From contig NZ_JH976535.1 of the NCBI RefSeq assembly GCF_000183545.2, positions 1,417,890 to 1,481,889 of the forward strand: a stretch of 64,000 bases of DNA, given 5' to 3'. A program made the translations under genes and the position numbers. The notes beneath the pieces were generated by a model. The model was not told the DNA's origin. It ran no database searches and worked only from the letters and a program-made list of their open reading frames with translations. Below are positions 1 to 64,000 of the stretch, one piece after another; within the stretch, counting starts at the first letter, position 1, and every line of letters starts with the position of its first letter. Source of the stretch: Thermaerobacter subterraneus DSM 13965 (GTDB lineage: Bacteria; Bacillota; Sulfobacillia; Thermaerobacterales; Thermaerobacteraceae).

Positions 1-631
1 CGGCGATGGCCAGCACCTCGTCCAGCTTGTGGCTGATGAAGAGCACCGTCTTCCCCTGCTGGCGCAGCTCCCTGAGGTGGCGGAAGAGCTCCTCCACCTC
101 CTGGGGCACCAGCACCGCCGTGGGCTCGTCAAGGATGAGCAGCTGGGCGCCCCGGTAGAGCACCTTGAGGATCTCCACCCGCTGCTGCTGGCCCACGGAA
201 AGCCCGGCTACCCGGGCATCGGGGTCCACGTCCAGATGGTAGCGGCGGGCGAGCTCGGCCACCCGGGCCCGGGCGGCCGCCAGGTCCAGCCGGGCCGCGG
301 ATCCCGGCTCGCTGCCGAGCACCACGTTCTCCGTCACGGTGAAGCGCGGCACCAGCATGAAGTGCTGGTGGACCATGCCGATGCCCAGCTGGGCCGCGTG
401 GCGCGGGCCGCGCAGGCGTACCGGCCGCCCCTCTAGGCGCACCTCCCCGGCATCGGGCTCGTACAGCCCGGCCAGGATCTTCATCAGGGTCGACTTGCCG
501 GCGCCGTTTTCGCCTACGATGGCGTGGATCTCACCGCGGCGGACGGCAAAGCTGATGTCGTCGTTGGCCACCAGGCCCGGAAAGCGCTTGGTGATGTGGC
601 GGACCTCCAGCATCCACTCCGCGTCGGGCAC
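1..631 (-). CDS. Sugar/nucleoside ABC transporter ATP-binding protein, partial (BMP-type uptake system)
   Basis: ATPase of an ABC importer that energises uptake of the substrate caught by the BMP lipoprotein encoded just upstream. The N-terminal half of the first ABC domain is visible: Walker A GENGAGKST near residues 40-48, a Q-loop region (MVHQHF), the signature LSVGQQQR and Walker B LLILDEPTAVL. The gene runs off the left edge after about 210 residues; relatives have two fused ABC domains of roughly 500 residues. I chose GTG at 629-631, preceded by GGGAGG; an ATG six codons further in (611-613) is possible. The pairing with a BMP lipoprotein matches NupO/YufO-type nucleoside systems, so nucleoside uptake is the best inference. 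The permease genes would lie outside the window. Confidence 0.88.
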   Translation of the reverse strand, partial: MPDAEWMLEVRHITKRFPGLVANDDISFAVRRGEIHAIVGENGAGKSTLMKILAGLYEPDAGEVRLEGRPVRLRGPRHAAQLGIGMVHQHFMLVPRFTVTENVVLGSEPGSAARLDLAAARARVAELARRYHLDVDPDARVAGLSVGQQQRVEILKVLYRGAQLLILDEPTAVLVPQEVEELFRHLRELRQQGKTVLFISHKLDEVLAIA

Positions 632-772
632 GACCGGCACCTCCCTGCGCCGCTGCCGCCGGGCACGGGCAGGGGACGGCCCCGTGCCGTCCCCTGCGGT
701 GGAATCCGGCCAGAGGTTCCCTGCCCCGGCCGCAGCGCGCTGTGCCCGGCACGCCTGCAGCGGCCGCGCGGC

Positions 773-1849
773 TCACACGTCGCCCGGCGTCTCGGGCACC
801 TGAATCTCGCCGCTGATGATCTTCTCCTTGAGCTCGTCCAGCTGGGCGGTGATGTCCTCGATCAGGGAGCGGTTCTTGTCGTTGACGGCGTAGCCGACGC
901 CGTCTTCCTTCAGGCCGTAGGCGTGGAGGCCGGCCTTGAAGTTGTCTTCCACCACGGAGCGGATGACGTCGTAGACGGCCACGTCGACCCGCTTCACCAT
1001 GGAGGTCAGGATCACGTCGGCGTAGTCCGGCGCCGTCAGCGACTGGTCGGCGTCGACGCCGATGGCCAGCTTGCCCTGCTGCTTGACGGCCTCGAACACG
1101 CCCTTGCCGGTGCCGCCGGCCGCGTGGTAGATCACGTCGGCGCCCTGCTGGATCTGGGCCAGGGCCAGCTCGCGGCCCTTGGTGGGATTGTTGAACGCTT
1201 CGCCGGTGGTGCCGGCGTAGTCGGACAGGACCTTGATGTCCGGGTTGATGTACTTGGCACCGGCCCGGTAGCCGGCCTCGAACCGCTCGATCAGAGGCGT
1301 CTTCATGCCGCCCACGAAGCCGATGGTGCCGGTCTGGGTCTTGAGGGCCGCGGCCGCGCCGACCAGGAAGGAGCCTTCATGTTCCTTGAAGGTCAGGCAG
1401 GCCACGTTGTCCAGGGGCTCCTCGGGGCAGGAGTCGACGATGGCGAACTTGACCTCCGGATATTCCTTCGCCACGGCGGTGATGGCATCGGTGAAGAGGA
1501 AGCCGACGCCGATCACCAGGTCATAGCCCTGGTCTGCAAAAGTCCGCAGCAGGTCTTCCCGGTTCTGGCCGCCGGCGTCGGGTTCGGCGTCCTGGGCCTC
1601 GACCTTGTCGCCGAACTCCTGGATCGCCTTTTCCAGGCCGGCGTAGGCCATGTCGTTGAACGACTGGTCGCCCCGGCCGCCCACGTCGTACACCAGGCCG
1701 ACGCGCACCTTGGTTTCCTGGCCGCCGCCGCCGCCGTTGCCACCCTGGTCCTGGGAGCCGCCTCCACCCCCGCCGCACGCGGAGAGGATGAGGGATCCCG
1801 CCACCATGAGGGCCAGACCTAGCGTCCGGCCTCGGGCTCGCCCGCGCAT
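773..1849 (-). CDS. BMP family ABC transporter substrate-binding lipoprotein
   Basis: Extracytoplasmic substrate-binding lipoprotein of 358 residues for the ABC importer that follows. A classic lipoprotein signal is visible: a basic N-terminus, a hydrophobic core and the lipobox ILSAC with the lipidated Cys at residue 25, then a Gly/Asn/Gln linker. The mature part carries the Bmp/PnrA fold pattern (VGLVYDVGGRGDQSFND near the start; DLVIGVGFLFTDA; GVDADQS), characteristic of purine-nucleoside-binding proteins such as PnrA/BmpA. The ATG at 1847-1849 was chosen because it places the signal peptide at the N-terminus; the frame is open further upstream but lacks features. The ATPase gene follows after about 140 bases in the same orientation, so the two are probably co-transcribed. 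The exact ligand is inferred. Confidence 0.9.
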   Translation of the reverse strand: MRGRARGRTLGLALMVAGSLILSACGGGGGGSQDQGGNGGGGGQETKVRVGLVYDVGGRGDQSFNDMAYAGLEKAIQEFGDKVEAQDAEPDAGGQNREDLLRTFADQGYDLVIGVGFLFTDAITAVAKEYPEVKFAIVDSCPEEPLDNVACLTFKEHEGSFLVGAAAALKTQTGTIGFVGGMKTPLIERFEAGYRAGAKYINPDIKVLSDYAGTTGEAFNNPTKGRELALAQIQQGADVIYHAAGGTGKGVFEAVKQQGKLAIGVDADQSLTAPDYADVILTSMVKRVDVAVYDVIRSVVEDNFKAGLHAYGLKEDGVGYAVNDKNRSLIEDITAQLDELKEKIISGEIQVPETPGDV

Positions 1850-2165
1850 AGAAAACCCCCCGTCGAAGGCTTTGATGCTGACGCGCGGCTCCGCGAAGGA
1901 TGTCGAAGCCGCAAACCATGGACGTGTTCCCCGCGCCGAACCAAACTCCTGCCACCATGCCGTTCGCGCACGCCAGAACATTCTGGGGCGTGTGGCGGGG
2001 AATACGACGGCTGGCGCCCCATGACAGCCCCGAGCGGTGATCCATCACAGAAGTGGGGGCGGAAGGAAAAGGCCGGCCCCGCCCCCGCGGGCCCGTCTCC
2101 GCCGGGGACGGGCGGAAGGGTGGCCCCCCATGTCCCCGGCCCCGGGCCCGACCCCTTGAACCCGG
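1850..2165. other. Intergenic region upstream of the BMP gene with a palindrome
   Basis: No convincing gene is seen here. The region should hold the promoter of the BMP-ABC operon (minus strand) and the 3' end of the glycosylase transcript. A perfect dyad CCAGAA-CA-TTCTGG lies at 1973-1986, flanked by CACG and GGCGTG, giving a longer imperfect dyad. It could be a repressor operator or a hairpin in the leader. No purine-riboswitch core could be recognised. Confidence 0.4.
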
Positions 2166-2798
2166 CTACGGGCGGGACACGTGGGGGTTGCCGGCCACCC
2201 AGAACCGCCAGGGCACGTCCTTCCACTCGCCCGCGTAGTCGATGTTGATCCTTGGCCCGCGCGCCACGGCCGCCACCGTGAAGGGCGGGCGAGGGTAGTG
2301 TATCCGCAGGGGGGAGGCCGGATCGAAGAGGGGCAGGCCGTACTGCCCGCGGGTGATGCCCAATGCCTGGCAGAGCCGGCCGGGTCCGCCCGTGAGGACG
2401 CCGGGCCGCGCGAGCCGGTCCCCGCCGGCGCAGCGGCGGCGGGCCATGAGGGCCAGGCCGCGCCGGGGTTCCAGGGCGCGCACCAGGACGGCCTGCGGCT
2501 TGCCGGGCTCGGCGGCCACCACGTTGAAGCAGTGGTGCATGCCGTAAATGGAAAACACGTAGGCATGGCCGGCAGGGCCGAACATCACCTCCGTGCGGGC
2601 CGTGCGGCGGCCGCCGAAGGAGTGGGCGCCCCGGTCTTCCGGTCCCTGGTAGGCCTCGGTCTCCACGATGATGCCGCTGGCCAGGCCTTCCGGCGTTTCG
2701 TGCACCAGCTCAAGGCCGAGAAGGGCCGGTGCCAGCTCGGCCGCAGGCCGGCGGTAGAAGGAGGCCTCCACCACGGGACCCAGGGGGATCGCGTCCAC
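2166..2798 (-). CDS. DNA-3-methyladenine glycosylase (AAG/MPG family)
   Basis: Base-excision repair enzyme that removes alkylated purines (3-methyladenine, hypoxanthine) from DNA. It contains the AAG hallmarks: EASFYRRPA near the start, the IVETEAYQGPEDRGAHS block holding the catalytic Glu and nucleotide-flipping region, RTEVMFGPAGHAYVFSIYGM, and VLVRALEP. GTG at 2796-2798 was chosen because GGGAGG sits upstream at a suitable distance and the resulting 210 residues match the usual size near 200. The frame stays open 39 codons further up to a TTG at 2915, which would add a poorly conserved, Gly-rich extension. It is divergent from nuoD and appears monocistronic. Confidence 0.9.
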   Translation of the reverse strand: MDAIPLGPVVEASFYRRPAAELAPALLGLELVHETPEGLASGIIVETEAYQGPEDRGAHSFGGRRTARTEVMFGPAGHAYVFSIYGMHHCFNVVAAEPGKPQAVLVRALEPRRGLALMARRRCAGGDRLARPGVLTGGPGRLCQALGITRGQYGLPLFDPASPLRIHYPRPPFTVAAVARGPRINIDYAGEWKDVPWRFWVAGNPHVSRP

Positions 2799-3120
2799 GC
2801 CGCCCGCCTCCCGGGGTCCCCCGGCCGGGACGTTCCCGGCGCCCTGGATGCCCTGGGGCGAGCCTCGCGCTGAACGCTGGTTGGAAGGCACGCCGTGCCG
2901 CTCGTCCATGGACAACAGTGTAGCGCAGCCGGCGGCCGAGCGGCGGCCGGCGCGGCCGGAGGCGAGCCGGGATCCGCCCGGGCCGGTCGGGTGCGGATAA
3001 GGGGTGGCAGGTCAGGACAGGTTAGGGGGGTGGAACCAGCCGGCCCAGTGGGACCTGCCGGCCCGCCCGCGCTGCCAGGCGGGCGGCGGGCCGGGGCCCG
3101 GCAAAGGAGGCGGGGGCGCC
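2799..3120. other. Divergent intergenic region between the glycosylase gene and nuoD
   Basis: A GC-rich region that must carry the promoters of two divergent genes. The only clear signal is the strong ribosome binding site AAAGGAGG just before nuoD. No confident -35/-10 pair, operator or RNA element was found, and the distal part could instead encode an N-terminal extension of the glycosylase. Confidence 0.4.
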
Positions 3121-4332
3121 ATGGCGGACAAGGTGCCGGGCCGGGCGGGCAGCCCGCTGCTGGAGCGGGACCCGGCCTACACGGCGTCGCTGCCCGATCC
3201 GCGGGGCGACGCCAGCGTGGAGCTGCGCTACCTGGACGACGAGGGCCAGCACATGGTCCTCAGCATGGGGCCCCAGCACCCCAGCACCCACGGTGTGCTG
3301 CGGGTGGTGCTGACCCTGGAGGGTGAGACCATCGTCCATGCCGAACCGGACATCGGCTTCATGCACCGCAACTGGGAGAAGCAGGCCGAGTACCGCACCT
3401 ACGCCATGAACGTCCCCTTTGCGGACCGCAACGACTACATCGCCCCCTTCCACAACGAGCGGCTGATCTGCGAGGCCATCGAGCGGCTGCTGGGCGTGGA
3501 GGTGCCCGAGCGGGCCCGCTGGCTGCGCCTGGCCCTGTGCGAGATGGAGCGGATCGCCAGCCATGTGCTCTGGGCGGGCACCATGGGCCTGGACCTGGGC
3601 GCGGTGACGCCCTTTTTGTTCGCCTGGCGGGACCGGGAGATGTACTACATGCTGGTCCAGGAGCTTTCGGGCGGCCGGCTCTTCCCCCAGTTCATGCGCA
3701 TCGGCGGGCTCCGCAACGATGCCCCCGACGGTTGGGTCGAGCGGGCCCTGGCCTGGCTCGACCACATGGAGAGGGAGGCCTGGCCGGAGTACGTCCAGCT
3801 CCTCTTCGACAACGAGATGTACGTCCGGCGCACCCGGGGCATCGGCGTCCTGGCGCCCCGGCAGGCGGTGGCCTGGCAGGCCAGCGGTCCTGTGCTGCGG
3901 GGCTGCGGCGTGCCGCGGGACCTGCGGGCCTCGGACCAGGGCGTGCCCTACCGGGAGCTGGGCTTTCGCCCCGTGGTGGCCGAAGGCGGTGACGTGTGGG
4001 CGCGCAACCAGGTCCGGATCCAGGAGATCCTGGAGAGCGTGCGCCTGGCCCGGGAGGCCCTGCGCCGGCTGCCCGGGGGGCCGGTGATGGCCAAGCTGCC
4101 CCGGGCTCTCCGCCCCACGGGGGAGATCTACCACGAGATCGAATCGCCCCGGGGCGTCATCGGTCTCTACCTGGTGGCGGGGGGCGACGTCATGCCGTAT
4201 CGCGCCCACTGGCGCTCACCCTGCTTCGTGCACCTGCAGCTGCTCCCCCTCCTGGCCCGCGGCCATCTGGTGGCCGACATGACGGCCATCATCGGCAGCA
4301 TCGACATCGTCCTGTGCGAAGTGGACCGCTAG
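3121..4332 (+). CDS. nuoD: NADH-quinone oxidoreductase subunit D (49 kDa subunit)
   Basis: Peripheral-arm subunit of respiratory complex I, lining the quinone-reduction site on the cytoplasmic side. The 403-residue product carries the NuoD signature MGPQHPSTHGVLR at about residues 49-61, GFMHRNWEKQAEYRTY, LCEMERIASH and a C-terminal SIDIVLCEVDR. The Ni-binding CxxC pairs of the related [NiFe]-hydrogenase large subunits are absent at both ends, which rules against a group 4 hydrogenase. ATG at 3121 follows AAAGGAGG. No other nuo gene lies next to it: upstream is a divergent DNA glycosylase, downstream a regulator with its own promoter. That isolation is unusual, as nuoD normally sits between nuoC and nuoE/F. 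Confidence 0.92.
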   Translation: MADKVPGRAGSPLLERDPAYTASLPDPRGDASVELRYLDDEGQHMVLSMGPQHPSTHGVLRVVLTLEGETIVHAEPDIGFMHRNWEKQAEYRTYAMNVPFADRNDYIAPFHNERLICEAIERLLGVEVPERARWLRLALCEMERIASHVLWAGTMGLDLGAVTPFLFAWRDREMYYMLVQELSGGRLFPQFMRIGGLRNDAPDGWVERALAWLDHMEREAWPEYVQLLFDNEMYVRRTRGIGVLAPRQAVAWQASGPVLRGCGVPRDLRASDQGVPYRELGFRPVVAEGGDVWARNQVRIQEILESVRLAREALRRLPGGPVMAKLPRALRPTGEIYHEIESPRGVIGLYLVAGGDVMPYRAHWRSPCFVHLQLLPLLARGHLVADMTAIIGSIDIVLCEVDR

Positions 4333-4606
4333 GACCAGGGGCACCGGGCTGCGGCGCGGGGTCCTGCGCCCACCCGCAAGACCTGGAGGGCGCGGTGGTA
4401 GCTCCAACCGGAGGCCCCGGCCCCGCACCCGCGCCCCCGCCTCGAGTGCTGGGGCCCGCCGGCCCGCCTGGCCGCAGGCCCTCCGGCCCGCCGGTCCCCC
4501 GGTGCGGCGGCCCACTACCCTGCCGGCCGGACCCGCCTCGCGCGTCGTGGCATCTCGCTGGCCTTCCCTGCAGCTTGGCCATGCTGGCCTCCCGGCCCGC
4601 CTGCCC

Positions 4607-4636
4607 TTGACAACGGGTGCCTGCCCTGCCTACGCT
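4607..4636 (+). promoter_or_regulatory. Sigma-A-type promoter of the tetR-RND operon
   Basis: A perfect -35 TTGACA (4607-4612) is followed after 18 bases by TACGCT (4631-4636) as a -10 candidate, giving a start near 4643. It lies immediately upstream of the paired palindromes and about 100 bases before tetR. Confidence 0.6.
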
Positions 4637-4649
4637 GGGCACGATGGTT

Positions 4650-4680
4650 GTGACCGCGGTCACACTATGACCATGGTCAT
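4650..4680. promoter_or_regulatory. Tandem palindromic operator, probable TetR autoregulation site
   Basis: Two perfect 14-base palindromes lie side by side: GTGACCGCGGTCAC at 4650-4663 and ATGACCATGGTCAT at 4667-4680, centres 17 bases apart. They share the half-site TGACC and differ mainly at the central bases. They sit just downstream of the promoter start point and upstream of tetR, the usual position of a site bound by a dimeric TetR regulator that represses itself and the adjoining pump. That this regulator binds here is inference from position. Confidence 0.65.
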
Positions 4681-4705
4681 CACAGCCGCCGGAGGTGGCC
4701 GGGAG

Positions 4706-5440
4706 GTGAACCTGCGCCAGGCCCAGCGGGAGGCGGTGCGCCAGGCCCTCATCCGAGAAGGGATGCGCCTTCTGGCGCGCAAGGGCTTCGCTGCCACCAC
4801 GGTGGACCAGATCGCCAGCGCCGCCGGCGTCGCCAAGGGCACGTTCTACAACTACTTCGCCACCAAGGAAGACCTGGCCCTGGCGGCTCTGCCGCCCCGC
4901 CTGGAAGCGCTGCGCCGCGAGCTGGAGGCCGCGGGCGCGATGCCGCTGCGCGCCGCCCTGCACCACCTGCTGTCCCGGCTGGTGGAGTGGACGCAACAGG
5001 TCCACCCGGACGTGATCTGGCTTTGGTGCATCGAGAACCTGCGCCGAGGGGCAAACGAGCCGGCATCGCGCTTGCTCCACCGCCTGGTCACCGACCTCTG
5101 TGCCCGCGGCCAGGCGCGGGGCGAGCTTCAAGACTCCCGCCCGCCGGAAGAACTGGCCCTGGACATCGAGGGCATCGCCCTGGCCCGCCTGGCCGCCTGG
5201 TACCACAGCGGGGCGCCGCCGGGACTGCTGCCCCACCTGCTGGCCGCCGTCGACACCTACCTGGCGGGAGCCGGCCTCAGGGAGGAGCCGGCCGGCCGGG
5301 CGGGCGGATCATTGCCCGCTGCCGGCCCGGGTCCGGTTCCGCCACCCCCACCGCCGGACCCGAACCGCCAGGGTCCGCCGCCGTCCTCTGAAGGCCCGGA
5401 AGGTACGCAGGCCAAGGGAAAGGAGAGCGGAGGGCCGTGA
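4706..5440 (+). CDS. TetR/AcrR family transcriptional regulator of the efflux operon
   Basis: DNA-binding repressor that probably controls the following adaptor-RND pump. The N-terminal HTH matches TetR closely: LLARKGFAATTVDQIASAA, then GVAKGTFYNYFATKEDL over about residues 23-58. The remainder is a helical ligand-binding domain, and the last 40 or so residues are a Pro/Gly-rich tail, making 244 residues against the usual 190-210. GTG at 4706 follows GGAGG at 4691-4695. An in-frame ATG at 4667 lies inside the palindromic operator, has no ribosome binding site and is less likely. The stop overlaps a GTG (GTGA) that opens the next frame, so the genes are tightly coupled. Confidence 0.85.
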   Translation: MNLRQAQREAVRQALIREGMRLLARKGFAATTVDQIASAAGVAKGTFYNYFATKEDLALAALPPRLEALRRELEAAGAMPLRAALHHLLSRLVEWTQQVHPDVIWLWCIENLRRGANEPASRLLHRLVTDLCARGQARGELQDSRPPEELALDIEGIALARLAAWYHSGAPPGLLPHLLAAVDTYLAGAGLREEPAGRAGGSLPAAGPGPVPPPPPPDPNRQGPPPSSEGPEGTQAKGKESGGP

Positions 5441-5697
5441 TCCACGCGCTTCCCCAGTTTCACCCCGCGCCCCAGCCTGGGCCGGAGGCGGGGCCGCAAC
5501 CTGGATCCCAGACCGGACCTCAACCTCAAGCGCATCCCGAACACCGCGCCCGCGCCGGGCACCGCCCTGAACCGCCTGCGGGCCTTCACGGCGTCGTCCG
5601 CCCGTGGTGCCGGCCAGCGGCTGCCGCCCTGCCGCCCGGCCGCGGCACCCGGGAAGCGGGCGGGCCGCCGTCTTGGTTGCGGCATCCCGGGACGGGG

Positions 5698-7182
5698 ATG
5701 TCCCGCCGGGGGCGGCGCCCCCCGAAGCGGAGAGGGCCGGGGTGGCCCCGCTTGACCGCCCTGCTGGTGGCTGGGACCCTGCTCCTGGCGGCCTGCGGCG
5801 GCGGGGAAGGGGGCAAGGAGACGGCGCGCAGCGGCGCCAGCCTGGAGACCGTGGTGCCGGTGGAGGTGGTCACGGCGGTTGAGGGCACGGTCGCAGAGCC
5901 GGTGGAACTGGCCGGCCGGGTCCGGGCCCGTTCCGAGGTCGCCGTGCGGCCCCAGGCGGCCGGTGCCATCACCGCCGTCCACGTGAGGGTGGGCGACCGG
6001 GTCAAGGCCGGGCAGTTGCTGGTCGAACTCGATCCCACCGTGGCTCGGGCTCAGGTCGATCAGGCGGAGGCGGCCCTGGCGGCCGCCCGGGCCGCCGCCC
6101 GGCAGGCCGCCCAGGCCCGGGAGGCCCAGATCCTGCAGGCCGACGCCGAGCTGCGCCAGGCGGAGCTGGCAAGGGAAGGGGCCCGGGTCCAGCTGGACGG
6201 TGCCCGGCAGAGGCTGGCAACCTTGCAGGCCCAGTGGCAGGCCCTGGGGTGTGCGGCCGGCAGCGGCCCGGCGGCCACGGCGGCCGGCGGCGGGCTGGCC
6301 GGCACCGGCAGCTCCGGTTGGGCCGGCGGCGCCCCGCAGGCCGGCGGCACCGGGACGGGCGGACCCGGAGCCGGTGGGGAAGGGGGCTGCGAGTCGCTGG
6401 CCGCTACCCTTACGGAGGCCCAGGCTGCGGTGCGCCAGGCGGAGTTCAACCTGCAGGCGGCCCAGGTGCGCCTCGATGCGGCCCGGCGTGCCCGGGACCT
6501 GGCGCGGCAAGGGGATCCGGCGGCGGCCGCCCGGGCCCAGGTGGAGCAGGCCGAGGCGGCCCTGGCCCTGGCGCGCCACCAGCTCGATCTGACCCGGGTG
6601 ACCGCCCCGGTGGCCGGGGTGGTGGCGGCGATCCATGCCCAGGTGGGTGCCCTGGCGTCGCCCCAGGGGGTGGATCCCCTGGTGGTGCTGGTGGACCCGG
6701 GACCCGCGCAGGTCGAGGCGCAGGTGCCGGCCGGTTTGTACGGCGCCGTGGAGGTGGGCGGCACCGTGGAGGTGACGGCCGGGTCGACCGCCTGGCAGGG
6801 CCGGGTGATCGAGAAGACCCTGGTGGCCGACCCGCGCACCGGAACCTACACCGTGACCGTGGAGCTCCTGGGCCAGGACGGGCGTGAATGGCCCGTTTCG
6901 GGGCAGCCGGCCACCCTGCGGTTCACGCCTCAAGGTGGGGCGCGGGGCGTGGTGATCCCCGTGGACGCCCTTCAGGAGGGGGACGAGCCGGGCCAGGGCG
7001 TGGTCTTCGTGGTCGAGGGCGATCGCGCCGCCCGCCGGGAAGTGCGATACGGCGCCGTCACCTCCCGGCAGGCCCTGGTCCTGGAGGGGCTGCGGCCGGG
7101 GGACCGGGTGATCACCCGGGGCGCGGCGGGCCTGGCCGGCGGCGAGCGGGTCCGGATCGTGGAAGAGGGCGGTCCGCGGTGA
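5698..7182 (+). CDS. Efflux RND transporter periplasmic adaptor (membrane fusion) lipoprotein
   Basis: Adaptor subunit linking the RND pump to the cell envelope. The 494-residue product starts with a lipoprotein signal (LLVAGTLLLAACGGG), followed by the biotinyl-lipoyl half-motif (VRVGDRVKAGQLLVELDP), a long Ala/Gln-rich coiled-coil hairpin interrupted by a Gly-rich insert, the second lipoyl half (VTAPVAGVV) and beta-barrel/MP domains. ATG at 5698 was chosen because it puts the signal peptide at the N-terminus. The frame is open back to a GTG at 5437 that overlaps the tetR stop, but those 87 codons are Pro-rich and have more A/T at third positions than the rest, so they are probably not translated. 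It overlaps the pump gene by four bases (GTGA). Confidence 0.88.
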   Translation: MSRRGRRPPKRRGPGWPRLTALLVAGTLLLAACGGGEGGKETARSGASLETVVPVEVVTAVEGTVAEPVELAGRVRARSEVAVRPQAAGAITAVHVRVGDRVKAGQLLVELDPTVARAQVDQAEAALAAARAAARQAAQAREAQILQADAELRQAELAREGARVQLDGARQRLATLQAQWQALGCAAGSGPAATAAGGGLAGTGSSGWAGGAPQAGGTGTGGPGAGGEGGCESLAATLTEAQAAVRQAEFNLQAAQVRLDAARRARDLARQGDPAAAARAQVEQAEAALALARHQLDLTRVTAPVAGVVAAIHAQVGALASPQGVDPLVVLVDPGPAQVEAQVPAGLYGAVEVGGTVEVTAGSTAWQGRVIEKTLVADPRTGTYTVTVELLGQDGREWPVSGQPATLRFTPQGGARGVVIPVDALQEGDEPGQGVVFVVEGDRAARREVRYGAVTSRQALVLEGLRPGDRVITRGAAGLAGGERVRIVEEGGPR

Positions 7183-10100
7183 GCGTCGCGCGCTTTTCCG
7201 TCCACCGTCCGGTCTTCGTCACGGTGCTGGTGATCGCCCTGGTGCTGCTGGGCGCCTTCCTGCTGCCCGCCATGCCCGTCGACCTCCTGCCCCAGCTGGA
7301 GCTGCCCGTGGTGGTGGTGGCCACCTCCTACCCCGGCGCCTCGCCCGCCGAGCTGGAGGCCCGGGTGGTCGAGCCCCTCGAGCAGGCGGTCAGCACCATC
7401 AACGGGGTCAAGGGGGTCCGCTCCATCGCCCAGCCCGGCTCGGCCCTGGTCATCCTCGAGCTGAACTGGGGCACCGACCTGGACTTCACGGTGCTGGAAG
7501 TCCAGAAGCGCATCGACGCGGTGCGGGGCCTTCTGCCGGACGATGCCGGCAGCCCGCGGGTGCTGACCCTGGATCCGTCGGCGGAGCCCGTGGTGACCGT
7601 GGGCGTCACGGGAGACCTGCCGGCCGGGCAGCTCCAGGCCCTGGCGGAAGACCGGGTGGCGCCGGCGCTGGAGCAGGTGGACGGCGTCGCCTCCGTCGGC
7701 GTGGTGGGCCTGCGCCACAGGGAGGTGCGGGTCATCCTCGATCCCGCGCGCCTTGAGGCGTACGGCCTGAGCCCCGCCCTGGTGGCGCGGGCCCTGGGGG
7801 GCGGGGCGACCCTGGCCACGGCGGGTTCCGTCGACCGCGGCAGCGCCGCCCTCTCGGTGCGGCTCGACGCCCAGTACACCAGCGCCCGGGACGTGGCCGA
7901 GGCCGTGGTGACCACGCCCGCCGGGGCGGCGGTGCGCATCGCCGACATCGCCACCGTGGAGGAGGCACTGGCGGACCCGGCGCAGCTGGCTTACCTGGAC
8001 GGCAAGCCCGTGGTGCAGCTCCAGGTGCTGAAGGCCACCGACGGGAACACCCTGGCCGTCTCCCGGGGCGTGGAGCAGGCGCTGCAGCGGCTGGCACCCC
8101 AGTTGCCGCCGGGGGTGGAGCTGCGCACCATCCTGGACCAGGGCGACTTCATCCAGGAATCCGTGCGGACGGTGGCCGAACACGGCGTCCTGGGCGGCCT
8201 GATCGCGGTGGCCGTCCTCTACCTGTTCCTGGGCAACTGGCGCACCACGCTGGTGGTGGGCCTGATGCTGCCCGTCTCCGTGGTCGGCTCCTTCGCCATG
8301 CTGGCCGCCGCCGGCCAGACCCTTAACATCGTCTCCCTGGGCGGCCTTTTGATCGGCATCGGCTCGCTGGTCGACTTCGCCATCGTGGTGATCGAGAGCA
8401 TCCACCGCTACAGGATGCGGGGCACGCCCCCCCTGCAGGGGGCCGAGGAGGGGACGGCGGAGGTCGCGGCGGCGGTGACGGCGTCGGCCATCGCCCAGGG
8501 GGCCGTGTTCTTCCCGATGATGCTCACCGGCGGGCTGGCGGCGGAGCTGTTCACGCCGCTGGCGCTGGCGGTGATCTTCTCCCACGTGGCGGCCCTGTTC
8601 GGCGCGGTCACCTTCGTGCCCATGCTGGCGGCCCGGGTGCTGGGGAGCCACTACCAGCCGTCGGGGCTGCTGGCCGGGTTCCACCGGGCCATCGAGCGGC
8701 TGGAGCAGGGCTACCGGCGGCTGCTGGCCGGCAGCCTGCGCCGGCGGGGGCTGGTGATGGCGGCGGGCCTGGCGAGCTTCGTGGCCAGCCTGGCGGCGGC
8801 GCCCTGGCTCGGGTCCGAGTTCCTGCCGCCCTCGGACAGCGGGCAGATCCAGGTGACGGTGCGCACGCCGCCCGGCACGCGGCTGGAAGAGACGGCGTCG
8901 GTGGCGCGGCGGGTGGAAGAGCTCCTGATGGCCCTGCCCGAAGCCGACCGGGTGGTCACCACCGTGGGTGCCGCAGGGGGGGCCTTCACCACCGGCGCCG
9001 CCGCTGCCAACGAGGCCGCCGTCACCGCGGTGCTGGTCCCGGTCCAGCAGCGGGACCGCTCGGTCTTCCAGGTGCTGCAGGCCCTGCAGCCCGAGCTGGA
9101 GGCCATTCCGGGGGCTGAAATCCAAGCCACGGTAGCGTCGTCGGTCATGGCAGGGGGGCTGCAGCAGCTGGAGGTGCAGGTGGCGGGCGACGACCCTGAC
9201 CTGCTGGCCGCCATGGCCGACCAGGTGGTGGACCGGGCCCGCCGCCTGCCCGGCGTGGCGGCGGCGGACAACAGCCTGCGCCAGACCCGGCCGGAGGTGG
9301 TGGTCCGTCCCGACCGGGAGGCCCTGGCGCGGGCCGGCCTGACGGTCCAGGAAGTCGAGGTGGCCCTCCGGGCGGCCCTGGGGGGCGTGACGGTGGCCCG
9401 GGTGCGGACCGGCACCGACCAGTGGGACGTGCGCCTGCTGTTGCCCCAGGACTGGCAGCGGCGGTACGGCGCCCTGGACGACCTCCCCCTGCGGTCCGCC
9501 CTGGGTGGCGTGGTGCGGCTGGGCGACGTGGCCCAGGTGACGGTGGAACGGGCCCCCCTGGCCATCACCCGCCAGGACGGCCGCCGGCAGGTGATCGTGG
9601 CGGTCCACCTGGACGGCAGCCGGCCTCTGGGCGAAGTCTCCGCCGCCCTGCAGCGGGAGCTGGCGTCCATGGACTGGCCCGGCGGCATGACCTGGACGGT
9701 GGCCGGGGAGGCCGAGCGGATGAACGAGACCTTCCGCTCCCTGGGCCTGTCCATCGTGCTGGCCGTGCTGCTGGTCTATCTGATCATGGCGGCCCAGTTC
9801 GAATCCTTCTTCCACCCGCTGGTGATCCTGTTCAGCCTCCCTCCCACCGTGGTGGGGGCGGTGGCGGGCATGGCCCTGCACCGCCTGCCCATCGGGGTCA
9901 CCGCCCTGCTGGGCTTCCTGATGCTGGTGGGCGTGGTGATGAACAACGCCATCGTGCTGGTGGACTACACCAACGTGCTGCGGCGGCGCGGCATGCCCCG
10001 GGACCAGGCGTTGCTGCAGGCGGGCCCGGTGCGCCTGCGCCCCATCCTGATGACCATGCTGACCACCAACCTGGGCCTGGTGCCCTTCGCCTACCTGCCG

Positions 10101-10304
10101 GGCCCGTCGTCCGAGCTGTTACGGCCCCTGGCGGTGGTGGTGATCTACGGCCTGTTGATGTCCACGCTGGTGACCCTGGTGCTGGTCCCCGTGGCCTACA
10201 GCCTGCTGGACGATGCCCTGCGGCGGCTGGGCCGGGTCTTCCGGCGGGACGCCGGGCGGGACGGGGCGGTGACCGGTGCGGGGCTGGCGGAAGCGGGGCA
10301 GTAG
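7179..10304 (+). CDS. Efflux RND transporter permease (HAE1/AcrB-like family)
   Basis: Inner-membrane proton-driven drug or lipid exporter of 1041 residues, the standard AcrB/SwrC length. It begins SVARFSVHRPVFV followed by TM1. Periplasmic porter domains and two sets of membrane helices are evident. The TM4 segment reads LVDFAIVVIES, keeping only the first Asp of the AcrB Asp-Asp relay pair, and the TM10 segment reads VGVVMNNAIVLVDY, where AcrB has Lys. The C-terminal half shows VRLRPILMT, conserved across the family. GTG at 7179 overlaps the adaptor stop (GTGA). With tetR and the adaptor it forms one operon, like SwrC-type systems of Gram-positives but with a partner adaptor. The substrate cannot be told. 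Confidence 0.93.
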   Translation: MSVARFSVHRPVFVTVLVIALVLLGAFLLPAMPVDLLPQLELPVVVVATSYPGASPAELEARVVEPLEQAVSTINGVKGVRSIAQPGSALVILELNWGTDLDFTVLEVQKRIDAVRGLLPDDAGSPRVLTLDPSAEPVVTVGVTGDLPAGQLQALAEDRVAPALEQVDGVASVGVVGLRHREVRVILDPARLEAYGLSPALVARALGGGATLATAGSVDRGSAALSVRLDAQYTSARDVAEAVVTTPAGAAVRIADIATVEEALADPAQLAYLDGKPVVQLQVLKATDGNTLAVSRGVEQALQRLAPQLPPGVELRTILDQGDFIQESVRTVAEHGVLGGLIAVAVLYLFLGNWRTTLVVGLMLPVSVVGSFAMLAAAGQTLNIVSLGGLLIGIGSLVDFAIVVIESIHRYRMRGTPPLQGAEEGTAEVAAAVTASAIAQGAVFFPMMLTGGLAAELFTPLALAVIFSHVAALFGAVTFVPMLAARVLGSHYQPSGLLAGFHRAIERLEQGYRRLLAGSLRRRGLVMAAGLASFVASLAAAPWLGSEFLPPSDSGQIQVTVRTPPGTRLEETASVARRVEELLMALPEADRVVTTVGAAGGAFTTGAAAANEAAVTAVLVPVQQRDRSVFQVLQALQPELEAIPGAEIQATVASSVMAGGLQQLEVQVAGDDPDLLAAMADQVVDRARRLPGVAAADNSLRQTRPEVVVRPDREALARAGLTVQEVEVALRAALGGVTVARVRTGTDQWDVRLLLPQDWQRRYGALDDLPLRSALGGVVRLGDVAQVTVERAPLAITRQDGRRQVIVAVHLDGSRPLGEVSAALQRELASMDWPGGMTWTVAGEAERMNETFRSLGLSIVLAVLLVYLIMAAQFESFFHPLVILFSLPPTVVGAVAGMALHRLPIGVTALLGFLMLVGVVMNNAIVLVDYTNVLRRRGMPRDQALLQAGPVRLRPILMTMLTTNLGLVPFAYLPGPSSELLRPLAVVVIYGLLMSTLVTLVLVPVAYSLLDDALRRLGRVFRRDAGRDGAVTGAGLAEAGQ

Positions 10305-10512
10305 GCCCGCGGCGCCGGGGCTGGCGAAACGGGGGCCGTAGCGCCGCGGCAAGAACCTACCGGAAGCGGGGCCCTCGTGCCGCGGCGGGGGCTGGCGGTA
10401 GCGCCGTAACGGCCGGCGGCGCCGGGGCTGCAGCTTCGCCGTGCCGGAGGCGTGCGGGCGGCCGGTGCGCGGCCGAGAGGTCTGGGGCTGGAAGGTACCG
10501 CGCGGGCCCGAG

Positions 10513-10554
10513 GGCCGCCGGGGGTGCCTTGCTGCAAGGCATCCCCCGGTGGCC
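10513..10554. terminator. Hairpin between convergent efflux and fabI genes
   Basis: A long imperfect stem, GGCCGCCGGGGGTGCCTTG against CAAGGCATCCCCCGGTGGCC, with one mismatch and one bulged base and a three-base loop. It lies between the stops of two convergent genes and has no T-run. It may act as a shared, weak or factor-assisted terminator. Confidence 0.5.
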
Positions 10555-10573
10555 CTGCTGCCGTACCCCCCGG

Positions 10574-11362
10574 TTACACGCCCATCATGTTGTAACCCGC
10601 GTCGACGAAGAGCACCTCGCCCGTGATGCTGGACGAGAGGTCGCTGGCCAGGAACAGGGCCGCATGGGCGACGTCTTCCTGGCTGATATTGCGCTTGAGC
10701 GCCGAGCGCTCGGCATGGGTCTTGATGAAGTCCGTCAGGTTGCGGACGCCCCGGGCGGCCAGGGTGTTGATGGGTCCCGCGGAGATGGCGTTGACCCGGA
10801 TGCCCTGGGGGCCCAGGTCGGCCGCCAGGTAGCGGACGCAGGCCTCCAGGGCGGCCTTGGCCACCCCCATCACGTTGTAGTTGGGCACGGCCTTCTGCGC
10901 GCCGTAGTAGGTCATGGTCAGGATCGACCCGCCGGCGGTCATCAGCGGCCGGGCGGCCCGGGCCAGGGCCACCAGGGAATAGGCGCTGACATCCAGGGCG
11001 ATGCGAAAGTCGTCCCGGCTCGTTTCGACGAAAGGATTCTCCAGGGCCTCCTTGGGTGCGTAGGCCAGGCTGTGGACCAGGACGTCCAGGCGGTCCCAGC
11101 GGCCGGCGATGGTGGCGAAGGCCCGCTCGATCTGCTCGTCGTAGCTGACGTCGCACTCCACCAGCAGCGGTTCCCGGCGCAGCTCAGGGACCAGCTTCTG
11201 GACCCGCTCCCCCAGCCGCTCGTTCTGGTAGGCGATGGCCAGCTGGGCGCCGGCCGCGTCCAGGACCCGGGCGATGGCCCAGGCGATGCTGTTCTTGTTG
11301 GCCACCCCGAAGACCAGGGCGCGCTTGCCCTCCAGGAGCTGGGCAGGAATGGTCGCCGCCAC
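10574..11362 (-). CDS. fabI: Enoyl-[acyl-carrier-protein] reductase (NADH), FabI
   Basis: Last step of the fatty-acid elongation cycle: reduces trans-2-enoyl-ACP. A short-chain dehydrogenase of FabI type, about 262 residues. Visible features are the N-terminal nucleotide loop GVANKNSIAWAIA, LDVLVHSLAYAP, the catalytic YNVMGVAK (Tyr-x6-Lys) with a second Tyr ten residues earlier, and the C-terminal SSSITGEVLFVDAGYNMMGV. The chosen GTG at 11360-11362 has AAAGG about eight bases upstream. A GTG three codons earlier (11371) abuts that site too closely. It follows an M24 peptidase gene by less than 30 bases on the same strand and is probably co-transcribed with it. It is convergent with the RND gene. 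Confidence 0.95.
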   Translation of the reverse strand: MAATIPAQLLEGKRALVFGVANKNSIAWAIARVLDAAGAQLAIAYQNERLGERVQKLVPELRREPLLVECDVSYDEQIERAFATIAGRWDRLDVLVHSLAYAPKEALENPFVETSRDDFRIALDVSAYSLVALARAARPLMTAGGSILTMTYYGAQKAVPNYNVMGVAKAALEACVRYLAADLGPQGIRVNAISAGPINTLAARGVRNLTDFIKTHAERSALKRNISQEDVAHAALFLASDLSSSITGEVLFVDAGYNMMGV

Positions 11363-11389
11363 AACCGTCACCCTTTCTACTTGTCCAGC

Positions 11390-13824
<2,435 letters not shown>

Positions 13825-14060
13825 GGCGGGGTGGCAGGGGGCCGTGGGCCGGAGCCGCCGGCATGGTGCCCCCGGCCCGGGTGACACCGGCACTGGGAAC
13901 TGGGTGTGGGCCTTCCCGGGCAGGCCCGGCAGGGGCGGCACGGGCGTCCCCGGGCACCCGCCCGACGGCGGCGGCGGGTGCCCCCGGTGCCGGGCGCCGG
14001 AGGCGGGCCGTCCGGGAGCCGAGGCCGCCCCCGGCGCGGCGGCCTCGGTGCCGGCTTCCG
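13825..14060. other. Gap between namA and the cobalamin promoter
   Basis: GC-rich spacer with Pro/Gly/Ala-coding low-complexity frames on both strands. No gene, clear terminator or repeat could be supported. Confidence 0.4.
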
Positions 14061-14089
14061 TTGTTCCCCCTGCCAGGCCCTGCTAGAAT
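14061..14089 (+). promoter_or_regulatory. Promoter of the cobalamin riboswitch transcript
   Basis: TTGTTC (14061-14066), exactly 17 bases, then TAGAAT (14084-14089). The predicted start near 14097 lies just before the riboswitch. Confidence 0.6.
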
Positions 14090-14104
14090 GGTTGCGGACA
14101 ACCG

Positions 14105-14300
14105 AATCTGCGTGACGGTCCAGGTGCCCCCGGAGACGGGGGAGAATAGGGAAGTCCGGTGCGAATCCGGCGCGGTCCCGCCACTGTGACCGGGTAGTCG
14201 CAGCCCCTCGCGTGCCACTGCGGATCCCCCGCCCAGCGGGTGGGGGTGCGGGAAGGCCGGGCGGCGGCCATGATCCGGGAGCCAGGAGACCTGCCTGGAC
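14105..14300 (+). ncRNA. Cobalamin (adenosylcobalamin) riboswitch aptamer
   Basis: Aptamer that senses cobalamin and controls the downstream importer. The conserved blocks appear in order: GGTGCCCC and GGGAGAATAGGGAAGTCCGGTG, here split as a GGGAA-GTCCGGTGCGAATCC stem, then GCGGTCCCGCCACTGT, and the B12 box GCCAGGAGACCTGCC at 14281-14295. The peripheral region at 14200-14275 is longer and GC-rich. An expression platform with a terminator follows before the first gene. The exact 5' edge is approximate. Confidence 0.93.
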
Positions 14301-14365
14301 CGTGTACGTACGCCTTCGGCGGAAAGGAGGTACGTACCGGGTGCACCCGTGGAGGGGAACCTGAG

Positions 14366-14403
14366 CCCCGGCCTGCTGACGCCAAGGCCGGGGTTTCCTT
14401 TTT
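14366..14403 (+). terminator. Intrinsic terminator of the cobalamin riboswitch platform
   Basis: Stem CCCCGGCCT / AGGCCGGGG (14366-14374 with 14385-14393) followed by TTTCCTTTTT. A GGGG at 14353-14357 could pair with the CCCC arm as a competing structure, and a repeated self-complementary GTACGTAC flanks the segment after the aptamer. This fits transcription attenuation in the presence of cobalamin. Confidence 0.8.
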
Positions 14404-14442
14404 ATGGATGCCGCAACCCATTCCGGGAGAGGAGATCGGGCC

Positions 14443-15492
14443 ATGAGTCGCATCTTCCTGCATAGGATTTGGGGTCGAACCCGGCCCCGGGGAGCCGGTC
14501 GCCGCAGCCTGGCCCTGCTGGCCACCCTGCTGATCCTCGCCCTGCTGGCCGCCGGTTGCGGCGGCGCCGGCCAGGCGCCCGCCGGGACGGAGCAGGGGCA
14601 GGCCGGCACCCAGGCCGGCTCGTCCGGCGCAGGGGCGGGCCACGAGGCGGCCGCTGCCACGACCTATCCTTACACCTTCACCGACGACGCCGGGCGGCAG
14701 GTCACCCTGGAGGCCCGGCCCGAGCGCATCATCTCCCTGGCGCCCAGCAACACCGAGATCCTCTTCGCCATCGGCGCCGGGGACCGGGTGGTGGGCGTCG
14801 ACTCCTTCAGCGACTACCCCGCCGAGGTCAAGGACCTGCCCAAGCTGGGCGGCCTGACGGACACCAACTACGAGCAGATCGTCGCCCTGGAGCCTGACCT
14901 GGCGCTGACCATCGGGGGCACCGAGGAGCAGGTCAAGAAGCTGGAGGAGCTGGGGATTCCCGTGGCCGTGATCCAGCCCGCCACCCTGGACGACGTGCTG
15001 GACCGCATCCAGCGCATCGGCGAGCTGGTGGATGCCCAGGCGGGCGCCCGGCAGGTGGTGGCCGACATGAAGGCCCGCATCGACGCCGTGCGCCAGGAGG
15101 TGGCGGCGATCCCCCAGGCCGAACGGGTGCGGGTCTTCTACGAGGTGTGGAACGATCCGCTCATGACCGTCGGGCCGGGCGGGTTCATCCACGACGTCAT
15201 CGTGGCGGCCGGCGGGGTCAATGTGGCCGAGGGCACGGGCCAGGCCTGGCCGCAGATCAGCCTGGAAGAGGTGGTCCGGCAGGATCCCCAGGTGATCGTG
15301 GTGCCCGCCACGCTGAAGTCCTCCTACGACCAGCTCAAGGAGGGCAGCCGCCCGGGCTGGGAGGGCATCACCGCGGTGAAGGAGGGTCGGATCTACCTGA
15401 TCGACGACAACCTGATCAGCCGGCCGGGGCCGCGCCTGGTGGAGGGGCTGGAGCAGCTGGCCCGCTGGTTCTACCCCGACCGGTTCCAGTGA
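14443..15492 (+). CDS. Cobalamin ABC transporter substrate-binding lipoprotein (BtuF-like)
   Basis: Surface lipoprotein of 349 residues that captures cobalamin for import. The N-terminus is a lipoprotein signal with lipobox LLAAGC (Cys 39), followed by a Gly/Gln/Ala linker. The mature part has the helical-backbone metal/vitamin-receptor pattern: ERIISLAPSNTEILFAIGAGDRVVGVDSFSDYP, read here as two blocks, VALEPDLALT and a C-terminal GRIYLIDDN. Assignment to cobalamin rather than heme or siderophore rests on the upstream cobalamin riboswitch. ATG at 14443 follows GGGAGAGGAG. The stop overlaps a GTG, suggesting coupling to the permease gene. Confidence 0.9.
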   Translation: MSRIFLHRIWGRTRPRGAGRRSLALLATLLILALLAAGCGGAGQAPAGTEQGQAGTQAGSSGAGAGHEAAAATTYPYTFTDDAGRQVTLEARPERIISLAPSNTEILFAIGAGDRVVGVDSFSDYPAEVKDLPKLGGLTDTNYEQIVALEPDLALTIGGTEEQVKKLEELGIPVAVIQPATLDDVLDRIQRIGELVDAQAGARQVVADMKARIDAVRQEVAAIPQAERVRVFYEVWNDPLMTVGPGGFIHDVIVAAGGVNVAEGTGQAWPQISLEEVVRQDPQVIVVPATLKSSYDQLKEGSRPGWEGITAVKEGRIYLIDDNLISRPGPRLVEGLEQLARWFYPDRFQ

Positions 15493-15776
15493 GGGGAGAC
15501 CCTGTGGGAGGGACGGGAGCGTCCTGGGAGACCCCGCGGCCCGGCCGGCCGGCTGCGGACGAACCGGCTGCCGGCGGGCCGGCCGCCAGCGGGCGCGCCG
15601 GCGAGGCAGCGACCGGTGGACCGGCTGCGGCCCCACCGGTAGCGGACCAGGCCGCCGGCCGGGCCGGGCCTGCCCGCCTTGACCCCGGCGGGGGGTCCCC
15701 CGGTGCCGCTCGCCACCGGCGCCGGGCCGGGGAAGCGACAGGCTCGGGTGCAGCCCGGCGGCGGGGCAGGGGCGGG

Positions 15777-16994
15777 ATGCCGCCGGACCCTGGGACGGCG
15801 GGTCCCCGCAGGGAAGACGACCGGCGCCCGGTTTCGCCTGCCGCCGCGAGCTCCAGCCCCGGGGCCCCGGCCTCGCCTGCCCGGCGGGGGGCCGCCGTGC
15901 TGGGGCTCCTCGGGCTGGCCCTGGTCGTGTCGCTGGTGGTGGCCACCGGGCTGGGGGCCGTCCATGTTCCGCCCGGGCAGGTGCTGGGGGTGCTGGCCGG
16001 CGCGGTGGCCGGCGGGCCCGACGGTGGAGCCGGTGCCGGCACGGCCGCAGACCGCATCGTGCTGCAGATCCGCTTGCCGCGGGTGGTCCTGGCGGGGATG
16101 GTGGGCGCTTCGCTGGCGGCGGCGGGCAGCGCCTTCCAGACCCTCTTCCGCAACCCCATGGCGGACCCCTACGTGCTGGGGGTATCCAGCGGCGGTGCGC
16201 TGGGGGCGGCGGTAGCCCACCTGGCCCTGGCGCTGGCCGCAGGCAGCGGATCAGGGGGCGGTCCGGTGGGCTCCTGGCCGGCGGGCGGCGGGGGGCTTGC
16301 GAGCCTGGCGGCGGCGGCGTCCCGGGCCGCCGGCTTTGGCCTGGTGCCGGCCTTGGCCTTCGCCGGCGCGGTGGCGGCGGTGCTGGTGGTGAGCCGGCTG
16401 GCCCGGGTAGGGGGCCGCCTGGCGGTGGGCACCCTGCTGCTGGCGGGGGTGGCGGTGGCCTCCCTGCTGGGGGCCCTGGTCTCCTTGCTGGTCTTCCTCA
16501 GCGGCGAGCGCCTGCGTCCCCTGGTCTTCTGGTTGCTGGGCAGCCTGTCCGGCGCGGGCTGGCAGGACGTGCTGGTGCTGGCCGTGGCCATGGCGGCGGG
16601 GCTGGGCGTCCTGACGGCCCAGGTGCGCGCCCTCAACGCCCTCTGGCTGGGGGAGGAACCGGCCCACCACCTGGGCATCGACGTGGAGGCCGTGAAGCGC
16701 CGGCTGGTGGCGGCCGGAGCCCTGCTGGCCGCCACCGCCGTCAGCGTCAGCGGTGTCATCGGGTTTGTCGGGCTCATCGTCCCCCATGGCGTGCGGATGC
16801 TGGTTGGCGCCGACCACAGGCGCCTGCTGCCGGGCGCGGTTCTGGCCGGGGCCACGGTCCTGATCCTTTGCGACACGGTGGCCCGGGTCGCGGTGGCGCC
16901 GGCCGAGCTGCCGGTGGGGGTGGTGACGGCCCTGGCGGGTGCGCCGTGGTTTCTCTGGCTGTTGCGCCGGCATGCGGCCGGCCGCGACCATTGA
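15777..16994 (+). CDS. FecCD-family ABC transporter permease (BtuC-like)
   Basis: Membrane permease of the cobalamin importer, 405 residues with about ten membrane helices. Family marks: RLPRVVLAGMVGASLAAAGSAFQ (in two blocks, RLPRV and GASLAAAG), NPMADPYVLGVSSGGALGA, and near the C-terminus GVIGFVGLIVPHGVRMLVG with the ATPase-coupling loop. Gly-rich inserts lengthen two loops. ATG at 15777 was chosen, after GGGGCAGGGGCGGG. The frame is open back to a GTG at 15489 that overlaps the btuF stop, but that 96-codon stretch is low-complexity, has no membrane helix and shows more A/T in third positions, so it is probably untranslated or at least unconserved. Confidence 0.87.
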   Translation: MPPDPGTAGPRREDDRRPVSPAAASSSPGAPASPARRGAAVLGLLGLALVVSLVVATGLGAVHVPPGQVLGVLAGAVAGGPDGGAGAGTAADRIVLQIRLPRVVLAGMVGASLAAAGSAFQTLFRNPMADPYVLGVSSGGALGAAVAHLALALAAGSGSGGGPVGSWPAGGGGLASLAAAASRAAGFGLVPALAFAGAVAAVLVVSRLARVGGRLAVGTLLLAGVAVASLLGALVSLLVFLSGERLRPLVFWLLGSLSGAGWQDVLVLAVAMAAGLGVLTAQVRALNALWLGEEPAHHLGIDVEAVKRRLVAAGALLAATAVSVSGVIGFVGLIVPHGVRMLVGADHRRLLPGAVLAGATVLILCDTVARVAVAPAELPVGVVTALAGAPWFLWLLRRHAAGRDH

Positions 16995-17016
16995 CGCCGG
17001 ACGGAGGTGCAGGGCC

Positions 17017-17865
17017 GTGGGGTTCGCCCTGGAGGTGCGGGGGGTCCGGGTCGGCTACGCCGCCGATCCCGTGCTGGACGGCCTGACCCTGGAGGTGCGG
17101 CGGGGCGAGTGGCTGGGGGTGGCCGGACCCAACGGTTCGGGCAAGACCACGCTGCTGCGCACCCTGTCGGGGTACCTCAAACCCTGGGCGGGGCAGGTGC
17201 TGCTGGACGGCACGGTCCTCGGCGCCTGGCGCCCGGACCGGCGGGCGCGGCGCCTGGCGGTGGCCGGGGTGGAGGCCGGCTCGACCCTGTCGCTGACGGT
17301 GGAAGAGTACGTGGCCCTGGGACGGACCCCCCACCTGCAGGGCCTCTGGGCATGGGAAAGCGCGCGGGACCGGGAGGCGGTGACCCGGGCTCTGGCGTGG
17401 GTGGGCCTCGAGGCCCTGGCGGGCCGCCCCCTGGCCACCCTGAGCGCCGGCCAGCGGCAGAAGGCGTTGCTGGCCCGGGCCCTGGCCCAGGAACCGGTGG
17501 TCCTGCTGCTGGACGAGCCCACCAGCCACCTGGACCTGCGGCACCAGGTGGAGATCATGGATCTTCTGGATCGCCTGCGCCGGCACCTGGGACTTACCCT
17601 GGTGGCCGTGCTGCATGACCTGAACCTGGCGGCCCTGTACTGCCAGCGCCTGGTGCTGGTGAAGGACGGCCGGGTGGCAGCGGCGGGCGAGCCGGCCCGG
17701 GTCATGCGCCCCGAGATCCTGAGCCGGGTCTACGGCTGCTCCGTGCTGGTGGTGCCCCACCCCCAGCTGGGGGTGCCCCAGGTGGCCTTGCTGCCCGGGG
17801 GACCGGGCGGCCCGGGGGCCGGTTCGTCCCCGGCGGCCGAACCGGCTGCGGCGCAGGGGGCCTGA
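17017..17865 (+). CDS. ABC transporter ATP-binding protein (BtuD-like)
   Basis: ATPase of the cobalamin importer, 282 residues, FepC/BtuD class. Walker A GPNGSGKTTLL near residues 38-48, signature LSAGQRQKALLARAL, Walker B VVLLLDEPTSHLDL, and the switch His in VLHDLNLAALYCQRL. The start is GTG at 17017, with GGAGG at 17003-17007. It follows the permease gene by 22 bases, completing a lipoprotein-permease-ATPase operon under the riboswitch. A short Pro/Ala-rich tail follows the domain. A strong terminator lies just after the stop. Confidence 0.92.
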   Translation: MGFALEVRGVRVGYAADPVLDGLTLEVRRGEWLGVAGPNGSGKTTLLRTLSGYLKPWAGQVLLDGTVLGAWRPDRRARRLAVAGVEAGSTLSLTVEEYVALGRTPHLQGLWAWESARDREAVTRALAWVGLEALAGRPLATLSAGQRQKALLARALAQEPVVLLLDEPTSHLDLRHQVEIMDLLDRLRRHLGLTLVAVLHDLNLAALYCQRLVLVKDGRVAAAGEPARVMRPEILSRVYGCSVLVVPHPQLGVPQVALLPGGPGGPGAGSSPAAEPAAAQGA

Positions 17866-17873
17866 GGCAAGAA

Positions 17874-17923
17874 AAGGGCGGGCGGTTGCCGAATCCTCCC
17901 GGCACCGCCCGCCCTTGCTGTTT
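17874..17923. terminator. Bidirectional terminator between btuD-like and citrate synthase genes
   Basis: Stem AAGGGCGGGCGGT / ACCGCCCGCCCTT with a further TGCCG/CGGC inner pairing, then GCTGTTT. On the other strand AAAAG precedes the stem, so it can serve both convergent genes. Confidence 0.75.
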
Positions 17924-17970
17924 GCCGTACTGCGCTGCCCCCCGCGCGCCGGGGTCGGGGAGGGCCCGCG

Positions 17971-19095
17971 CTAGCGCTGGTCCAGGGGCACCCACTCCCG
18001 GCGGGTGGGCCCGGTGTACTCGGCCCGGGGCCGGATCAGCCGGTTGTTGGCGAACTGCTCCAGCACGTGGGCGGTCCAGCCCGAGATGCGGCTGACGGCG
18101 AAGATGGGCGTGTACAGCTCGAAGGGGATGCCCATCACGTAGTAGGTGGAGGCGCTGTAGAAGTCGACGTTGGGGTAGAGCCCCTTCTCCGCCGCCACCA
18201 CCTTCTCCACGGCCTGGGAGATCTCGAACCAGCGGGTGTCGCCGGCCGCCTCGGCCACCTTGCGGGAGAGCCGGCGCAGGATGGTGGCCCGCGGGTCTTC
18301 GGTCTTGTACACCCGGTGGCCGAAGCCCATGATCCGCTTCTTGGCCGCCAGCGCCTCCTTGACCCAAGCTTCCGCCTTGTCGGGGGAACCGATGGCCAGC
18401 AGGGTGCGCATCACCTGCTCGTTGGCGCCGCCGTGGAGCGGGCCCTTCAGGGCGCCGACGGCGGCGGTGATGGCCGAGTACATGTCCGACAGGGTGGCGG
18501 CCACCACCCGGGCGGCGAAGGTGGAGGCGTTGAGCTCGTGGTCGGCGTGGAGCACCAGGGCCACGTTCATGACCTCGGCGTGCAGCGGGCTGGGTTCCTC
18601 CCCCCGCAGCATGTACAGGAAGTTGGCCGCCAGGGGCAGGTCGCGCCGCGGCGCCACCGGTTCTTTGCCCTGCCGTACCCGCTCGATGGCCGCCACCAGG
18701 GTGGGGAACTGGGCCACCAGCCGCGTGGCCCGGCGCAGGTTCGCCTCCTGGGACTGGTCTTCCTGATCGGGGTCCAGGGTCCCCAGGTAGGAGACGGCCG
18801 TGCGCAGGGCGGCCATGGGATGGGTGGCCGGCGGGATGCGCTGGATCAGGTCGAGCACCTGGCCGGGCAGCGCCTGGACCGACCGCAGCTGCTGGACAAA
18901 GGCGTCCAGCTGGGCCCGGTTGGGCAGCCGGCCGTGCCAGAGGAGGTAGACCACCTCTTCGAAGGAGGCGTGCTCGGCCAGGTCGCGGACGTCGTAGCCG
19001 CGGTAGAGGAGCCGCCCCTCCTTGCCGTCGATGAAGCAGATCTCCGAAGTGCCCGCCACCACATCTTCCAGACCGGCGGGATTCGGCTGGGTCAT
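17971..19095 (-). CDS. Citrate synthase
   Basis: Condenses acetyl-CoA and oxaloacetate at the entry to the TCA cycle; 374 residues, the short Gram-positive/archaeal type. The catalytic residues are visible: His of GPLHGGANEQV, His of IMGFGHRVYK and Asp of NVDFYSAS. Other family blocks are GKEGRLLYRGYDV near residue 24 and RPRAEYTGP at the end. ATG at 19093-19095 follows GGAAGGGGATG. It is a single gene here, separate from the mdh-sucCD group 40 kb away. gltA/citZ-type naming is left open because paralogues such as methylcitrate synthase share these motifs. Confidence 0.92.
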   Translation of the reverse strand: MTQPNPAGLEDVVAGTSEICFIDGKEGRLLYRGYDVRDLAEHASFEEVVYLLWHGRLPNRAQLDAFVQQLRSVQALPGQVLDLIQRIPPATHPMAALRTAVSYLGTLDPDQEDQSQEANLRRATRLVAQFPTLVAAIERVRQGKEPVAPRRDLPLAANFLYMLRGEEPSPLHAEVMNVALVLHADHELNASTFAARVVAATLSDMYSAITAAVGALKGPLHGGANEQVMRTLLAIGSPDKAEAWVKEALAAKKRIMGFGHRVYKTEDPRATILRRLSRKVAEAAGDTRWFEISQAVEKVVAAEKGLYPNVDFYSASTYYVMGIPFELYTPIFAVSRISGWTAHVLEQFANNRLIRPRAEYTGPTRREWVPLDQR

Positions 19096-19434
19096 GCCAC
19101 ATCCCCTTCCTGCCATGAAGATGGACCTGCCCCGGGGACGAACCGGCTGAGCCCTGGCACGGGCGGCGCCCGGGGCGGGATGGCGGTGCCTGGTGAGAGT
19201 CGCCGGGCCGCCGTCGCAGCCGGCCGCCGCGGCCCCGGCCGGTGCCCGGCCGCCGCGGCACCGCGGGGCGGCCGCGGCCGGGGGGTGCGGGTTGCCGCAC
19301 CAGGATGGCCACCGGCAGGGGGGCCCGCCGCCTCGCACCCGGCACCGGAAGCCCGGGTGGGGTCACCTGCAGGGTGACGCCCGTCCAGGCAATTCGGTTT
19401 TGCCGGCCGGCTCTCCTCCCACGGGCCCGGCTCC
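19096..19434. other. Gap between citrate synthase and the MFS gene
   Basis: No gene was recognised. It contains a run of GGCCGC-rich inverted repeats near 19200-19280, a hairpin GGTGCGG-GTTG-CCGCACC at 19284-19301 and a dyad GTCACC-TGCAG-GGTGAC at 19362-19378. The promoter of citrate synthase (minus strand) should lie here, but no convincing -35/-10 pair was found. Confidence 0.4.
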
Positions 19435-20844
19435 TCAGTCGCCGGCCCGGTGGGCACCCGGCTGGCGCACGGGAGCGCTCGACCGCCGGCGCCACATCGG
19501 GAACGCCGGGGTGCCGAAGCGGCCGGCCCCGGCGGCCCGCGGGGGCCGGCCCTCTCCCGCCAGCCGGTCGGCGTCGTCCAGCCCGTGGCGCCAGCGCAGG
19601 GAAAGCAGGGCGGCTGCCAGCAGCAGGAGCCCGGCACCGTGGAAGGCGGGTCCAAGCCCCACCCATTCGGCCAGGGGGCCGAACAGAAGGGGACTGGTCA
19701 GCTCCGCCAGCCGGTTGCCCGTCAGCCGCACCCCCATGGCCAGGCCCCGCTCGGCGGCGGGTACCGAGTTGGCCGCCGCCAGCATGCTGAGGGGCATGGT
19801 CAGGCCCGTGGCCAGGCCCAGCAGGGCGGCGGCCAGGGTCAGGGAGGCCACGTCCCGCAGCAGCGGCGTTACGCCGAGGGCGACGGCGCCCGCGGTCATG
19901 GCCAGGAACAGGACCCGGAAGCGCCCGCCCGCCAGGGTCACCAGCGGCCCCATGTACGCCCGCACGGCCAGGGCCATCACGGCCCGTACGGCCAGCAGCA
20001 TGCCCAGGGTCGCGGTGCTGAATCCCAGCACCCGGGTGACGTACACCGAGTAGAACGACTGGTTGACGCCCAGGGAGAAGATCAGGGAGAAGGCGGCCAG
20101 GATGGCCAGTCGCATCTCCGGCAGGGCCAGCAGCTCCCGCGCCCGGCCGGCCTGGGCCCGCCAGTCCGGCGCCGCCCCCGGCGTGGGCGGCACGTGGACC
20201 CGGCGCGCCAGGAAAAGGCCGGAAAGGCACAGGAGGCCGGCCACGGCAAAGGTGGCGCGGAAACCGGCGTGGTCCGCCAGGAGACCACCGCCCAGCGGCC
20301 CCACCAGCTGGCCGGCGGAGGTGGCGGTGGTGAACCAGGCCAGGTGCTGTTCCCGCTCCCGGGGCTCCCCTAGGCTGGTCACCAGGGTCTGGGTGCAGAT
20401 CACCATCAGCATCTGGGCCATGCCCGCCACCAGGGAGGCGGCCACCATCCAGGGCAGCGACGGGCTGGCGGCGGCCATCCACAGGCCGGCGGCCAGGCCG
20501 GCGGAACCGGCCATCATCAGGGGCCGCTCGCCCCAGCGGCTCACCAGCCCGCCCGCGGGGAGCGAGAGGAAGAGGGGCACCAGAGCGTAGGCGCCCGCGA
20601 TGACGCCCAGCCAGGTGGCCCCGGCCCCCAGCTCCTGCACGGCGAAGACGGAGAACAGCGGCCGGGACATGGTGACGACGGCAAAGGTCAGGGCGGCCAG
20701 CAGGTTGACGCGCCACAGCGTGGCGCGCACTTGGCGGCGCGTCAACGGCGCCGGTTCGTCGGGACCGACTAGGCTGCTAGCGGGACGAACCCGCTCCGAA
20801 CCCAAGCATCTCCGGTCGTCGGTGCCGGTCCGCTCATCCTTCAC
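19435..20844 (-). CDS. Major facilitator superfamily transporter
   Basis: Predicted 12-helix membrane transporter of 469 residues, probably an exporter. The first helix region (VNLLAALTFAVVTMSRPLFSVF), given here only in part, is followed by LSLPAGGLVSRWGERP, which resembles the MFS loop 2-3 motif, and there is a central cytoplasmic loop around residues 230-250. About 45 N-terminal residues precede TM1, and the C-terminus carries a basic, Ala/Gly-rich tail. The start is GTG at 20842-20844 with AGGGG upstream. Neighbours give no clue to substrate; it lies downstream of the germination operon on the same strand but more than 160 bases away. Confidence 0.83.
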   Translation of the reverse strand: MKDERTGTDDRRCLGSERVRPASSLVGPDEPAPLTRRQVRATLWRVNLLAALTFAVVTMSRPLFSVFAVQELGAGATWLGVIAGAYALVPLFLSLPAGGLVSRWGERPLMMAGSAGLAAGLWMAAASPSLPWMVAASLVAGMAQMLMVICTQTLVTSLGEPREREQHLAWFTTATSAGQLVGPLGGGLLADHAGFRATFAVAGLLCLSGLFLARRVHVPPTPGAAPDWRAQAGRARELLALPEMRLAILAAFSLIFSLGVNQSFYSVYVTRVLGFSTATLGMLLAVRAVMALAVRAYMGPLVTLAGGRFRVLFLAMTAGAVALGVTPLLRDVASLTLAAALLGLATGLTMPLSMLAAANSVPAAERGLAMGVRLTGNRLAELTSPLLFGPLAEWVGLGPAFHGAGLLLLAAALLSLRWRHGLDDADRLAGEGRPPRAAGAGRFGTPAFPMWRRRSSAPVRQPGAHRAGD

Positions 20845-21012
20845 CCCGGGCCCCTCCCCGAACTCCTTGGGTGCGCTTGGGTCATGCTCCTACGTCTTGG
20901 TTCATGATGCTTCGTGTGTCGAACCATTTCCGCACACCACATACCACATCCCGCTTTCAAGGAAAAGGGCCGCCCAGGGGAACGGGGCGTCATGGCGGCA
21001 CGGAAAGATTAT

Positions 21013-22134
21013 TCAGTGGAAGGCGCCGCCGCGGCCGATGTTGACCCGTACCCGCACGTCGACTTGCGCCTGCGGCCACTGCTGGTGCCAGTCGCGGACC
21101 TGAAACAGCCGGGGCTGGGCAATGCGCCAGCGCTCGCCGAAGCCCAGGGGATCGCTGCCCATTTGCTGCAGCCGCCGGACCAACCGGGTGAGGGCCAGGG
21201 TGAGATCGTGGCTGGCCGCCTGTTGCAGGAGCTCAGGGGGGCTGCCCGTGGCGCCGTAGACCTCGACCAGCGCCATGTTGAGCGAGGCCTCGAAGCGAAA
21301 TCGGGGCCTGCCGCCGGGGCCCGGTGAGAGGGGCAGGATGCGGGTGTTCGCACCCAGGGGCCGCAGAGCGATCCGCCGCCCGTCCGGCAGGTCAACCTCC
21401 CAGAAGGTGTTCCGCGCATCCCGGATCAACGCCAGGAGGTGGGTCTCCTTCTCGCTCAGGAGGCCGACCATTCGGCTATCGCGGAAAGCCGCCACCTGGG
21501 CCACCCGCATCTGCCCCTGGGGTCCCGGTGCCACCACGGGCACCAGGGCATCCCGCCCGGGCAGCAGGGTGTCGACCCACACCCGCCAGTAGGGGATGGC
21601 CAGAGCCCCCGTAGGCTTACCCCGGGCGCGGAAGACATCGTCCAAATAGAACTCGGGAAAGGTCTGTTGGGGCGGCTTGACCGCCAGCACCCGGGCCGGG
21701 TCGCCCCGCGCCACCACGAACCAGGCGGCCCGGGGAATGTCCGTGTTGTTCATGAGAAATTCCAGAAGGGACAGGACGCCCCGGCGCGCCAGGCGCTCGG
21801 AGACCCCGATCACCAGGATCTGACCGAGAAAGAGATCCCGGCTGGTCACATCCCGCAGAGCGGCCAGGTTCTCCGACGCCGTCCGGCCCCGGGTCTGAAG
21901 CACCACGAAGGCCGGTTCCTTCACCTGGGGCCCGATGGCCGTTCCGCCTGAAGGTACCAGGGCACGCGGGTCGGGCACCGAGGCCACCATGCGGAAGCCG
22001 CCGCCCCGGTCGGTGTCAAAGGCCAGACCCAGCACCACGGTGCGCCGGTCGATCTCCTCCAGGTCCCAGCAGCCCGTCAGCGTCACGGCCACCAGCAGCA
22101 AAAGGGCCAGCAGCCGGGCCTTGGCTCCCTTCAT
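21013..22134 (-). CDS. Spore germination lipoprotein, Ger(x)C family
   Basis: C subunit of a nutrient germinant receptor in the spore inner membrane; 373 residues. The N-terminus is a lipoprotein signal ending LTGCWDLEEIDRR, where Cys plus WDxxEIDR is the hallmark of GerAC/GerBC/GerKC proteins. It then follows the family layout (VVLGLAFDTDRGG; SRDLFLGQILVIG; LEFLMNNTDIPR). ATG at 22132-22134 overlaps the stop of the B-subunit gene (ATGA), showing translational coupling. Gene order is A-B-C on the minus strand. The germinant cannot be deduced. Confidence 0.92.
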   Translation of the reverse strand: MKGAKARLLALLLLVAVTLTGCWDLEEIDRRTVVLGLAFDTDRGGGFRMVASVPDPRALVPSGGTAIGPQVKEPAFVVLQTRGRTASENLAALRDVTSRDLFLGQILVIGVSERLARRGVLSLLEFLMNNTDIPRAAWFVVARGDPARVLAVKPPQQTFPEFYLDDVFRARGKPTGALAIPYWRVWVDTLLPGRDALVPVVAPGPQGQMRVAQVAAFRDSRMVGLLSEKETHLLALIRDARNTFWEVDLPDGRRIALRPLGANTRILPLSPGPGGRPRFRFEASLNMALVEVYGATGSPPELLQQAASHDLTLALTRLVRRLQQMGSDPLGFGERWRIAQPRLFQVRDWHQQWPQAQVDVRVRVNIGRGGAFH

Positions 22135-23369
22135 GGGGCCGCCTCCGCCCCCACCCGCCGCCACCGGGCCACCAGCCAGAGCACCCCAGGGTAGAAGACG
22201 GCGCTGTAAAGGCCCCCGTACATCACCACCCGTCGCAACAGATCCAGCTGTGCTTCGTCCTGCGGGGCCAGGCACACGGCCGCCGCGGCCGCCGCCAGCA
22301 CCGGCAAAAGCCAGGGCATGACCCGCGGGCCGAGGCCGAGCCAGACCGGCAGGCCGACATAATCGCTAACAAAAAAGACCGCGCTGGAGACAAACAGCAC
22401 CACCTGGTACACCACCAGGCCTGGCAGGCCCAGCTCCTCCAGCAGGGCCAGGGGCACCTGGACCACCCGGAGGGCCTCCAGGCCCGGCCAGGCCATCAGG
22501 GCGACCCCGCGGTGGCTGAAGATGGCCAGTGTAGCCGCCGTGGCGATGACTTTAAACAGGGCCACGGCCACGTAGGTCAGTACGAGGGAGCGCCGGTGGT
22601 CTTGGGGCCGCCGCACCATGGCCAGTTGGACCGGCAGGTGCTTGATCGGGATGAAAGGTGAGAAAGCGGTAGTGGGCACGGCGGCCAGCACCGCGGTGGG
22701 GATGGGCCAGACGGGCGCAAGCAGTAGCAGGTCGACGTTGCGCATGGCGATGGCCAGCATGATCCCGGAGGCTGCCACCACGGGGAGGAAGAGCATCTGC
22801 GCAAGCCGGTTCAGGGCCATGGGTCCCAGGCTCACCACCAAGACGATGCCACTCGTTACCAGCGCCGTGATCGCCCAGATGGGGGTGCGCGGTAGCAGGT
22901 AGGTTTGGACCACAATGACGAACTGGCGTAAGAAGTAGCCGAGGAAAATGACGCCGTAGAGCAGGATCAAACCGTTGGTGACAAAGGCCACCGGCCGTCC
23001 CAGCAGGCGGCGGGCGTACTGGTAGACGGTCTGGCCGGGGAAGCGGGAGGCCAGGTCGACCATCAGGAGGACCAGGGGCAGGCCCATCAGGGCGCCCAGC
23101 AGCTCCACCAGCCAGCCGAACCGGCCGGCCGCCCGCGCCAGCCACATGGGGCCGTCCAGTAACTGGAACTGGAACAGGGTGAAGAAGAACAGGGCCACCA
23201 GGCCACGGCCTGAGAGCCAGGCCCCCGCGCGGCCGGTGCTGCGGGTCGCCTCCGGCGCGGCGGAGGCTGTGGCGACCTTCCTGCGGGCGGCCGGCCCGGT
23301 GCCGGCGACCCTTGGCGCCCGGGGGCCGGCGACCACTGAATTCCCCTCCCTCTGGGCCATGGCTTCCAC
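22131..23369 (-). CDS. Spore germination protein, GerAB/endospore permease family
   Basis: B subunit of the germinant receptor: an APC-superfamily membrane protein of 412 residues with about ten helices, thought to bind the germinant. Blocks seen include LVELLGALMGLPLVLLMVDLASRFPGQTVYQYARRLLG (reported in pieces: LASRFPGQTVYQYA and RLLGRPVAFV) and the PFIPIKHLPVQ region. About 50 residues precede TM1, longer than usual. GTG at 23367-23369 follows GGGAGG closely; an ATG three codons on is an alternative. It overlaps gerC by four bases and follows gerA after about 50 bases. Confidence 0.9.
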   Translation of the reverse strand: MEAMAQREGNSVVAGPRAPRVAGTGPAARRKVATASAAPEATRSTGRAGAWLSGRGLVALFFFTLFQFQLLDGPMWLARAAGRFGWLVELLGALMGLPLVLLMVDLASRFPGQTVYQYARRLLGRPVAFVTNGLILLYGVIFLGYFLRQFVIVVQTYLLPRTPIWAITALVTSGIVLVVSLGPMALNRLAQMLFLPVVAASGIMLAIAMRNVDLLLLAPVWPIPTAVLAAVPTTAFSPFIPIKHLPVQLAMVRRPQDHRRSLVLTYVAVALFKVIATAATLAIFSHRGVALMAWPGLEALRVVQVPLALLEELGLPGLVVYQVVLFVSSAVFFVSDYVGLPVWLGLGPRVMPWLLPVLAAAAAAVCLAPQDEAQLDLLRRVVMYGGLYSAVFYPGVLWLVARWRRVGAEAAP

Positions 23370-23421
23370 CGCGCCTCCCTGCGCAGGCGTCTAGGACCCG
23401 GCCTGCCGCCAACGCGTCGCC

Positions 23422-25464
23422 TCAGGGCCGGGCCGCTGCACCCTTTTCCCAGTGGGGCGGCCGCACCGCCATGCGCAGCAGCCGCTTGGGCCGCATGGGC
23501 CCGAAGGGCGTCATGTAGGGGGCGCCGGCGGACTCCGCCGCGGCCAGGTGGGCCGCCACCAGCAGCATGCCGGCCACCAGGCCCGTCAGGCCGAAGGTGG
23601 CGCTCAGGGCGATCAGGGCGAACTTCAGAATGCGCCAGGTCAGGCCAAGGAAGTAGTTGGGGATCGCAAAGGAGGCGATGGCGGTCCCCGCCGTCACCAC
23701 GATCACGATGCCCGAGACGAACCCGGCCTGGGCGGCGGCCGTCCCCAGCACCACGCCGCCGGCGATGCCCACCGTCTGGCCGACGGCGGCCGGCAGGCGC
23801 AGGCCGCCCTCCCGGAAGAGCTCGAAGAGCAGCTCCATGGCCACCAGTTCGACGGCCGCCGGCATGGGCGTGCCCTGGCGGATGCCGGCGCTGGCCAGGG
23901 CCAGCTTGGTGGGGATCAGCTCGGGGTGGAACCCTACCAGGGTGATGTAAAGCCCGGGCAGGGCCAGGGAGATGAACAGGCCCACGATGCGCAGGAGCCG
24001 CACGGCGGTGCCCTGCCAGAAGTTGACGTAATAGTCGTCCGGGCTCTGGTAGAGCTCGGCAAGGGACGTGGGCACGAAGAGGGCAAAGGGGCTGCGGTCC
24101 ACCAGGACCACCACCCGTCCCTCCAGCAGGGCGGCCGCCACCTTGTCGGTGCGTTCGGTGGCGTGCACCAACGGGAAGATGGACCCCTTCCGGCCCGTCA
24201 GGTACTCCTCCACCGTGCCGCTTTCGATGATGGCGTCGGCGTCGATGCTCTGCAGCCGCTCCCACACCTCGTCCACGGTGGCCTGGGGCGCCAGGTTCTC
24301 GATGTAGACCATGGCCACCGGGGTGCGGGTGACCTTGCCCAGCTTGATCTTCCGCACCCGCAGGGACGGGTCCCGGATGAACCGCCGGATCAGGGCCAGG
24401 TTGTCCGAAAGGGTCTCCACCAGCCCCTCCCGCGGCCCGCGGATGGTGCGCTCCGATTCGGGCTCGTCAGGCTGGCGCTTGGGCCAGCCCTCGGCGCCGA
24501 AGGTCAGCATGTCGGGCACCCCCGCCACCACCAGGACGGCCTTGCCCTCGACCACGGCCTGAGCCGCCTGGCGGTAGGACCGGGTGCGCCGGACCTGGGT
24601 GGCAATGGTGATCGCCTGCTGAAGCTCGCGGGTAAGCCGGCCGGCTAGCTCGGGCGGCAGCGCAGGTTGGCGCTGACCGGCCGCTTGGCCCTTCTTCTGC
24701 CCATCCCGGGCCGGCCCACGGCGGGATGCCGGCCCGCCCTCCCGTCCCGGCCCCTGGCTCCGCCCCGGTCCGCCGCGGCGGCTTGAAGGCCCATCCCCTC
24801 GCGCCAGGCCGATGTCCCGGACGGGGGGGCCGGAGTCTTCTGCGCCGGCCGGGGCGGCGGGCGCTACGCTGGGGTTCCCGGCGGCGCCGCCGGGCTGGGC
24901 GGCCCGGGCCACCACCGCTGCCCAGCGGGCGGCGGCCAGGCGCTGCAGGGGCTCGAGCACCGCCTGGCTAACGAACTGGGGGTCCACCACGCCCTCGGCG
25001 TAGACCACCAGTCCCCGCAGCAGCCCGAAGTGGAAGGGCCTGTAAACGATGTCGTCGCTGGGACCGATGTGATAGGCAAGCTGGCGCCGCGCCCGCTCCA
25101 GGTCCCGCCGGGCGGGGCCGCTCAGGCGGCGGTAGCCGCCCGGGACCTCGCGGACGTGGTCCAGCAGGGTGTCGATGGCGGCCAGGGTCCGCCGGGTGTG
25201 GCGCCGCAAAAGTTTGAGCGCCCGCCGGGACGTGGGGTCGATTTGGGTGGCAGGCACGTCCCGCCGTTTCCCGCCCACCGGCCGGGAGGGCTCGACCAGG
25301 TTGGCCACGGCCCACCAGCCGGCCGGGCCGTCATAGCGGATTTCCGTCATGCCCCTGGTGCGGGGCGCGGCTTCCGCCCCGTGACCGCGCAGCCCCACCC
25401 GCCGGCCGGTTTCGACGCCACCACCCGGGTGCTGCCGGTTCACCAACGACCGGCCCCTGCCCAC
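23422..25464 (-). CDS. Spore germination protein, GerA family (A subunit)
   Basis: A subunit of the germinant receptor, 680 residues against about 480-550 in Bacillus. The conserved core begins near residue 330 with ERTIRGPREGLVETL and continues LIRRFIRDPSLRVRKIKLG, VMERLQ-like VDEVWERLQSIDADAI, IESGTVEEYL, then several C-terminal membrane helices (GIRQGTPMPAAVELVAMELLFELFREGGLRLP, given as two known blocks of under 20). An Arg/Gly/Pro-rich insert of roughly 90 residues lies at about 185-275, before the EL.....ITIATQVRRTRSYRQAAQAV segment. GTG at 25462-25464 has AGGAGG at 25472-25477. It is the first gene of the A-B-C operon; sigma-G control would be expected but no clear site was found. Confidence 0.9.
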   Translation of the reverse strand: MGRGRSLVNRQHPGGGVETGRRVGLRGHGAEAAPRTRGMTEIRYDGPAGWWAVANLVEPSRPVGGKRRDVPATQIDPTSRRALKLLRRHTRRTLAAIDTLLDHVREVPGGYRRLSGPARRDLERARRQLAYHIGPSDDIVYRPFHFGLLRGLVVYAEGVVDPQFVSQAVLEPLQRLAAARWAAVVARAAQPGGAAGNPSVAPAAPAGAEDSGPPVRDIGLARGDGPSSRRGGPGRSQGPGREGGPASRRGPARDGQKKGQAAGQRQPALPPELAGRLTRELQQAITIATQVRRTRSYRQAAQAVVEGKAVLVVAGVPDMLTFGAEGWPKRQPDEPESERTIRGPREGLVETLSDNLALIRRFIRDPSLRVRKIKLGKVTRTPVAMVYIENLAPQATVDEVWERLQSIDADAIIESGTVEEYLTGRKGSIFPLVHATERTDKVAAALLEGRVVVLVDRSPFALFVPTSLAELYQSPDDYYVNFWQGTAVRLLRIVGLFISLALPGLYITLVGFHPELIPTKLALASAGIRQGTPMPAAVELVAMELLFELFREGGLRLPAAVGQTVGIAGGVVLGTAAAQAGFVSGIVIVVTAGTAIASFAIPNYFLGLTWRILKFALIALSATFGLTGLVAGMLLVAAHLAAAESAGAPYMTPFGPMRPKRLLRMAVRPPHWEKGAAARP

Positions 25465-25746
25465 GGTCCCACCTCCTGACCGTAGCTTCTCCGGCCTGCT
25501 GCCTCTTCACCCGGGCGGTGGCAGGGTCACGGGGCAGGGGCGGCGGGGCCGGCGGGCAGGGGCGGCAGCGGGCAGGGGACCGGCGGGGCGCTGCCCTGCA
25601 TATCCTGGCACGGCGGCGGCGCGGTTGGCCGGCGCCGGATCCGCCGCGGGGCGGGCGTCCGGCAAAGGATCCCGCAGGGGCTCCGATCAGGGACCGGGAC
25701 CGGCGAGTCCGGCCAGGGGATCCGCCAAGGGGGAGGGAGGCAGGTC
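25465..25746. other. Divergent intergenic region, gerA operon / patatin
   Basis: It must contain promoters for both strands. Strong ribosome binding sites bound it (AGGAGG for gerA, GGGAGGGAGG for the patatin gene). I looked for a forespore-type CATxxTA -10 upstream of gerA and found no good match. Confidence 0.4.
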
Positions 25747-26715
25747 ATGAACGCCGATGCGGTGCTGTCGGGGGGCGGCGTCCGGGTCATCGCCCTCGTC
25801 GGTGCCCTGGAAGTGGCGGAAGAACGGGGCTACCGCTGGGTCAACCTGGGCGGCACCTCGGGGGGCGCCATCGTGGCCGCCCTGCGAGCGGCCGGCTACA
25901 CGCCGGCCGAGATGCGCCAGCTGATGGAGTCCACCGACTTCAGCCGGTTCCGGGATCGGGATGCCCTGGACCGGGTGCCCCTGGCGGGCACCCTGCTGAG
26001 CCTGCTGCTTGAGAACGGGCTCTACGAGGGCCGGGCCCTGGAGGCGTGGCTGGAAGAGCTGCTGGCCCGCAAGGGCGTCCGCACCTTCGGCGATCTGGAG
26101 CTGCCCGCCGCCCTGGCCGGCGACGATCCGCGCTTCCGCTACCGGCTGCAGGTGGTGGCGGCCGATGTCACCCGGCGGCGCCTGCTAGTGCTGCCCCGCG
26201 ACCTGCCGGACTACGGCCTGGACCCCGCCGGGTTCTCCGTGGCCCGGGCGGTGCGCATGAGCGCAGCACTGCCGTACTTCTACGAGCCCGTCCCGCTGGT
26301 CTACCCGGGCCCGGACGGCCCGGAGACCAGCCTGGTGGTGGACGGCGGCCTTGTGGCCAACTTCCCGGTCTGGCTCTTCGACGTGGAAGGTGTGCCGCCC
26401 TGGCCCACCTTCGGCTTCCGGCTGGCCGACCCGGTGGACCAGGCCGTCCCCTTCGACGGGCCCGTGGGCTACCTGATCGCCCTGGTCAGCACGGCCCTGG
26501 AGGCGCGGGAGGAGCTGGCCAACGCCCACACTGCGGCCCGCACCGTGGCCGTGCCCACCCTGGGGGTGCGGACCACCGACTTCGACCTGGACCTGGCCAT
26601 GCGACGCCGCCTCTACCAGGCGGGCCGGGAGGCGGCGGCCCGGTTCTTCCGCCAGTGGGACTTCGGCCGTTACAAGCAGGCCTTTCGCGGCCAGGCGGGG
26701 CCGCTGGCGGTGTAG
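25747..26715 (+). CDS. Patatin-like phospholipase
   Basis: Predicted serine lipase/acyl hydrolase with a Ser-Asp dyad, 322 residues, cytoplasmic or membrane-associated. The three patatin signatures are seen: the oxyanion loop SGGGVRV at residues 8-14, the nucleophile elbow GGTSGGA near residues 35-41, and the Asp motif VVDGGLVANFPVW near residue 200. It resembles the bacterial RssA/YchK-type single-domain patatins. ATG at 25747 follows a strong GGGGGAGGGAGG. It is a single gene between the germination operon and a convergent acyl-CoA synthetase gene; a role in lipid turnover is inference. Confidence 0.9.
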   Translation: MNADAVLSGGGVRVIALVGALEVAEERGYRWVNLGGTSGGAIVAALRAAGYTPAEMRQLMESTDFSRFRDRDALDRVPLAGTLLSLLLENGLYEGRALEAWLEELLARKGVRTFGDLELPAALAGDDPRFRYRLQVVAADVTRRRLLVLPRDLPDYGLDPAGFSVARAVRMSAALPYFYEPVPLVYPGPDGPETSLVVDGGLVANFPVWLFDVEGVPPWPTFGFRLADPVDQAVPFDGPVGYLIALVSTALEAREELANAHTAARTVAVPTLGVRTTDFDLDLAMRRRLYQAGREAAARFFRQWDFGRYKQAFRGQAGPLAV

Positions 26716-26850
26716 GCGCCACCGCCCCGGCCCCGCCGGTGGCCTGGCCAGCCTGGGCACGGCGTGCCGCCCGCCGGTTGCGCCTGCGGCCGGTCCGTCA
26801 TCAGGACCCGGTGGTGGCGGGCCGCTCTGGAGCGCCGGCGTCCTGCGGGG

Positions 26851-28539
26851 CTAGCCTCGGGCCGCCCCGCCCGCGGCCCCCGGTCCGCCCGCCGGGCCTG
26901 CCGGGCCCGGCGCCCCGCCCGTGCCGCTGCCGGCGCCGGGCGCCTGGGCCGCCTTGCGTTGCATTTCCCGTTCCCGCAGCTCCACCCGCCGGATCTTCCC
27001 GGAGATGGTCTTGGGCAGGTCGGGCACGAACTCGATCTCCCGCGGGTACTTGTAGGGTGCGGTGGTGTTCTTCACGTGCTCCTGCAGCTCGGCGGCCAGG
27101 GCGGGGCTGGGCTCGTAGCCCGGCGCCAGCACCACGAAGGCCTTGACGACGCTGCCGCGGACGGGGTCGGGGCTTGCCACCACGGCGGCCTCGGCCACGG
27201 CAGGGTGCTCCACCAGGGCGCTTTCCACCTCGAAGGGGCCGATGCGGTAGCCGGCGCTGATGATCACGTCGTCGGCCCGGCCGATGAACCAGAAGTAGCC
27301 GTCCTCGTCCATAATGCCGCGGTCCCCGGTGATGTACCACGGACCGACGCGGCGGGCGGCCGTGCCCTCGGGGTCCTTCCAGTACTCGCGGAAGATCCCC
27401 ACCGGGCGGTGGGGCTCGACCCGGATGGCGATGTCACCCTCCTGCCCCGGCGGCAGCACCCGTCCCTCCTGGTCGATGATGGCCACCTCGGCATGGGGCG
27501 AGGGCTTGCCCATGGAGCCCGGCTTGACCGGCAGACCGGGCCAATTGGCCACCACGCACACCGTCTCCGTCTGGCCGTAGCCGTCCCGGATGGTGACGCC
27601 CGTGGCCTTCTCCCAGATGTGGATCACCTCGGGGTTCAGGGGCTCGCCCGCCGAGACGCAGGAGCGCAGGCTGGAGAGGTCATAGCGGTCCAGGGGTTCC
27701 AGCACCAGCAGGCGGTACACCGTGGGCGGCGCGCAGAGGCTTTGCGGCCGGTGGCGCTCGATGAGCCGCAGGGTCCGCTGCGGATCGAACTTGCCCGGCT
27801 TGTGGTCGACCAGCACCTGCGCCCCGGCCACCCACGGCCCGCAGAAGCTGGACCAGGCGGCCTTGGCCCAGCCCGTATCGGAGACGTTCCAGTGCAGGTC
27901 GCCGGGACGCAGGCCGCACCAGAGCTCGCCCGTCACCCGGTGGCCCAGGGGATAGCTGTGCTCGTGCAGGACCATCTTGGGATAGCCGGTGGTGCCCGAC
28001 GTGAAGTAGATCAGCATGGGGTCGCTGGCGGCGGTGTCCTCCCCCTCGTCGGGGCCGGCGGCGGCCACGGCCTCCTCGTAGGGGATCCAGCCGGGCCGCG
28101 GGCCGCCGGTGACGATGCGAACCCGCAAGGAAGGGCACTGGCTGGCGACGGTGTCGACCCGCTCCGCCACCTCGGGATCGGCCACGATGGCCGCCGCCTC
28201 CGTGCGCTGGATCCGGTAGGCCAGATCCCGGGCGGTGAGCAGGGTGGTCCCCGGGGCGGGAATCGCACCCAGCCGGATCAGTCCCAGCATGACCTCCCAC
28301 CAGGCGACCTCCCGGCCCAGCACCACCAGCACCCGGTCGCCCGGGCCGATCCCCAGCGAGCGCAGAAGGCCCGCCACCCGGCGGGAGCGCTCGGCGAAAT
28401 GGCGGAAGGTATAGGGATGGCCGCCGCCCTCGTCGTCTACCCACAGCATCGCCAGCCGTTCGGGATCTTCCGCCCAGCGGTCGACGGTGTCGCGGGCGAA
28501 GTTGTACCGCTCGGGCACCTCGATGCGAAAGGTCCCCAT
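26851..28539 (-). CDS. Acyl-CoA synthetase, AMP-forming (medium-chain/acetyl type)
   Basis: Activates a carboxylic acid to its acyl-CoA through an acyl-adenylate; 562 residues. Adenylate-forming motifs are visible: A3 IYFTSGTTGYPKMV near residue 180, DGYGQTETV (A5) near 325, YITGDRG (A7), FIGRADDVIISAGYRIGP (A8), and the A10 motif PKTISGKIRR with the catalytic Lys near the C-terminus. The segment WNVSDTGWAKAAWSSF is typical of medium-chain (MACS-like) acyl-CoA synthetases. ATG at 28537-28539 follows GAGGGGG. A Gly/Ala/Pro tail of 35 residues ends the protein. It is divergent from the ABC-F gene. The substrate chain length is not settled by sequence reading. Confidence 0.9.
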   Translation of the reverse strand: MGTFRIEVPERYNFARDTVDRWAEDPERLAMLWVDDEGGGHPYTFRHFAERSRRVAGLLRSLGIGPGDRVLVVLGREVAWWEVMLGLIRLGAIPAPGTTLLTARDLAYRIQRTEAAAIVADPEVAERVDTVASQCPSLRVRIVTGGPRPGWIPYEEAVAAAGPDEGEDTAASDPMLIYFTSGTTGYPKMVLHEHSYPLGHRVTGELWCGLRPGDLHWNVSDTGWAKAAWSSFCGPWVAGAQVLVDHKPGKFDPQRTLRLIERHRPQSLCAPPTVYRLLVLEPLDRYDLSSLRSCVSAGEPLNPEVIHIWEKATGVTIRDGYGQTETVCVVANWPGLPVKPGSMGKPSPHAEVAIIDQEGRVLPPGQEGDIAIRVEPHRPVGIFREYWKDPEGTAARRVGPWYITGDRGIMDEDGYFWFIGRADDVIISAGYRIGPFEVESALVEHPAVAEAAVVASPDPVRGSVVKAFVVLAPGYEPSPALAAELQEHVKNTTAPYKYPREIEFVPDLPKTISGKIRRVELREREMQRKAAQAPGAGSGTGGAPGPAGPAGGPGAAGGAARG

Positions 28540-28674
28540 GGCGCATCCCCCTCGGACGTGGTCTCCGCCACCGGGGTTCGCCGGCGGCGGCAGGATTTCC
28601 TGGCGATGGCAGAACCTGCCCCGACCTCGACAGGCCGCCGGCCAGCCTGTACAAGAAGGGAGGAGGTGAGGACC

Positions 28675-30762
28675 GTGGCGGGCGGGTGGGATCCGGGGGC
28701 CGTGCTGCTGGACGTCCAGGGCGTGACCCGCAGCCTGGGCGGGCGGGAGATCCTCCGGGGCGTCGATTTGCGGGTGCGGGCGGGCGACCGCCTGGGACTG
28801 GTGGGTCCCAACGGCGCCGGCAAGTCCACGCTGCTGCGCATCCTGGCCGGGGTGCTGGAGCCGGACGGCGGCCGGGTCCACCGGGCCCAGGGCCTGGCCG
28901 TGGGCTACCTGCCCCAGGATCCTGCGGCGATCCAGGGGGGCACCGTGCTGGAAGCGGTCCTGGACGGCTTCGGCGAGTTGCTGGTCCTGCGTCGCCAGCT
29001 GGCGGAACTGGAAGATCGCATCGCCCGGACCGCATCCCGGCCGTCCGCGGCGGCGCCGGGCCCGCAGGGCGAACCCCTCCAGGGGCTGCTGGACCGGTAC
29101 GGGCGGCTCCAGGAGCGGTTCCAGCAGCAGGACGGCTATGCCATGGAGGCCCGGGCGCGCCAGGTCCTGCTGGGGCTCGGCTTCCACCCGGACGAGTTCG
29201 AGCGCCCGCCGGCGTCCCTCAGCGGCGGCCAGCGGGTGCGCCTGGGCCTGGCCCGGGTCCTGGTGGCCCGCCCGCCCCTGCTGCTCCTGGACGAGCCGAC
29301 CAACCACCTGGACGTGGCGGCGGCTGCCTGGCTGGAGGACCACCTGGCCACGTACCCCGGGGCCGTGGTGCTGGTGTCCCACGACCGGGGCCTGCTGGCC
29401 CGGGCCTGCAACCGCATCGCCGAGCTGGTGGACGGGCGGCTCGGGCTGTACGACGGCAACTACGACGCCTACCGCCGGGAGCGCAGCCTGCGCCGCCAGC
29501 AGGCGGCTGCCGCCTACCGCGCCTACCAGGAGGAGCGCCGCCGCCTGGAGGACTTCGTGGCCCGCTACCGGGCCGGCAACCGGGCCACCCAGGCGAAGGA
29601 CCGGGAAAGGAAGCTGGACCGCCTGGAGCGGCAGGCGCCCCCACCGCCCCCGCCACCGCCGCCGCTGCCCCGCATCCGCCTGGACGCGGGCAGCCCTTCC
29701 CACGAGGTGGTGTTCCGCCTGGAGGGGGCGGGCCACCGCTACGGGGAAGGCCCGTGGCTCTTCCGCGATCTCCATGCCGTGGTGCGGCGGAGACAGCGCA
29801 TCGGGGTGCTGGGTCCCAACGGGGCCGGGAAGTCGACCCTGTTGCGGCTGCTGGCGGGCGACCTGGAACCCGTGTCGGGCCAGGTGGTACGCGGCGAGGG
29901 CGTCCGGGTGGGCTACCTCGACCAGCTGCTGGGCCTGACCGACCCCCGGCGCACGGTCCTGGAGGAGTACGTGGCGGCCACGGGCATGACCGTGGCCGAG
30001 GCCCGTCACGCCCTGGCGCGCTTCCTCTTCCGCGGGGAGGCCGTCCACCAGCCGGTCGGTTCCTTGAGCGGCGGCGAGCGCAGCCGCCTCATCCTGGCCC
30101 GGCTGGCCGCCCTGCGGGCCAACGTGCTGATCCTGGACGAGCCGACCAACCACCTGGACCTGGAGACCCGCGAGGTCCTGGAGGAGGCCCTGGCCCGCTA
30201 CCCCGGGACGCTGGTGGTGACAAGCCACGATCGCGCCTTTCTGGAGCCGCTGGTAGAGACCATCTGGTGGGTGGAAGACGGCCGGGTCGAGCAGGCGCCG
30301 GGGCCTCTCAGCCGCTGGCTGGCGGCCCGCCTGAGCCAGCGGGCGGAACCCGCCGGGCCGGAGGCCGGTACCACCGTGATCCAGCCGCCGCCCCGGGGGC
30401 CGGCCGCCGGCGCCGCAGGACAAGCGCACGGCGGAGCCGCCGGGGGCGGGCCGTCCCGGCCCGCGCCGGCCGCCAACCTCTCCCGCGACCGGCTGCGCCG
30501 GCTGGCCCAGCAGGTCCGGTCGCTGGAAGAGGCGATTGCCCAGCTGGAGCAGGAGCAAGCCGGCCTGGTGCAAAAGCTTTCGGACCCGGCCTTCCTGGCC
30601 CGGGGTGGCGCGGCGGTGGCGTCCGCGGCGCGCCGGGCGGAAAGCCTGGCCTGGGAGCTTGAGGCGCGCATGGCGGAATGGGAGAGCTTGAGCCGGCTGC
30701 TGGAACAAGCCGCCGTGCCGGGGCGGGGGAGCGAGGGCGGCGGCGCCGCCGCCCTGCAGTGA
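28675..30762 (+). CDS. ABC-F family ATP-binding protein
   Basis: Soluble ABC-F ATPase with two ABC domains and no membrane part; such proteins act on ribosomes (translation factors or antibiotic target protection) or nucleic acid. It has 695 residues. Domain 1: Walker A GPNGAGKST near residue 43, LSGGQRVRLGLARVL, LLLDEPTNHLD. The inter-domain linker is helical, Arg/Glu-rich and ends in a run of nine prolines. Domain 2: GPNGAGKST, LSGGERSRLILARL, LILDEPTNHLD. A C-terminal Gly/Pro spacer leads into a coiled coil, as in Uup. GTG at 28675 has AGGAGG at 28661-28666. A TCGACA-17-TACAAG promoter candidate ends at 28655. The subgroup (Uup/YdiF/other) is not certain. Confidence 0.9.
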   Translation: MAGGWDPGAVLLDVQGVTRSLGGREILRGVDLRVRAGDRLGLVGPNGAGKSTLLRILAGVLEPDGGRVHRAQGLAVGYLPQDPAAIQGGTVLEAVLDGFGELLVLRRQLAELEDRIARTASRPSAAAPGPQGEPLQGLLDRYGRLQERFQQQDGYAMEARARQVLLGLGFHPDEFERPPASLSGGQRVRLGLARVLVARPPLLLLDEPTNHLDVAAAAWLEDHLATYPGAVVLVSHDRGLLARACNRIAELVDGRLGLYDGNYDAYRRERSLRRQQAAAAYRAYQEERRRLEDFVARYRAGNRATQAKDRERKLDRLERQAPPPPPPPPPLPRIRLDAGSPSHEVVFRLEGAGHRYGEGPWLFRDLHAVVRRRQRIGVLGPNGAGKSTLLRLLAGDLEPVSGQVVRGEGVRVGYLDQLLGLTDPRRTVLEEYVAATGMTVAEARHALARFLFRGEAVHQPVGSLSGGERSRLILARLAALRANVLILDEPTNHLDLETREVLEEALARYPGTLVVTSHDRAFLEPLVETIWWVEDGRVEQAPGPLSRWLAARLSQRAEPAGPEAGTTVIQPPPRGPAAGAAGQAHGGAAGGGPSRPAPAANLSRDRLRRLAQQVRSLEEAIAQLEQEQAGLVQKLSDPAFLARGGAAVASAARRAESLAWELEARMAEWESLSRLLEQAAVPGRGSEGGGAAALQ

Positions 30763-30825
30763 CGCCAGGCCCGTGACAGGCGCGGTCTACGGCCCGGGAC
30801 GCCCCTTCCGGGCTGCTGGCGATCG

Positions 30826-30854
30826 ATGACGGTGATCCTGCAGCGGCGTATAAT
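30826..30854 (+). promoter_or_regulatory. Vegetative promoter of glutamate dehydrogenase
   Basis: ATGACG (30826-30831), a 17-base spacer and a perfect TATAAT (30849-30854). The leader to the ATG at 30953 would be about 90 bases, in which I saw no riboswitch. Confidence 0.65.
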
Positions 30855-30952
30855 GCTGACGGAAGACTTGCTCCGCGCGCTTCACCGCGCATTGACCGGT
30901 ATGCAGCGGGTCGGAGTGGCCAGCACGAGCCCGCGAGGGGGAACAGCGCACC

Positions 30953-32287
30953 ATGCCGGAGGCACAGCACTCGCCTCTGAGGGCTGCCCAGAAGCAGCTG
31001 GCCGCCGTGGTCGAGCGGCTGGGGCTGGGGCCCGACGTATATGAGTTGCTGAAAGAGCCGGCCCGTGTCATCGAGGTGTCCATTCCCGTCCGGATGGACA
31101 ACGGCCGGCTCAAGCTTTTCAAGGGCTATCGTGCCCAGCACTGCGACGTGCTGGGACCCACCAAGGGAGGCATCCGCTTCCACCCCCGGGTCGACCTGGA
31201 CGAGGTCAAGGCCCTGGCCATCTGGATGACCTTCAAGTGCGCCCTGCTGGGGCTCCCCTACGGCGGGGCCAAGGGCGGCGTGATCTGCGATCCGCGGGAG
31301 CTTTCCCGGCGGGAGCTGGAGGAACTTAGCCGCGGCTACATCCGCGCGCTGGCCGGGTTCATCGGTCCCGACCGGGACATCCCGGCACCCGACGTCAACA
31401 CGTCGGACCAGGTGATGGGCTGGATGCTGGACGAGTTCTCCCGGATCACCGGCCACCCCAACCCCGCGGTGATCACGGGCAAGCCGCTGGTCTTGGGCGG
31501 TTCCCGCGGCCGGGGCGAGGCGACGGGGCGGGGCGTGGTGGTTACCATCCGGGAGGCCGCCCGGGTCCTGGGCATGGACATGCAGCAGATGACCGCGGCC
31601 ATCCAGGGCTTCGGCAAGGTCGGCAGCTGGGTGGCCCGCTACCTGCACCGCGCGGGTACCCGGGTGGTGGCGGTGGTGGACGCCTACGGCGGCGTCTACA
31701 ACCCGGCGGGGCTCGACGTCGAGGCGCTCTTTGCCTACGGCCGCCAGAACGGGACGGTGCGCGACTTCCCCGGCGGCCAGCCCATCGACAATGAGGCCCT
31801 GTTCCGGCTGCCGGTGGACGTGCTGGTCCCCGCCGCCCTGGAGAACGTGATCACCGAGGAGAACGCGCCCCACATCCAGGCGCGCATCATCGCCGAAGGG
31901 GCCAACGGCCCCACCACTCCCGAGGCCGACGAGATCCTCTACCGGCGGGGCATCTTCGTGCTGCCGGACATCCTGGCCAACGCCGGCGGCGTCACGGTCT
32001 CCTACTTCGAGTGGGTCCAGAACCTGATGCAGTACTACTGGTCGGAAGAACAGGTGGTGCGGCAGCTGGAGCGCCTCATGGTCGGCGCCTTCAAGGCGGT
32101 CTACCGCTGTCATGTGGAAGAGTCCGTCCCCATGCGCCTGGCGGCCTACATGGTGGCCATCGACCGCCTGGCCGAGGCGCTGATCGCCCGGGGCTGGGTG
32201 CCCGCCACCGACTACCACCACGTGCCCCAGCCGGAGCCGGCGGAAGCGGCCGTCGACGTCTTTCGCGAGCCCGCCACGCCGGTGTAA
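30953..32287 (+). CDS. Glu/Leu/Phe/Val dehydrogenase (glutamate dehydrogenase)
   Basis: Interconverts glutamate and 2-oxoglutarate plus ammonia, linking nitrogen metabolism with the TCA cycle; 444 residues, the size of hexameric small GDHs. Motifs: KGGIRFHP near residue 65, the catalytic Lys in LPYGGAKGGVICDP, GPDRDIPAPDVNTS, the nucleotide fold GFGKVGSWVARYL, and EGANGPTTPEAD. ATG at 30953 follows GAGGGGGAAC. It has its own promoter; the RpiR regulator follows after 75 bases that include a GC-rich dyad. Cofactor preference (NAD or NADP) is not assigned. Confidence 0.94.
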   Translation: MPEAQHSPLRAAQKQLAAVVERLGLGPDVYELLKEPARVIEVSIPVRMDNGRLKLFKGYRAQHCDVLGPTKGGIRFHPRVDLDEVKALAIWMTFKCALLGLPYGGAKGGVICDPRELSRRELEELSRGYIRALAGFIGPDRDIPAPDVNTSDQVMGWMLDEFSRITGHPNPAVITGKPLVLGGSRGRGEATGRGVVVTIREAARVLGMDMQQMTAAIQGFGKVGSWVARYLHRAGTRVVAVVDAYGGVYNPAGLDVEALFAYGRQNGTVRDFPGGQPIDNEALFRLPVDVLVPAALENVITEENAPHIQARIIAEGANGPTTPEADEILYRRGIFVLPDILANAGGVTVSYFEWVQNLMQYYWSEEQVVRQLERLMVGAFKAVYRCHVEESVPMRLAAYMVAIDRLAEALIARGWVPATDYHHVPQPEPAEAAVDVFREPATPV

Positions 32288-32317
32288 CGTGGAAGGAGAA
32301 CGTGCGGAAGTCGGGTG

Positions 32318-32341
32318 GGGCCGGCCCGCCGCGGCCGGCCC
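32318..32341 (+). terminator. GC-rich dyad after glutamate dehydrogenase
   Basis: GGGCCGGCC paired with GGCCGGCCC around a short GC-rich loop, followed by TTG and no T-run. It may be a weak terminator or attenuator ahead of the RpiR gene. Confidence 0.35.
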
Positions 32342-32362
32342 TTGCCGCGCAGGGAGGCGGTC

Positions 32363-33271
32363 ATGGCAAGCTTCGCGGAGCGCCTGCGCAAGCGGGCGGG
32401 GCGGTTAAGCCGGGCCCAGCGCCAGCTGGCCGAGTTCATCCTGCAGAACGAGCCCCGGGCGGCTTTCATGACCGCCGCCCGCCTGGGGGCGGCGGTAGGG
32501 GTCAGCGAATCGACGGTGGTGCGGTTCGCCATCGCCCTGGGCTACAGCGGCTACCCCGAGCTGCAGCGGGACCTGCAGGACCAGCTTCGGGCCCGCCTGT
32601 CCGCCGCCGACCGCCTGGTGCTGGCGGAGGAGCGCGGCGAGCGGGCGGAGACCATCCTGGACACCGTTCTCCGCACCGACATGGACAACATCCGCGCCAC
32701 CCTGGCCTCGCTGCCGCGGGACCGCTTTGCCGAGGCCGTCAGCGCCCTGCAGCGGGCCCGGGCCATCTACGTGGTGGGCCACCGCAGCGCTGCCGCGCTG
32801 GCCCACTACCTGGGCTACTACCTCCAGCTGATGCTGCGTAATGCCCGCACCCTGACCCACGCGGGGACCGCCCTGGAGGAGCTGATGGCGGCCGGTCCGG
32901 CCGACGTGGTGGTGGCCGTCACCTTTCCCCGCTACGCCCGGGCCACCGCCGAGGCCTTTCGCCTGGCCGCCCGGCGGGGAGCGCGCACCGTCCTCATCAC
33001 CGACAGCGTGGTCTCGCCGCTGGTGGAAGACGCCGCCATCGTGCTTCCCGCCCGCTCCGAGTCCCCTTCCTTCGCCGACTCGCTGGTAGCGCCGCTCAGC
33101 GTCATCAACGCCCTCATCACCGCCGTCGCCCTGGCCCAGCCCGAGAAGGTGCGGGCCGCCCTGCGGGAGCTGGAAGACCTCTGGGACCGCCAGGGCACCT
33201 ACCTGAAGGAAGAACGCCGCTCCGACCGGATCGTCGGGCCCGGCGAGGCAGGCGGCGACGCCGGGTCCTGA
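32363..33271 (+). CDS. MurR/RpiR family transcriptional regulator
   Basis: Sugar-phosphate-responsive regulator of 302 residues. The N-terminal HTH_6 domain (residues 1-80) reads LSRAQRQLAEFILQN, then TAARLGAAVGVSESTVVRFAIALGYSGYPELQ, quoted here in recognisable halves. A SIS domain follows (about 120-260) with YVVGHRSAAALAHYL and AVTFPRYARATAEAFRLA. ATG at 32363 has AGGGAGG upstream. It follows glutamate dehydrogenase on the same strand, perhaps in the same transcript. Such regulators usually sit beside sugar or amino-sugar catabolic genes, none of which are adjacent here, so the target is unknown. Confidence 0.9.
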   Translation: MASFAERLRKRAGRLSRAQRQLAEFILQNEPRAAFMTAARLGAAVGVSESTVVRFAIALGYSGYPELQRDLQDQLRARLSAADRLVLAEERGERAETILDTVLRTDMDNIRATLASLPRDRFAEAVSALQRARAIYVVGHRSAAALAHYLGYYLQLMLRNARTLTHAGTALEELMAAGPADVVVAVTFPRYARATAEAFRLAARRGARTVLITDSVVSPLVEDAAIVLPARSESPSFADSLVAPLSVINALITAVALAQPEKVRAALRELEDLWDRQGTYLKEERRSDRIVGPGEAGGDAGS

Positions 33272-33380
33272 CGTGCCGCCCGCCGTGCCCGCCGGCCACC
33301 GTGCCCGCCCGCCAGGGGCGCCGGCCGGGACGCCGAGCGCCGGTTGCGCGGGCCAGCCGGCCCCTGCGCCGCCTCGCCCC

Positions 33381-34403
33381 CTATTCCGGCACCACCGGAA
33401 TGGGGCCCAGAAGGCTGATCCCGGCGGGGCTCACCCGGCAGCGGTAAGCGTACGCCTCGACCCCGGCCGCCCGGGCCCGGGCCAGGGCGGCGGCAAAGTG
33501 GGGGTCCGCCCGGCGGTGGGGTGCCAGGCGGGCAGCGTCGTCCCGCTGGACGAACCAGACCACGGCGGCCCGCCAGCCCTGGCGCACCGCCTGGGCCAGC
33601 TCCTCCAGGTGGCGGGCGCCGCGGGCGGTGGGGGCGTCGGGGAAAAGGGCCGTGCCGTCCTCCACCAGGTTGCACGACTTGGTCTCCACCAGGCAGGGCC
33701 GGAGGGGCTCTCCGGCCCCCTCCAGGCGAAAGTCCAGTCGGCCGGCGCCCCAGGGAACCTCGGTCTGCCAGCGGCGGTAGGCGGCGAAGGGCAGCAGGGC
33801 GCGGCGGTCGAGGGCGGCGGCGAAGAGCCGGTTGGGCATCCGGGCGTCGACGGACACCCACCGCCCGTTAAAGGACACCAGCAGCAGATCGCCCGCCGTC
33901 CGCCGGCCGCCCTCCGCAGCGGATCCCGCCCGTCCCGCGGTTCCGGAAGGGGGCGGGGGCTGCCGTACTGCGGCCGCGGCCGGGCCAGGCAGAGGCTGCG
34001 GCGGGCCCAGGGGGGCACGGGCCTGCCGGCGGGAGGCGGCGGGGGTGCCGCCCGCCTGCTGCTCCGGCTGCGGCGCCGCGGCGGGAATCCATGCCAGGCC
34101 GGGGGTGCCGGGGACCAGCAGCTCGGCCATGCGGCCGGAGTTGGGCAGGTGCAGCCGCAGGACCTTGCCTGCGGCCCCGTCGCCGGCCCCGCCAACCGCT
34201 GCGGCAACGGTCCTGCCGGCGGCATGGCCCGGCCCGCAGGGCCTGCCCCGGGGCTGGTCCGTTCCGGCGCGGCCGCCCGCCGGGCCGGAGGTGCCGGGGC
34301 TGGCCGGAACCGCCTCCACCGCAAAGCGGTTGAGGCGCCGCAGGATGATCACGGGCACCAGGGGGGAAGGCCAGGGCAGGGCGACGTTCACCGGGCCGCT
34401 CAC
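33381..34403 (-). CDS. sfsA: SfsA family DNA/RNA nuclease-like protein
   Basis: Member of the SfsA family (sugar fermentation stimulation; PD-(D/E)xK-like nuclease fold). Family landmarks: RRLNRFAVE at the start, RLHLPNSGRMAELL, VSVDARMPNRL, then the putative active-site region RLDFRLEG...CLVETKSCNLVEDGTALFPDAPTARGARHLEEL (DF, E-x-K), and QRDDAARLAPHRRADPHFAAAL. It is 340 residues rather than about 235, the excess being two low-complexity inserts at about 35-70 and 110-160. GTG at 34401-34403 overlaps the birA stop (GTGA). It is co-transcribed with birA. Confidence 0.88.
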   Translation of the reverse strand: MSGPVNVALPWPSPLVPVIILRRLNRFAVEAVPASPGTSGPAGGRAGTDQPRGRPCGPGHAAGRTVAAAVGGAGDGAAGKVLRLHLPNSGRMAELLVPGTPGLAWIPAAAPQPEQQAGGTPAASRRQARAPLGPPQPLPGPAAAAVRQPPPPSGTAGRAGSAAEGGRRTAGDLLLVSFNGRWVSVDARMPNRLFAAALDRRALLPFAAYRRWQTEVPWGAGRLDFRLEGAGEPLRPCLVETKSCNLVEDGTALFPDAPTARGARHLEELAQAVRQGWRAAVVWFVQRDDAARLAPHRRADPHFAAALARARAAGVEAYAYRCRVSPAGISLLGPIPVVPE

Positions 34404-35458
34404 CGGGACCCGGCCCCGGGAGGAGCCCCGGCGGGCCGCAGGCGCTGCACGTCGCCGGCCAGGATGCGCTGGCGCCGGCCGCCGGCCTGTTCGACCACCA
34501 GGGAACCGTCGGGTGCCACGTCCAGGGCGATGCCGGCCACCTCACCGGTGGGCAGGGCCACCCGCACCGGCTCCCCCAGCCAGGCGGCACGGCTGCGCCA
34601 AGCGGCCAGCACCGGGCCGGGACCTTCCTGGTGCAGCTGGGCGTAACGTTCCTCCAGCCGCTGGAGGATCGCCTCCGCCAGCTCGTTCCGCGTCACCCGG
34701 CGGCCGGCCTCCCGGGCCAGCCAGGTCAGGCGACCGGCCAGCTCGGCGGGCACCGGCTCGCCCTCCACGTCCAGGTTGACCCCGATGCCTGCCACCACGT
34801 ACTCCGCACCGTGGGGGTGGCTGACCGTCTCCAGCAGGATGCCGGCCACCTTCCGGTCGTCGATCAGCACGTCGTTGGGCCACTTCACCTGGACCGGCCG
34901 GCCGGCCAGGCCCTCCGCCGCTTCGGCCACTGCCGCCGCGGCGGCCAGCGTCAAAAGGGGCAGGTGCTCGGGGGGCAGGGCGGGGCGCAGGATCAGGGAC
35001 ATCCAGAGGCCGCCGGGCGGGCTCCACCAGGCCCGGCGCAGGCGCCCCCGCCCGGCCGCCTGGCGATCCGCCACCACCACGGTGCCCTCGGGTGCGCCCG
35101 CCTCCGCCAGCCGGCGGGCCACGTCGTTGGTCGACCCCACCTCGGCGAGCCAGTGGACGGTGTGGCCCAGGCGCGCGCCCGCGCGGCGGGCCTCCAGCAG
35201 CTCGGGGACGAACCGGCGGGCTGCCAGCCGCCCGGCGGCCCCGGAATCCAGGGTGTAGCCCTGGTGGGGGCGGCCTTCCACAGGCCAGCCGTCCCGGCGC
35301 AAAGCTTCGATGTGCTTCCAGAGGGCGGCGCGGGTGATGCCCAGGCCCTCCGCCAGGGTCGCGCCCGAGACCGGCTGCCCGCCGGCGGCCAGCAGGGCCG
35401 CCAGCACCCGGCTGCGCGGCCGGGGCCCGTCCCCTCTCACGGCATCCTTTGCGGGCAT
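34400..35458 (-). CDS. birA: Bifunctional biotin operon repressor / biotin-[acetyl-CoA-carboxylase] ligase BirA
   Basis: Attaches biotin to acetyl-CoA carboxylase and, having an HTH domain, can repress biotin genes. 352 residues: an N-terminal winged helix (LAEGLGITRAALWKHIEALR, residues about 35-55), the ligase core STNDVARRLAEAG, the biotinyl-AMP loop ADRQAAGRGRLRRAW, VKWPNDVLIDDRKVAGIL, and a C-terminal SH3-like domain. ATG at 35456-35458 has GGGAGG seven bases upstream. sfsA overlaps downstream. The functional link to fatty-acid synthesis (fabI elsewhere) is general knowledge. Confidence 0.94.
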   Translation of the reverse strand: MPAKDAVRGDGPRPRSRVLAALLAAGGQPVSGATLAEGLGITRAALWKHIEALRRDGWPVEGRPHQGYTLDSGAAGRLAARRFVPELLEARRAGARLGHTVHWLAEVGSTNDVARRLAEAGAPEGTVVVADRQAAGRGRLRRAWWSPPGGLWMSLILRPALPPEHLPLLTLAAAAAVAEAAEGLAGRPVQVKWPNDVLIDDRKVAGILLETVSHPHGAEYVVAGIGVNLDVEGEPVPAELAGRLTWLAREAGRRVTRNELAEAILQRLEERYAQLHQEGPGPVLAAWRSRAAWLGEPVRVALPTGEVAGIALDVAPDGSLVVEQAGGRRQRILAGDVQRLRPAGAPPGAGSR

Positions 35459-35517
35459 GGCGTTTCCTCCCGGCAACACCATACCACGCCGGGCCCGGAG
35501 CAGGGTGTCGCGGCGCC

Positions 35518-35955
35518 TCAGCGCTGGGCGTCGGCCGGGTGGACCACCAGGATGCCGCGCATCCCCTTCTCGTAGTGGCCGGGCATGTGGCAGGCCAGCT
35601 CGAAACGGCCTGGAAGATCGGCATTGAAGATCAGCCGGACGCTGGTTCCCGGCCGCAGGCCGGCCACCTCGATGCCATAGCCGTCGATCTCCAGCTCGTG
35701 TTCCTCCCGCCCCGTGTTGATCAGCGTCAGGCGCACCCGGGTCCCCTGCCGGACCTCGATGACCGCCGGCTGGTAGGCGTACTCGGACAGCCGGATCACC
35801 CGGTCGGCCACGGGCCGCCCCGGTGCGGTGACGCCGGCCACGCCGGGGCGGGTCGACCGCAGGTGCAGGCCCAGGGCGCCGGCCAGCAGGGCGGCGGACA
35901 CAAGCAGGGCGATCACCGAGCGGGCGGCGGGCCCCGGTGCAGCCCCGTCGGACAC
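35518..35955 (-). CDS. Membrane-anchored cupredoxin-domain protein
   Basis: Small blue-copper-like protein of 145 residues displayed outside the membrane. After about 15 residues comes a single hydrophobic anchor (VIALLVSAALLAGALGLHL), then a cupredoxin barrel. Predicted type 1 copper ligands are the His of GREEHELEIDG and the Cys, His and Met of ACHMPGHYEKGM near the C-terminus. GTG at 35953-35955 was chosen, with GGGGAGG seven bases upstream. It stands alone, divergent from a YgjP-like gene and downstream of birA. It could be an electron carrier or a copper-handling protein; context does not decide. Confidence 0.85.
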   Translation of the reverse strand: MSDGAAPGPAARSVIALLVSAALLAGALGLHLRSTRPGVAGVTAPGRPVADRVIRLSEYAYQPAVIEVRQGTRVRLTLINTGREEHELEIDGYGIEVAGLRPGTSVRLIFNADLPGRFELACHMPGHYEKGMRGILVVHPADAQR

Positions 35956-36264
35956 GATGGCACCTCCCCGCAAGGGGCCGTTTCCCGGCCGGTTGGGGGG
36001 CGGCGGCCGGGCGCCCTTACGGAACCAATGTATGCCGGCCCGGTGACTCTCCATGCGCAGCGGCCGCCGGGGCCGGGCAGCGGTTGTCCACAAGGGGGCG
36101 GGCAACGGCCGGGCGAACCAGGACAGAGCGACCGCGATGCGGACTTCCAGGGCGTCCGGGGGCGGGTCCGCCTGCCCGCCCGGGCACGCGGCGCGGCCGG
36201 GCGGCAACGGAGCCCGACGGAGCCTGCCGCCGGCCATCGCCCGCGAGGAGAAGGAGGGCGACGC
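35956..36264. other. Divergent intergenic region, cupredoxin / YgjP-like gene
   Basis: No gene recognised. On the minus strand CATACATT occurs (36026-36033 region), a match to the sigma-E -10 consensus CATACANT, but no good -35 element accompanies it. On the plus strand only the strong AAGGAGG before the YgjP-like gene stands out. Confidence 0.35.
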
Positions 36265-37221
36265 ATGGGCGAGGGGTCCAGGGACGGGGATCGGGGGCTG
36301 CGGCCACCGGGGGGCATGGGGCAGGGCGGGGCCGGATCGCAGGGCCTGCCCCCCTACACCGTCCGGGTCAGCTCCAGGGCGCGCCGGGTGCGGCTGGTGC
36401 TTTCGCCGGCCGACGGCCTGGTGGTGGTGGTTCCGCCGGGGTACCGGCTGCAGCGGGTGCCCCAGGTGGTGGCCCAGCATGCGGCCTGGATCCAGCGGGC
36501 CCGGCAGCGCCTGGAACAGCAGGCCCGGGCCGCCGGCGGCGGGGCGGGCGATCCCTTGCTCCGCCAGGATGCCGCCGGCCTGGCTCCCCCGGCCTGGCTG
36601 TGGCTGCGGGCTCTGGGGGAGGTGTGGGCCGTGACGCCGGCGGGCCGGCCCACCCTGGGCGGCGCCGCCGGCGGAGGGGGCAAGCCCGCCGCCGGCCGGA
36701 CCCCGCAGCAGGCCCTCTTCGCCGGCGGGGTCACCGGCGATCCAGGGGAACCGCCGCCCCCGGGCGCATCCCTGGCCGGGCAGGTCCGCCTGCCGGCCCG
36801 GGCCGGGGAGCAGGGTCCTGCCGCCTGGGGGCCTCCCCTCAGGGGGTGGCTGGCCGCCCGGGCCCGGGCGACCCTGCTGCCCTGGCTGGAACGGCTGGCG
36901 CGGGAGCGGGGCTTTCGCCTGGCGGGTTCGTCCATCGGCTGCCCCAAGACCCGCTGGGGCAGCTGTTCCGCCGGGCGCCACGTGCGCCTCAGCCTGAAGC
37001 TGCTCTTCCTGCCGCCAGAACTGGTGGAACACGTGCTGATCCACGAACTCTGTCATACCGTCCACCTCAACCACGGTCCCGCCTTCTGGGCCCTGGTGGA
37101 ACGGCATGACCCCCGGGCGGCGCAGCACCGGCGCCAGCTCCGGGCGGCCTGGAGCTATGTACCGGCCTGGCTGCGGCCGGCGCGCTCCATCGGGCCTTCC
37201 CCGGCCGATGCCCGATGGTGA
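36265..37221 (+). CDS. YgjP/SprT-like metal-dependent hydrolase (DUF45)
   Basis: Putative zinc metallopeptidase-like protein, 318 residues. N-terminal strand region YTVRVSSRARRVRLVLSPADGLVVVVP is followed by an Ala/Gly/Pro-rich stretch that inflates the usual length near 230. The catalytic part is intact: GCPKTRWGSCS, then VLIHELCHTVHLNHGPAFWALV with the HExxH zinc motif and a downstream His, as in YgjP. ATG at 36265 has AGGAGG seven bases upstream. It is a single gene followed by the SAM riboswitch region. The cellular role is unknown in the family. Confidence 0.87.
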   Translation: MGEGSRDGDRGLRPPGGMGQGGAGSQGLPPYTVRVSSRARRVRLVLSPADGLVVVVPPGYRLQRVPQVVAQHAAWIQRARQRLEQQARAAGGGAGDPLLRQDAAGLAPPAWLWLRALGEVWAVTPAGRPTLGGAAGGGGKPAAGRTPQQALFAGGVTGDPGEPPPPGASLAGQVRLPARAGEQGPAAWGPPLRGWLAARARATLLPWLERLARERGFRLAGSSIGCPKTRWGSCSAGRHVRLSLKLLFLPPELVEHVLIHELCHTVHLNHGPAFWALVERHDPRAAQHRRQLRAAWSYVPAWLRPARSIGPSPADARW

Positions 37222-37264
37222 GGGGCGCCGGCGCGCAAGGCCGGCCGGGTCGCGGCCGGGATCG

Positions 37265-37293
37265 TTGACCTGCAGGGGCCGGCATGATAGCAT
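37265..37293 (+). promoter_or_regulatory. Promoter of the SAM riboswitch transcript
   Basis: TTGACC (37265-37270), 17 bases, TAGCAT (37288-37293). It is placed about 25 bases before the riboswitch. Confidence 0.5.
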
Positions 37294-37313
37294 CACTTTC
37301 AACAATCACAGAG

Positions 37314-37447
37314 CGCGTCTGCTCTCTTATCCAGAGTGGCGGAGGGACTGGCCCGATGAAGCCCGGCAACCGCCGGCCGTGCCTGGACGGCCGGTAAGGT
37401 GCCAACTCCTGCAGGATCCGTGCGGATCCTGAGAGATGAGAGGGCGC
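37314..37447 (+). ncRNA. SAM-I (S-box) riboswitch
   Basis: Aptamer binding S-adenosylmethionine. Conserved blocks in order: CTCTTATCCAGAGTGGCGGAGGGACTGGCCC (here CTTATC, AGAGTGGCGGAGGGA and TGGCCC), GATGAAGCCCGGCAACC, GGTGCCAACTCCTGCAG and the closing GAGAGATGAGAG. The P1 arm around 37318-37330 pairs with 37432-37443. A terminator follows within 30 bases, so SAM binding should stop transcription of metX-hom. Confidence 0.95.
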
Positions 37448-37462
37448 CGGAAATCTTTTCGG

Positions 37463-37490
37463 CCCTTCCCTCTCGGGAGGGGTAGTTTCT
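37463..37490 (+). terminator. SAM riboswitch intrinsic terminator
   Basis: Stem CCCTTCCC / GGGAGGGG (one G-U pair) with loop TCTC, followed by TAGTTTCTT. It lies between the aptamer and metX. Confidence 0.75.
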
Positions 37491-37537
37491 TATCCGGGAC
37501 CCCTTCGGGGAGCGGGCGCGGGAGGGAGGGGGACGCG

Positions 37538-38728
37538 GTGATCCCCTGTCGCGGCCTTGTCGAGGTGGGGCCCTTGCCCCTGGAGCAGGGCGGCCACCTG
37601 CCCCGGGCCGAACTGGCCTACGAGACCTGGGGTCGCTGGGACCCCCAGCGCCAGAACGCCATCCTGATCTGCCACGCCCTGACGGGCGACGCCCACGTGG
37701 CCTCCCACCATCCCGGCGACCGCCCGGGCTGGTGGGAGGCGGCGGTGGGCCCGGGCCGGCCCATCGACACCCGCCGCTGGTTTGTCATTTGCAGCAACGT
37801 GCTGGGAGGCTGTTACGGGTCCACAGGCCCGGCCAGTCCTGAGGAGGCCGGCCACGGGCCCTGGGGCGGGCGGTTTCCCGTGATCACCGTGCGGGACATG
37901 GTCCATGCCCAGCGCCGGCTCCTGGATGCGCTGGGCATCGGGCGGCTCGCCCTGGTGGTGGGCGGTTCCCTGGGCGGCATGCAGGCGCTGGAGTGGGCCG
38001 TCACCTACCCCGAGCGGGTGGGAGCGGCGGCCGTCCTGGCGGCGCCGCCGGCCGCCTCGCCCCATGCCATCGCCTGGAACGAGGTGCAGCGCCAGGCGAT
38101 CTTCGCAGACCCCGCCTGGCAGGGCGGCGACTATCCCGCCGCCCGCCCGCCCCGCCGCGGGCTGGCCCTGGCCCGGATGCTGGCCATGACCACCTACCGG
38201 GGTCGCGAGGAGTGGGAGGCGCGCTTTGGCCGGGAAGAGGTCCCGGCGGGCGCCGACCCGGTCGCCCAGCGGCTGGGCTCGTACGCCACCGCGCCGGCGG
38301 GCCCGGCCGAGGCCTTCCGGTTCCAGATCGAAAGCTACCTGCACTACCAGGGGGAAAAGCTGGTGCGCCGGTTCGATCCCGCCACGTACGTGACCCTGAC
38401 CCGGGCCATGGATCTCCACGACGTAGGCCGGGGCCGGGGCGGGCTGGAGGGCGCCGCGGCCCGGGTCCAGGGCCGCATGTATGTGCTCAGCATCACCTCG
38501 GACCTGCTCTACCCCGTGGACGAGCAGCGGCGGCTGGTCCAGGCCCTGCGCCGGGCGGGCAAGAATGTCACATGGCAGGTCTGGAAGGCTCCCTGGGGCC
38601 ACGACAGCTTCCTCGTGGACCCCGCGGGGGTGGCCCGCCGGGTGATGGACTGGCTGGAAGAACCCGGTGCTACCGCCGCGCCCGCGCAGGCCGGGGCGGT
38701 GGCGGCGGTGGGGGAGGGGCGCCCGTGA
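37538..38728 (+). CDS. metX: Homoserine O-acetyltransferase MetX
   Basis: Acetylates homoserine from acetyl-CoA in methionine synthesis; alpha/beta-hydrolase fold, 396 residues. Marks: NAILICHALTGDAHVA near residue 40, SNVLGGCYGSTGPAS, the nucleophile elbow VVGGSLGGMQALEW, and the rest of the triad in SDLLYPVDEQ (Asp) and GHDSFLVD (His). GTG at 37538 follows GGAGGGAGGGGG. Regulation by the upstream SAM riboswitch supports the methionine role. The stop overlaps the GTG of hom. Confidence 0.94.
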   Translation: MIPCRGLVEVGPLPLEQGGHLPRAELAYETWGRWDPQRQNAILICHALTGDAHVASHHPGDRPGWWEAAVGPGRPIDTRRWFVICSNVLGGCYGSTGPASPEEAGHGPWGGRFPVITVRDMVHAQRRLLDALGIGRLALVVGGSLGGMQALEWAVTYPERVGAAAVLAAPPAASPHAIAWNEVQRQAIFADPAWQGGDYPAARPPRRGLALARMLAMTTYRGREEWEARFGREEVPAGADPVAQRLGSYATAPAGPAEAFRFQIESYLHYQGEKLVRRFDPATYVTLTRAMDLHDVGRGRGGLEGAAARVQGRMYVLSITSDLLYPVDEQRRLVQALRRAGKNVTWQVWKAPWGHDSFLVDPAGVARRVMDWLEEPGATAAPAQAGAVAAVGEGRP

Positions 38729-39852
38729 AGGGTCCCGTGGTGGCGCTGCTGGGTCTGGGCACCGTGGGTAGTGCGGTGGCGCGCCGGTTGCTCAACCCGC
38801 CACCCTGGCTGGTGGCGCGGCTGGGTGGCGTGCCGCGGCTGAAGGGGATCCTGGTACGCCACCCCGGCAAGCCGCGGCCGGCGGCCGTCGACCGCAGCCT
38901 GCTCACCACCGATGCCGACCAGCTGCTGGGCGATCCTGAGGTCGACGTGGTGATCGAGCTCATCGGCGGTGTCGAACCGGCCCGCCAGTACGTCCTGCGG
39001 GCCCTGGAAGCCGGCCGCCACGTGATCACCGCCAACAAGGCCCTTCTGGCCGAATCCCTGGCGACCCTGTCGGCGGTGGCCCGCCGGCACGGGGTGGAGC
39101 TGGCCTTCGAAGGGGCGGTGGCCGGCGGGGTGCCCATCATTCGCCCGCTGCTGAGGTGCCTGGCGGCCAACCGGGTGCGCCGCCTGCGGGCGGTCCTGAA
39201 TGGCACCTGCAATTTCGTCCTCACCCAGGTGGAGCAGGGCGCCACCCTGGAGGACGCGGTTCGTGCCGCCCAGGCCGCCGGCTATGCGGAAGCCGATCCC
39301 AGCGACGACTTGTCGGGGCGCGACGCGGCCCGCAAGCTGGCCATCCTGGCGACCCTGGTGACGGGCGAGCCCGTGGCCTGGACCGCCGTGGCCCGTCGCG
39401 GGCTGGACGACCCCGCCTTTCGCCGTGCCCTGCAGGAGGGAGGGGGCGGGGGCGAGGCGGCCCGCCAGGGCGGCGGCGCTGCCCGCTGGCGCCTGGTGGC
39501 CACCGCCGAGTGGACGGGGCCGGCCCCCCGGCTGGCCGTCGAGCCGCAGATGTTGCCGCCCCACGACCCCCTGCTCCAGGCGGCCGGGGTGGAGAATATG
39601 ATCCTGATCGAGGCGGATCCGGTGGGCACGGTGCGGTTTGCCGGGCCCGGGGCCGGCGGCGATGCCACCGCCAGCGCCGTCCTGGCGGACCTGATCGCCA
39701 TCTGGCGGGGCGACCGCCTGCCGTTGCCGGACCTGGAGGCCGGCCGGTCCGTGGCCGTGCAGCCCTCGGCGGCCGTGCCCCGCGCCGGGTTCGACACCGA
39801 GTGGCAGGATCCGGCGGCTGCGGCGGTTAAACTGAGGTTGACGGAAGGTTGA
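38725..39852 (+). CDS. hom: Homoserine dehydrogenase
   Basis: Reduces aspartate semialdehyde to homoserine, feeding MetX and threonine synthesis. 375 residues. The N-terminal fold LLGLGTVGSAVARRL binds NAD(P); EGAVAGGVPIIRPL, LNGTCNFVLTQVEQGA and AEADPSDDLSGRDAARKLAIL are family blocks containing the catalytic Lys/Asp region. The protein stops after the catalytic domain, so the C-terminal ACT domain of typical 430-residue enzymes is missing, and a Gly-rich insert lies near residue 240. GTG at 38725 overlaps the metX stop (GTGA). Confidence 0.92.
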   Translation: MKGPVVALLGLGTVGSAVARRLLNPPPWLVARLGGVPRLKGILVRHPGKPRPAAVDRSLLTTDADQLLGDPEVDVVIELIGGVEPARQYVLRALEAGRHVITANKALLAESLATLSAVARRHGVELAFEGAVAGGVPIIRPLLRCLAANRVRRLRAVLNGTCNFVLTQVEQGATLEDAVRAAQAAGYAEADPSDDLSGRDAARKLAILATLVTGEPVAWTAVARRGLDDPAFRRALQEGGGGGEAARQGGGAARWRLVATAEWTGPAPRLAVEPQMLPPHDPLLQAAGVENMILIEADPVGTVRFAGPGAGGDATASAVLADLIAIWRGDRLPLPDLEAGRSVAVQPSAAVPRAGFDTEWQDPAAAAVKLRLTEG

Positions 39853-39908
39853 ACGGCTCACCGGCCGCCGGGCTCCGCGGCCGGGCGGCCGCGGCAGGGG
39901 GGAGCGGC

Positions 39909-40343
39909 ATGGGCCCCAGGCATCTCGCCCAGTGCTATCGTTGCCGGCGCACCTTCGAGGCCGACCGCCGGGGGGCCCGCTACTGCCCGGAGTGCGAGCG
40001 GGAGCAGCGGCGCCGGTTCCGGGTGTTGCCGGGGGGGAAGGATCCCCGCTACGGCTGGGGGGTGGCGCCCGCGGCGCGGCCGCGGGCTGCGCGGCCGGGC
40101 CCGCGAAGCGGGCGCTGGCCGCTGGGCTGGCGGCAAGCGCGGCGGGGCGGGCCGGTGTCCTGGCGGAGCCGCTGGACCTGGCGGCGGTGGCACCAGCTCC
40201 TGCGCCTGGTGGCCGTGGTGGCCGCGGCCGCGGCGGCGCAGGTGGCCTGGGAACAGGTGGACGCCGGTTCCTGGCCGGTCGAGTGGCTGGTATACCTGGC
40301 AGGAGCGGCCTGGATTTGGAACCGGCGGGATCAAGCGGCCTAG
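39909..40343 (+). CDS. Small zinc-ribbon membrane protein, function unknown
   Basis: Hypothetical protein of 144 residues. It opens with a short zinc ribbon (CYRCRRTFEADRRGARYCPEC: two CxxC pairs at residues 9-12 and 26-29), passes through an Arg/Pro/Trp-rich basic middle, and ends in hydrophobic segments (LLRLVAVVAAAAAAQVAW and VEWLVYLAGAAWIW) that look membrane-inserted. ATG at 39909 has GGGGGAG upstream. It follows hom by 56 bases, so it may be the last gene of the SAM-regulated operon, though nothing in it suggests methionine metabolism. Confidence 0.6.
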   Translation: MGPRHLAQCYRCRRTFEADRRGARYCPECEREQRRRFRVLPGGKDPRYGWGVAPAARPRAARPGPRSGRWPLGWRQARRGGPVSWRSRWTWRRWHQLLRLVAVVAAAAAAQVAWEQVDAGSWPVEWLVYLAGAAWIWNRRDQAA

Positions 40344-40391
40344 GTCGCGACACCCAAGCGGCCTGGGTACCGGCACCGGGGTACACATGGT

Positions 40392-40416
40392 CCGGCGGCG
40401 GGTATCCCGCCGCCGG
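40392..40416. terminator. Perfect 11-base hairpin between convergent genes
   Basis: CCGGCGGCGGG-TAT-CCCGCCGCCGG followed by TTGCTTCG. It lies between the zinc-ribbon gene and the ytxC-like gene and probably terminates one or both transcripts. Confidence 0.55.
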
Positions 40417-40562
40417 TTGCTTCGTCCCGCGCCCTTTCCGGCCGCTTCCCTCCACTGCGCCCCGGTGCACCTGCGGGCCCGGCGACGCCTGGGGTCCCGG
40501 CGCCATGGCGAACCCCAGGGGCATGGGGAGCCTCGAGCGGAGGTTCCCGCCCGGCCGCGCCC

Positions 40563-41315
40563 TCAGGCGCCCTCCTCCGGACCGTCGCCGGGTTCCACGG
40601 CCAGGCCTGCCTCCCGCAGCCGGGCCGCCAGCTCGGGCCGGGTCCCCCTGAGCCGGATGCGGCGGGGGCCTAGCGCCTTGAGCAGGCCGGCGGCCAGGTC
40701 CTCCCGCTCCAGCGGTACCCGCGGGTCCAGGTGCCCCTCCAGAAACTCGCGGTAGAGGGGCGGCCCGCCGGGCTCCCGGATGACCAGGTCCCGTCCCTGC
40801 CCTTCCACCCAGAGCTCCTCGGGCCCCTCCTCTACCGGGCGCAGGGTGCCGAGGAACTGCTCCAGGGCCCGCTCCAACCAGAGCTGCTGCAAGCCTGTCC
40901 GGGCCAGCTCGCCCACCAGGCTGCGCAAGAACCGCTCGCCGCGAAAGCGTAGCCAGCCCAGAATGCTCAGGCGACCGTGCTGGAGCAGTTCGGGCAGCAG
41001 CAGAGCCGCCGTTCCGCGGGCCAGGGGCGGCTGGGCCAGCAGGGGGAGGCTCTGCTTCCAGACCTGCAGCCGGTCATCGGGGTCGACTGCCGCGTAGCGG
41101 GAATCCAGGTGCTCCAGCAGCATCTCCGGCAAGAGGACCTGGTGCACGAAGTGGGACGCGGCCTGGGCCGCCGGCTGGGGCACGTATTCGGTCAAAAAGA
41201 CCCACCGCTGGCGCGACCGGAACACGGTATAGACCAACCGCTCCCGCTCCAGCACCCGCTGGAACTCCGAGGGGTGGGTCTCCACGGAGATGGCCAGCTG
41301 TCCCTGCGCGCCCAT
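40563..41315 (-). CDS. YtxC-like putative sporulation protein
   Basis: 250-residue protein without signal peptide or membrane helix that I match tentatively to the YtxC family of endospore formers, on the basis of length, the Glu/Arg-rich N-terminal half and a central FR block (LSILGWLRFRGERFLRSLVGEL), similar to the family's conserved G-F-x-x-FR segment. The C-terminal 100 residues are acidic and less conserved-looking. ATG at 41313-41315 has GGGAGG eight bases upstream. It is divergent from the D-Ala-D-Ala carboxypeptidase gene. The molecular function of YtxC is unknown. Confidence 0.55.
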   Translation of the reverse strand: MGAQGQLAISVETHPSEFQRVLERERLVYTVFRSRQRWVFLTEYVPQPAAQAASHFVHQVLLPEMLLEHLDSRYAAVDPDDRLQVWKQSLPLLAQPPLARGTAALLLPELLQHGRLSILGWLRFRGERFLRSLVGELARTGLQQLWLERALEQFLGTLRPVEEGPEELWVEGQGRDLVIREPGGPPLYREFLEGHLDPRVPLEREDLAAGLLKALGPRRIRLRGTRPELAARLREAGLAVEPGDGPEEGA

Positions 41316-41937
41316 CAGGCCAACCTCCCGCTGTTCCCGGCCACCGCCGGCGGCTCCAGCGGGCGGCCCTGGCGGGGTGGCCGGCCCGCGGGGCGCCGCC
41401 ACCGAGGTGGCCCTGGTTATCCCTTAGTCTATGCGGACTCCCCACCCCGCTCCTGCCGGTGGTGCGACGCCCGCTTCCATTCCGTCAGCCGCCGCCCGGC
41501 GTGGCTGACACCCGTACCGGACGGGCGCGCACCCCTCCGTCGAGCCCAGGGCCCCGCCGCCTCCGGCCCCAGGGGCCGTCCACACCCGGGCGGGGTCCTG
41601 CGAAGCCAGGGGCGGTGGAACGATTCACCATCCCTGGGTCTTGAGCCGGCGGGAGGAACCGCCCCGGTCCTTAGCCAAAAGCCTGAAGGATATACCGTGT
41701 CGCCCGGGCCCCTGTGGGGTCCGGGCGGGCGGCGGGCCGGTGGCCCGGGCGTCCCCTGCCAGGGCGGCGGCCGGGCGCGTCAAGGGGCCGGCGACGCCGC
41801 CGGACTGGAAGGCAGGGCCGCTGGACTTGCCGCGGCCCGGGCAGCGGATGGGCTGCGGCCCAGGCCCGCTGGTGGCCTGGCGCCGGACCAGGCGCCCGAA
41901 GGCTGGAGACCGGTCTTCGGCGTACGGCAGCAAGGAG
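41316..41937. other. Long divergent gap with stable hairpins upstream of the carboxypeptidase gene
   Basis: About 620 bases without a supported gene. Two adjacent stem-loops stand out on the plus strand: CCAGGG...GGTG-loop-CACC...CCCTGG at 41606-41637 and GGCGG-GAGGAA-CCGCC at 41648-41663, followed by the AT-richer stretch CCAAAAGCCTGAAGGATATA at 41674-41693. A palindrome AGACCGGTCT lies at 41907-41916. I could not fit the hairpins to a known riboswitch class. Confidence 0.4.
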
Positions 41938-43377
41938 GTGCCATGCAGGTTGCCGGCTGCAACCAACCGGCGGCCCTCCGCAGGCCGGTGGGGGAGGGGC
42001 GGTCATGGAGGGCGCCGGCAGGCGGGGGGATGCGCGCCGTGGCAACAAGCGGTGCGGCGCGGCGGGTTCGTGCTGCTTGCCGTCGCCCTGGGGCTGGCGG
42101 TCCTGGCGGGCGCGGTCCCCGGGGTCCCGGCGGCCCGGGTCCGGGCGGAAGGGTCCGCACCCCAGCAGCCGCCATCCCAAGACGCCCGGGCGGCCATCCT
42201 GGTGGACGCGGCCACCGGGCAGGTGCTCTACGCGCGCAACGCCGACGCCACCATGCCTATGGCCAGCACGACCAAGATCATGACGGCCCTGCTGGCCATC
42301 GAGCGAGGGGACCTGCAGCAGGTCATCACCACCAGCCAGCGGGCCTTCGGCGTCGAGGGGTCCAGCCTCTACCTGGCCCTAGGCGAGCAGCGGACCCTGG
42401 AAGAGCTTCTCTACGGGCTCATGCTCCAGTCGGGCAACGACGCGGCGGTGGCCATCGCCGAAGGCCTGGCCGGGTCCGTGGAGACCTTCGTCCAGTGGAT
42501 GAACCAGCGCGCCCGGGAACTGGGCCTGGAACACACCCGCTTCGCCGATCCCCACGGGCTCGCCAGCCGGGACCACTACACCTCGGCGCGGGACCTGGCC
42601 ACCCTGGCCCGGGTAGCCCTGGCCAATCCCACCTTCCGGCGCGTCGTGGGAACCAGGGAGTACCGGATGCCCTGGCCCGAAAAGAACTCGGAGCGGGTGC
42701 TTTACAACCACAACCGGTTCCTCTGGCGCTACGACGGCGCCACGGGTGTGAAGAACGGCTACACCAGCGCCGCCCGTGGAGCCCTGGTGGCGTCGGCGCA
42801 GCGCGGCGGCGTCGAGCTGGTCGGGGTCCTGCTGGGGGCGCATCCCACGGGGATGTACCGGGACATGGCGGCCCTGATGGACTGGGGTTTTGCCCGCTTT
42901 GAGCCCCTGCCGCTGGTGCAGGCCGGCGAGCGGGTGGGGCAGGTGCCGGTACGGGGCGGCCGGCAGGACAGCGTGGCGGCCGTCGCCGCCTACGGCGTCC
43001 GGTGGCTGGTTCCTCGGGACGAGCCGGCGCCGCCGGTCCGGCGCCAGGTGGAGCTGGAGCAGGCCTTGCAGGCGCCGGTGGGCGAGGGCGCGCGGGTCGG
43101 CACCCTGGTGGTGCGCGTGGGCGACCAGGTCGTCGACCGGATCCCCTTGCTCAGCGGCGCGGCGGTCGAGCCGCTCACGGCCTGGGAAGCGGCGGCCCGG
43201 GCGGTCAAGGCGCGGCAGCCGTGGCCCTACGCCTGGGGCTTGGCCTTGCTGGCCGCGGCCTGGACGGTCCTTCGCCGGCGGCGAGCCATGCTGGCGCGGC
43301 GTCGCTGGCGGCGCCGGGTGGCGGCGTTCGACCCGCTGTGGTACGCCTTTCGCGCGCGGGATCCGGGAGCTGACTGA
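41938..43377 (+). CDS. D-alanyl-D-alanine carboxypeptidase (DacF/PBP5-like, S11 family)
   Basis: Secreted, membrane-tethered peptidoglycan carboxypeptidase. A signal segment (FVLLAVALGLAVLAGAVPGVPA) precedes the catalytic domain with SxxK as ASTTKIM, SxN as QSGNDAAVA and KTG-like VKNGYTS. A PBP5-type C-terminal domain and a C-terminal hydrophobic helix (YAWGLALLAAAWTVL) with a basic tail follow. The start is uncertain: in this frame GTG at 41938 overlaps the GGAGG itself and GTG at 42052 lacks a ribosome binding site, while the best site-plus-ATG (41942) is one base out of frame. In spore formers such enzymes often act in cortex formation, and the SASP gene follows directly. Confidence 0.88.
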   Translation: MPCRLPAATNRRPSAGRWGRGGHGGRRQAGGCAPWQQAVRRGGFVLLAVALGLAVLAGAVPGVPAARVRAEGSAPQQPPSQDARAAILVDAATGQVLYARNADATMPMASTTKIMTALLAIERGDLQQVITTSQRAFGVEGSSLYLALGEQRTLEELLYGLMLQSGNDAAVAIAEGLAGSVETFVQWMNQRARELGLEHTRFADPHGLASRDHYTSARDLATLARVALANPTFRRVVGTREYRMPWPEKNSERVLYNHNRFLWRYDGATGVKNGYTSAARGALVASAQRGGVELVGVLLGAHPTGMYRDMAALMDWGFARFEPLPLVQAGERVGQVPVRGGRQDSVAAVAAYGVRWLVPRDEPAPPVRRQVELEQALQAPVGEGARVGTLVVRVGDQVVDRIPLLSGAAVEPLTAWEAAARAVKARQPWPYAWGLALLAAAWTVLRRRRAMLARRRWRRRVAAFDPLWYAFRARDPGAD

Positions 43378-43453
43378 AGCGTCAGCGGGCAGGCGCCCGG
43401 CGGGCCGGCCGCCTGCCGGACGGCAGCCTGCCCCACCGGCGCCAGGCATCGGG

Positions 43454-43483
43454 GGTATCGGCCCGGCGGGCCTTCTCACACTA
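43454..43483 (+). promoter_or_regulatory. Sigma-G-like promoter of the SASP gene
   Basis: GGTATC (43454-43459) resembles the -35 TGHATA element. After 17 bases comes CACACTA (43477-43483), one change from the forespore -10 consensus CATWMTA. The position, 50 bases before the ATG of a SASP gene, fits sigma-G control. Confidence 0.5.
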
Positions 43484-43533
43484 CAAATGGCCCGTCTTTC
43501 GCGGCCGAACACCGAACCCGAGGTGGTGCCTGC

Positions 43534-43887
43534 ATGGCCAGACGACGCGGCGCCGGCGACCTGCTGGTTCCCGGCGCGCAGCCGGGGCTGGACCGCTTGA
43601 AGATGGAAGTCGCCCAGGAAATCGGCCTGTTGCCGCCCGGCGCGGCCTCGCCCCACGCCTACGACGCGGCCCTGGACCGGCAGAAGTGGGAGGTGGCCGA
43701 GGAACTCGGCCTGGCCGACCGGATCCGCCAGGTGGGCTGGGGGGAGATGACGACCCGGGATTGCGGCGCCATCGGCGGGCGCCTGGGCGGCCGCTTGGGC
43801 GGCCAGATGGTCCGGCGGATGATCGCCCTGGCCGAACAACAGCTGGCAGGGGCGGGAGGCCCGCCCACCACCGGTCCAAGCTGGTGA
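43534..43887 (+). CDS. Small acid-soluble spore protein, alpha/beta type
   Basis: DNA-coating protein of the dormant spore, 117 residues, longer than the usual 60-90. The second half is canonical: QKWEVAEELGLAD, then GWGEMTTRDCGAIGGRLGG and MVRRMIALAEQQL. A second copy of the first helix motif, LDRLKMEVAQEIGL, lies upstream at about residues 18-31, separated by a Pro/Gly/Ala loop, so the helix 1 region appears duplicated. Germination protease normally cleaves within the ExxxE-type segment, and two such sites are present. ATG at 43534 has GAGG upstream. A forespore-type promoter precedes it. Confidence 0.88.
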   Translation: MARRRGAGDLLVPGAQPGLDRLKMEVAQEIGLLPPGAASPHAYDAALDRQKWEVAEELGLADRIRQVGWGEMTTRDCGAIGGRLGGRLGGQMVRRMIALAEQQLAGAGGPPTTGPSW

Positions 43888-43888
43888 G

Positions 43889-43917
43889 TCGGCACCCCGG
43901 TCGGTAGACGGTACAAT
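43889..43917 (+). promoter_or_regulatory. Candidate promoter of queG
   Basis: TCGGCA (43889-43894), 17 bases, TACAAT (43912-43917). The start would fall near 43924, upstream of a terminator-like hairpin. Confidence 0.45.
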
Positions 43918-43935
43918 GAAGGAAAGACGGGGTCG

Positions 43936-43970
43936 GGCGGCGACCCGGGCAGCCGGGTGGCCGCCTTTTT
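43936..43970 (+). terminator. Intrinsic terminator after SASP / before queG
   Basis: GGCGGC-G-ACCCGG / CCGGGT-G-GCCGCC stem with loop GCAG, followed by TTTTT. It ends the SASP transcript, and it also lies downstream of the candidate queG promoter. Confidence 0.8.
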
Positions 43971-44020
43971 GCGCGTTCTCCCTGGCGCGCCGGGACCGGG
44001 CCCCGAGGGGAGGGATGCCC

Positions 44021-45247
44021 ATGGCTTGTCCCGATCCGGCCGGCCTCAAGCGAGCCCTCCTGGCCGAGGCGCGCCGGCTGGGTTTCGTGGCGGCCGGCGT
44101 GGCGGCCGCCGCCCCCCAGGTGGATCTGGAGTGGCTCCTGCGGCGGCGCCAGGCGCAGGGGATGGCCACCCCCTGGGAAGATCCGGACCCGGCCCGGCGA
44201 GCGGACCCTTCCAGCCTGTTGCCGGGTGCCCGCTCGGTGGTGGCCGTGGCCATGGCCTACGACCCTCCCCGCACCCGGCGCCGGGCGGCGGAGGGGCAAG
44301 GACCCCGGGAGGGCACAGGCGACCGGGGTGGGCGCCGCGAGCCGCCCTCCCTGCGGGGCTATGTGGCGGCGGCGGGCCGGACCCGCTCGTACCAGCACGT
44401 CATGACCCGGCGGCTCCAAGCGCTGGGCCGCTGGCTGGAAGCCACGGTGCCGGGTGGCTGCCGGTGGGCCGTGCAGGTGGACACCGGGCCGCTGGTGGAC
44501 CGGGCCTGGGCCCGGCAGGCGGGGATCGGCTGGATTGGCAAGAACGCGTGCCTGATCGTGCCCGGGGCCGGGTCCTGGGTCTTCCTGGGCGAGCTGGTCA
44601 CCGACGTGGAACTTCCCCCCGACCAGCCCCTGGCCGATGCCTGCGCCGGCTGCGACCTCTGCCTGCGGGCTTGCCCCACGGGCGCCTTCCTTGCGCCGCG
44701 GCAGCTGGATCCCCGGCGCTGCATCTCCTTCTTGAGCCAGAAGCCGGGCATGCTGGACGAGGAGGAACGGGCTGCCCTCGGCCAGAGCCTGTACGGTTGC
44801 GATGCATGCCAGGCGGTGTGCCCGTTCAATCGCCGGGCCGTGCCGGGCCATCCTGCCCTGCGGCCACGGCCCGGTGACCCCGAGGACCCGGCGGCTCCCC
44901 TTCTGCCGGACCTTCTGGCCATGGGCCGCGCCGCGTTTCAGGCGAGATACCGGCCCCTGACGGGGGCATGGCGGGGCCGCAAGGCCTGGCAGCGCAACGC
45001 CATCGTCGCCCTGGGCAACCGGGGTCCTGCGGCCCGGCCGGCGGTTCCGGCTCTGGCCCGCGTGCTCCTGGGGGATCCGCGGCCCGACCTGCGCGCCCTG
45101 GCCGCCTGGGCCCTGGCCCGGATCGGGGGCGATGCCGCCCGGGAGGCCCTGGAACGGGCCCGGGCGCAAGACCCGGATGCGGCCGTCCGCCAGGCGGCGG
45201 CCAGGGCCCTGGCGGAAGGGGCTCGGCCCGCGCGGAAGCCGGTCTGA
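44021..45247 (+). CDS. queG: Epoxyqueuosine reductase QueG
   Basis: Cobalamin-dependent iron-sulfur enzyme that performs the last step of queuosine synthesis in tRNA. 408 residues. Two cluster motifs are present: CAGCDLCLRACPTGAF and CDACQAVCPFN. Other blocks are GRTRSYQHVM, VDTGPLVDRAWARQAGIGWIGKN (seen in two pieces) and FLGELVTD. The C-terminal 80 residues form HEAT-like repeats (ALARVLLGDPRPDLRALAAW), as in full-length QueG. ATG at 44021 has GAGGGGAGGG at a good distance; ATG at 44015 is too close. Its need for cobalamin gives an indirect tie to the btu operon. Family length and cysteines are complete. Confidence 0.93.
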   Translation: MACPDPAGLKRALLAEARRLGFVAAGVAAAAPQVDLEWLLRRRQAQGMATPWEDPDPARRADPSSLLPGARSVVAVAMAYDPPRTRRRAAEGQGPREGTGDRGGRREPPSLRGYVAAAGRTRSYQHVMTRRLQALGRWLEATVPGGCRWAVQVDTGPLVDRAWARQAGIGWIGKNACLIVPGAGSWVFLGELVTDVELPPDQPLADACAGCDLCLRACPTGAFLAPRQLDPRRCISFLSQKPGMLDEEERAALGQSLYGCDACQAVCPFNRRAVPGHPALRPRPGDPEDPAAPLLPDLLAMGRAAFQARYRPLTGAWRGRKAWQRNAIVALGNRGPAARPAVPALARVLLGDPRPDLRALAAWALARIGGDAAREALERARAQDPDAAVRQAAARALAEGARPARKPV

Positions 45248-45625
45248 GGGAGCAGGTTCAGGGCGGGGGTCAGGGTCCTCCGGCAGGGTCCCCCGGCGCC
45301 GGCACGACGACCGCCCCGAGGAGGGCCGCGCCCCGGCCGGGCTCCGGCCCTAACGCGCAGGACGCGGCGGCCTTCTTGACGAACCAATTGGGTTACAGGC
45401 TCCTCGTTGGGCCGGCGGACCCGCAGCCGCCGCGCCGGCGCTCCCGCCGGCGGCGGGCCGGATGCCGCCCCGACCCCGGGACGCGACCCGGGGTGGCCAT
45501 GCGGGGCCCGCGGCACGGGCACGGGGCTGGCAAAAAGGGGCCCGCCGGTGGATATACCGGCGGGGAACCGGTTCAGGTTAATTTCGACAGGGCACGGCAC
45601 GGGCCGCGAGGCCCGCGGGAAGGTG
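45248..45625. other. Gap between queG and a small unknown gene
   Basis: No gene supported. AACCAATTGGGTT, containing the palindrome CCAATTGG, lies near 45381-45393, and a perfect hairpin CCCGCCGGT-GGATAT-ACCGGCGGG lies at 45541-45564. These could be operators or leader structures. No firm promoter was identified. Confidence 0.4.
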
Positions 45626-46159
45626 GTGAAGTCGGCCGTGCGGGTATTTGTCAACAACCATCCGGTGGACGTCTATCCGGGCGCCAGCGTGCGCCATGCA
45701 CTGCTCCGTTATTCTGAGACCGTCTACCAGGACACGGTGGCGGGGAAGCTGGTGGTGACCGACCGCCACGGCAACCGCCTGGGCCTGGGCGGTGTCCTGG
45801 AAGAGGGGTTGCGCCTGACGGTGGAAGGGCCGGGCGGCTTCCGGCCGGGACCGGCGCGGCCCGCCGCCGGGGAGGTGGCGGCCACCGGTGCACCCCACGG
45901 GACCAACGGCACGGTGCGGCCCGCCGCCAGCAGCCTGGCGGCGGGCCAGCCGGCGGGTGGGCGGCCGGCCGGCACCCCGGCCATGGGCATGGAGGCGGCC
46001 GGGGCCAACGGCGTGGCCCATCCCCAGCGGGGGGAGGGGCGCCGGCGGCGGCGCGGCCGCCGGCGGGGAAACCGGCGGGGGCGTCACCGCGCCCAGCCCG
46101 ACGCGGGCCGCCAGGGGAGAGCCCCGGGGGGACAGGCCAGCGCCAACGGTACGGGCTGA
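45626..46159 (+). CDS. Unrecognised protein: small beta-grasp-like domain with a long basic low-complexity tail
   Basis: 177 residues. The first 65 form a compact domain (VRVFVNNHPVDVYPGASVRHALL, here as FVNNHPVDVYPG and SVRHALL; GKLVVTDRHGNRLGLGGVLEEG; LRLTVEG) whose alternation of strands with one helix suggests a beta-grasp fold such as ThiS/MoaD or a 2Fe-2S-less ferredoxin-like protein. No C-terminal GG or cysteine cluster is present. The rest is Ala/Gly/Pro-rich and ends in a strongly Arg-rich stretch (about residues 135-165) that could bind nucleic acid or anionic surfaces. GTG at 45626 follows GGAAGG closely; GTG at 45638 is possible. A terminator shared with thiI follows. Confidence 0.55.
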   Translation: MKSAVRVFVNNHPVDVYPGASVRHALLRYSETVYQDTVAGKLVVTDRHGNRLGLGGVLEEGLRLTVEGPGGFRPGPARPAAGEVAATGAPHGTNGTVRPAASSLAAGQPAGGRPAGTPAMGMEAAGANGVAHPQRGEGRRRRRGRRRGNRRGRHRAQPDAGRQGRAPGGQASANGTG

Positions 46160-46184
46160 CGGCGGGTACAGGCCGGAGAAGGAA

Positions 46185-46230
46185 GGGGCGGGCCGGGGAC
46201 CGCTGGGTGGACCCCGGCCCGCCCCTCTTT
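46185..46230. terminator. Strong bidirectional terminator
   Basis: Perfect 14-base stem GGGGCGGGCCGGGG / CCCCGGCCCGCCCC with TCTTT on the plus side and AAGGAA upstream (T-rich on the minus strand). It separates the unknown gene from the convergent thiI gene. Confidence 0.85.
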
Positions 46231-46243
46231 ACGGGCGGAGCCT

Positions 46244-47458
46244 TCACGGCCCCTGGGCCGGTTCGACCACCAGGCGCTCGCTGCGCTCCAGGGCCTCTGC
46301 CAGCAGCGGTTCCCAGTCCCGCACCGCCTCGGCCTGCTCCGCCTGCTCGGGCCGCGGCCGGGTGGCGGGGTGGGCCGGAACGAAGAGGGTGCAGCAGTCT
46401 TCGTACGGCAGCACGGAGGTGTCGTAGGTGCCGATGGCCCTGGCCCGCTCGACGATCTCCGCCTTGTCCATGCCGATGAGCGGCCGCAGCACGGGCAGGG
46501 TCGCCACCGCCGAGATGGTGCGGATGCTTTCCAGGGTCTGGCTGGCCACCTGTCCCAGGCTCTCGCCCGTGACCAGGGCCAGGGCCCGCTCCCGGGCCGC
46601 GATGCGCTCGGCCAGGCGGAACATCATCCGCCGCATCAGGGTGATGGTGAGCTCCGGCGGGCACTCCAGCTGGATCGCCCGCTGGACCTCGGTGAAGTGC
46701 ACCACCCAGAGGGGCAGCGGTCCGCCCCAGCGCGCCAGCACCCGGGTGAGGTCGACCACCTTTTCCCGGGCCCGCTCGCTGGTGAAGGGCGGGCTGTGGA
46801 AGTGGACGCAGATGGGAACAAGGCCCCGCTTCATGGCCATCCACACGGCCACGGGGCTGTCGATCCCGCCCGACAGCAGCGCGCAGGCCCGGCCCGTCAC
46901 CCCGACGGGCAGCCCGCCGGGTCCCGGCACGGACCGGGCGTAGACATAAGCGCCGTCGTGGCGCACCTCCACGTGAACCGTGATCTGGGGGCGCTGGACG
47001 TCGACCTTGAGCTCAGGACGGGCCGCCAGCAGCCGGCTGCCCAGCTCGCGGTTCAGATCCAGCGACGTCAGGGGGAACCGCTTGTTGGAGCGCCGGGCTT
47101 CCACCTTGAAGGTCGGCGCGCCTCCGGTGCCTACCCCGCCGGCCCCGCCCCTGGCGGCCAGGGCGGCCTCCAGGGCCCGGGCGGCCGCCGCGGCGATGGC
47201 CTCCAGGTGGAGGTCCACCCGCTCGGCCGGCGCCACGGCCACGATGCCGAAGACCCGTTGCAGGCTCTCCAGCAGGGGTTCCGGATCGGTGCCGGGCGGC
47301 GGCTCCACCCAGACCCTGCCCGGCGTGCGGTAGACGGCGACCCCGGGCCAGGCGGCCAGGGCCCGCCGGATCCGGCGGACCAGGGCCTGCTCGAACTGGG
47401 GCCGGTTCTTCCCCTTTAGACCGATCTCGCCATAGCGGACAAGCAGGACGGAATCCAA
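46244..47458 (-). CDS. thiI: tRNA 4-thiouridine synthase ThiI
   Basis: Transfers sulfur to U8 of tRNA and, in many bacteria, to the thiamine sulfur carrier ThiS. 404 residues: an N-terminal ferredoxin-like/THUMP region (RYGEIGLKGKNRPQFE; FKVEARRSNKRFPLTS) and a PP-loop ATPase with LLSGGIDSPVAVWMA and TGESLGQVASQTLESI. It ends after the AANH domain, so the rhodanese domain of the E. coli enzyme is absent, as in Bacillus. The start is TTG at 47456-47458 with GGAGG six bases upstream. It lies 61 bases after a cysteine desulfurase gene that can serve as its sulfur donor (NifZ-ThiI type pairing). Confidence 0.94.
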   Translation of the reverse strand: MDSVLLVRYGEIGLKGKNRPQFEQALVRRIRRALAAWPGVAVYRTPGRVWVEPPPGTDPEPLLESLQRVFGIVAVAPAERVDLHLEAIAAAAARALEAALAARGGAGGVGTGGAPTFKVEARRSNKRFPLTSLDLNRELGSRLLAARPELKVDVQRPQITVHVEVRHDGAYVYARSVPGPGGLPVGVTGRACALLSGGIDSPVAVWMAMKRGLVPICVHFHSPPFTSERAREKVVDLTRVLARWGGPLPLWVVHFTEVQRAIQLECPPELTITLMRRMMFRLAERIAARERALALVTGESLGQVASQTLESIRTISAVATLPVLRPLIGMDKAEIVERARAIGTYDTSVLPYEDCCTLFVPAHPATRPRPEQAEQAEAVRDWEPLLAEALERSERLVVEPAQGP

Positions 47459-47519
47459 GGTGTGCCTCCTCCGGACCGGCCGGGACGAATCGGCCGGTTA
47501 GTGGCGGGTTCGCGGCGGG

Positions 47520-48719
47520 TTAGTGGCGGGCGCGCACCGACGCCACCGCCCGCACCTCGGCGGCCGCCTCCCGCAGGGCCGCGACGAAGCGCTCCACGTC
47601 GCCCTCGGTGGTCTCCCGGCCCAGGCTCACCCGCAGAGCCGAATCCAGCCGGGCCGGCGGAAGCCCCAGGGCCTGCAGAACGTGGCTGGGGGCCGTGCGC
47701 CGCGAGGTACAGGCCGACCCGGTGGACACGTACACGCCCCGCTGGGCCAGGGCGTGGACCAGGACCTCGCCCCGGGCCCCCACCACCGAGAGGTTGACGA
47801 TGTGGGGCGCACCCTCCGCCGGGTCGGGCCCGTTGACATACACCTCAGGGATCTCCGCCTGGACCCGCTCCACCAGCCGCTCCTTGAGCGCCTGCAGCCG
47901 GCGGCCCAGCTCGGGCTGCTCGGCCAGGATCAGCCGGGCCGCCACGCCGAAGCCGGCGATGCCCGGCACGTTGTGGGTACCGGGCCGCAGGCCGCCCTCC
48001 TGCTCGCCGCCCGTCAGCAGGGGCTGGATGCGCACGCCGCGGCGTACGTACAGGGCGCCGGTGCCCTTGGGCCCGTGGATCTTGTGGGCGCTCACCGTCA
48101 GCAGGTCCACGCCCCAGGCCCGGGGGCGCACCGGCATCTTGCCGAAGGCCTGCACGGCGTCCACGTGGACCAGCACCTCCGGGCGCCGCCGGCGCACCGC
48201 CTGGACGATGTCGGCGATGGGCTGGATCGACCCGATCTCGTTGTTGACCAGCATGACGCTGACCAGCACGGTGTCGGGCGCGACGGCCGCGGCCACCCGC
48301 TCGGGGTCGACCCGGCCCCGGCCGTCGGCGGGCACCACGGTGAGCCGGTAGCCTTCCTCCTCCAGGCGGCGCGCCGTGGTCAGGATGGACGAGTGCTCGA
48401 TGGCGGTGGTCACCAGGTGGCGCCCCCGCCGCGGGTAGGCGGCCAGCATCCCCCGCAGAGCCCAGTTGTTGGCCTCGGTGCCGCCGGAGGTGAAGTAGAG
48501 GTCGTCGGCCGGAACGTCCAGGGCACGGGCCAGCACCGCCCGGGCCTCCTTGACCAGCCGCTCGGCCTCCAGCCCCGCCGTGTGCAGGGAGGCGGGGTTG
48601 CCGAAGCGGTTCTGCAGGGCGTCGACCATGGCCTCGACCACCTCGGGGCGTGCCCGGGTGGTGGCGGCGTTGTCCAGGTAGACGCCGGGGCTCGTCCCCG
48701 GCGCAGGCTGGGTGGCCAT
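47520..48719 (-). CDS. Cysteine desulfurase (NifS/IscS family)
   Basis: PLP enzyme that takes sulfur from cysteine as a persulfide; 399 residues. Motifs: VYLDNAATTRARPEV, the GTEANN segment, VHVDAVQAFGK, the PLP Lys in SAHKIHGPKG, and the active Cys in a flexible loop VSTGSACTSRR, which marks group I (IscS/NifS) enzymes. ATG at 48717-48719 follows GAGGAGGG. It is the first gene of an operon with thiI. An AT-rich palindrome with a TATAAT lies about 50 bases upstream. Confidence 0.94.
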   Translation of the reverse strand: MATQPAPGTSPGVYLDNAATTRARPEVVEAMVDALQNRFGNPASLHTAGLEAERLVKEARAVLARALDVPADDLYFTSGGTEANNWALRGMLAAYPRRGRHLVTTAIEHSSILTTARRLEEEGYRLTVVPADGRGRVDPERVAAAVAPDTVLVSVMLVNNEIGSIQPIADIVQAVRRRRPEVLVHVDAVQAFGKMPVRPRAWGVDLLTVSAHKIHGPKGTGALYVRRGVRIQPLLTGGEQEGGLRPGTHNVPGIAGFGVAARLILAEQPELGRRLQALKERLVERVQAEIPEVYVNGPDPAEGAPHIVNLSVVGARGEVLVHALAQRGVYVSTGSACTSRRTAPSHVLQALGLPPARLDSALRVSLGRETTEGDVERFVAALREAAAEVRAVASVRARH

Positions 48720-48768
48720 AGCAACCCTCCTCGGCGGAAGGGCGGCAAAACCGGCCCCCCCTTCCGGC

Positions 48769-48785
48769 AAAAGTATTATACTTTT
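48769..48785. promoter_or_regulatory. AT-rich perfect palindrome between divergent genes
   Basis: AAAAGTATTATACTTTT, a perfect dyad about a central base, in an otherwise GC-rich region. Read on the minus strand it contains TATAAT and can be the -10 of the cysteine desulfurase operon. It lies about 80 bases upstream of the divergent acidic-protein gene, so a protein bound here could control both. Confidence 0.55.
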
Positions 48786-48864
48786 CCTCTGACGGAGCCC
48801 GGGGCGAAAGGTCCCGGCGCTCCACGCCTTAGGGAGTGGTTCACTCCGGAAGGGGCACCGCCTG

Positions 48865-49455
48865 ATGTTGCGTTACGAAGACCTGTGCGACGTGCTCTTC
48901 GACGCGGCGGAAGCCGCCGGCCTGGAGATCCGGCGCGTCGAGCACCACGTGGAGACCCAGACCATGGACCGCCACTGCCTGTTCGTGTGCGTCCCGGAAG
49001 GGGACGAGCCGCCCCACCGGGTCCGGGCGGAGATCAGCTTCACCTGGGACTCGGTGCTGACGGCGGAGACGGTCTACGGGGGCAGTTGCGGCCTGTATCA
49101 TGCAGAAGAGGACGACTGCACCCACAAGGAGGGGCAGCCGGACCTCACCGTCGACGTGGAGATCCGCTACGTGTTCGACGTGCCGTCGGCCGAGCAGGTG
49201 CCGCCGCTGGCCAACTCCATCAAGCAGATCCTGTTCGAACACATCGAGCACGACAACATCCCCGAGGTGAAGTTCGTCATCTCGGTGCTTCCCGACGGCC
49301 GGGTGGCAGTGCACGAGGCGTACGCCGTGTACGTCTGGCAGGTGGACTGCAGCGAGGAGCCCGACGTGGAGCCGATGTTCGCGGAGGTCCACCGCATCAT
49401 GGAGGCGTTGATCGGCTCGGGTTACTTTCCCAAGTCCGGCGAGATGCTGCTCTAG
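48865..49455 (+). CDS. Unrecognised acidic protein
   Basis: 196 residues, strongly acidic, no signal peptide or membrane helix, codon use like its neighbours. Notable are Cys/His positions that could bind metal (GGSCGLYHAEEDDCTHKEG) and a regular alternation of strands (LTVDVEIRYVFDVP; VKFVISVLPDGRVAVHEAYAVYVWQVD, abbreviated). I do not recognise the family. ATG at 48865 has GGAAGGGG eight bases upstream. It is divergent from the cysteine desulfurase across a shared palindrome and is followed by an IreB-like gene after 41 bases. Confidence 0.75.
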   Translation: MLRYEDLCDVLFDAAEAAGLEIRRVEHHVETQTMDRHCLFVCVPEGDEPPHRVRAEISFTWDSVLTAETVYGGSCGLYHAEEDDCTHKEGQPDLTVDVEIRYVFDVPSAEQVPPLANSIKQILFEHIEHDNIPEVKFVISVLPDGRVAVHEAYAVYVWQVDCSEEPDVEPMFAEVHRIMEALIGSGYFPKSGEMLL

Positions 49456-49496
49456 CGCCGGGCACGGGCGCGGCCACCGGCGGGAGGCGTACCGTC

Positions 49497-49982
49497 ATGG
49501 AACACAAGCGGGACACCGGGGACGAACCGGTGAACCGGCACCCGGCGCCGTCGCCGGGGCCGGCGGGTTGCGCCGGCCCCGGCGGGGGCCGTGACCCGCG
49601 CGGCGGTGGCCCGGCCGCTGCCGGGGACGAGCAGGCGGCGGCCCGCGAGCCGGCGGTGCCGCCTGTCCCTGGGCCCGGGACGGCCTGGATCCCCGCCGTG
49701 GGCAGCGAGGGAACCCGGCGCCTGCCCCTCCTTTCCCCGGGAGGCGGCACCGCCCTGGAAGAGGAGGAGCGGCAGGTGCTGGCCCAGGTGCTGGCTGCCC
49801 TCGGGGAGCGGGGATACGACCCCGCGCGGCAGCTGGCCCACTTCCTGGTGACCGGCGAGCCGGCGTACATCACCGCCCACCGCGGCGCGCGGGTGCTGAT
49901 TCAGAAGCTGGACCGCGTGCGGGTGGTCGAGGCCCTGGTGCGGGCCTATCTCGACGGCGGGTTCGGGCCGCCGGGGCGGTAG
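49497..49982 (+). CDS. IreB family regulatory phosphoprotein (UPF0297), N-terminally extended
   Basis: The last 85 residues are an IreB/YrzL domain: EERQVLAQVLAALGERGYDPARQLAHFLVTGEPAYITAHRGARVLIQKLDR, seen as blocks ALGERGYDP, LVTGEPAYITAH and ARVLIQKLDR. In Enterococcus IreB is a small phosphoprotein target of the kinase IreK. Here 75 Pro/Gly/Ala-rich residues precede the domain, giving 161 residues instead of about 88. ATG at 49497 has GGGAGG nine bases upstream. IreB genes usually sit between alaS and ruvX; neither is nearby. Confidence 0.82.
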   Translation: MEHKRDTGDEPVNRHPAPSPGPAGCAGPGGGRDPRGGGPAAAGDEQAAAREPAVPPVPGPGTAWIPAVGSEGTRRLPLLSPGGGTALEEEERQVLAQVLAALGERGYDPARQLAHFLVTGEPAYITAHRGARVLIQKLDRVRVVEALVRAYLDGGFGPPGR

Positions 49983-50128
49983 AAGCCGCCGGGCAGCCCG
50001 CATCCCGGCCACCGCCGGCCATGGCAGGATGTGGCTGTGTGGGGCGCCGCCCGGCGGGACAAGGTATGCCTGCGCGGGTCACAAGTTCCCTATCCGGATC
50101 GGGTGCCGAGGCGCTTGTGACCCCGCCG

Positions 50129-50160
50129 GGGGAGGCGGTCAAGCCGCCTCCCCTGTTTTT
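50129..50160 (+). terminator. Intrinsic terminator downstream of the ireB-like gene
   Basis: GGGGAGGCGG-TCAAG-CCGCCTCCCC followed by TGTTTTT. Confidence 0.85.
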
Positions 50161-50199
50161 GTCCTTCTGACAGCTTCTCCCATCTCTGGCTGGCCTGTC

Positions 50200-50230
50200 G
50201 AATAAGCGGCCAGGACGTGACTGCATACTA
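50200..50230 (+). promoter_or_regulatory. Sigma-G-like promoter of spoVT
   Basis: GAATAA (50200-50205) and, 18 bases later, CATACTA (50224-50230), a perfect match to the sigma-G -10 consensus CATWMTA. In Bacillus spoVT is transcribed by sigma-G, which supports the call. The leader to the ATG at 50458 would be unusually long. Confidence 0.55.
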
Positions 50231-50457
50231 ACCCCACCAGTGCCCATGGCCCGAAGGCCGCATGCTGGCGGGCCGGTCACGCCTCGTTGCCGGCCCCGGT
50301 GGCACCGGGCCGGCGTTCCGGTGCCGGGCTCCGTGGCGGTTGCCGCCAGGTGGCGCGGGCCCCAGGCCGCTGGCCCTGGCCCATGGGGCTGCCACGGAAG
50401 CACCGCGGCCTGGGCGCCGGGCCGGTTCTTCCACACCACGGCAGAAGAGGTGACGCC

Positions 50458-51018
50458 ATGAAGGCCACTGGGGTGGTTCGGCGCATCGACGACCTGGGAC
50501 GGATCGTGATTCCCATCGAGATCCGCCGGAGCATGAACATCCGCGACGGTGATCCCCTGGAGATCTTTGTTGACAAGGGCGGCGAGGTCATCCTCAAGAA
50601 GTACTCGGCCATCGCCGACCTGGAGGAGATGGTCAGCGGCATCGCCCAGTCCCTGGCCGCCGCCTCGGGCCTGGTCGCCATGGTGACGGACCGGGACCAG
50701 GTGGTGACCGTGGCCGGCGCCGCACCGCGGGAGTTCGCCGGCAAGCCCATCGGCTCCGTGGTCTACCAGGCCATGGAACAGCGCCAGGTGCTGCACTTCA
50801 CATCCGACCGGCACCGCCACCCCGGGCCGCTCATCGGGGCCGACGAGGACAAGCCGTGCCCCTTTGCCAGCGAGGTGATCGCCCCCATCGTAGTCGGGGG
50901 CGACCCCGTGGGCGCGGTGATCATCGCCTCCCGGGAACAGGGGCGGGACACGGGGACGCTGGAGCTGAAGCTGGCGGAGACGGCGGCCGGCTTCATCGCC
51001 CGCCACCTGGAGGAATAG
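50458..51018 (+). CDS. spoVT: Stage V sporulation protein T (AbrB-GAF regulator)
   Basis: Forespore transcription regulator that tunes sigma-G genes, including germination receptors and SASPs. 186 residues. The N-terminal AbrB swapped-hairpin domain reads MKATGVVRRIDDLGRIVIP, then IEIRRSMNIRDGDPLEIFVD (residues 1-50). A GAF-like domain follows (about 60-180; YQAMEQRQVLHF, CPFASEVIAPIVVGGDPVGAVIIAS). Length and layout match Bacillus SpoVT. ATG at 50458 has AGAGG upstream. Target genes in this window could include the gerABC operon and the SASP gene. Confidence 0.95.
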   Translation: MKATGVVRRIDDLGRIVIPIEIRRSMNIRDGDPLEIFVDKGGEVILKKYSAIADLEEMVSGIAQSLAAASGLVAMVTDRDQVVTVAGAAPREFAGKPIGSVVYQAMEQRQVLHFTSDRHRHPGPLIGADEDKPCPFASEVIAPIVVGGDPVGAVIIASREQGRDTGTLELKLAETAAGFIARHLEE

Positions 51019-51656
51019 CCCTGCTGCGCTGCCAAGGTCCAAGTCCTCTGCCGGGCGGGTGCCTGGCATGCCCCGGTCGCGGCGGGCGGCCTCGCCGCCC
51101 GGCCGGAGCCGGCGGCCAGGCAGCGCTCCCGGATCCTACGCCCCCGCGGCCCGCGGCGCGGGGGCCTTCTTGTTTCCGCATGCCCAGAGGTGGCCGGCCT
51201 GTTCAGCGGAGGGCCTTGCGCTGCCGGCCTTTCCCCAGATCAGACCAGGAAAGGACGGGTCCGGCCTCTTTAACGTGAAGGCCCGCCCGCTCCCGTCTCC
51301 CGCTGCGGCGACGGGCGCCCGCGGCCGGGGACCGCCGCCACGGCGACCACCGATCCCGTACGCCGATCCCCGCTCCACAGGTGGGCTTTGAACGTAACAG
51401 GTGTAATATGCCTTGCTAAATTATGGATGACAGAGGCATAATATGGTTGATGGGGATGCCCGCCGGCCGGACCCACCAGGGCGGGAGGGGTGGCGGTGGC
51501 GGCGGGGGCCGCCCGCCGCGGGCAAGGCCGGGCCGGGAGCGGCCCGTCCAGCGGCGGGACCGGCGCGCGGCCGGGCCCGATGCCAGCGGGCGGCCGGTCC
51601 GGGGCGTGGCCTCTCCGGCCCGGCGGGCCCGGGGCGGAACCGGTGAGGGGGAAGGC
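51019..51656. other. Gap between spoVT and a secreted PKD protein
   Basis: It holds the spoVT terminator (51140-51175), an AT-richer segment at about 51385-51450 with an imperfect inverted repeat TAATATGCCT / AGGCATAATA (51404-51413, 51434-51443), and a GC-rich low-complexity stretch that is open in the frame of the next gene but has no family features. The AT-rich segment is the most likely promoter/operator site. Confidence 0.45.
51140..51175 (+). terminator. spoVT terminator
   Basis: GCCCCCGCG / CGCGGGGGC stem (51140-51148 and 51157-51165) followed by CTTCTTGTTT. Confidence 0.75.
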
Positions 51657-53105
51657 ATGATGGGGAGGCGGTACGGTGCGGCCCTCCGGCTTGCCGGGGC
51701 GGCGGCCGTCGCCCTCGTGGTGGCGGGGGTGGCCCAGGCCGCGCCGGTGGTCTGGGACGGTGGGCCTCCACGTGGCGCGGGGCTGGCGGCACCGGTCCTG
51801 CAGGCCGCGCCGGGAGGCGGCCCGGCGGCGGCGGGGGCGGTGGCTGGCTTGCCCCTGCTGCGCGGCTACTGGCGCCTGGAGCTGCGGGCCGCCGGCGGCG
51901 GGAGCCTGGAGGTGGCCTGGGCGGCGGGCCGGGACGCCTCCGGCCGGTGGCTGTTCCTGGAGGGGCAGCGGGAAGGGGACGCTTGGGTCTTCTGGGTGCC
52001 CGGGGACGCAGGTTACACCCAGGTGCGTTTCGGCGCCGGGTCCGGCCCCGGCGCTGCCGGTCCGGGCGGTCCCGCGGAGCCCGGCGACCCCGACGCAGGG
52101 GCGGCGTCCCCCGCCCTGGCGTGGAGGGTCAGCTGGCAAGACGAAGGCGCCGCGGGACCGGGAAGCCCCGCGGGCCGGGTTCTTCCGCCGGCGCCGGAAT
52201 GGGCCGGGCCCGGGGGCACCGGGCCGGATCCGGGACCGGCCGGCGGCGCGGCCGATCCCTGGCTGGCCGGTCCCGGCCTGGACCCGGAGGCGGTGGAACG
52301 GCCGCGGTGGTCGCCCCCGGCCCCACCCTTCCCGCGGGCTCCCCGGCGGGGCCCGGAGGCGGGCGGGCGCGGGGAGCGGCGCGTCCACCGGTCCCCGGCG
52401 ATCCCGCCGCTCCCCGGCCAGGGAGTGCTGGACCTGCCGGCCGGCATGCCCGCCTTCGAGGTCACCCTGCCCACCTTCCAGACCACCCACTGGAAGCCCC
52501 TGGAGCGGGGCCATGTCCTGTGGCGCTGGTCCTTCGGCGACGGTTCGTCCTGGGTGGATCCCCTGCCCGCCCATGCCATCGTCCGCCAGCCCCACCGGTT
52601 TCCCAGGGCGGGTACGTATCAGGTGGAGGCCGTCTCCTACGACGTCACGGGCCGGGCGCTGATCCGTCACCGGTGGCGGGTGGTGATCCCTGCGGCGGAG
52701 GCGGTGGCGCGGGCCGTAGGAGCGGCGGTGCCGGGGATGGTGGACGACGCCGTGCTGGCGGCGGCCCAGGAAATGGCCTTGTGGCGGCTTTTCAATGCCG
52801 CCGCACCCCAGGCACCCCGGGTGACCCTCCGCCTGGAGGGGCCCCAGGACTGGGTGACCGGCCGGCCCGCCGTGTTTCGCCTGCAGGCGGACATCCAGAA
52901 TCCGCCTTTCACGGAGCGGGTGCAGGTGGACTACGACCCGGCCCCCGCGTTCTCGGTGCGCTGGCGGCGTCCGGGGACCTACACCGTCGACGGTGCGGTC
53001 CGGGTGCGGGTCTACTACCGCATCTACGGCCAGGCTCTGGCCCTGAGCCACGTCTACCGCACCCGCCGGCAGGTGGAGGTGCATGCCCTGCACCTGGAGG
53101 AGTAG
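51657..53105 (+). CDS. Secreted PKD-domain protein
   Basis: 482-residue extracellular protein of unknown function. A signal peptide (LRLAGAAAVALVVAGVAQAAP) is followed by a Gly/Pro-rich region up to about residue 260. A PKD/Ig-like domain then shows WRWSFGDGSSW and HRFPRAGTYQVEAVSYDVTG (given in part), the FGDG and G-x-Y-x-V pattern being diagnostic. A second beta-rich segment lies at the C-terminus (GTYTVDGAVRVRVYYRIYG). ATG at 51657 has GAGGGGGAAGG upstream. PKD domains mediate protein-protein or surface contacts. It precedes the ccm genes, but the intervening hairpin and promoter make it a separate unit. Confidence 0.78.
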   Translation: MMGRRYGAALRLAGAAAVALVVAGVAQAAPVVWDGGPPRGAGLAAPVLQAAPGGGPAAAGAVAGLPLLRGYWRLELRAAGGGSLEVAWAAGRDASGRWLFLEGQREGDAWVFWVPGDAGYTQVRFGAGSGPGAAGPGGPAEPGDPDAGAASPALAWRVSWQDEGAAGPGSPAGRVLPPAPEWAGPGGTGPDPGPAGGAADPWLAGPGLDPEAVERPRWSPPAPPFPRAPRRGPEAGGRGERRVHRSPAIPPLPGQGVLDLPAGMPAFEVTLPTFQTTHWKPLERGHVLWRWSFGDGSSWVDPLPAHAIVRQPHRFPRAGTYQVEAVSYDVTGRALIRHRWRVVIPAAEAVARAVGAAVPGMVDDAVLAAAQEMALWRLFNAAAPQAPRVTLRLEGPQDWVTGRPAVFRLQADIQNPPFTERVQVDYDPAPAFSVRWRRPGTYTVDGAVRVRVYYRIYGQALALSHVYRTRRQVEVHALHLEE

Positions 53106-53178
53106 GAGGACGGGCCGCCACCCGGGGCACACCGGCCGGCGGCCGGCCGGTGCCGGCTGCGCCCCGGCGAGGGTGCAG

Positions 53179-53199
53179 GCGCGGGCCTCGGGCCCGCGC
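53179..53199. terminator. GC hairpin after the PKD gene
   Basis: GCGCGGGCC-TCG-GGCCCGCGC, a perfect 9-base stem followed by CCGGTTGT. It is immediately upstream of the ccm promoter. Confidence 0.45.
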
Positions 53200-53203
53200 C
53201 CGG

Positions 53204-53233
53204 TTGTACGGGCATCCCGGCTGCGCCTATAAT
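53204..53233 (+). promoter_or_regulatory. Promoter of the cytochrome c maturation operon
   Basis: TTGTAC (53204-53209), 18 bases, perfect TATAAT (53228-53233), about 30 bases upstream of ccmE. Confidence 0.6.
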
Positions 53234-53263
53234 CGGGTGACCGTGCCTAGACCTGCAAGGGCG

Positions 53264-53677
53264 GTGACGGCGTTGTCCATCCGTGTGAAGGTGGCTGCGG
53301 CCGTGCTGGTGGTGGTGGCGGGTATCGCCTACCTCTCCTTGATGGGTTTTCAGAGCGCCAAGACCTACTATCTCTCCGTGGACCAGGCCCTGGACCAGGC
53401 TGCCGGTCTGGGCGACCGGTTCGTCCGGGTCCAGGGCAAGGTGGAACCGGGAACGGTGGACTGGGCCGTGCAGCAGGTGACCCTCCGGTTTGCCATGACC
53501 GGGGATTCGGGCCGGACCCTGCCCGTGGTCTACAAGGGCGTGAAGCCCGACCTGCTTCAGGACGGCGTGGACGTGGTGGTGGAGGGGCGCCTGCAGGGCG
53601 CGACCCTGGTGGCCGACCGGGTGATGGTGAAATGCCCGTCCAAGTACGAGGCGGCGGGGACCCAGGCGGCCCGGTGA
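53264..53677 (+). CDS. ccmE: Cytochrome c maturation protein CcmE (heme chaperone), Cys-type
   Basis: Heme chaperone anchored by one N-terminal helix (VKVAAAVLVVVAGIAYLSLM) with an extracytoplasmic OB-fold domain; 137 residues. Family blocks: LGDRFVRVQGKVEPGTV, LPVVYKGVKPDLLQDGVDVVVEGRL (two pieces) and LVADRVMVKCPSKYE at the C-terminus. The heme-linking position of E. coli CcmE is a His in an HxxxY motif; here the motif is CPSKY, i.e. CxxxY, known from a minority of CcmE proteins. GTG at 53264 with AAGGG upstream was chosen; GTG 53243 and TTG 53273 are alternatives. It is the first gene of the ccm operon. Confidence 0.9.
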   Translation: MTALSIRVKVAAAVLVVVAGIAYLSLMGFQSAKTYYLSVDQALDQAAGLGDRFVRVQGKVEPGTVDWAVQQVTLRFAMTGDSGRTLPVVYKGVKPDLLQDGVDVVVEGRLQGATLVADRVMVKCPSKYEAAGTQAAR

Positions 53678-53766
53678 TCAGGCGCCCGGGACCGTCCGCA
53701 TGGCGGGACCGGTCCCGGCCGGACGGCCCGGGCAAGGGCGTGAACGCTAGGGGCTGGAACGGCGGA

Positions 53767-55038
53767 ATGCGAAGATCTGGTAAGGAGACGGCCGCCGCCC
53801 GGGGCAGCCGGCACCCCAGCCCGGGGTGCCTGGAGCGCCCCTCCGCCGGGGTGGCGGGAAGAAAGCCATGGGATCGCCGCACGCAGGCCTGGACCGCCAC
53901 CGTGCTGGTGGTGGTCTTCGTGCTGGGGATTGCCTTGGCCCTGGCCGGAGGAGGAACCCGCCCCGCCGCGGCGGCGGAAGGGGCCCCACCGCGCGACGGC
54001 CAGGTGCCGGCTGGTCCCGGGGCCGGCACCCCCCGGGGGCAAGAGGCAGGGGCTGAAGCGGTGACGCCGGGGACCTGGGAGCGGGTCGCCCTGGTGGTCC
54101 ACCCCGAGCCCGCCGGCCAAGGCATGGCCGTGCTGGTGCTGGCCCGCTGGCCCGGCCAGGAGGGACCGGGCGCCGGTGCCGACGGGGCCCTGACCTTGCC
54201 GTCGCTCCGGCTGGCCCAGCCTTCCCGGCCGCTGCCCGAAGGCCTCCGCTGGACGGGGGAGACGCTGGAGGACGCGTCGCCGCCCCCGCCGGGCGAAAGC
54301 CGCGACTACGCGTATGCCTTCATTGCCGATACCCGGGCCAGCCGGGGGCGGCTGGTGGTGGACCTGCCCGCGGCCGTGGACCAGCTGCTGGTGATGACGG
54401 TGGCCGGAACGCTGGAGGCAGCCGGCAACGGGCTGCAGCCCGCCGGCACCGTGCCGGGAACGGACCTGGGCATGCCGGGCAACGACCTGGCGGTGTGGCG
54501 GGCAGGTCCGTTGGAGGCGGGCACCTACACGATCCTTCTCATGCCGCCGGGAGTTGCCGCGGGGCAGGCGGGCGGCTCGCCCCAGTCCGGGACCGGTGAG
54601 GGTGGCGGGACGGCACCGGGAACGGGCAGCCCGGGGAGCGCGCCGGGGAGCGACCTCCTCCCGGGCCAGGGTGACTTGCGGGCCCGGGGGGCCACCGTTG
54701 CAGGCGGGGCCGGTACCGGCGGCGGGGCGGGGGTCGCCGCCGCGATGGCCGCCGGAGCGGTGGTGGCCCTGGCGCTGGCGGGCGCCGCCCGCTGGCGGCG
54801 GGGCCCGCGCCGCTGGTGGCTGCGCCGCCGGCTCTTGATCGAGGCCATCGTCGACCTGGACCGGGCCCATGCCGCCGGTGAGGTGCCGGAGGCCCTCTAC
54901 CGGGAGGAGCGCCGGCGCCTGGTGGAGGCGGCGGTGGCGGCCACCCGGCGGGCGTGGACGGCCGGTGGCCCCCGCCTTCCGGGAGCCGGCGAGGCGGTCG
55001 CGGCGGAAGCCCCTCGAGGGGAGGCGCCGGTCCGGTGA
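53767..55038 (+). CDS. Membrane protein of the ccm cluster with a CcmI-like C-terminal segment
   Basis: 423 residues. An N-terminal hydrophobic segment (ATVLVVVFVLGIALALAGG) and Ala-rich stretch look like a signal peptide or anchor. A large extracytoplasmic, beta-rich region follows, then a Gly-rich linker and a second membrane helix (AAMAAGAVVALALAGAA). A short cytoplasmic tail reads LIEAIVDLDRAHAAGEVPEALYREERRRL, quoted in halves: LIEAIVDLDRAHAAGEVP and ALYREERRRL. This tail matches the L-x-x-LDxxxxxGx(I/V)xxxxYxxxR pattern at the start of CcmI. ATG at 53767 has a weak GGCGGA site. The stop overlaps the ccmA GTG. A role in apocytochrome handling is inference from context. Confidence 0.65.
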   Translation: MRRSGKETAAARGSRHPSPGCLERPSAGVAGRKPWDRRTQAWTATVLVVVFVLGIALALAGGGTRPAAAAEGAPPRDGQVPAGPGAGTPRGQEAGAEAVTPGTWERVALVVHPEPAGQGMAVLVLARWPGQEGPGAGADGALTLPSLRLAQPSRPLPEGLRWTGETLEDASPPPPGESRDYAYAFIADTRASRGRLVVDLPAAVDQLLVMTVAGTLEAAGNGLQPAGTVPGTDLGMPGNDLAVWRAGPLEAGTYTILLMPPGVAAGQAGGSPQSGTGEGGGTAPGTGSPGSAPGSDLLPGQGDLRARGATVAGGAGTGGGAGVAAAMAAGAVVALALAGAARWRRGPRRWWLRRRLLIEAIVDLDRAHAAGEVPEALYREERRRLVEAAVAATRRAWTAGGPRLPGAGEAVAAEAPRGEAPVR

Positions 55039-56081
55039 CGCAGGGGGCGCCCCGGCCGGTCATACCGGCCGGTGACCTGGCGCCCGGCTCCCGGCCCGGA
55101 CGCGGCGCACCGGTGCTGGAGCTGGCGGGCCTGGAACGGGCCCACGGTGACCAGGTGGTCTTCCGGTCCCTTCACTGGAGGCTCGGCCCGGGCGAAGTGG
55201 GCGCCGTCATGGGGCCCAACGGTGCCGGCAAGACCACCCTGCTGCAGGTGGTGGCCGGCCTGCTCTGGCCCAGTGCGGGCACGGTGCGGGTGGCCGGTGC
55301 CCCCGCCCGGCCGGCGGAGCCCGCCTGGCGGCGCCGGGTGGGCTACGTGGGGCATCGTCCGCTGGCCTTTCCCGAGCTGTCGGCCTGGGAGAACCTGATC
55401 TTCTTCGGCCGCCTTTACGGATTGTCCCGCCAGGAGGCCGAGGAGCGGGCCCGGGAGCTCCTGGACCGGCTTAACCTGGACGCCGTCGCCGCCCGGCCGG
55501 CGGCGCACCTCTCCCGTGGGCTGGCCCAGCGGCTGGAAGTGGCCCGGGCCATGATGCACCGGCCGCTTCTGTGGCTGTGGGACGAGCCCTTCACCGGCCT
55601 GGACGCCGGTGCTGCCCGGTTGCTGGAAAACCTGGTAGAGGAGCATGCGGCGGCCGGCGGGACGGCCGTGGTCGTCCTGCACGAGCCGGACCGGGCGCTG
55701 CGCCTGGCCGGCCGGCTGCTCCTGCTGGCGGGGGGGTCCGGTCACGACGTCCCGGCGGCAGGCGTCGGGACGGCGGACCTGGAGGCCTGGCTGGCGTGGG
55801 CAGCCCATGCGCCGGGGCGGGCCGCTGGCGGCCCCGCCGGCGGCCTGGTTTCGCCGGCCGGCGCGCCGGGTTCCCGGGGGGGCACCCGCGGCGAGCAGCT
55901 CCGGCTCCGGCGGCGGGCCCGAGGCGGGCCCACCGCGGTCCGTGCCGGCGGGGCTGCCGGCGCCGGATCCGCGCCCGCTGCCGCCGGGGGCCCCGGCTCC
56001 GATGGCAGCGGGCGCGGCGCAGCCGCCCGAGCCGGCCCCGACGCCGGTGGGGACCGTCCTGAGGACCCTGGTGGAGCTTGA
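55035..56081 (+). CDS. ccmA: Heme/cytochrome c maturation ABC ATPase CcmA
   Basis: ATPase of the CcmABCD complex that releases holo-CcmE. 348 residues, of which about 230 form the ABC domain: Walker A MGPNGAGKTT at 59-68, ENLIFFGRLYG, signature LSRGLAQRLEVARA, Walker B LLWLWDEPFTGLD, and switch His in VVVLHEPDRALRL. The remaining 115 residues are Gly/Ala/Arg-rich and unlike CcmA, and they overlap the 5' part of the ccmB frame. The end of the real protein is therefore uncertain, and a frameshift near 55.8 kb is possible. GTG at 55035 overlaps the upstream stop (GTGA). Confidence 0.88.
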   Translation: MTQGAPRPVIPAGDLAPGSRPGRGAPVLELAGLERAHGDQVVFRSLHWRLGPGEVGAVMGPNGAGKTTLLQVVAGLLWPSAGTVRVAGAPARPAEPAWRRRVGYVGHRPLAFPELSAWENLIFFGRLYGLSRQEAEERARELLDRLNLDAVAARPAAHLSRGLAQRLEVARAMMHRPLLWLWDEPFTGLDAGAARLLENLVEEHAAAGGTAVVVLHEPDRALRLAGRLLLLAGGSGHDVPAAGVGTADLEAWLAWAAHAPGRAAGGPAGGLVSPAGAPGSRGGTRGEQLRLRRRARGGPTAVRAGGAAGAGSAPAAAGGPGSDGSGRGAAARAGPDAGGDRPEDPGGA

Positions 56082-56715
56082 TCTCCGCCAGGAATGGCGC
56101 CGGCGGGAGGGCCTGGCCAACCTGGCCACCTTCGTCCTGCTGGTGGGGCTGGCTTTGGCCTTCGCCCTGGATCCCGGCCGCCATGACCTGTCGCCCCTCA
56201 TGGGGGGTCTGGTCTGGGTGGCATTCTACTTCGCCGCCGTCCTTCTCTTCGGCCGGGGGTTTGCCCGGGACGCGGACCGGGGCACCCTGGACGGCCTGCT
56301 GCTGGCACCGGCCGACCGCAGCGCCCTCTACCTGGCCCGGGTGGTGTCCCAGGGCGTTCAACTGCTGGCCCTGGAGCTCGTGCTGGGACCGGTGGTCATG
56401 GCCTGGCTGGGGTTCCAGGGACCGGTGCGCTGGGACGGCTTCCTCCTGGTCCTGGGGCTGGGGACGGCGGGGCTGGCGGCGGTAGGCACCCTGCTGGGCG
56501 CCTTGACGGCCGCCGTGCGGGGGCGGGAGGCGCTTCTGCCCGTGCTGTTGTTCCCCCTGACGGCACCGGTGCTGCTGGCGTCGGTGCAGGTCGCCGGCGC
56601 CGCCCTGTCCGGGGCCCCCGAACAGGCGGCCCTTTGGTTTCGGGTGCTGGCGGTGTATGATACCATGTTCCTGGTCGCCGGCGCCCTGCTGTTCGACTAT
56701 GTGGTAGCCCGCTAG
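56002..56715 (+). CDS. ccmB: Cytochrome c maturation permease CcmB
   Basis: Six-helix membrane partner of CcmA. Family blocks: LRTLVELDLRQEWRRREGLANLATFVLLVGLALAFAL (seen as DLRQEWRRREGL then a TM), GLVWVAFYFAAVLLFGRGFARD, DRGTLDGLLLAPADRSALYLAR, and C-terminal helices ending in LFDYVVAR. With ATG at 56002 the product is 237 residues, close to the usual 220. GTG at 56047 is an alternative, and neither has a good ribosome binding site. The frame is open and coding-like well upstream to about 55.8 kb. It overlaps the ccmA 3' end in another frame; ccmC follows after 10 bases. Confidence 0.87.
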   Translation: MAAGAAQPPEPAPTPVGTVLRTLVELDLRQEWRRREGLANLATFVLLVGLALAFALDPGRHDLSPLMGGLVWVAFYFAAVLLFGRGFARDADRGTLDGLLLAPADRSALYLARVVSQGVQLLALELVLGPVVMAWLGFQGPVRWDGFLLVLGLGTAGLAAVGTLLGALTAAVRGREALLPVLLFPLTAPVLLASVQVAGAALSGAPEQAALWFRVLAVYDTMFLVAGALLFDYVVAR

Positions 56716-56725
56716 GAGGCGAGCC

Positions 56726-57400
56726 ATGTCACGCCTGGCGGCAGCTTGGACGGTGACAACCTACGGCGCGCTGGTCGGGGCCCTCTACATGGCGTTTCGC
56801 TACGCACCGCCCGAACGGGTGATGGGCAACGTCCAGCGCATCTTCTATTTCCACGTGGCGGCGGCCTGGGTCGGCTTCCTGGCCTTCGCCATCGTCTTCG
56901 CGGCCTCCATCGCGTACCTGCGGGGCCCGCAGCGGCGCTGGGACCGGCTGGCAGAGTCGGCTGCCGAGCTGGGGGTCCTCTTCACCACCATCACCCTGAT
57001 CATGGGCTCCCTCTGGGCGCGCGCCGTCTGGGGCGTCTGGTGGACCTGGGATCCCAAGCTCACCACCACGCTGATCCTCTGGTTCCTCTACGCCGGTTAC
57101 CTGCTCATCCGGGCGGCGGTGGACGATCCGGCCGCCCGGGGCCGGTATTCGGCGGTCCTGGGCATCGCCGGGTTCCTCAACGTGCCCATCGTCTACATGT
57201 CGTCGGTGTGGTGGACCTCCATCCATCCCGTCCTGCGGGGCGGCGGCGACATGAACCTGGACCCGGCCATGCGCCTGGCCCTGCAGGCGGCGGTGGCAGC
57301 CTTCACCCTGCTGTTCTTCCTGCTGCTCAACCAGAGGCTGCGGCTTGCCCGCCTGGCCGATGGCGTGCGGCAAGCCCGGGCCGGGACGGAGGAGGGGTAA
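56726..57400 (+). CDS. ccmC: Heme exporter/handling protein CcmC
   Basis: Heme-handling membrane protein that presents heme to CcmE; 224 residues with six helices. The tryptophan-rich heme-binding motif WGVWWTWDPKLTTTLILW is intact, and His residues flank it (IFYFHVAAAWVGF; SIHPVLRGGG). ATG at 56726 has AGGAGG upstream. It is tightly packed between ccmB and ccmD. Confidence 0.93.
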   Translation: MSRLAAAWTVTTYGALVGALYMAFRYAPPERVMGNVQRIFYFHVAAAWVGFLAFAIVFAASIAYLRGPQRRWDRLAESAAELGVLFTTITLIMGSLWARAVWGVWWTWDPKLTTTLILWFLYAGYLLIRAAVDDPAARGRYSAVLGIAGFLNVPIVYMSSVWWTSIHPVLRGGGDMNLDPAMRLALQAAVAAFTLLFFLLLNQRLRLARLADGVRQARAGTEEG

Positions 57401-57401
57401 G

Positions 57402-57602
57402 GTGCCGCCCATCACCCCGGAACTGGATCAACAACTTCTGGTTTATTTGTTTTGGGCCTACACGGTGGCGTTCGGCCTGCTCTTCGCCTATGTCTGGCGC
57501 CTGGTGCGCCGGCTGGGCGAGCTGGAGCGGGAGCTGGGCCGCCTGCAGGCCCCGGGTTCACGACCGGCCCCGCGGGCACCCGGTACGGGTGCCGGCGCCT
57601 AG
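57402..57602 (+). CDS. Small membrane protein, CcmD-like
   Basis: 66 residues with one membrane helix (YLFWAYTVAFGLLFAYVW) followed by a short charged coiled segment (LVRRLGELERELGRLQ), the layout of CcmD, which stabilises the CcmABC-CcmE complex. GTG at 57402 has GGAGGGG five bases upstream and the gene directly follows ccmC. CcmD sequences are poorly conserved, so the call rests on size, topology and position. Confidence 0.72.
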   Translation: MPPITPELDQQLLVYLFWAYTVAFGLLFAYVWRLVRRLGELERELGRLQAPGSRPAPRAPGTGAGA

Positions 57603-57717
57603 CGCCCGGCGGATGCAACGGCCCGCTGCCCGGCCGGCGGCCCGCGCCGGGGGCCGCTGAGCCGCGGCGGGTCCGGCCGGTTCCACCCGCAGTTCCGTCG
57701 CAGAGGGGGAGGCTAGG

Positions 57718-58647
57718 TTGAAGCGACCCAAGGTCAGCATCGTCGGCGCCGGGAACACGGGCGCCGCTCTGGCCCACTGGCTGGCCATCAAGCAGGTGGC
57801 CGATATCGTCCTGGTGGACGTGGTCGAGGGCATGCCGCAGGGGAAGGCCCTCGACCTGATGCAGGCGGCCCCCGTGGAAGCCTTTGACACCATCCTCACC
57901 GGGTCCAACGACTATGCCGACACGGCGGGCTCCGACGTGGTGGTGATCACCGCCGGGGCTGCGCGCAAGCCGGGCATGAGCCGGGACGACCTGGTGAACA
58001 TCAACACGGGCATCGTCCGCGACATCACCGCCCAGGTGGCCCGGTACTCGCCCGACGCCTACTTGATCGTGCTGACGAACCCGCTGGACGTCATGTGCTA
58101 CGTGGCCTACAAGGTCAGCGGCTTCCCCAAGCACCGGGTGATGGGCCAGTCGGGCATCCTGGATTCCGCCCGCTTCCGCACCTTCATCGCCCGGGAGCTC
58201 AACGTCTCCTTCGAAGACGTCCACGCCCTGGTGCTGGGCGGCCACGGCGACTCCATGGTGCCCCTGCCGCGCTATACCCACGTGGGCGGCATCCCCGTGA
58301 CCCAGCTGCTCCCCAAGGAGAAGATCGACGAGCTGGTGCAGCGGACGCGGGACGGCGGTGCCGAGATCGTGCGCCTGCTGAAGACGGGTTCGGCCTTCTT
58401 CGCCCCCGGTGCCGCCATGGCCGAGATGGTGGAGGCCATCCTTCGCGACCGCAAGCGCGTCCTGCCGGTTTCGGCCTATCTCGAGGGAGAATACGGCGAG
58501 TCGGGGATCTTCATGGGCGTGCCCGTGGTGCTGGGGGGCGGCGGCATCGAGAGGATCCTGGAGATCGAGTTGACCGAGGAAGAACGCCAGGCCTTCGCCC
58601 GCTCGGCGGCGGACGTGCGGGAGACCCTGTCCAGGCTGGAACTGTAG
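57718..58647 (+). CDS. mdh: Malate dehydrogenase (LDH-like type)
   Basis: NAD-dependent malate/oxaloacetate interconversion in the TCA cycle; 309 residues, the tetrameric LDH-like MDH common in Gram-positives. Motifs: [29 protein letters not shown] with the substrate-binding Arg pair that marks MDH rather than [17 protein letters not shown], and the catalytic His in [11 protein letters not shown]. The start is TTG at 57718 with GGGGGAGG upstream. It is the first of mdh-malic enzyme-sucC-sucD. Confidence 0.95.
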
Positions 58648-58749
58648 CCCGCCGGCCCGGCGGCCCGGCAGCGGGGCGGGCCGGCGACCGGGCAGCCCGG
58701 TGGCCGGGCGGGCGGGACGGGCCAGGCGGCCAAGAGGGGATGCACGGCA

Positions 58750-60054
58750 TTGGCCGGACCGGTTGCCCACGATCATGACGAGCGACTGCGGGCCCAGGCG
58801 GTGGCGCTGCACCGCCAGGCCCGGGGGAAGATCGAGATCGCCAGCAAGGTGCCCCTGCGGGATGGCCGGGATCTCAGCCTGGCCTACACGCCCGGGGTGG
58901 CGGAGCCTTGCCGCCTCATCGCCGCCAACCCCGACGAGGCCTTCGAGCTGACGGCACGGGGCAACCTGGTGGCGGTGGTGTCCGACGGATCGGCCGTGCT
59001 GGGGCTGGGGGACATCGGCCCCGCGGCCGCCTTGCCCGTGATGGAGGGCAAGGCGATCCTGTTCAAGCTCTACGCCGCGGTGGACGCGGTGCCCCTCTGC
59101 GTCCAGGCGCGGGAGGTGGGCCGCCTGGTGGAACTGGTGGCGGCCCTGGCTCCCAGCTTCGGCGGGATCAACCTGGAAGACATCGCAGCCCCCCGCTGCT
59201 TCGAGGTCGAGGCCCGGCTGCGGGCGGAGCTGGACATTCCCGTCTTCCACGACGACCAGCACGGCACGGCCATCGTCACCGCCGCCGCGCTCTTGAACGC
59301 CCTGCGGGTGGTGGGGAAGCAACTGGACCGGGTCCGCATCGTGGTGAACGGGGCCGGGGCGGCGGGGATCGCCACCAGCCAGCTTTTGCTGGACATGGGC
59401 GCCCGGGACCTGGTGCTGTGTGACAGCCGGGGGGCCCTCTATCCCGGCCGGCCCTACGGGATGAACCCGTACAAGCAGCGGGTGGCCGAGCGCAGCAACC
59501 CCGCAGGCCTGCGGGGCGACCTGGCCAGCGTGCTGGCTGGGGCCGACGTGTTCATCGGCCTCTCCCGGGCGGGGGCCGTCACTCCGGAGATGGTGCGCAG
59601 CATGGCGCCGGGGGCGATCGTCATGGCCATGGCGAACCCCACGCCGGAGATCTTCCCGGACGAGGCGGCGGCGGCGGGGGCGCAGGTGGTCTGCACGGGC
59701 CGCTCGGACTTCCCCAACCAGATCAACAACGTGCTGGCGTTCCCCGGGGTGTTCCGGGGTGCCCTGGACGTCCGGGCCCGGGAGATCAACGAGGCGATGA
59801 AGCTGGCGGCGGCCCGGGCCATCGCCGCCCTGGTGGAGCCGGACCGCCTGTCGGCGGGCTACATCATCCCGGAAGCCGGGGACCCGCGGGTGGCACCGGC
59901 AGTGGCGGCCGCGGTGGCGGAGGCCGCGGTGGCCACGGGGGTGGCCCGGATCCCCCGGGATCCCGGCGAGGTGGGCCGGGAGACGGCCGCCCGGGTGGAA
60001 GCCGTCCGGGCGCGCCTGGCGGCCGGTTCGTCCAACAACCTCCCTGCGAGGTGA
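58750..60054 (+). CDS. NAD(P)-dependent malic enzyme
   Basis: Oxidative decarboxylation of malate to pyruvate; 434 residues, the short bacterial form without a phosphotransacetylase domain. Blocks: [44 protein letters not shown], the metal-binding [12 protein letters not shown], the nucleotide fold [11 protein letters not shown], and [16 protein letters not shown]. The start is TTG at 58750 with AGAGGGGATG upstream; the nearby ATG at 58740 is out of frame. It sits between mdh and sucC, unusual company that would let malate yield both oxaloacetate and pyruvate from one operon. Confidence 0.93.
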
Positions 60055-60060
60055 GATCGG

Positions 60061-61182
60061 TTGAAGTTCTTCGAGTACATGGCCAAGGAGGTCTTCCGGG
60101 AGCGGGGCATTCCCACGCCCCGGGGCCGGGTGGCGGCGACGCCCGAGGAGGCCGCCCGGGTGGCCGCCGAGGTCGGCGGGCCGGTGGCGGTGAAGTCCCA
60201 GGTCCTGGCCGGGGGCCGGGGCAAGGCTGGCGGCATCCGCTTCGCCGACACGCCCGACCAGGCCCGGCAGGTGGCGGCGGACCTGCTGGGGCAGGAGGTG
60301 CGGGGCTACCGGGTCGAGCGGGTGCTGGTGGAGGAGAAGCTGCGCATCGACCGGGAGCTGTACCTGGGCATCGCCGTCGACACCGGCCGCAAGCTGCCGC
60401 TGGTCATCGCCTCGGTCCACGGCGGCGTGAACATCGAGGAGGTCCCCGAGAAGGACATCGTCAAGCGCCCGGTGGACATCACCCTGGGCCTCTACCCGTA
60501 CTTCGCCCGGGGGATCGCCCGGCGGCTGGGCCTGGAGGGTGCCGTCGCCCGCCAGTTCGCGGACCTGCTCACCCGCCTCTACCGCATCTTCCGGGACTAC
60601 GACGCCGAGCTGGTGGAGATCAACCCCCTGGTGATCTCCGGCGACCGCCTGATTGCCGCCGACGGGCGCCTGAACATCGACGACGACAGCCGCTTCCGCC
60701 ATGAGGACCTGCCCGAGGTCAGCGAGGCCACCGAACTGGAGCAGCGGGTGCGGGAGATCGGGCTGTCCTACGTGGAGCTGGACGGCGACATCGCCGTGAT
60801 GGCCAACGGCGCAGGGATCACCATGGCCACCATCGACGTGCTGGCCGAGTACGGCGGCCGGGCCATGAACTTCCTGGACGCGGGCGGCGGAGCGGCCGTC
60901 GAGCCCATGGCGAAGGCCATGGCGGTGCTGGTTTCGACCAACCCCAAGGCCATCTTCGTCAACATCTTCGGCGGCATCACCCGCTGCGACGACGTGGCCA
61001 ACGCCATCGTCACCGTCAAGCAGCAGCAGGGCATCCCCGTGCCCCTGGTGGTGCGCCTGGTGGGCACCAACGAGGACAAGGGCGTGGCGATCCTGCGCGA
61101 GCACGGCATCGAGGCCTTCCGGGACATGGGCGAGGCCGCCCGCAAGGCGGTCGAGCTGGCCCGGCAGGGAGGGGAGCGGTGA
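60061..61182 (+). CDS. sucC: Succinate-CoA ligase, beta subunit
   Basis: ADP/GDP-forming subunit of the TCA enzyme making ATP from succinyl-CoA; 373 residues. ATP-grasp features: VAVKSQVLAGGRGKAGGI, EINPLVISGDRLIAADGRLNIDDD (seen as EINPLV and AADGRLNIDDD), NGAGITMATIDVL, FLDAGGGAA and FVNIFGGITRCDDVANAI. The start is TTG at 60061 with GAGGTGAGA upstream, 6 bases after the malic enzyme stop. sucD follows immediately. Confidence 0.96.
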   Translation: MKFFEYMAKEVFRERGIPTPRGRVAATPEEAARVAAEVGGPVAVKSQVLAGGRGKAGGIRFADTPDQARQVAADLLGQEVRGYRVERVLVEEKLRIDRELYLGIAVDTGRKLPLVIASVHGGVNIEEVPEKDIVKRPVDITLGLYPYFARGIARRLGLEGAVARQFADLLTRLYRIFRDYDAELVEINPLVISGDRLIAADGRLNIDDDSRFRHEDLPEVSEATELEQRVREIGLSYVELDGDIAVMANGAGITMATIDVLAEYGGRAMNFLDAGGGAAVEPMAKAMAVLVSTNPKAIFVNIFGGITRCDDVANAIVTVKQQQGIPVPLVVRLVGTNEDKGVAILREHGIEAFRDMGEAARKAVELARQGGER

Positions 61183-62049
61183 ATGGCCATCCTGATCGAT
61201 GAGCGTACCCGGGTGGTGGTCCAGGGCATCACGGGCCACCAGGGCAGTTTCCACACCGGCCAGATGATCGAGTACGGCACCCGCGTGGTGGCGGGCGTCT
61301 CGCCGGGCAAGGAGGGCCAGGAGGTCAAGGGCGTCCCCGTCTACGACACCGTGGAAGCGGCGGTGGAGAAGCACGGGGCCACGGCCTCCGTCATCTTCGT
61401 CCCCGCTCCCTTCACCAAGGACGCCGTGCTGGAGGCCCTGGAGGCGGGGATCAAGCTGGTGGTGGTCATCACCGAGCACGTCCCCCTGCACGATGCCATG
61501 GAGATCATGGCCCGGGCCCGGCTGAAGGGCGCGACCATCATCGGCCCCAACACCTTCGGGGTGATCTCGCCGGGGAAGAGCAAGATCGGGATCATGCCCA
61601 ATCAGATCTACACCCCCGGCCGGGTGGGCATCGTGGCCCGCAGTGGTACCCTTTCCTATGAGATCGCCGCGTCGCTGAGCCAGGCCGGCTTCGGCCAGTC
61701 CACCGTGGTGGGCATGGGCGGCGACCGGGTGGTGGGCCTCTCCTTCATCGACGTGCTCAAGATGTTCGAGCAGGACCGGGAGACCGAGGCCGTGGTCCTG
61801 GTGGGGGAGATCGGCGGTACCGCGGAAGAGGAAGCGGCGGAGTACATCAAGGGGATGAGCAAGCCCGTGGTGGCCTACCTGGCGGGCAAGCATGCCCCGC
61901 CCGGCAAGCGCATGGGCCACGCGGGGGCCATCATCGAGCGCGGCCGCGGCACGTACCAGAGCAAGGTCGAGGCCCTGGAGGCGGCGGGAGCCTGGGTGGC
62001 CGCCCTGCCCTGGCAGGTGGCCGACCTGGTGCGGGAGGCGCTGCGATAA
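61183..62049 (+). CDS. sucD: Succinate-CoA ligase, alpha subunit
   Basis: CoA-binding subunit with the phosphorylated His; 288 residues. Blocks: [58 protein letters not shown] (in part), and the active His in [17 protein letters not shown] at 61183 follows the sucC stop directly with GGGAGGGGAG upstream. Its last codons and stop lie in a short tandem repeat. Confidence 0.96.
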
Positions 62050-62090
62050 GAGGCGCCGGGAGGCGCTGCGATAAGAGGCGCTGCGATAAG
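62033..62090 (+). repeat. Short tandem repeat over the sucD stop
   Basis: GAGGCGCTGCGATAAG occurs three times: ending at 62050 (within sucD), at 62075 and at 62090. The first two are 25 bases apart, the last two 15. The extra copies carry the sucD end codons and TAA into the spacer before menG. Confidence 0.85.
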
Positions 62091-62104
62091 AGGAAGGGAC
62101 GTGC

Positions 62105-62860
62105 ATGGGGGCTCAGAGCCCGGCCCCGGGCCGGGGCGCCGACAAGGCCACGTACATCCGGGAGCTCTTCGACACCATTGCGCCCGGCTACGACCGGATG
62201 AACCTGCTGATGACCCTGGGGCAGTGGCGCTACTGGCAGTGGCGGCTGCGCCGGCGGCTGGAGGAGCTGCCCCTGGACGGGGCGCGGGTCCTGGACGTGG
62301 CCTGCGGCACCGGCGAGATCACGGCCATGCTGGCCCGGCGGGTGGGACCTGCCGGCCGGGTCACCGGCCTGGATTTCTCCCCGGGCATGCTGGCCGTTGC
62401 CCGGCACCGGCTCGAGGCGCTGGGCCTCTCCGGCCGGGTCGAGCTGGTGCAGGGGGACGCCCTGGACATGCCCTTTGCGGCGGGCGAGTTCGACCTGGTG
62501 ACCATGGGCTTCGCCTTGCGCAACGTGGCCGGCCTCGACCGGGCCCTGGCCGAGATGGCCAGGGTCACCCGCCCCGGCGGCCGGGTGCTGATCCTGGAGC
62601 TGTCCCACAGTCCCTGGCCCTGGGTCCGGGTGCCCTTCCGCTGGTACTTCGAGCGGGTGGTCCCCGCCATGGGGCGGTGGGCCGCCCGCCGCTGGCGGGG
62701 GCCGGGTCCCGATCCCTACGCCTGGCTGCCCCTGTCGGTGCAGGGGTTTCCCGGGGCGGAGGAACTGGCCCGCCTCATGGCGGCGGCCGGCCTGGAAGGC
62801 GTCCGCTTCTGGCGCATGTCGGCGGGCATCGTCTGCTTGCATGAGGGGCGGCGACCCTGA
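62105..62860 (+). CDS. menG: Demethylmenaquinone methyltransferase (MenG/UbiE)
   Basis: SAM-dependent C-methylation that completes menaquinone; 251 residues. Blocks: YIRELFDTIAPGYDRMNLLMTLGQ (in part), the SAM loop VLDVACGTGEITAML, VTGLDFSPGMLAVAR, GFALRNVAGLDRALAEM, and PGGRVLILELS. ATG at 62105 has GAGGAAGGGA upstream. The stop overlaps the hemA ATG (TGATG). It ties the operon to respiratory quinone supply. Confidence 0.94.
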   Translation: MGAQSPAPGRGADKATYIRELFDTIAPGYDRMNLLMTLGQWRYWQWRLRRRLEELPLDGARVLDVACGTGEITAMLARRVGPAGRVTGLDFSPGMLAVARHRLEALGLSGRVELVQGDALDMPFAAGEFDLVTMGFALRNVAGLDRALAEMARVTRPGGRVLILELSHSPWPWVRVPFRWYFERVVPAMGRWAARRWRGPGPDPYAWLPLSVQGFPGAEELARLMAAAGLEGVRFWRMSAGIVCLHEGRRP

Positions 62861-64000
62861 TGGGCGTGATGGTGCTGGGCATGAACCACCGCACGGCGCC
62901 GGTCGCGGTGCGGGAGCGCCTGGCGGTGGCGGGGGAGGACCTGCCGGCGGCCCTGGCGGAGCTGGCAGCCTGCCCGGCCGTCGACGAGGTGGTGCTGCTC
63001 TCCACCTGCAACCGGGTGGAGGTGTACGCGGCGGCCTCCCACCACGGCCAGGGCCGGCGCCAGGTGCGGGACGTGCTGGCGCGCTGGGCCGGCATGGACC
63101 CGGACCGGTTGGAGACCTATCTCTATGCCCGGGAAGATGCCGCGGCGGCGCGACACCTGTTCCGCGTGGCGGCGGGCCTGGACTCCATGGTCCTGGGCGA
63201 GAGCCAGATCCTGGGTCAGGTACGGGAAGCCTACCACGGGGCTGCCGCCGCGGGAACCTGTGGCAAGGTGCTGCACGGTCTCTTCCAGCAGGCCCTGGCG
63301 GTCGGGAAGCGGGCCCGGACGGAGACGGCCATCAGCCAGCACGCGGTGTCCGTCAGCTACGTGGCGGTGGAACTGGCCCGCAAGGTCTTCGGCCAGCTGG
63401 ACGGGCGGCGGGTGCTGCTGGTGGGCGCCGGCGAGACGGCGGAACTGGCTGCCCGCAGCCTGGCCGAGGAGGGTGGCTGCCGGCTGGTGGTGGCCAACCG
63501 GACCCTGGAGCGGGGCCGGCAACTGGCCGCCGCTTACGGCGGTGAGGCGGTGTCCCTGGGCGACCTACCGGCGGCCCTGGACCGCTGCGACGTGGTGATC
63601 AGTTCCACCGGCGCCGGGCGGCCCCTGATCACCGCCGCCATGGTGCGGGAGGCCATGCGCCGCCGGCGGGGCCGGCCCCTCTTGCTTGTGGATATCGCCG
63701 TGCCCCGCGACATCGAACCGGCGGCGGGCCGGTTGGACGGGGTGTTCCTGTACGACATCGACGACCTGCAGGCGGTGGTGGAAGCCAACCTCCGGCTGCG
63801 GCGCGAGGAGGCGGCGCGGGTCGAGGCCATGATCGACGAAGAGGTCCGGGGCTTTGAGGGGTGGCTGCACAGCCTGGACGTGGTGCCTCTGATCCGCTCC
63901 TTGCGGGCCAAGGCCGAGGCCATGCGGCAGGAAGAGCTGGCCCGCGCCCTGCGCAAGCTTCCCCACCTGTCGGAGCGGGACCGGCAGGTCATCGACGGCC
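62860..64000 (+). CDS. hemA: Glutamyl-tRNA reductase, partial
   Basis: First committed step of C5-pathway heme synthesis, reducing Glu-tRNA to glutamate semialdehyde. About 380 residues are present before the right edge. The catalytic Cys 50 lies in LLSTCNRVEVYA; other blocks are NHRTAPVAVRERL, VAAGLDSMVLGESQILGQV, AVSVSYVAVELARKVFG, the nucleotide fold VLLVGAGETAELAARSL, and VDIAVPRDIEP. The C-terminal dimerisation helix begins at the edge. ATG at 62860 overlaps the menG stop. Heme made here can feed the nearby ccm system. Confidence 0.95.
   Translation, partial: MGVMVLGMNHRTAPVAVRERLAVAGEDLPAALAELAACPAVDEVVLLSTCNRVEVYAAASHHGQGRRQVRDVLARWAGMDPDRLETYLYAREDAAAARHLFRVAAGLDSMVLGESQILGQVREAYHGAAAAGTCGKVLHGLFQQALAVGKRARTETAISQHAVSVSYVAVELARKVFGQLDGRRVLLVGAGETAELAARSLAEEGGCRLVVANRTLERGRQLAAAYGGEAVSLGDLPAALDRCDVVISSTGAGRPLITAAMVREAMRRRRGRPLLLVDIAVPRDIEPAAGRLDGVFLYDIDDLQAVVEANLRLRREEAARVEAMIDEEVRGFEGWLHSLDVVPLIRSLRAKAEAMRQEELARALRKLPHLSERDRQVIDG

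Follow-up and report, generated by a model that had tools for sequence, protein, structure and literature searches.

The window analysed here, a stretch of 64,000 nucleotides from Thermaerobacter subterraneus, carries on its forward strand the genes ccmE, ccmA, ccmB and ccmC of cytochrome c maturation System I. The gene for the heme chaperone CcmE lies at 53213-53677 (PF03100, 90.9 bits) and ccmC at 56726-57400 (PF01578, 125.7 bits; the TIGR01191 ccmC model scores 131.4 bits, under its cut-off of 186). Between ccmE and ccmA is a 468-residue open frame (53632-55038) that has no match in Pfam or NCBIfam and that, judging by its position, perhaps encodes a System I accessory protein. CcmF (PF16327) and CcmH (PF03918) are found in all four genomes of the genus, and in the genome of the window (G000) they lie elsewhere on the same contig. 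The genome contains one copy of ccmB, along with ccmC, ccmE, CcmF and CcmH, and so has these principal components of System I. The likeness to E. coli CcmABCD extends to the same families and the same A-B-C order, and to a genome with CcmE, CcmF and CcmH as well.

The ccmA open frame runs from a GTG codon at 55035, which overlaps the stop of the preceding open frame, to a stop codon ending at 56081, and encodes 348 residues that form an ABC ATPase domain followed by a long low-complexity tail. Its Pfam ABC_tran match (106.2 bits) ends at residue 186 and its TIGR01189 ccmA match (151.7 bits against a cut-off of 131.6) at residue 218, and by these two models the product is CcmA; a second ccmA model, NF010061, scores 147.9, under its cut-off of 195. 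The ccmB frame, open from 55645 to 56715, is a different reading frame. Residues 141-336 of this frame match the heme exporter membrane domain CcmB (PF03379, 92.2 bits against a cut-off of 24.9), and the gene is placed at 56047-56715 by this match and by alignment with the congeners, whose CcmB proteins are 80-95% identical to that of the window. Because the stricter equivalog model TIGR01190 falls short of its cut-off (56.6 bits against 156.2), the product is named a CcmB-family protein on the basis of PF03379 and gene context. No single open frame spans both domains in the window, ccmA and CcmB being out of frame with one another, and the frame conflict that the initial annotation had described at this junction is therefore genuine. 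Its figure of about 115 residues for the ccmA tail is likewise close to the 113 codons that separate 55740 from the stop.

Of the three nearest candidate starts, GTG 56047 is close to where CcmB homology begins; ATG 56002 and GTG 56071 are the others. A Shine-Dalgarno-like sequence is absent from the 20 bases upstream of both ATG 56002 and GTG 56047, so the original remark that the ccmB starts lack ribosome sites holds for these two. It does not extend to GTG 56071, which has a weak TGAGGA upstream and, at 8 bases upstream of the ccmA stop codon (56079-56081), overlaps the end of ccmA. No plasmid match was found for positions 55000-57400 of the window.

The arrangement in the congeners is different. 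In all three congeners examined (G001, G002 and G003), CcmA, a linker rich in Pro, Ala and Gly, and CcmB form one open frame, and for the nearest of these, G002, Pfam places both ABC_tran and CcmB in a single frame of 610 residues. Across the genus the linker between the two domain matches is 101-141 residues long. The window is 96% identical to G002 over the two domains, and their linkers differ by gaps of 12, 6 and 6 bases plus a net single base, the last of which aligns at a run of seven G on the forward strand (55876-55882). A second aligner divided each of the 6-base gaps into two pieces and set the one-base difference at the margin of this run; which base of the run or its margin is taken is an arbitrary choice. 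G002 is the one congener by which the break can be positioned, since the linkers of G001 and G003 are too divergent. G002 has no such run at the corresponding place. Ahead of the run, the first part of the linker (55740-55875, forward strand) is read in the ccmA frame in the window and as part of the fused frame in the congeners, as aligned with their loci (L003-L005), while beyond it the second part (55883-56064, forward strand) corresponds to the congener linker in the ccmB frame only. A one-base indel in a CcmA-CcmB fusion, one of the explanations first put forward for the conflict, is thus supported by a fused frame in each of the three congeners and by a net difference of one base from the nearest; the comparison of the junction in relatives that had been called for found no congener in which the two proteins are separate and their genes overlap as here. 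It is this comparison with relatives that raises the observation above chance.

The frame assignment of the linker can be examined in several ways. When the translation of 55883-56070 was aligned to the G002 linker and compared with 500 shuffles per frame, the ccmB frame scored 185, with 42 identities in 66 columns (shuffle mean 58.8, maximum 91), against 50 for the ccmA frame (mean 48.1, maximum 76) and 36 for the third frame (mean 32.1, maximum 57). This match indicates which frame of the window corresponds to that of G002, but it derives in part from DNA homology and is not an independent proof of coding. No codon-phase bias was seen among the substitutions between the window and G002 over 55883-56064, which number 8, 10 and 11 by position modulo 3. 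The initial annotation had also counted A or T at third positions by hand, in 5 of 57 codons of the ccmB frame and 15 of 58 of the ccmA frame, and this count was essentially right: over 55880-56080 we obtain 6/66 for the ccmB frame, 15/66 for the ccmA frame and 10/67 for the third, and over 55883-56081 the corresponding values are 5/65, 16/66 and 10/66. In a GC-rich linker, such a bias taken by itself is weak to modest evidence. By a position-specific likelihood the frame switches at 55908, with a broad plateau (about 55795-55945) that covers the run of seven G without singling it out. A second run of seven G lies within ccmA at 55730-55736, where G002 differs at one base; as the length is equal in the two genomes, that run does not explain the frame change.

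The spacing of the domains adds to this picture. The gap between them is 117.33 codons in the window and 117.0 in G002, as against a median of 42.67 codons (15.33-77.67) in the other loci with separate genes. By both its length and its linker score, the window thus retains a linker of the fused kind that is homologous to that of its fused relatives.

To place the genus in a wider context, we surveyed the same locus in the class and in a sample of the phylum. CcmB matches over the family cut-off were found in 83 of the 154 genomes of the class, and loci were examined in 76 of these, 7 having been dropped as they gave weak matches only (E above 1e-10). At one locus (L025) ccmA is absent within the contig stretch. 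Both genes are present at 75 class loci, of which 10 carry the fusion and 65 have separate genes if the window is placed in that group; with the window left out, separate genes are found at 64 of 74. The fused loci belong to the 3 congeners, one further genome of the same order (G005), 4 genomes of one family (f39) and 2 of another (f45), and their inter-domain stretches comprise 58-141 residues, of which 37-60% are Pro, Ala and Gly. Only one of the 64 separate class loci other than the window (L030) has a ccmA stop beyond the start of the CcmB domain. In the phylum sample 100 of 398 genomes exceeded the CcmB cut-off. The 7 loci fetched outside the class were those that combined an E-value below 1e-10 with an open frame of 326-457 residues, and none of them was fused; the remaining matches at that E-value have frames no longer than 283 residues, which could not accommodate a fusion, and weaker matches, some with longer frames, were left out of the fusion count. 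Overall, the combined set holds 82 loci with both genes, 10 of them fused and 7 of those outside the genus. On a quick tree of the 82 loci the fusion requires at least 3 changes, or 4 with the window coded as separate, although the number of origins is uncertain, given weak deep forks and some long branches. At three loci of one genus (L027, L029 and L030; g20) the ccmB frame extends back across ccmA as an open frame of 452-455 residues, with the two genes in different frames; these long frames are probably due to chance in stretches of 75-76% GC.

We conclude that the genus encodes CcmA-CcmB as one polypeptide, and that in the assembly of the window a net difference of one base in the linker, most likely located in the run of seven G at 55876-55882, disrupts the reading frame of the fused gene; we put the probability of this reading at about 0.88. 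The break would have arisen at this run either as a homopolymer miscall or as a recent slippage mutation, and of the two we slightly favour the miscall. Comparison of the window genome with G002 over about 333 kb of alignment does not separate error from mutation, since the share of runs with a net indel rises with run length alike in both genomes: for G/C runs of four it is 112/4041 in the window genome and 83/3949 in G002, and for runs of seven 4/25 and 3/20, respectively. A strict frame-break scan returned 6 candidate broken ORFs in the window genome and 5 in G002; on these numbers the assembly does not appear poor overall, and poor assembly as a general cause, which is weakly supported, was set aside. 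(A preliminary scan on whole stop-to-stop frames had flagged 21 and 22 ORFs, many through end changes, and had missed the ccmA-ccmB junction.) Of the 11 candidates, 10 were searched against Pfam, the eleventh spanning two loci: five had no match, in three the change precedes the matched domain, and in two it falls inside the gene. Both of these in-gene breaks are in the window genome, one being ccmA-ccmB, where it lies between the two domains, and the other a multicopper oxidase. The window genome is therefore not riddled with errors, yet such breaks do occur in it. The multicopper oxidase lies outside the window (contig C1 of G000, near 1134204; L072 near 13204) and differs in length from its G002 counterpart by 4 bases, owing to which its conserved C-terminal part is in another frame.

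The other branch of this reading, a true recent mutation that has split the fusion, is a possibility to be taken seriously, if somewhat less probable than the miscall. It would yield a long-tailed CcmA and a CcmB made by termination-reinitiation, for example at GTG 56071, whose weak TGAGGA and overlap with the end of ccmA suit such a mechanism. Slippage would be natural at a run of seven G, CcmB retains its 80-95% identity to the congeners, and the split would restore the arrangement that is usual elsewhere in the class. On the other hand, neither ATG 56002 nor GTG 56047 is preceded by a ribosome-site-like sequence, and beyond the run the linker still shows the third-position bias of the ccmB frame, as would be expected if the split were very young or unreal.

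A programmed shift producing a CcmA-CcmB fusion had also been proposed at the outset; it would be a +1 ribosomal frameshift or transcriptional slippage at the run, giving free CcmA together with the fusion. Across the run both frames stay open, the step from ccmA to ccmB is +1, and conserved domains lie on either side. However, the site is not kept: the nearest congener lacks the run there, and all three congeners read through in a continuous frame that needs no shift. Free CcmA would, moreover, have no obvious use if the equal amounts of A and B in the E. coli complexes, as given in the cited parts of the structural reports (PMC9616876, PMC10457321), are a guide. We regard such an event as very unlikely, and hold just as improbable the broader idea that fusion recurs in the class and that a slip-prone G run in one species gives free CcmA plus the fusion, and with them a tunable ratio of ATPase to heme translocase. 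Least probable of all are ordinary overlapping genes with an ancestral long ccmA tail, the congener fusion being later or artefactual: separate genes are the rule in the class (65/75, window included), but the three congeners are all fused, the domain gap of the window is within a third of a codon of that of its fused sister, and ccmA extends past the beginning of the CcmB domain at just 1 of the 64 other separate loci of the class.

Some ABC transporters carry the ATPase and the membrane domain in one chain. The Thermaerobacter fusion likewise links an ATPase covalently to a membrane domain at 1:1, with the ATPase N-terminal and a membrane domain of the CcmB family. In the E. coli complexes A and B are separate, whereas in the genus Thermaerobacter they are joined in one polypeptide by a long low-complexity linker. 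A table in a 2011 review gives CcmA and CcmB without known variants, and the portion of that review cited here describes a CcmH-CcmI fusion in E. coli and some other gamma-proteobacteria, the two proteins being separate elsewhere (PMC3601427). The CcmH-CcmI fusion likewise joins two System I proteins, but it belongs to the heme-attachment arm and not to the ABC transporter. No report of a CcmA-CcmB fusion was found in the open-licence literature, among the matches listed. We view the fusion as a modest new variant of System I; the frame break as such is ordinary, and it illustrates how the length of one homopolymer can make a fused gene look like an overlapping pair in annotation.

A natural CcmA-CcmB fusion would supply the two proteins at a fixed 1:1 ratio, and two fused copies may assemble into a (CcmA-CcmB)2 core that would bind CcmC and CcmD. 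Such an arrangement fits the E. coli structures, where, in the sections cited, Ccm(AB)2 is accompanied by one or two CcmCD (PMC9616876, PMC10457321). A single-chain exporter core could also aid structural work. In Shewanella oneidensis, according to the cited part of one report, surplus CcmB expels heme and impairs growth (PMC11868835), and a fixed ratio of the two proteins would guard against a surplus of this kind.
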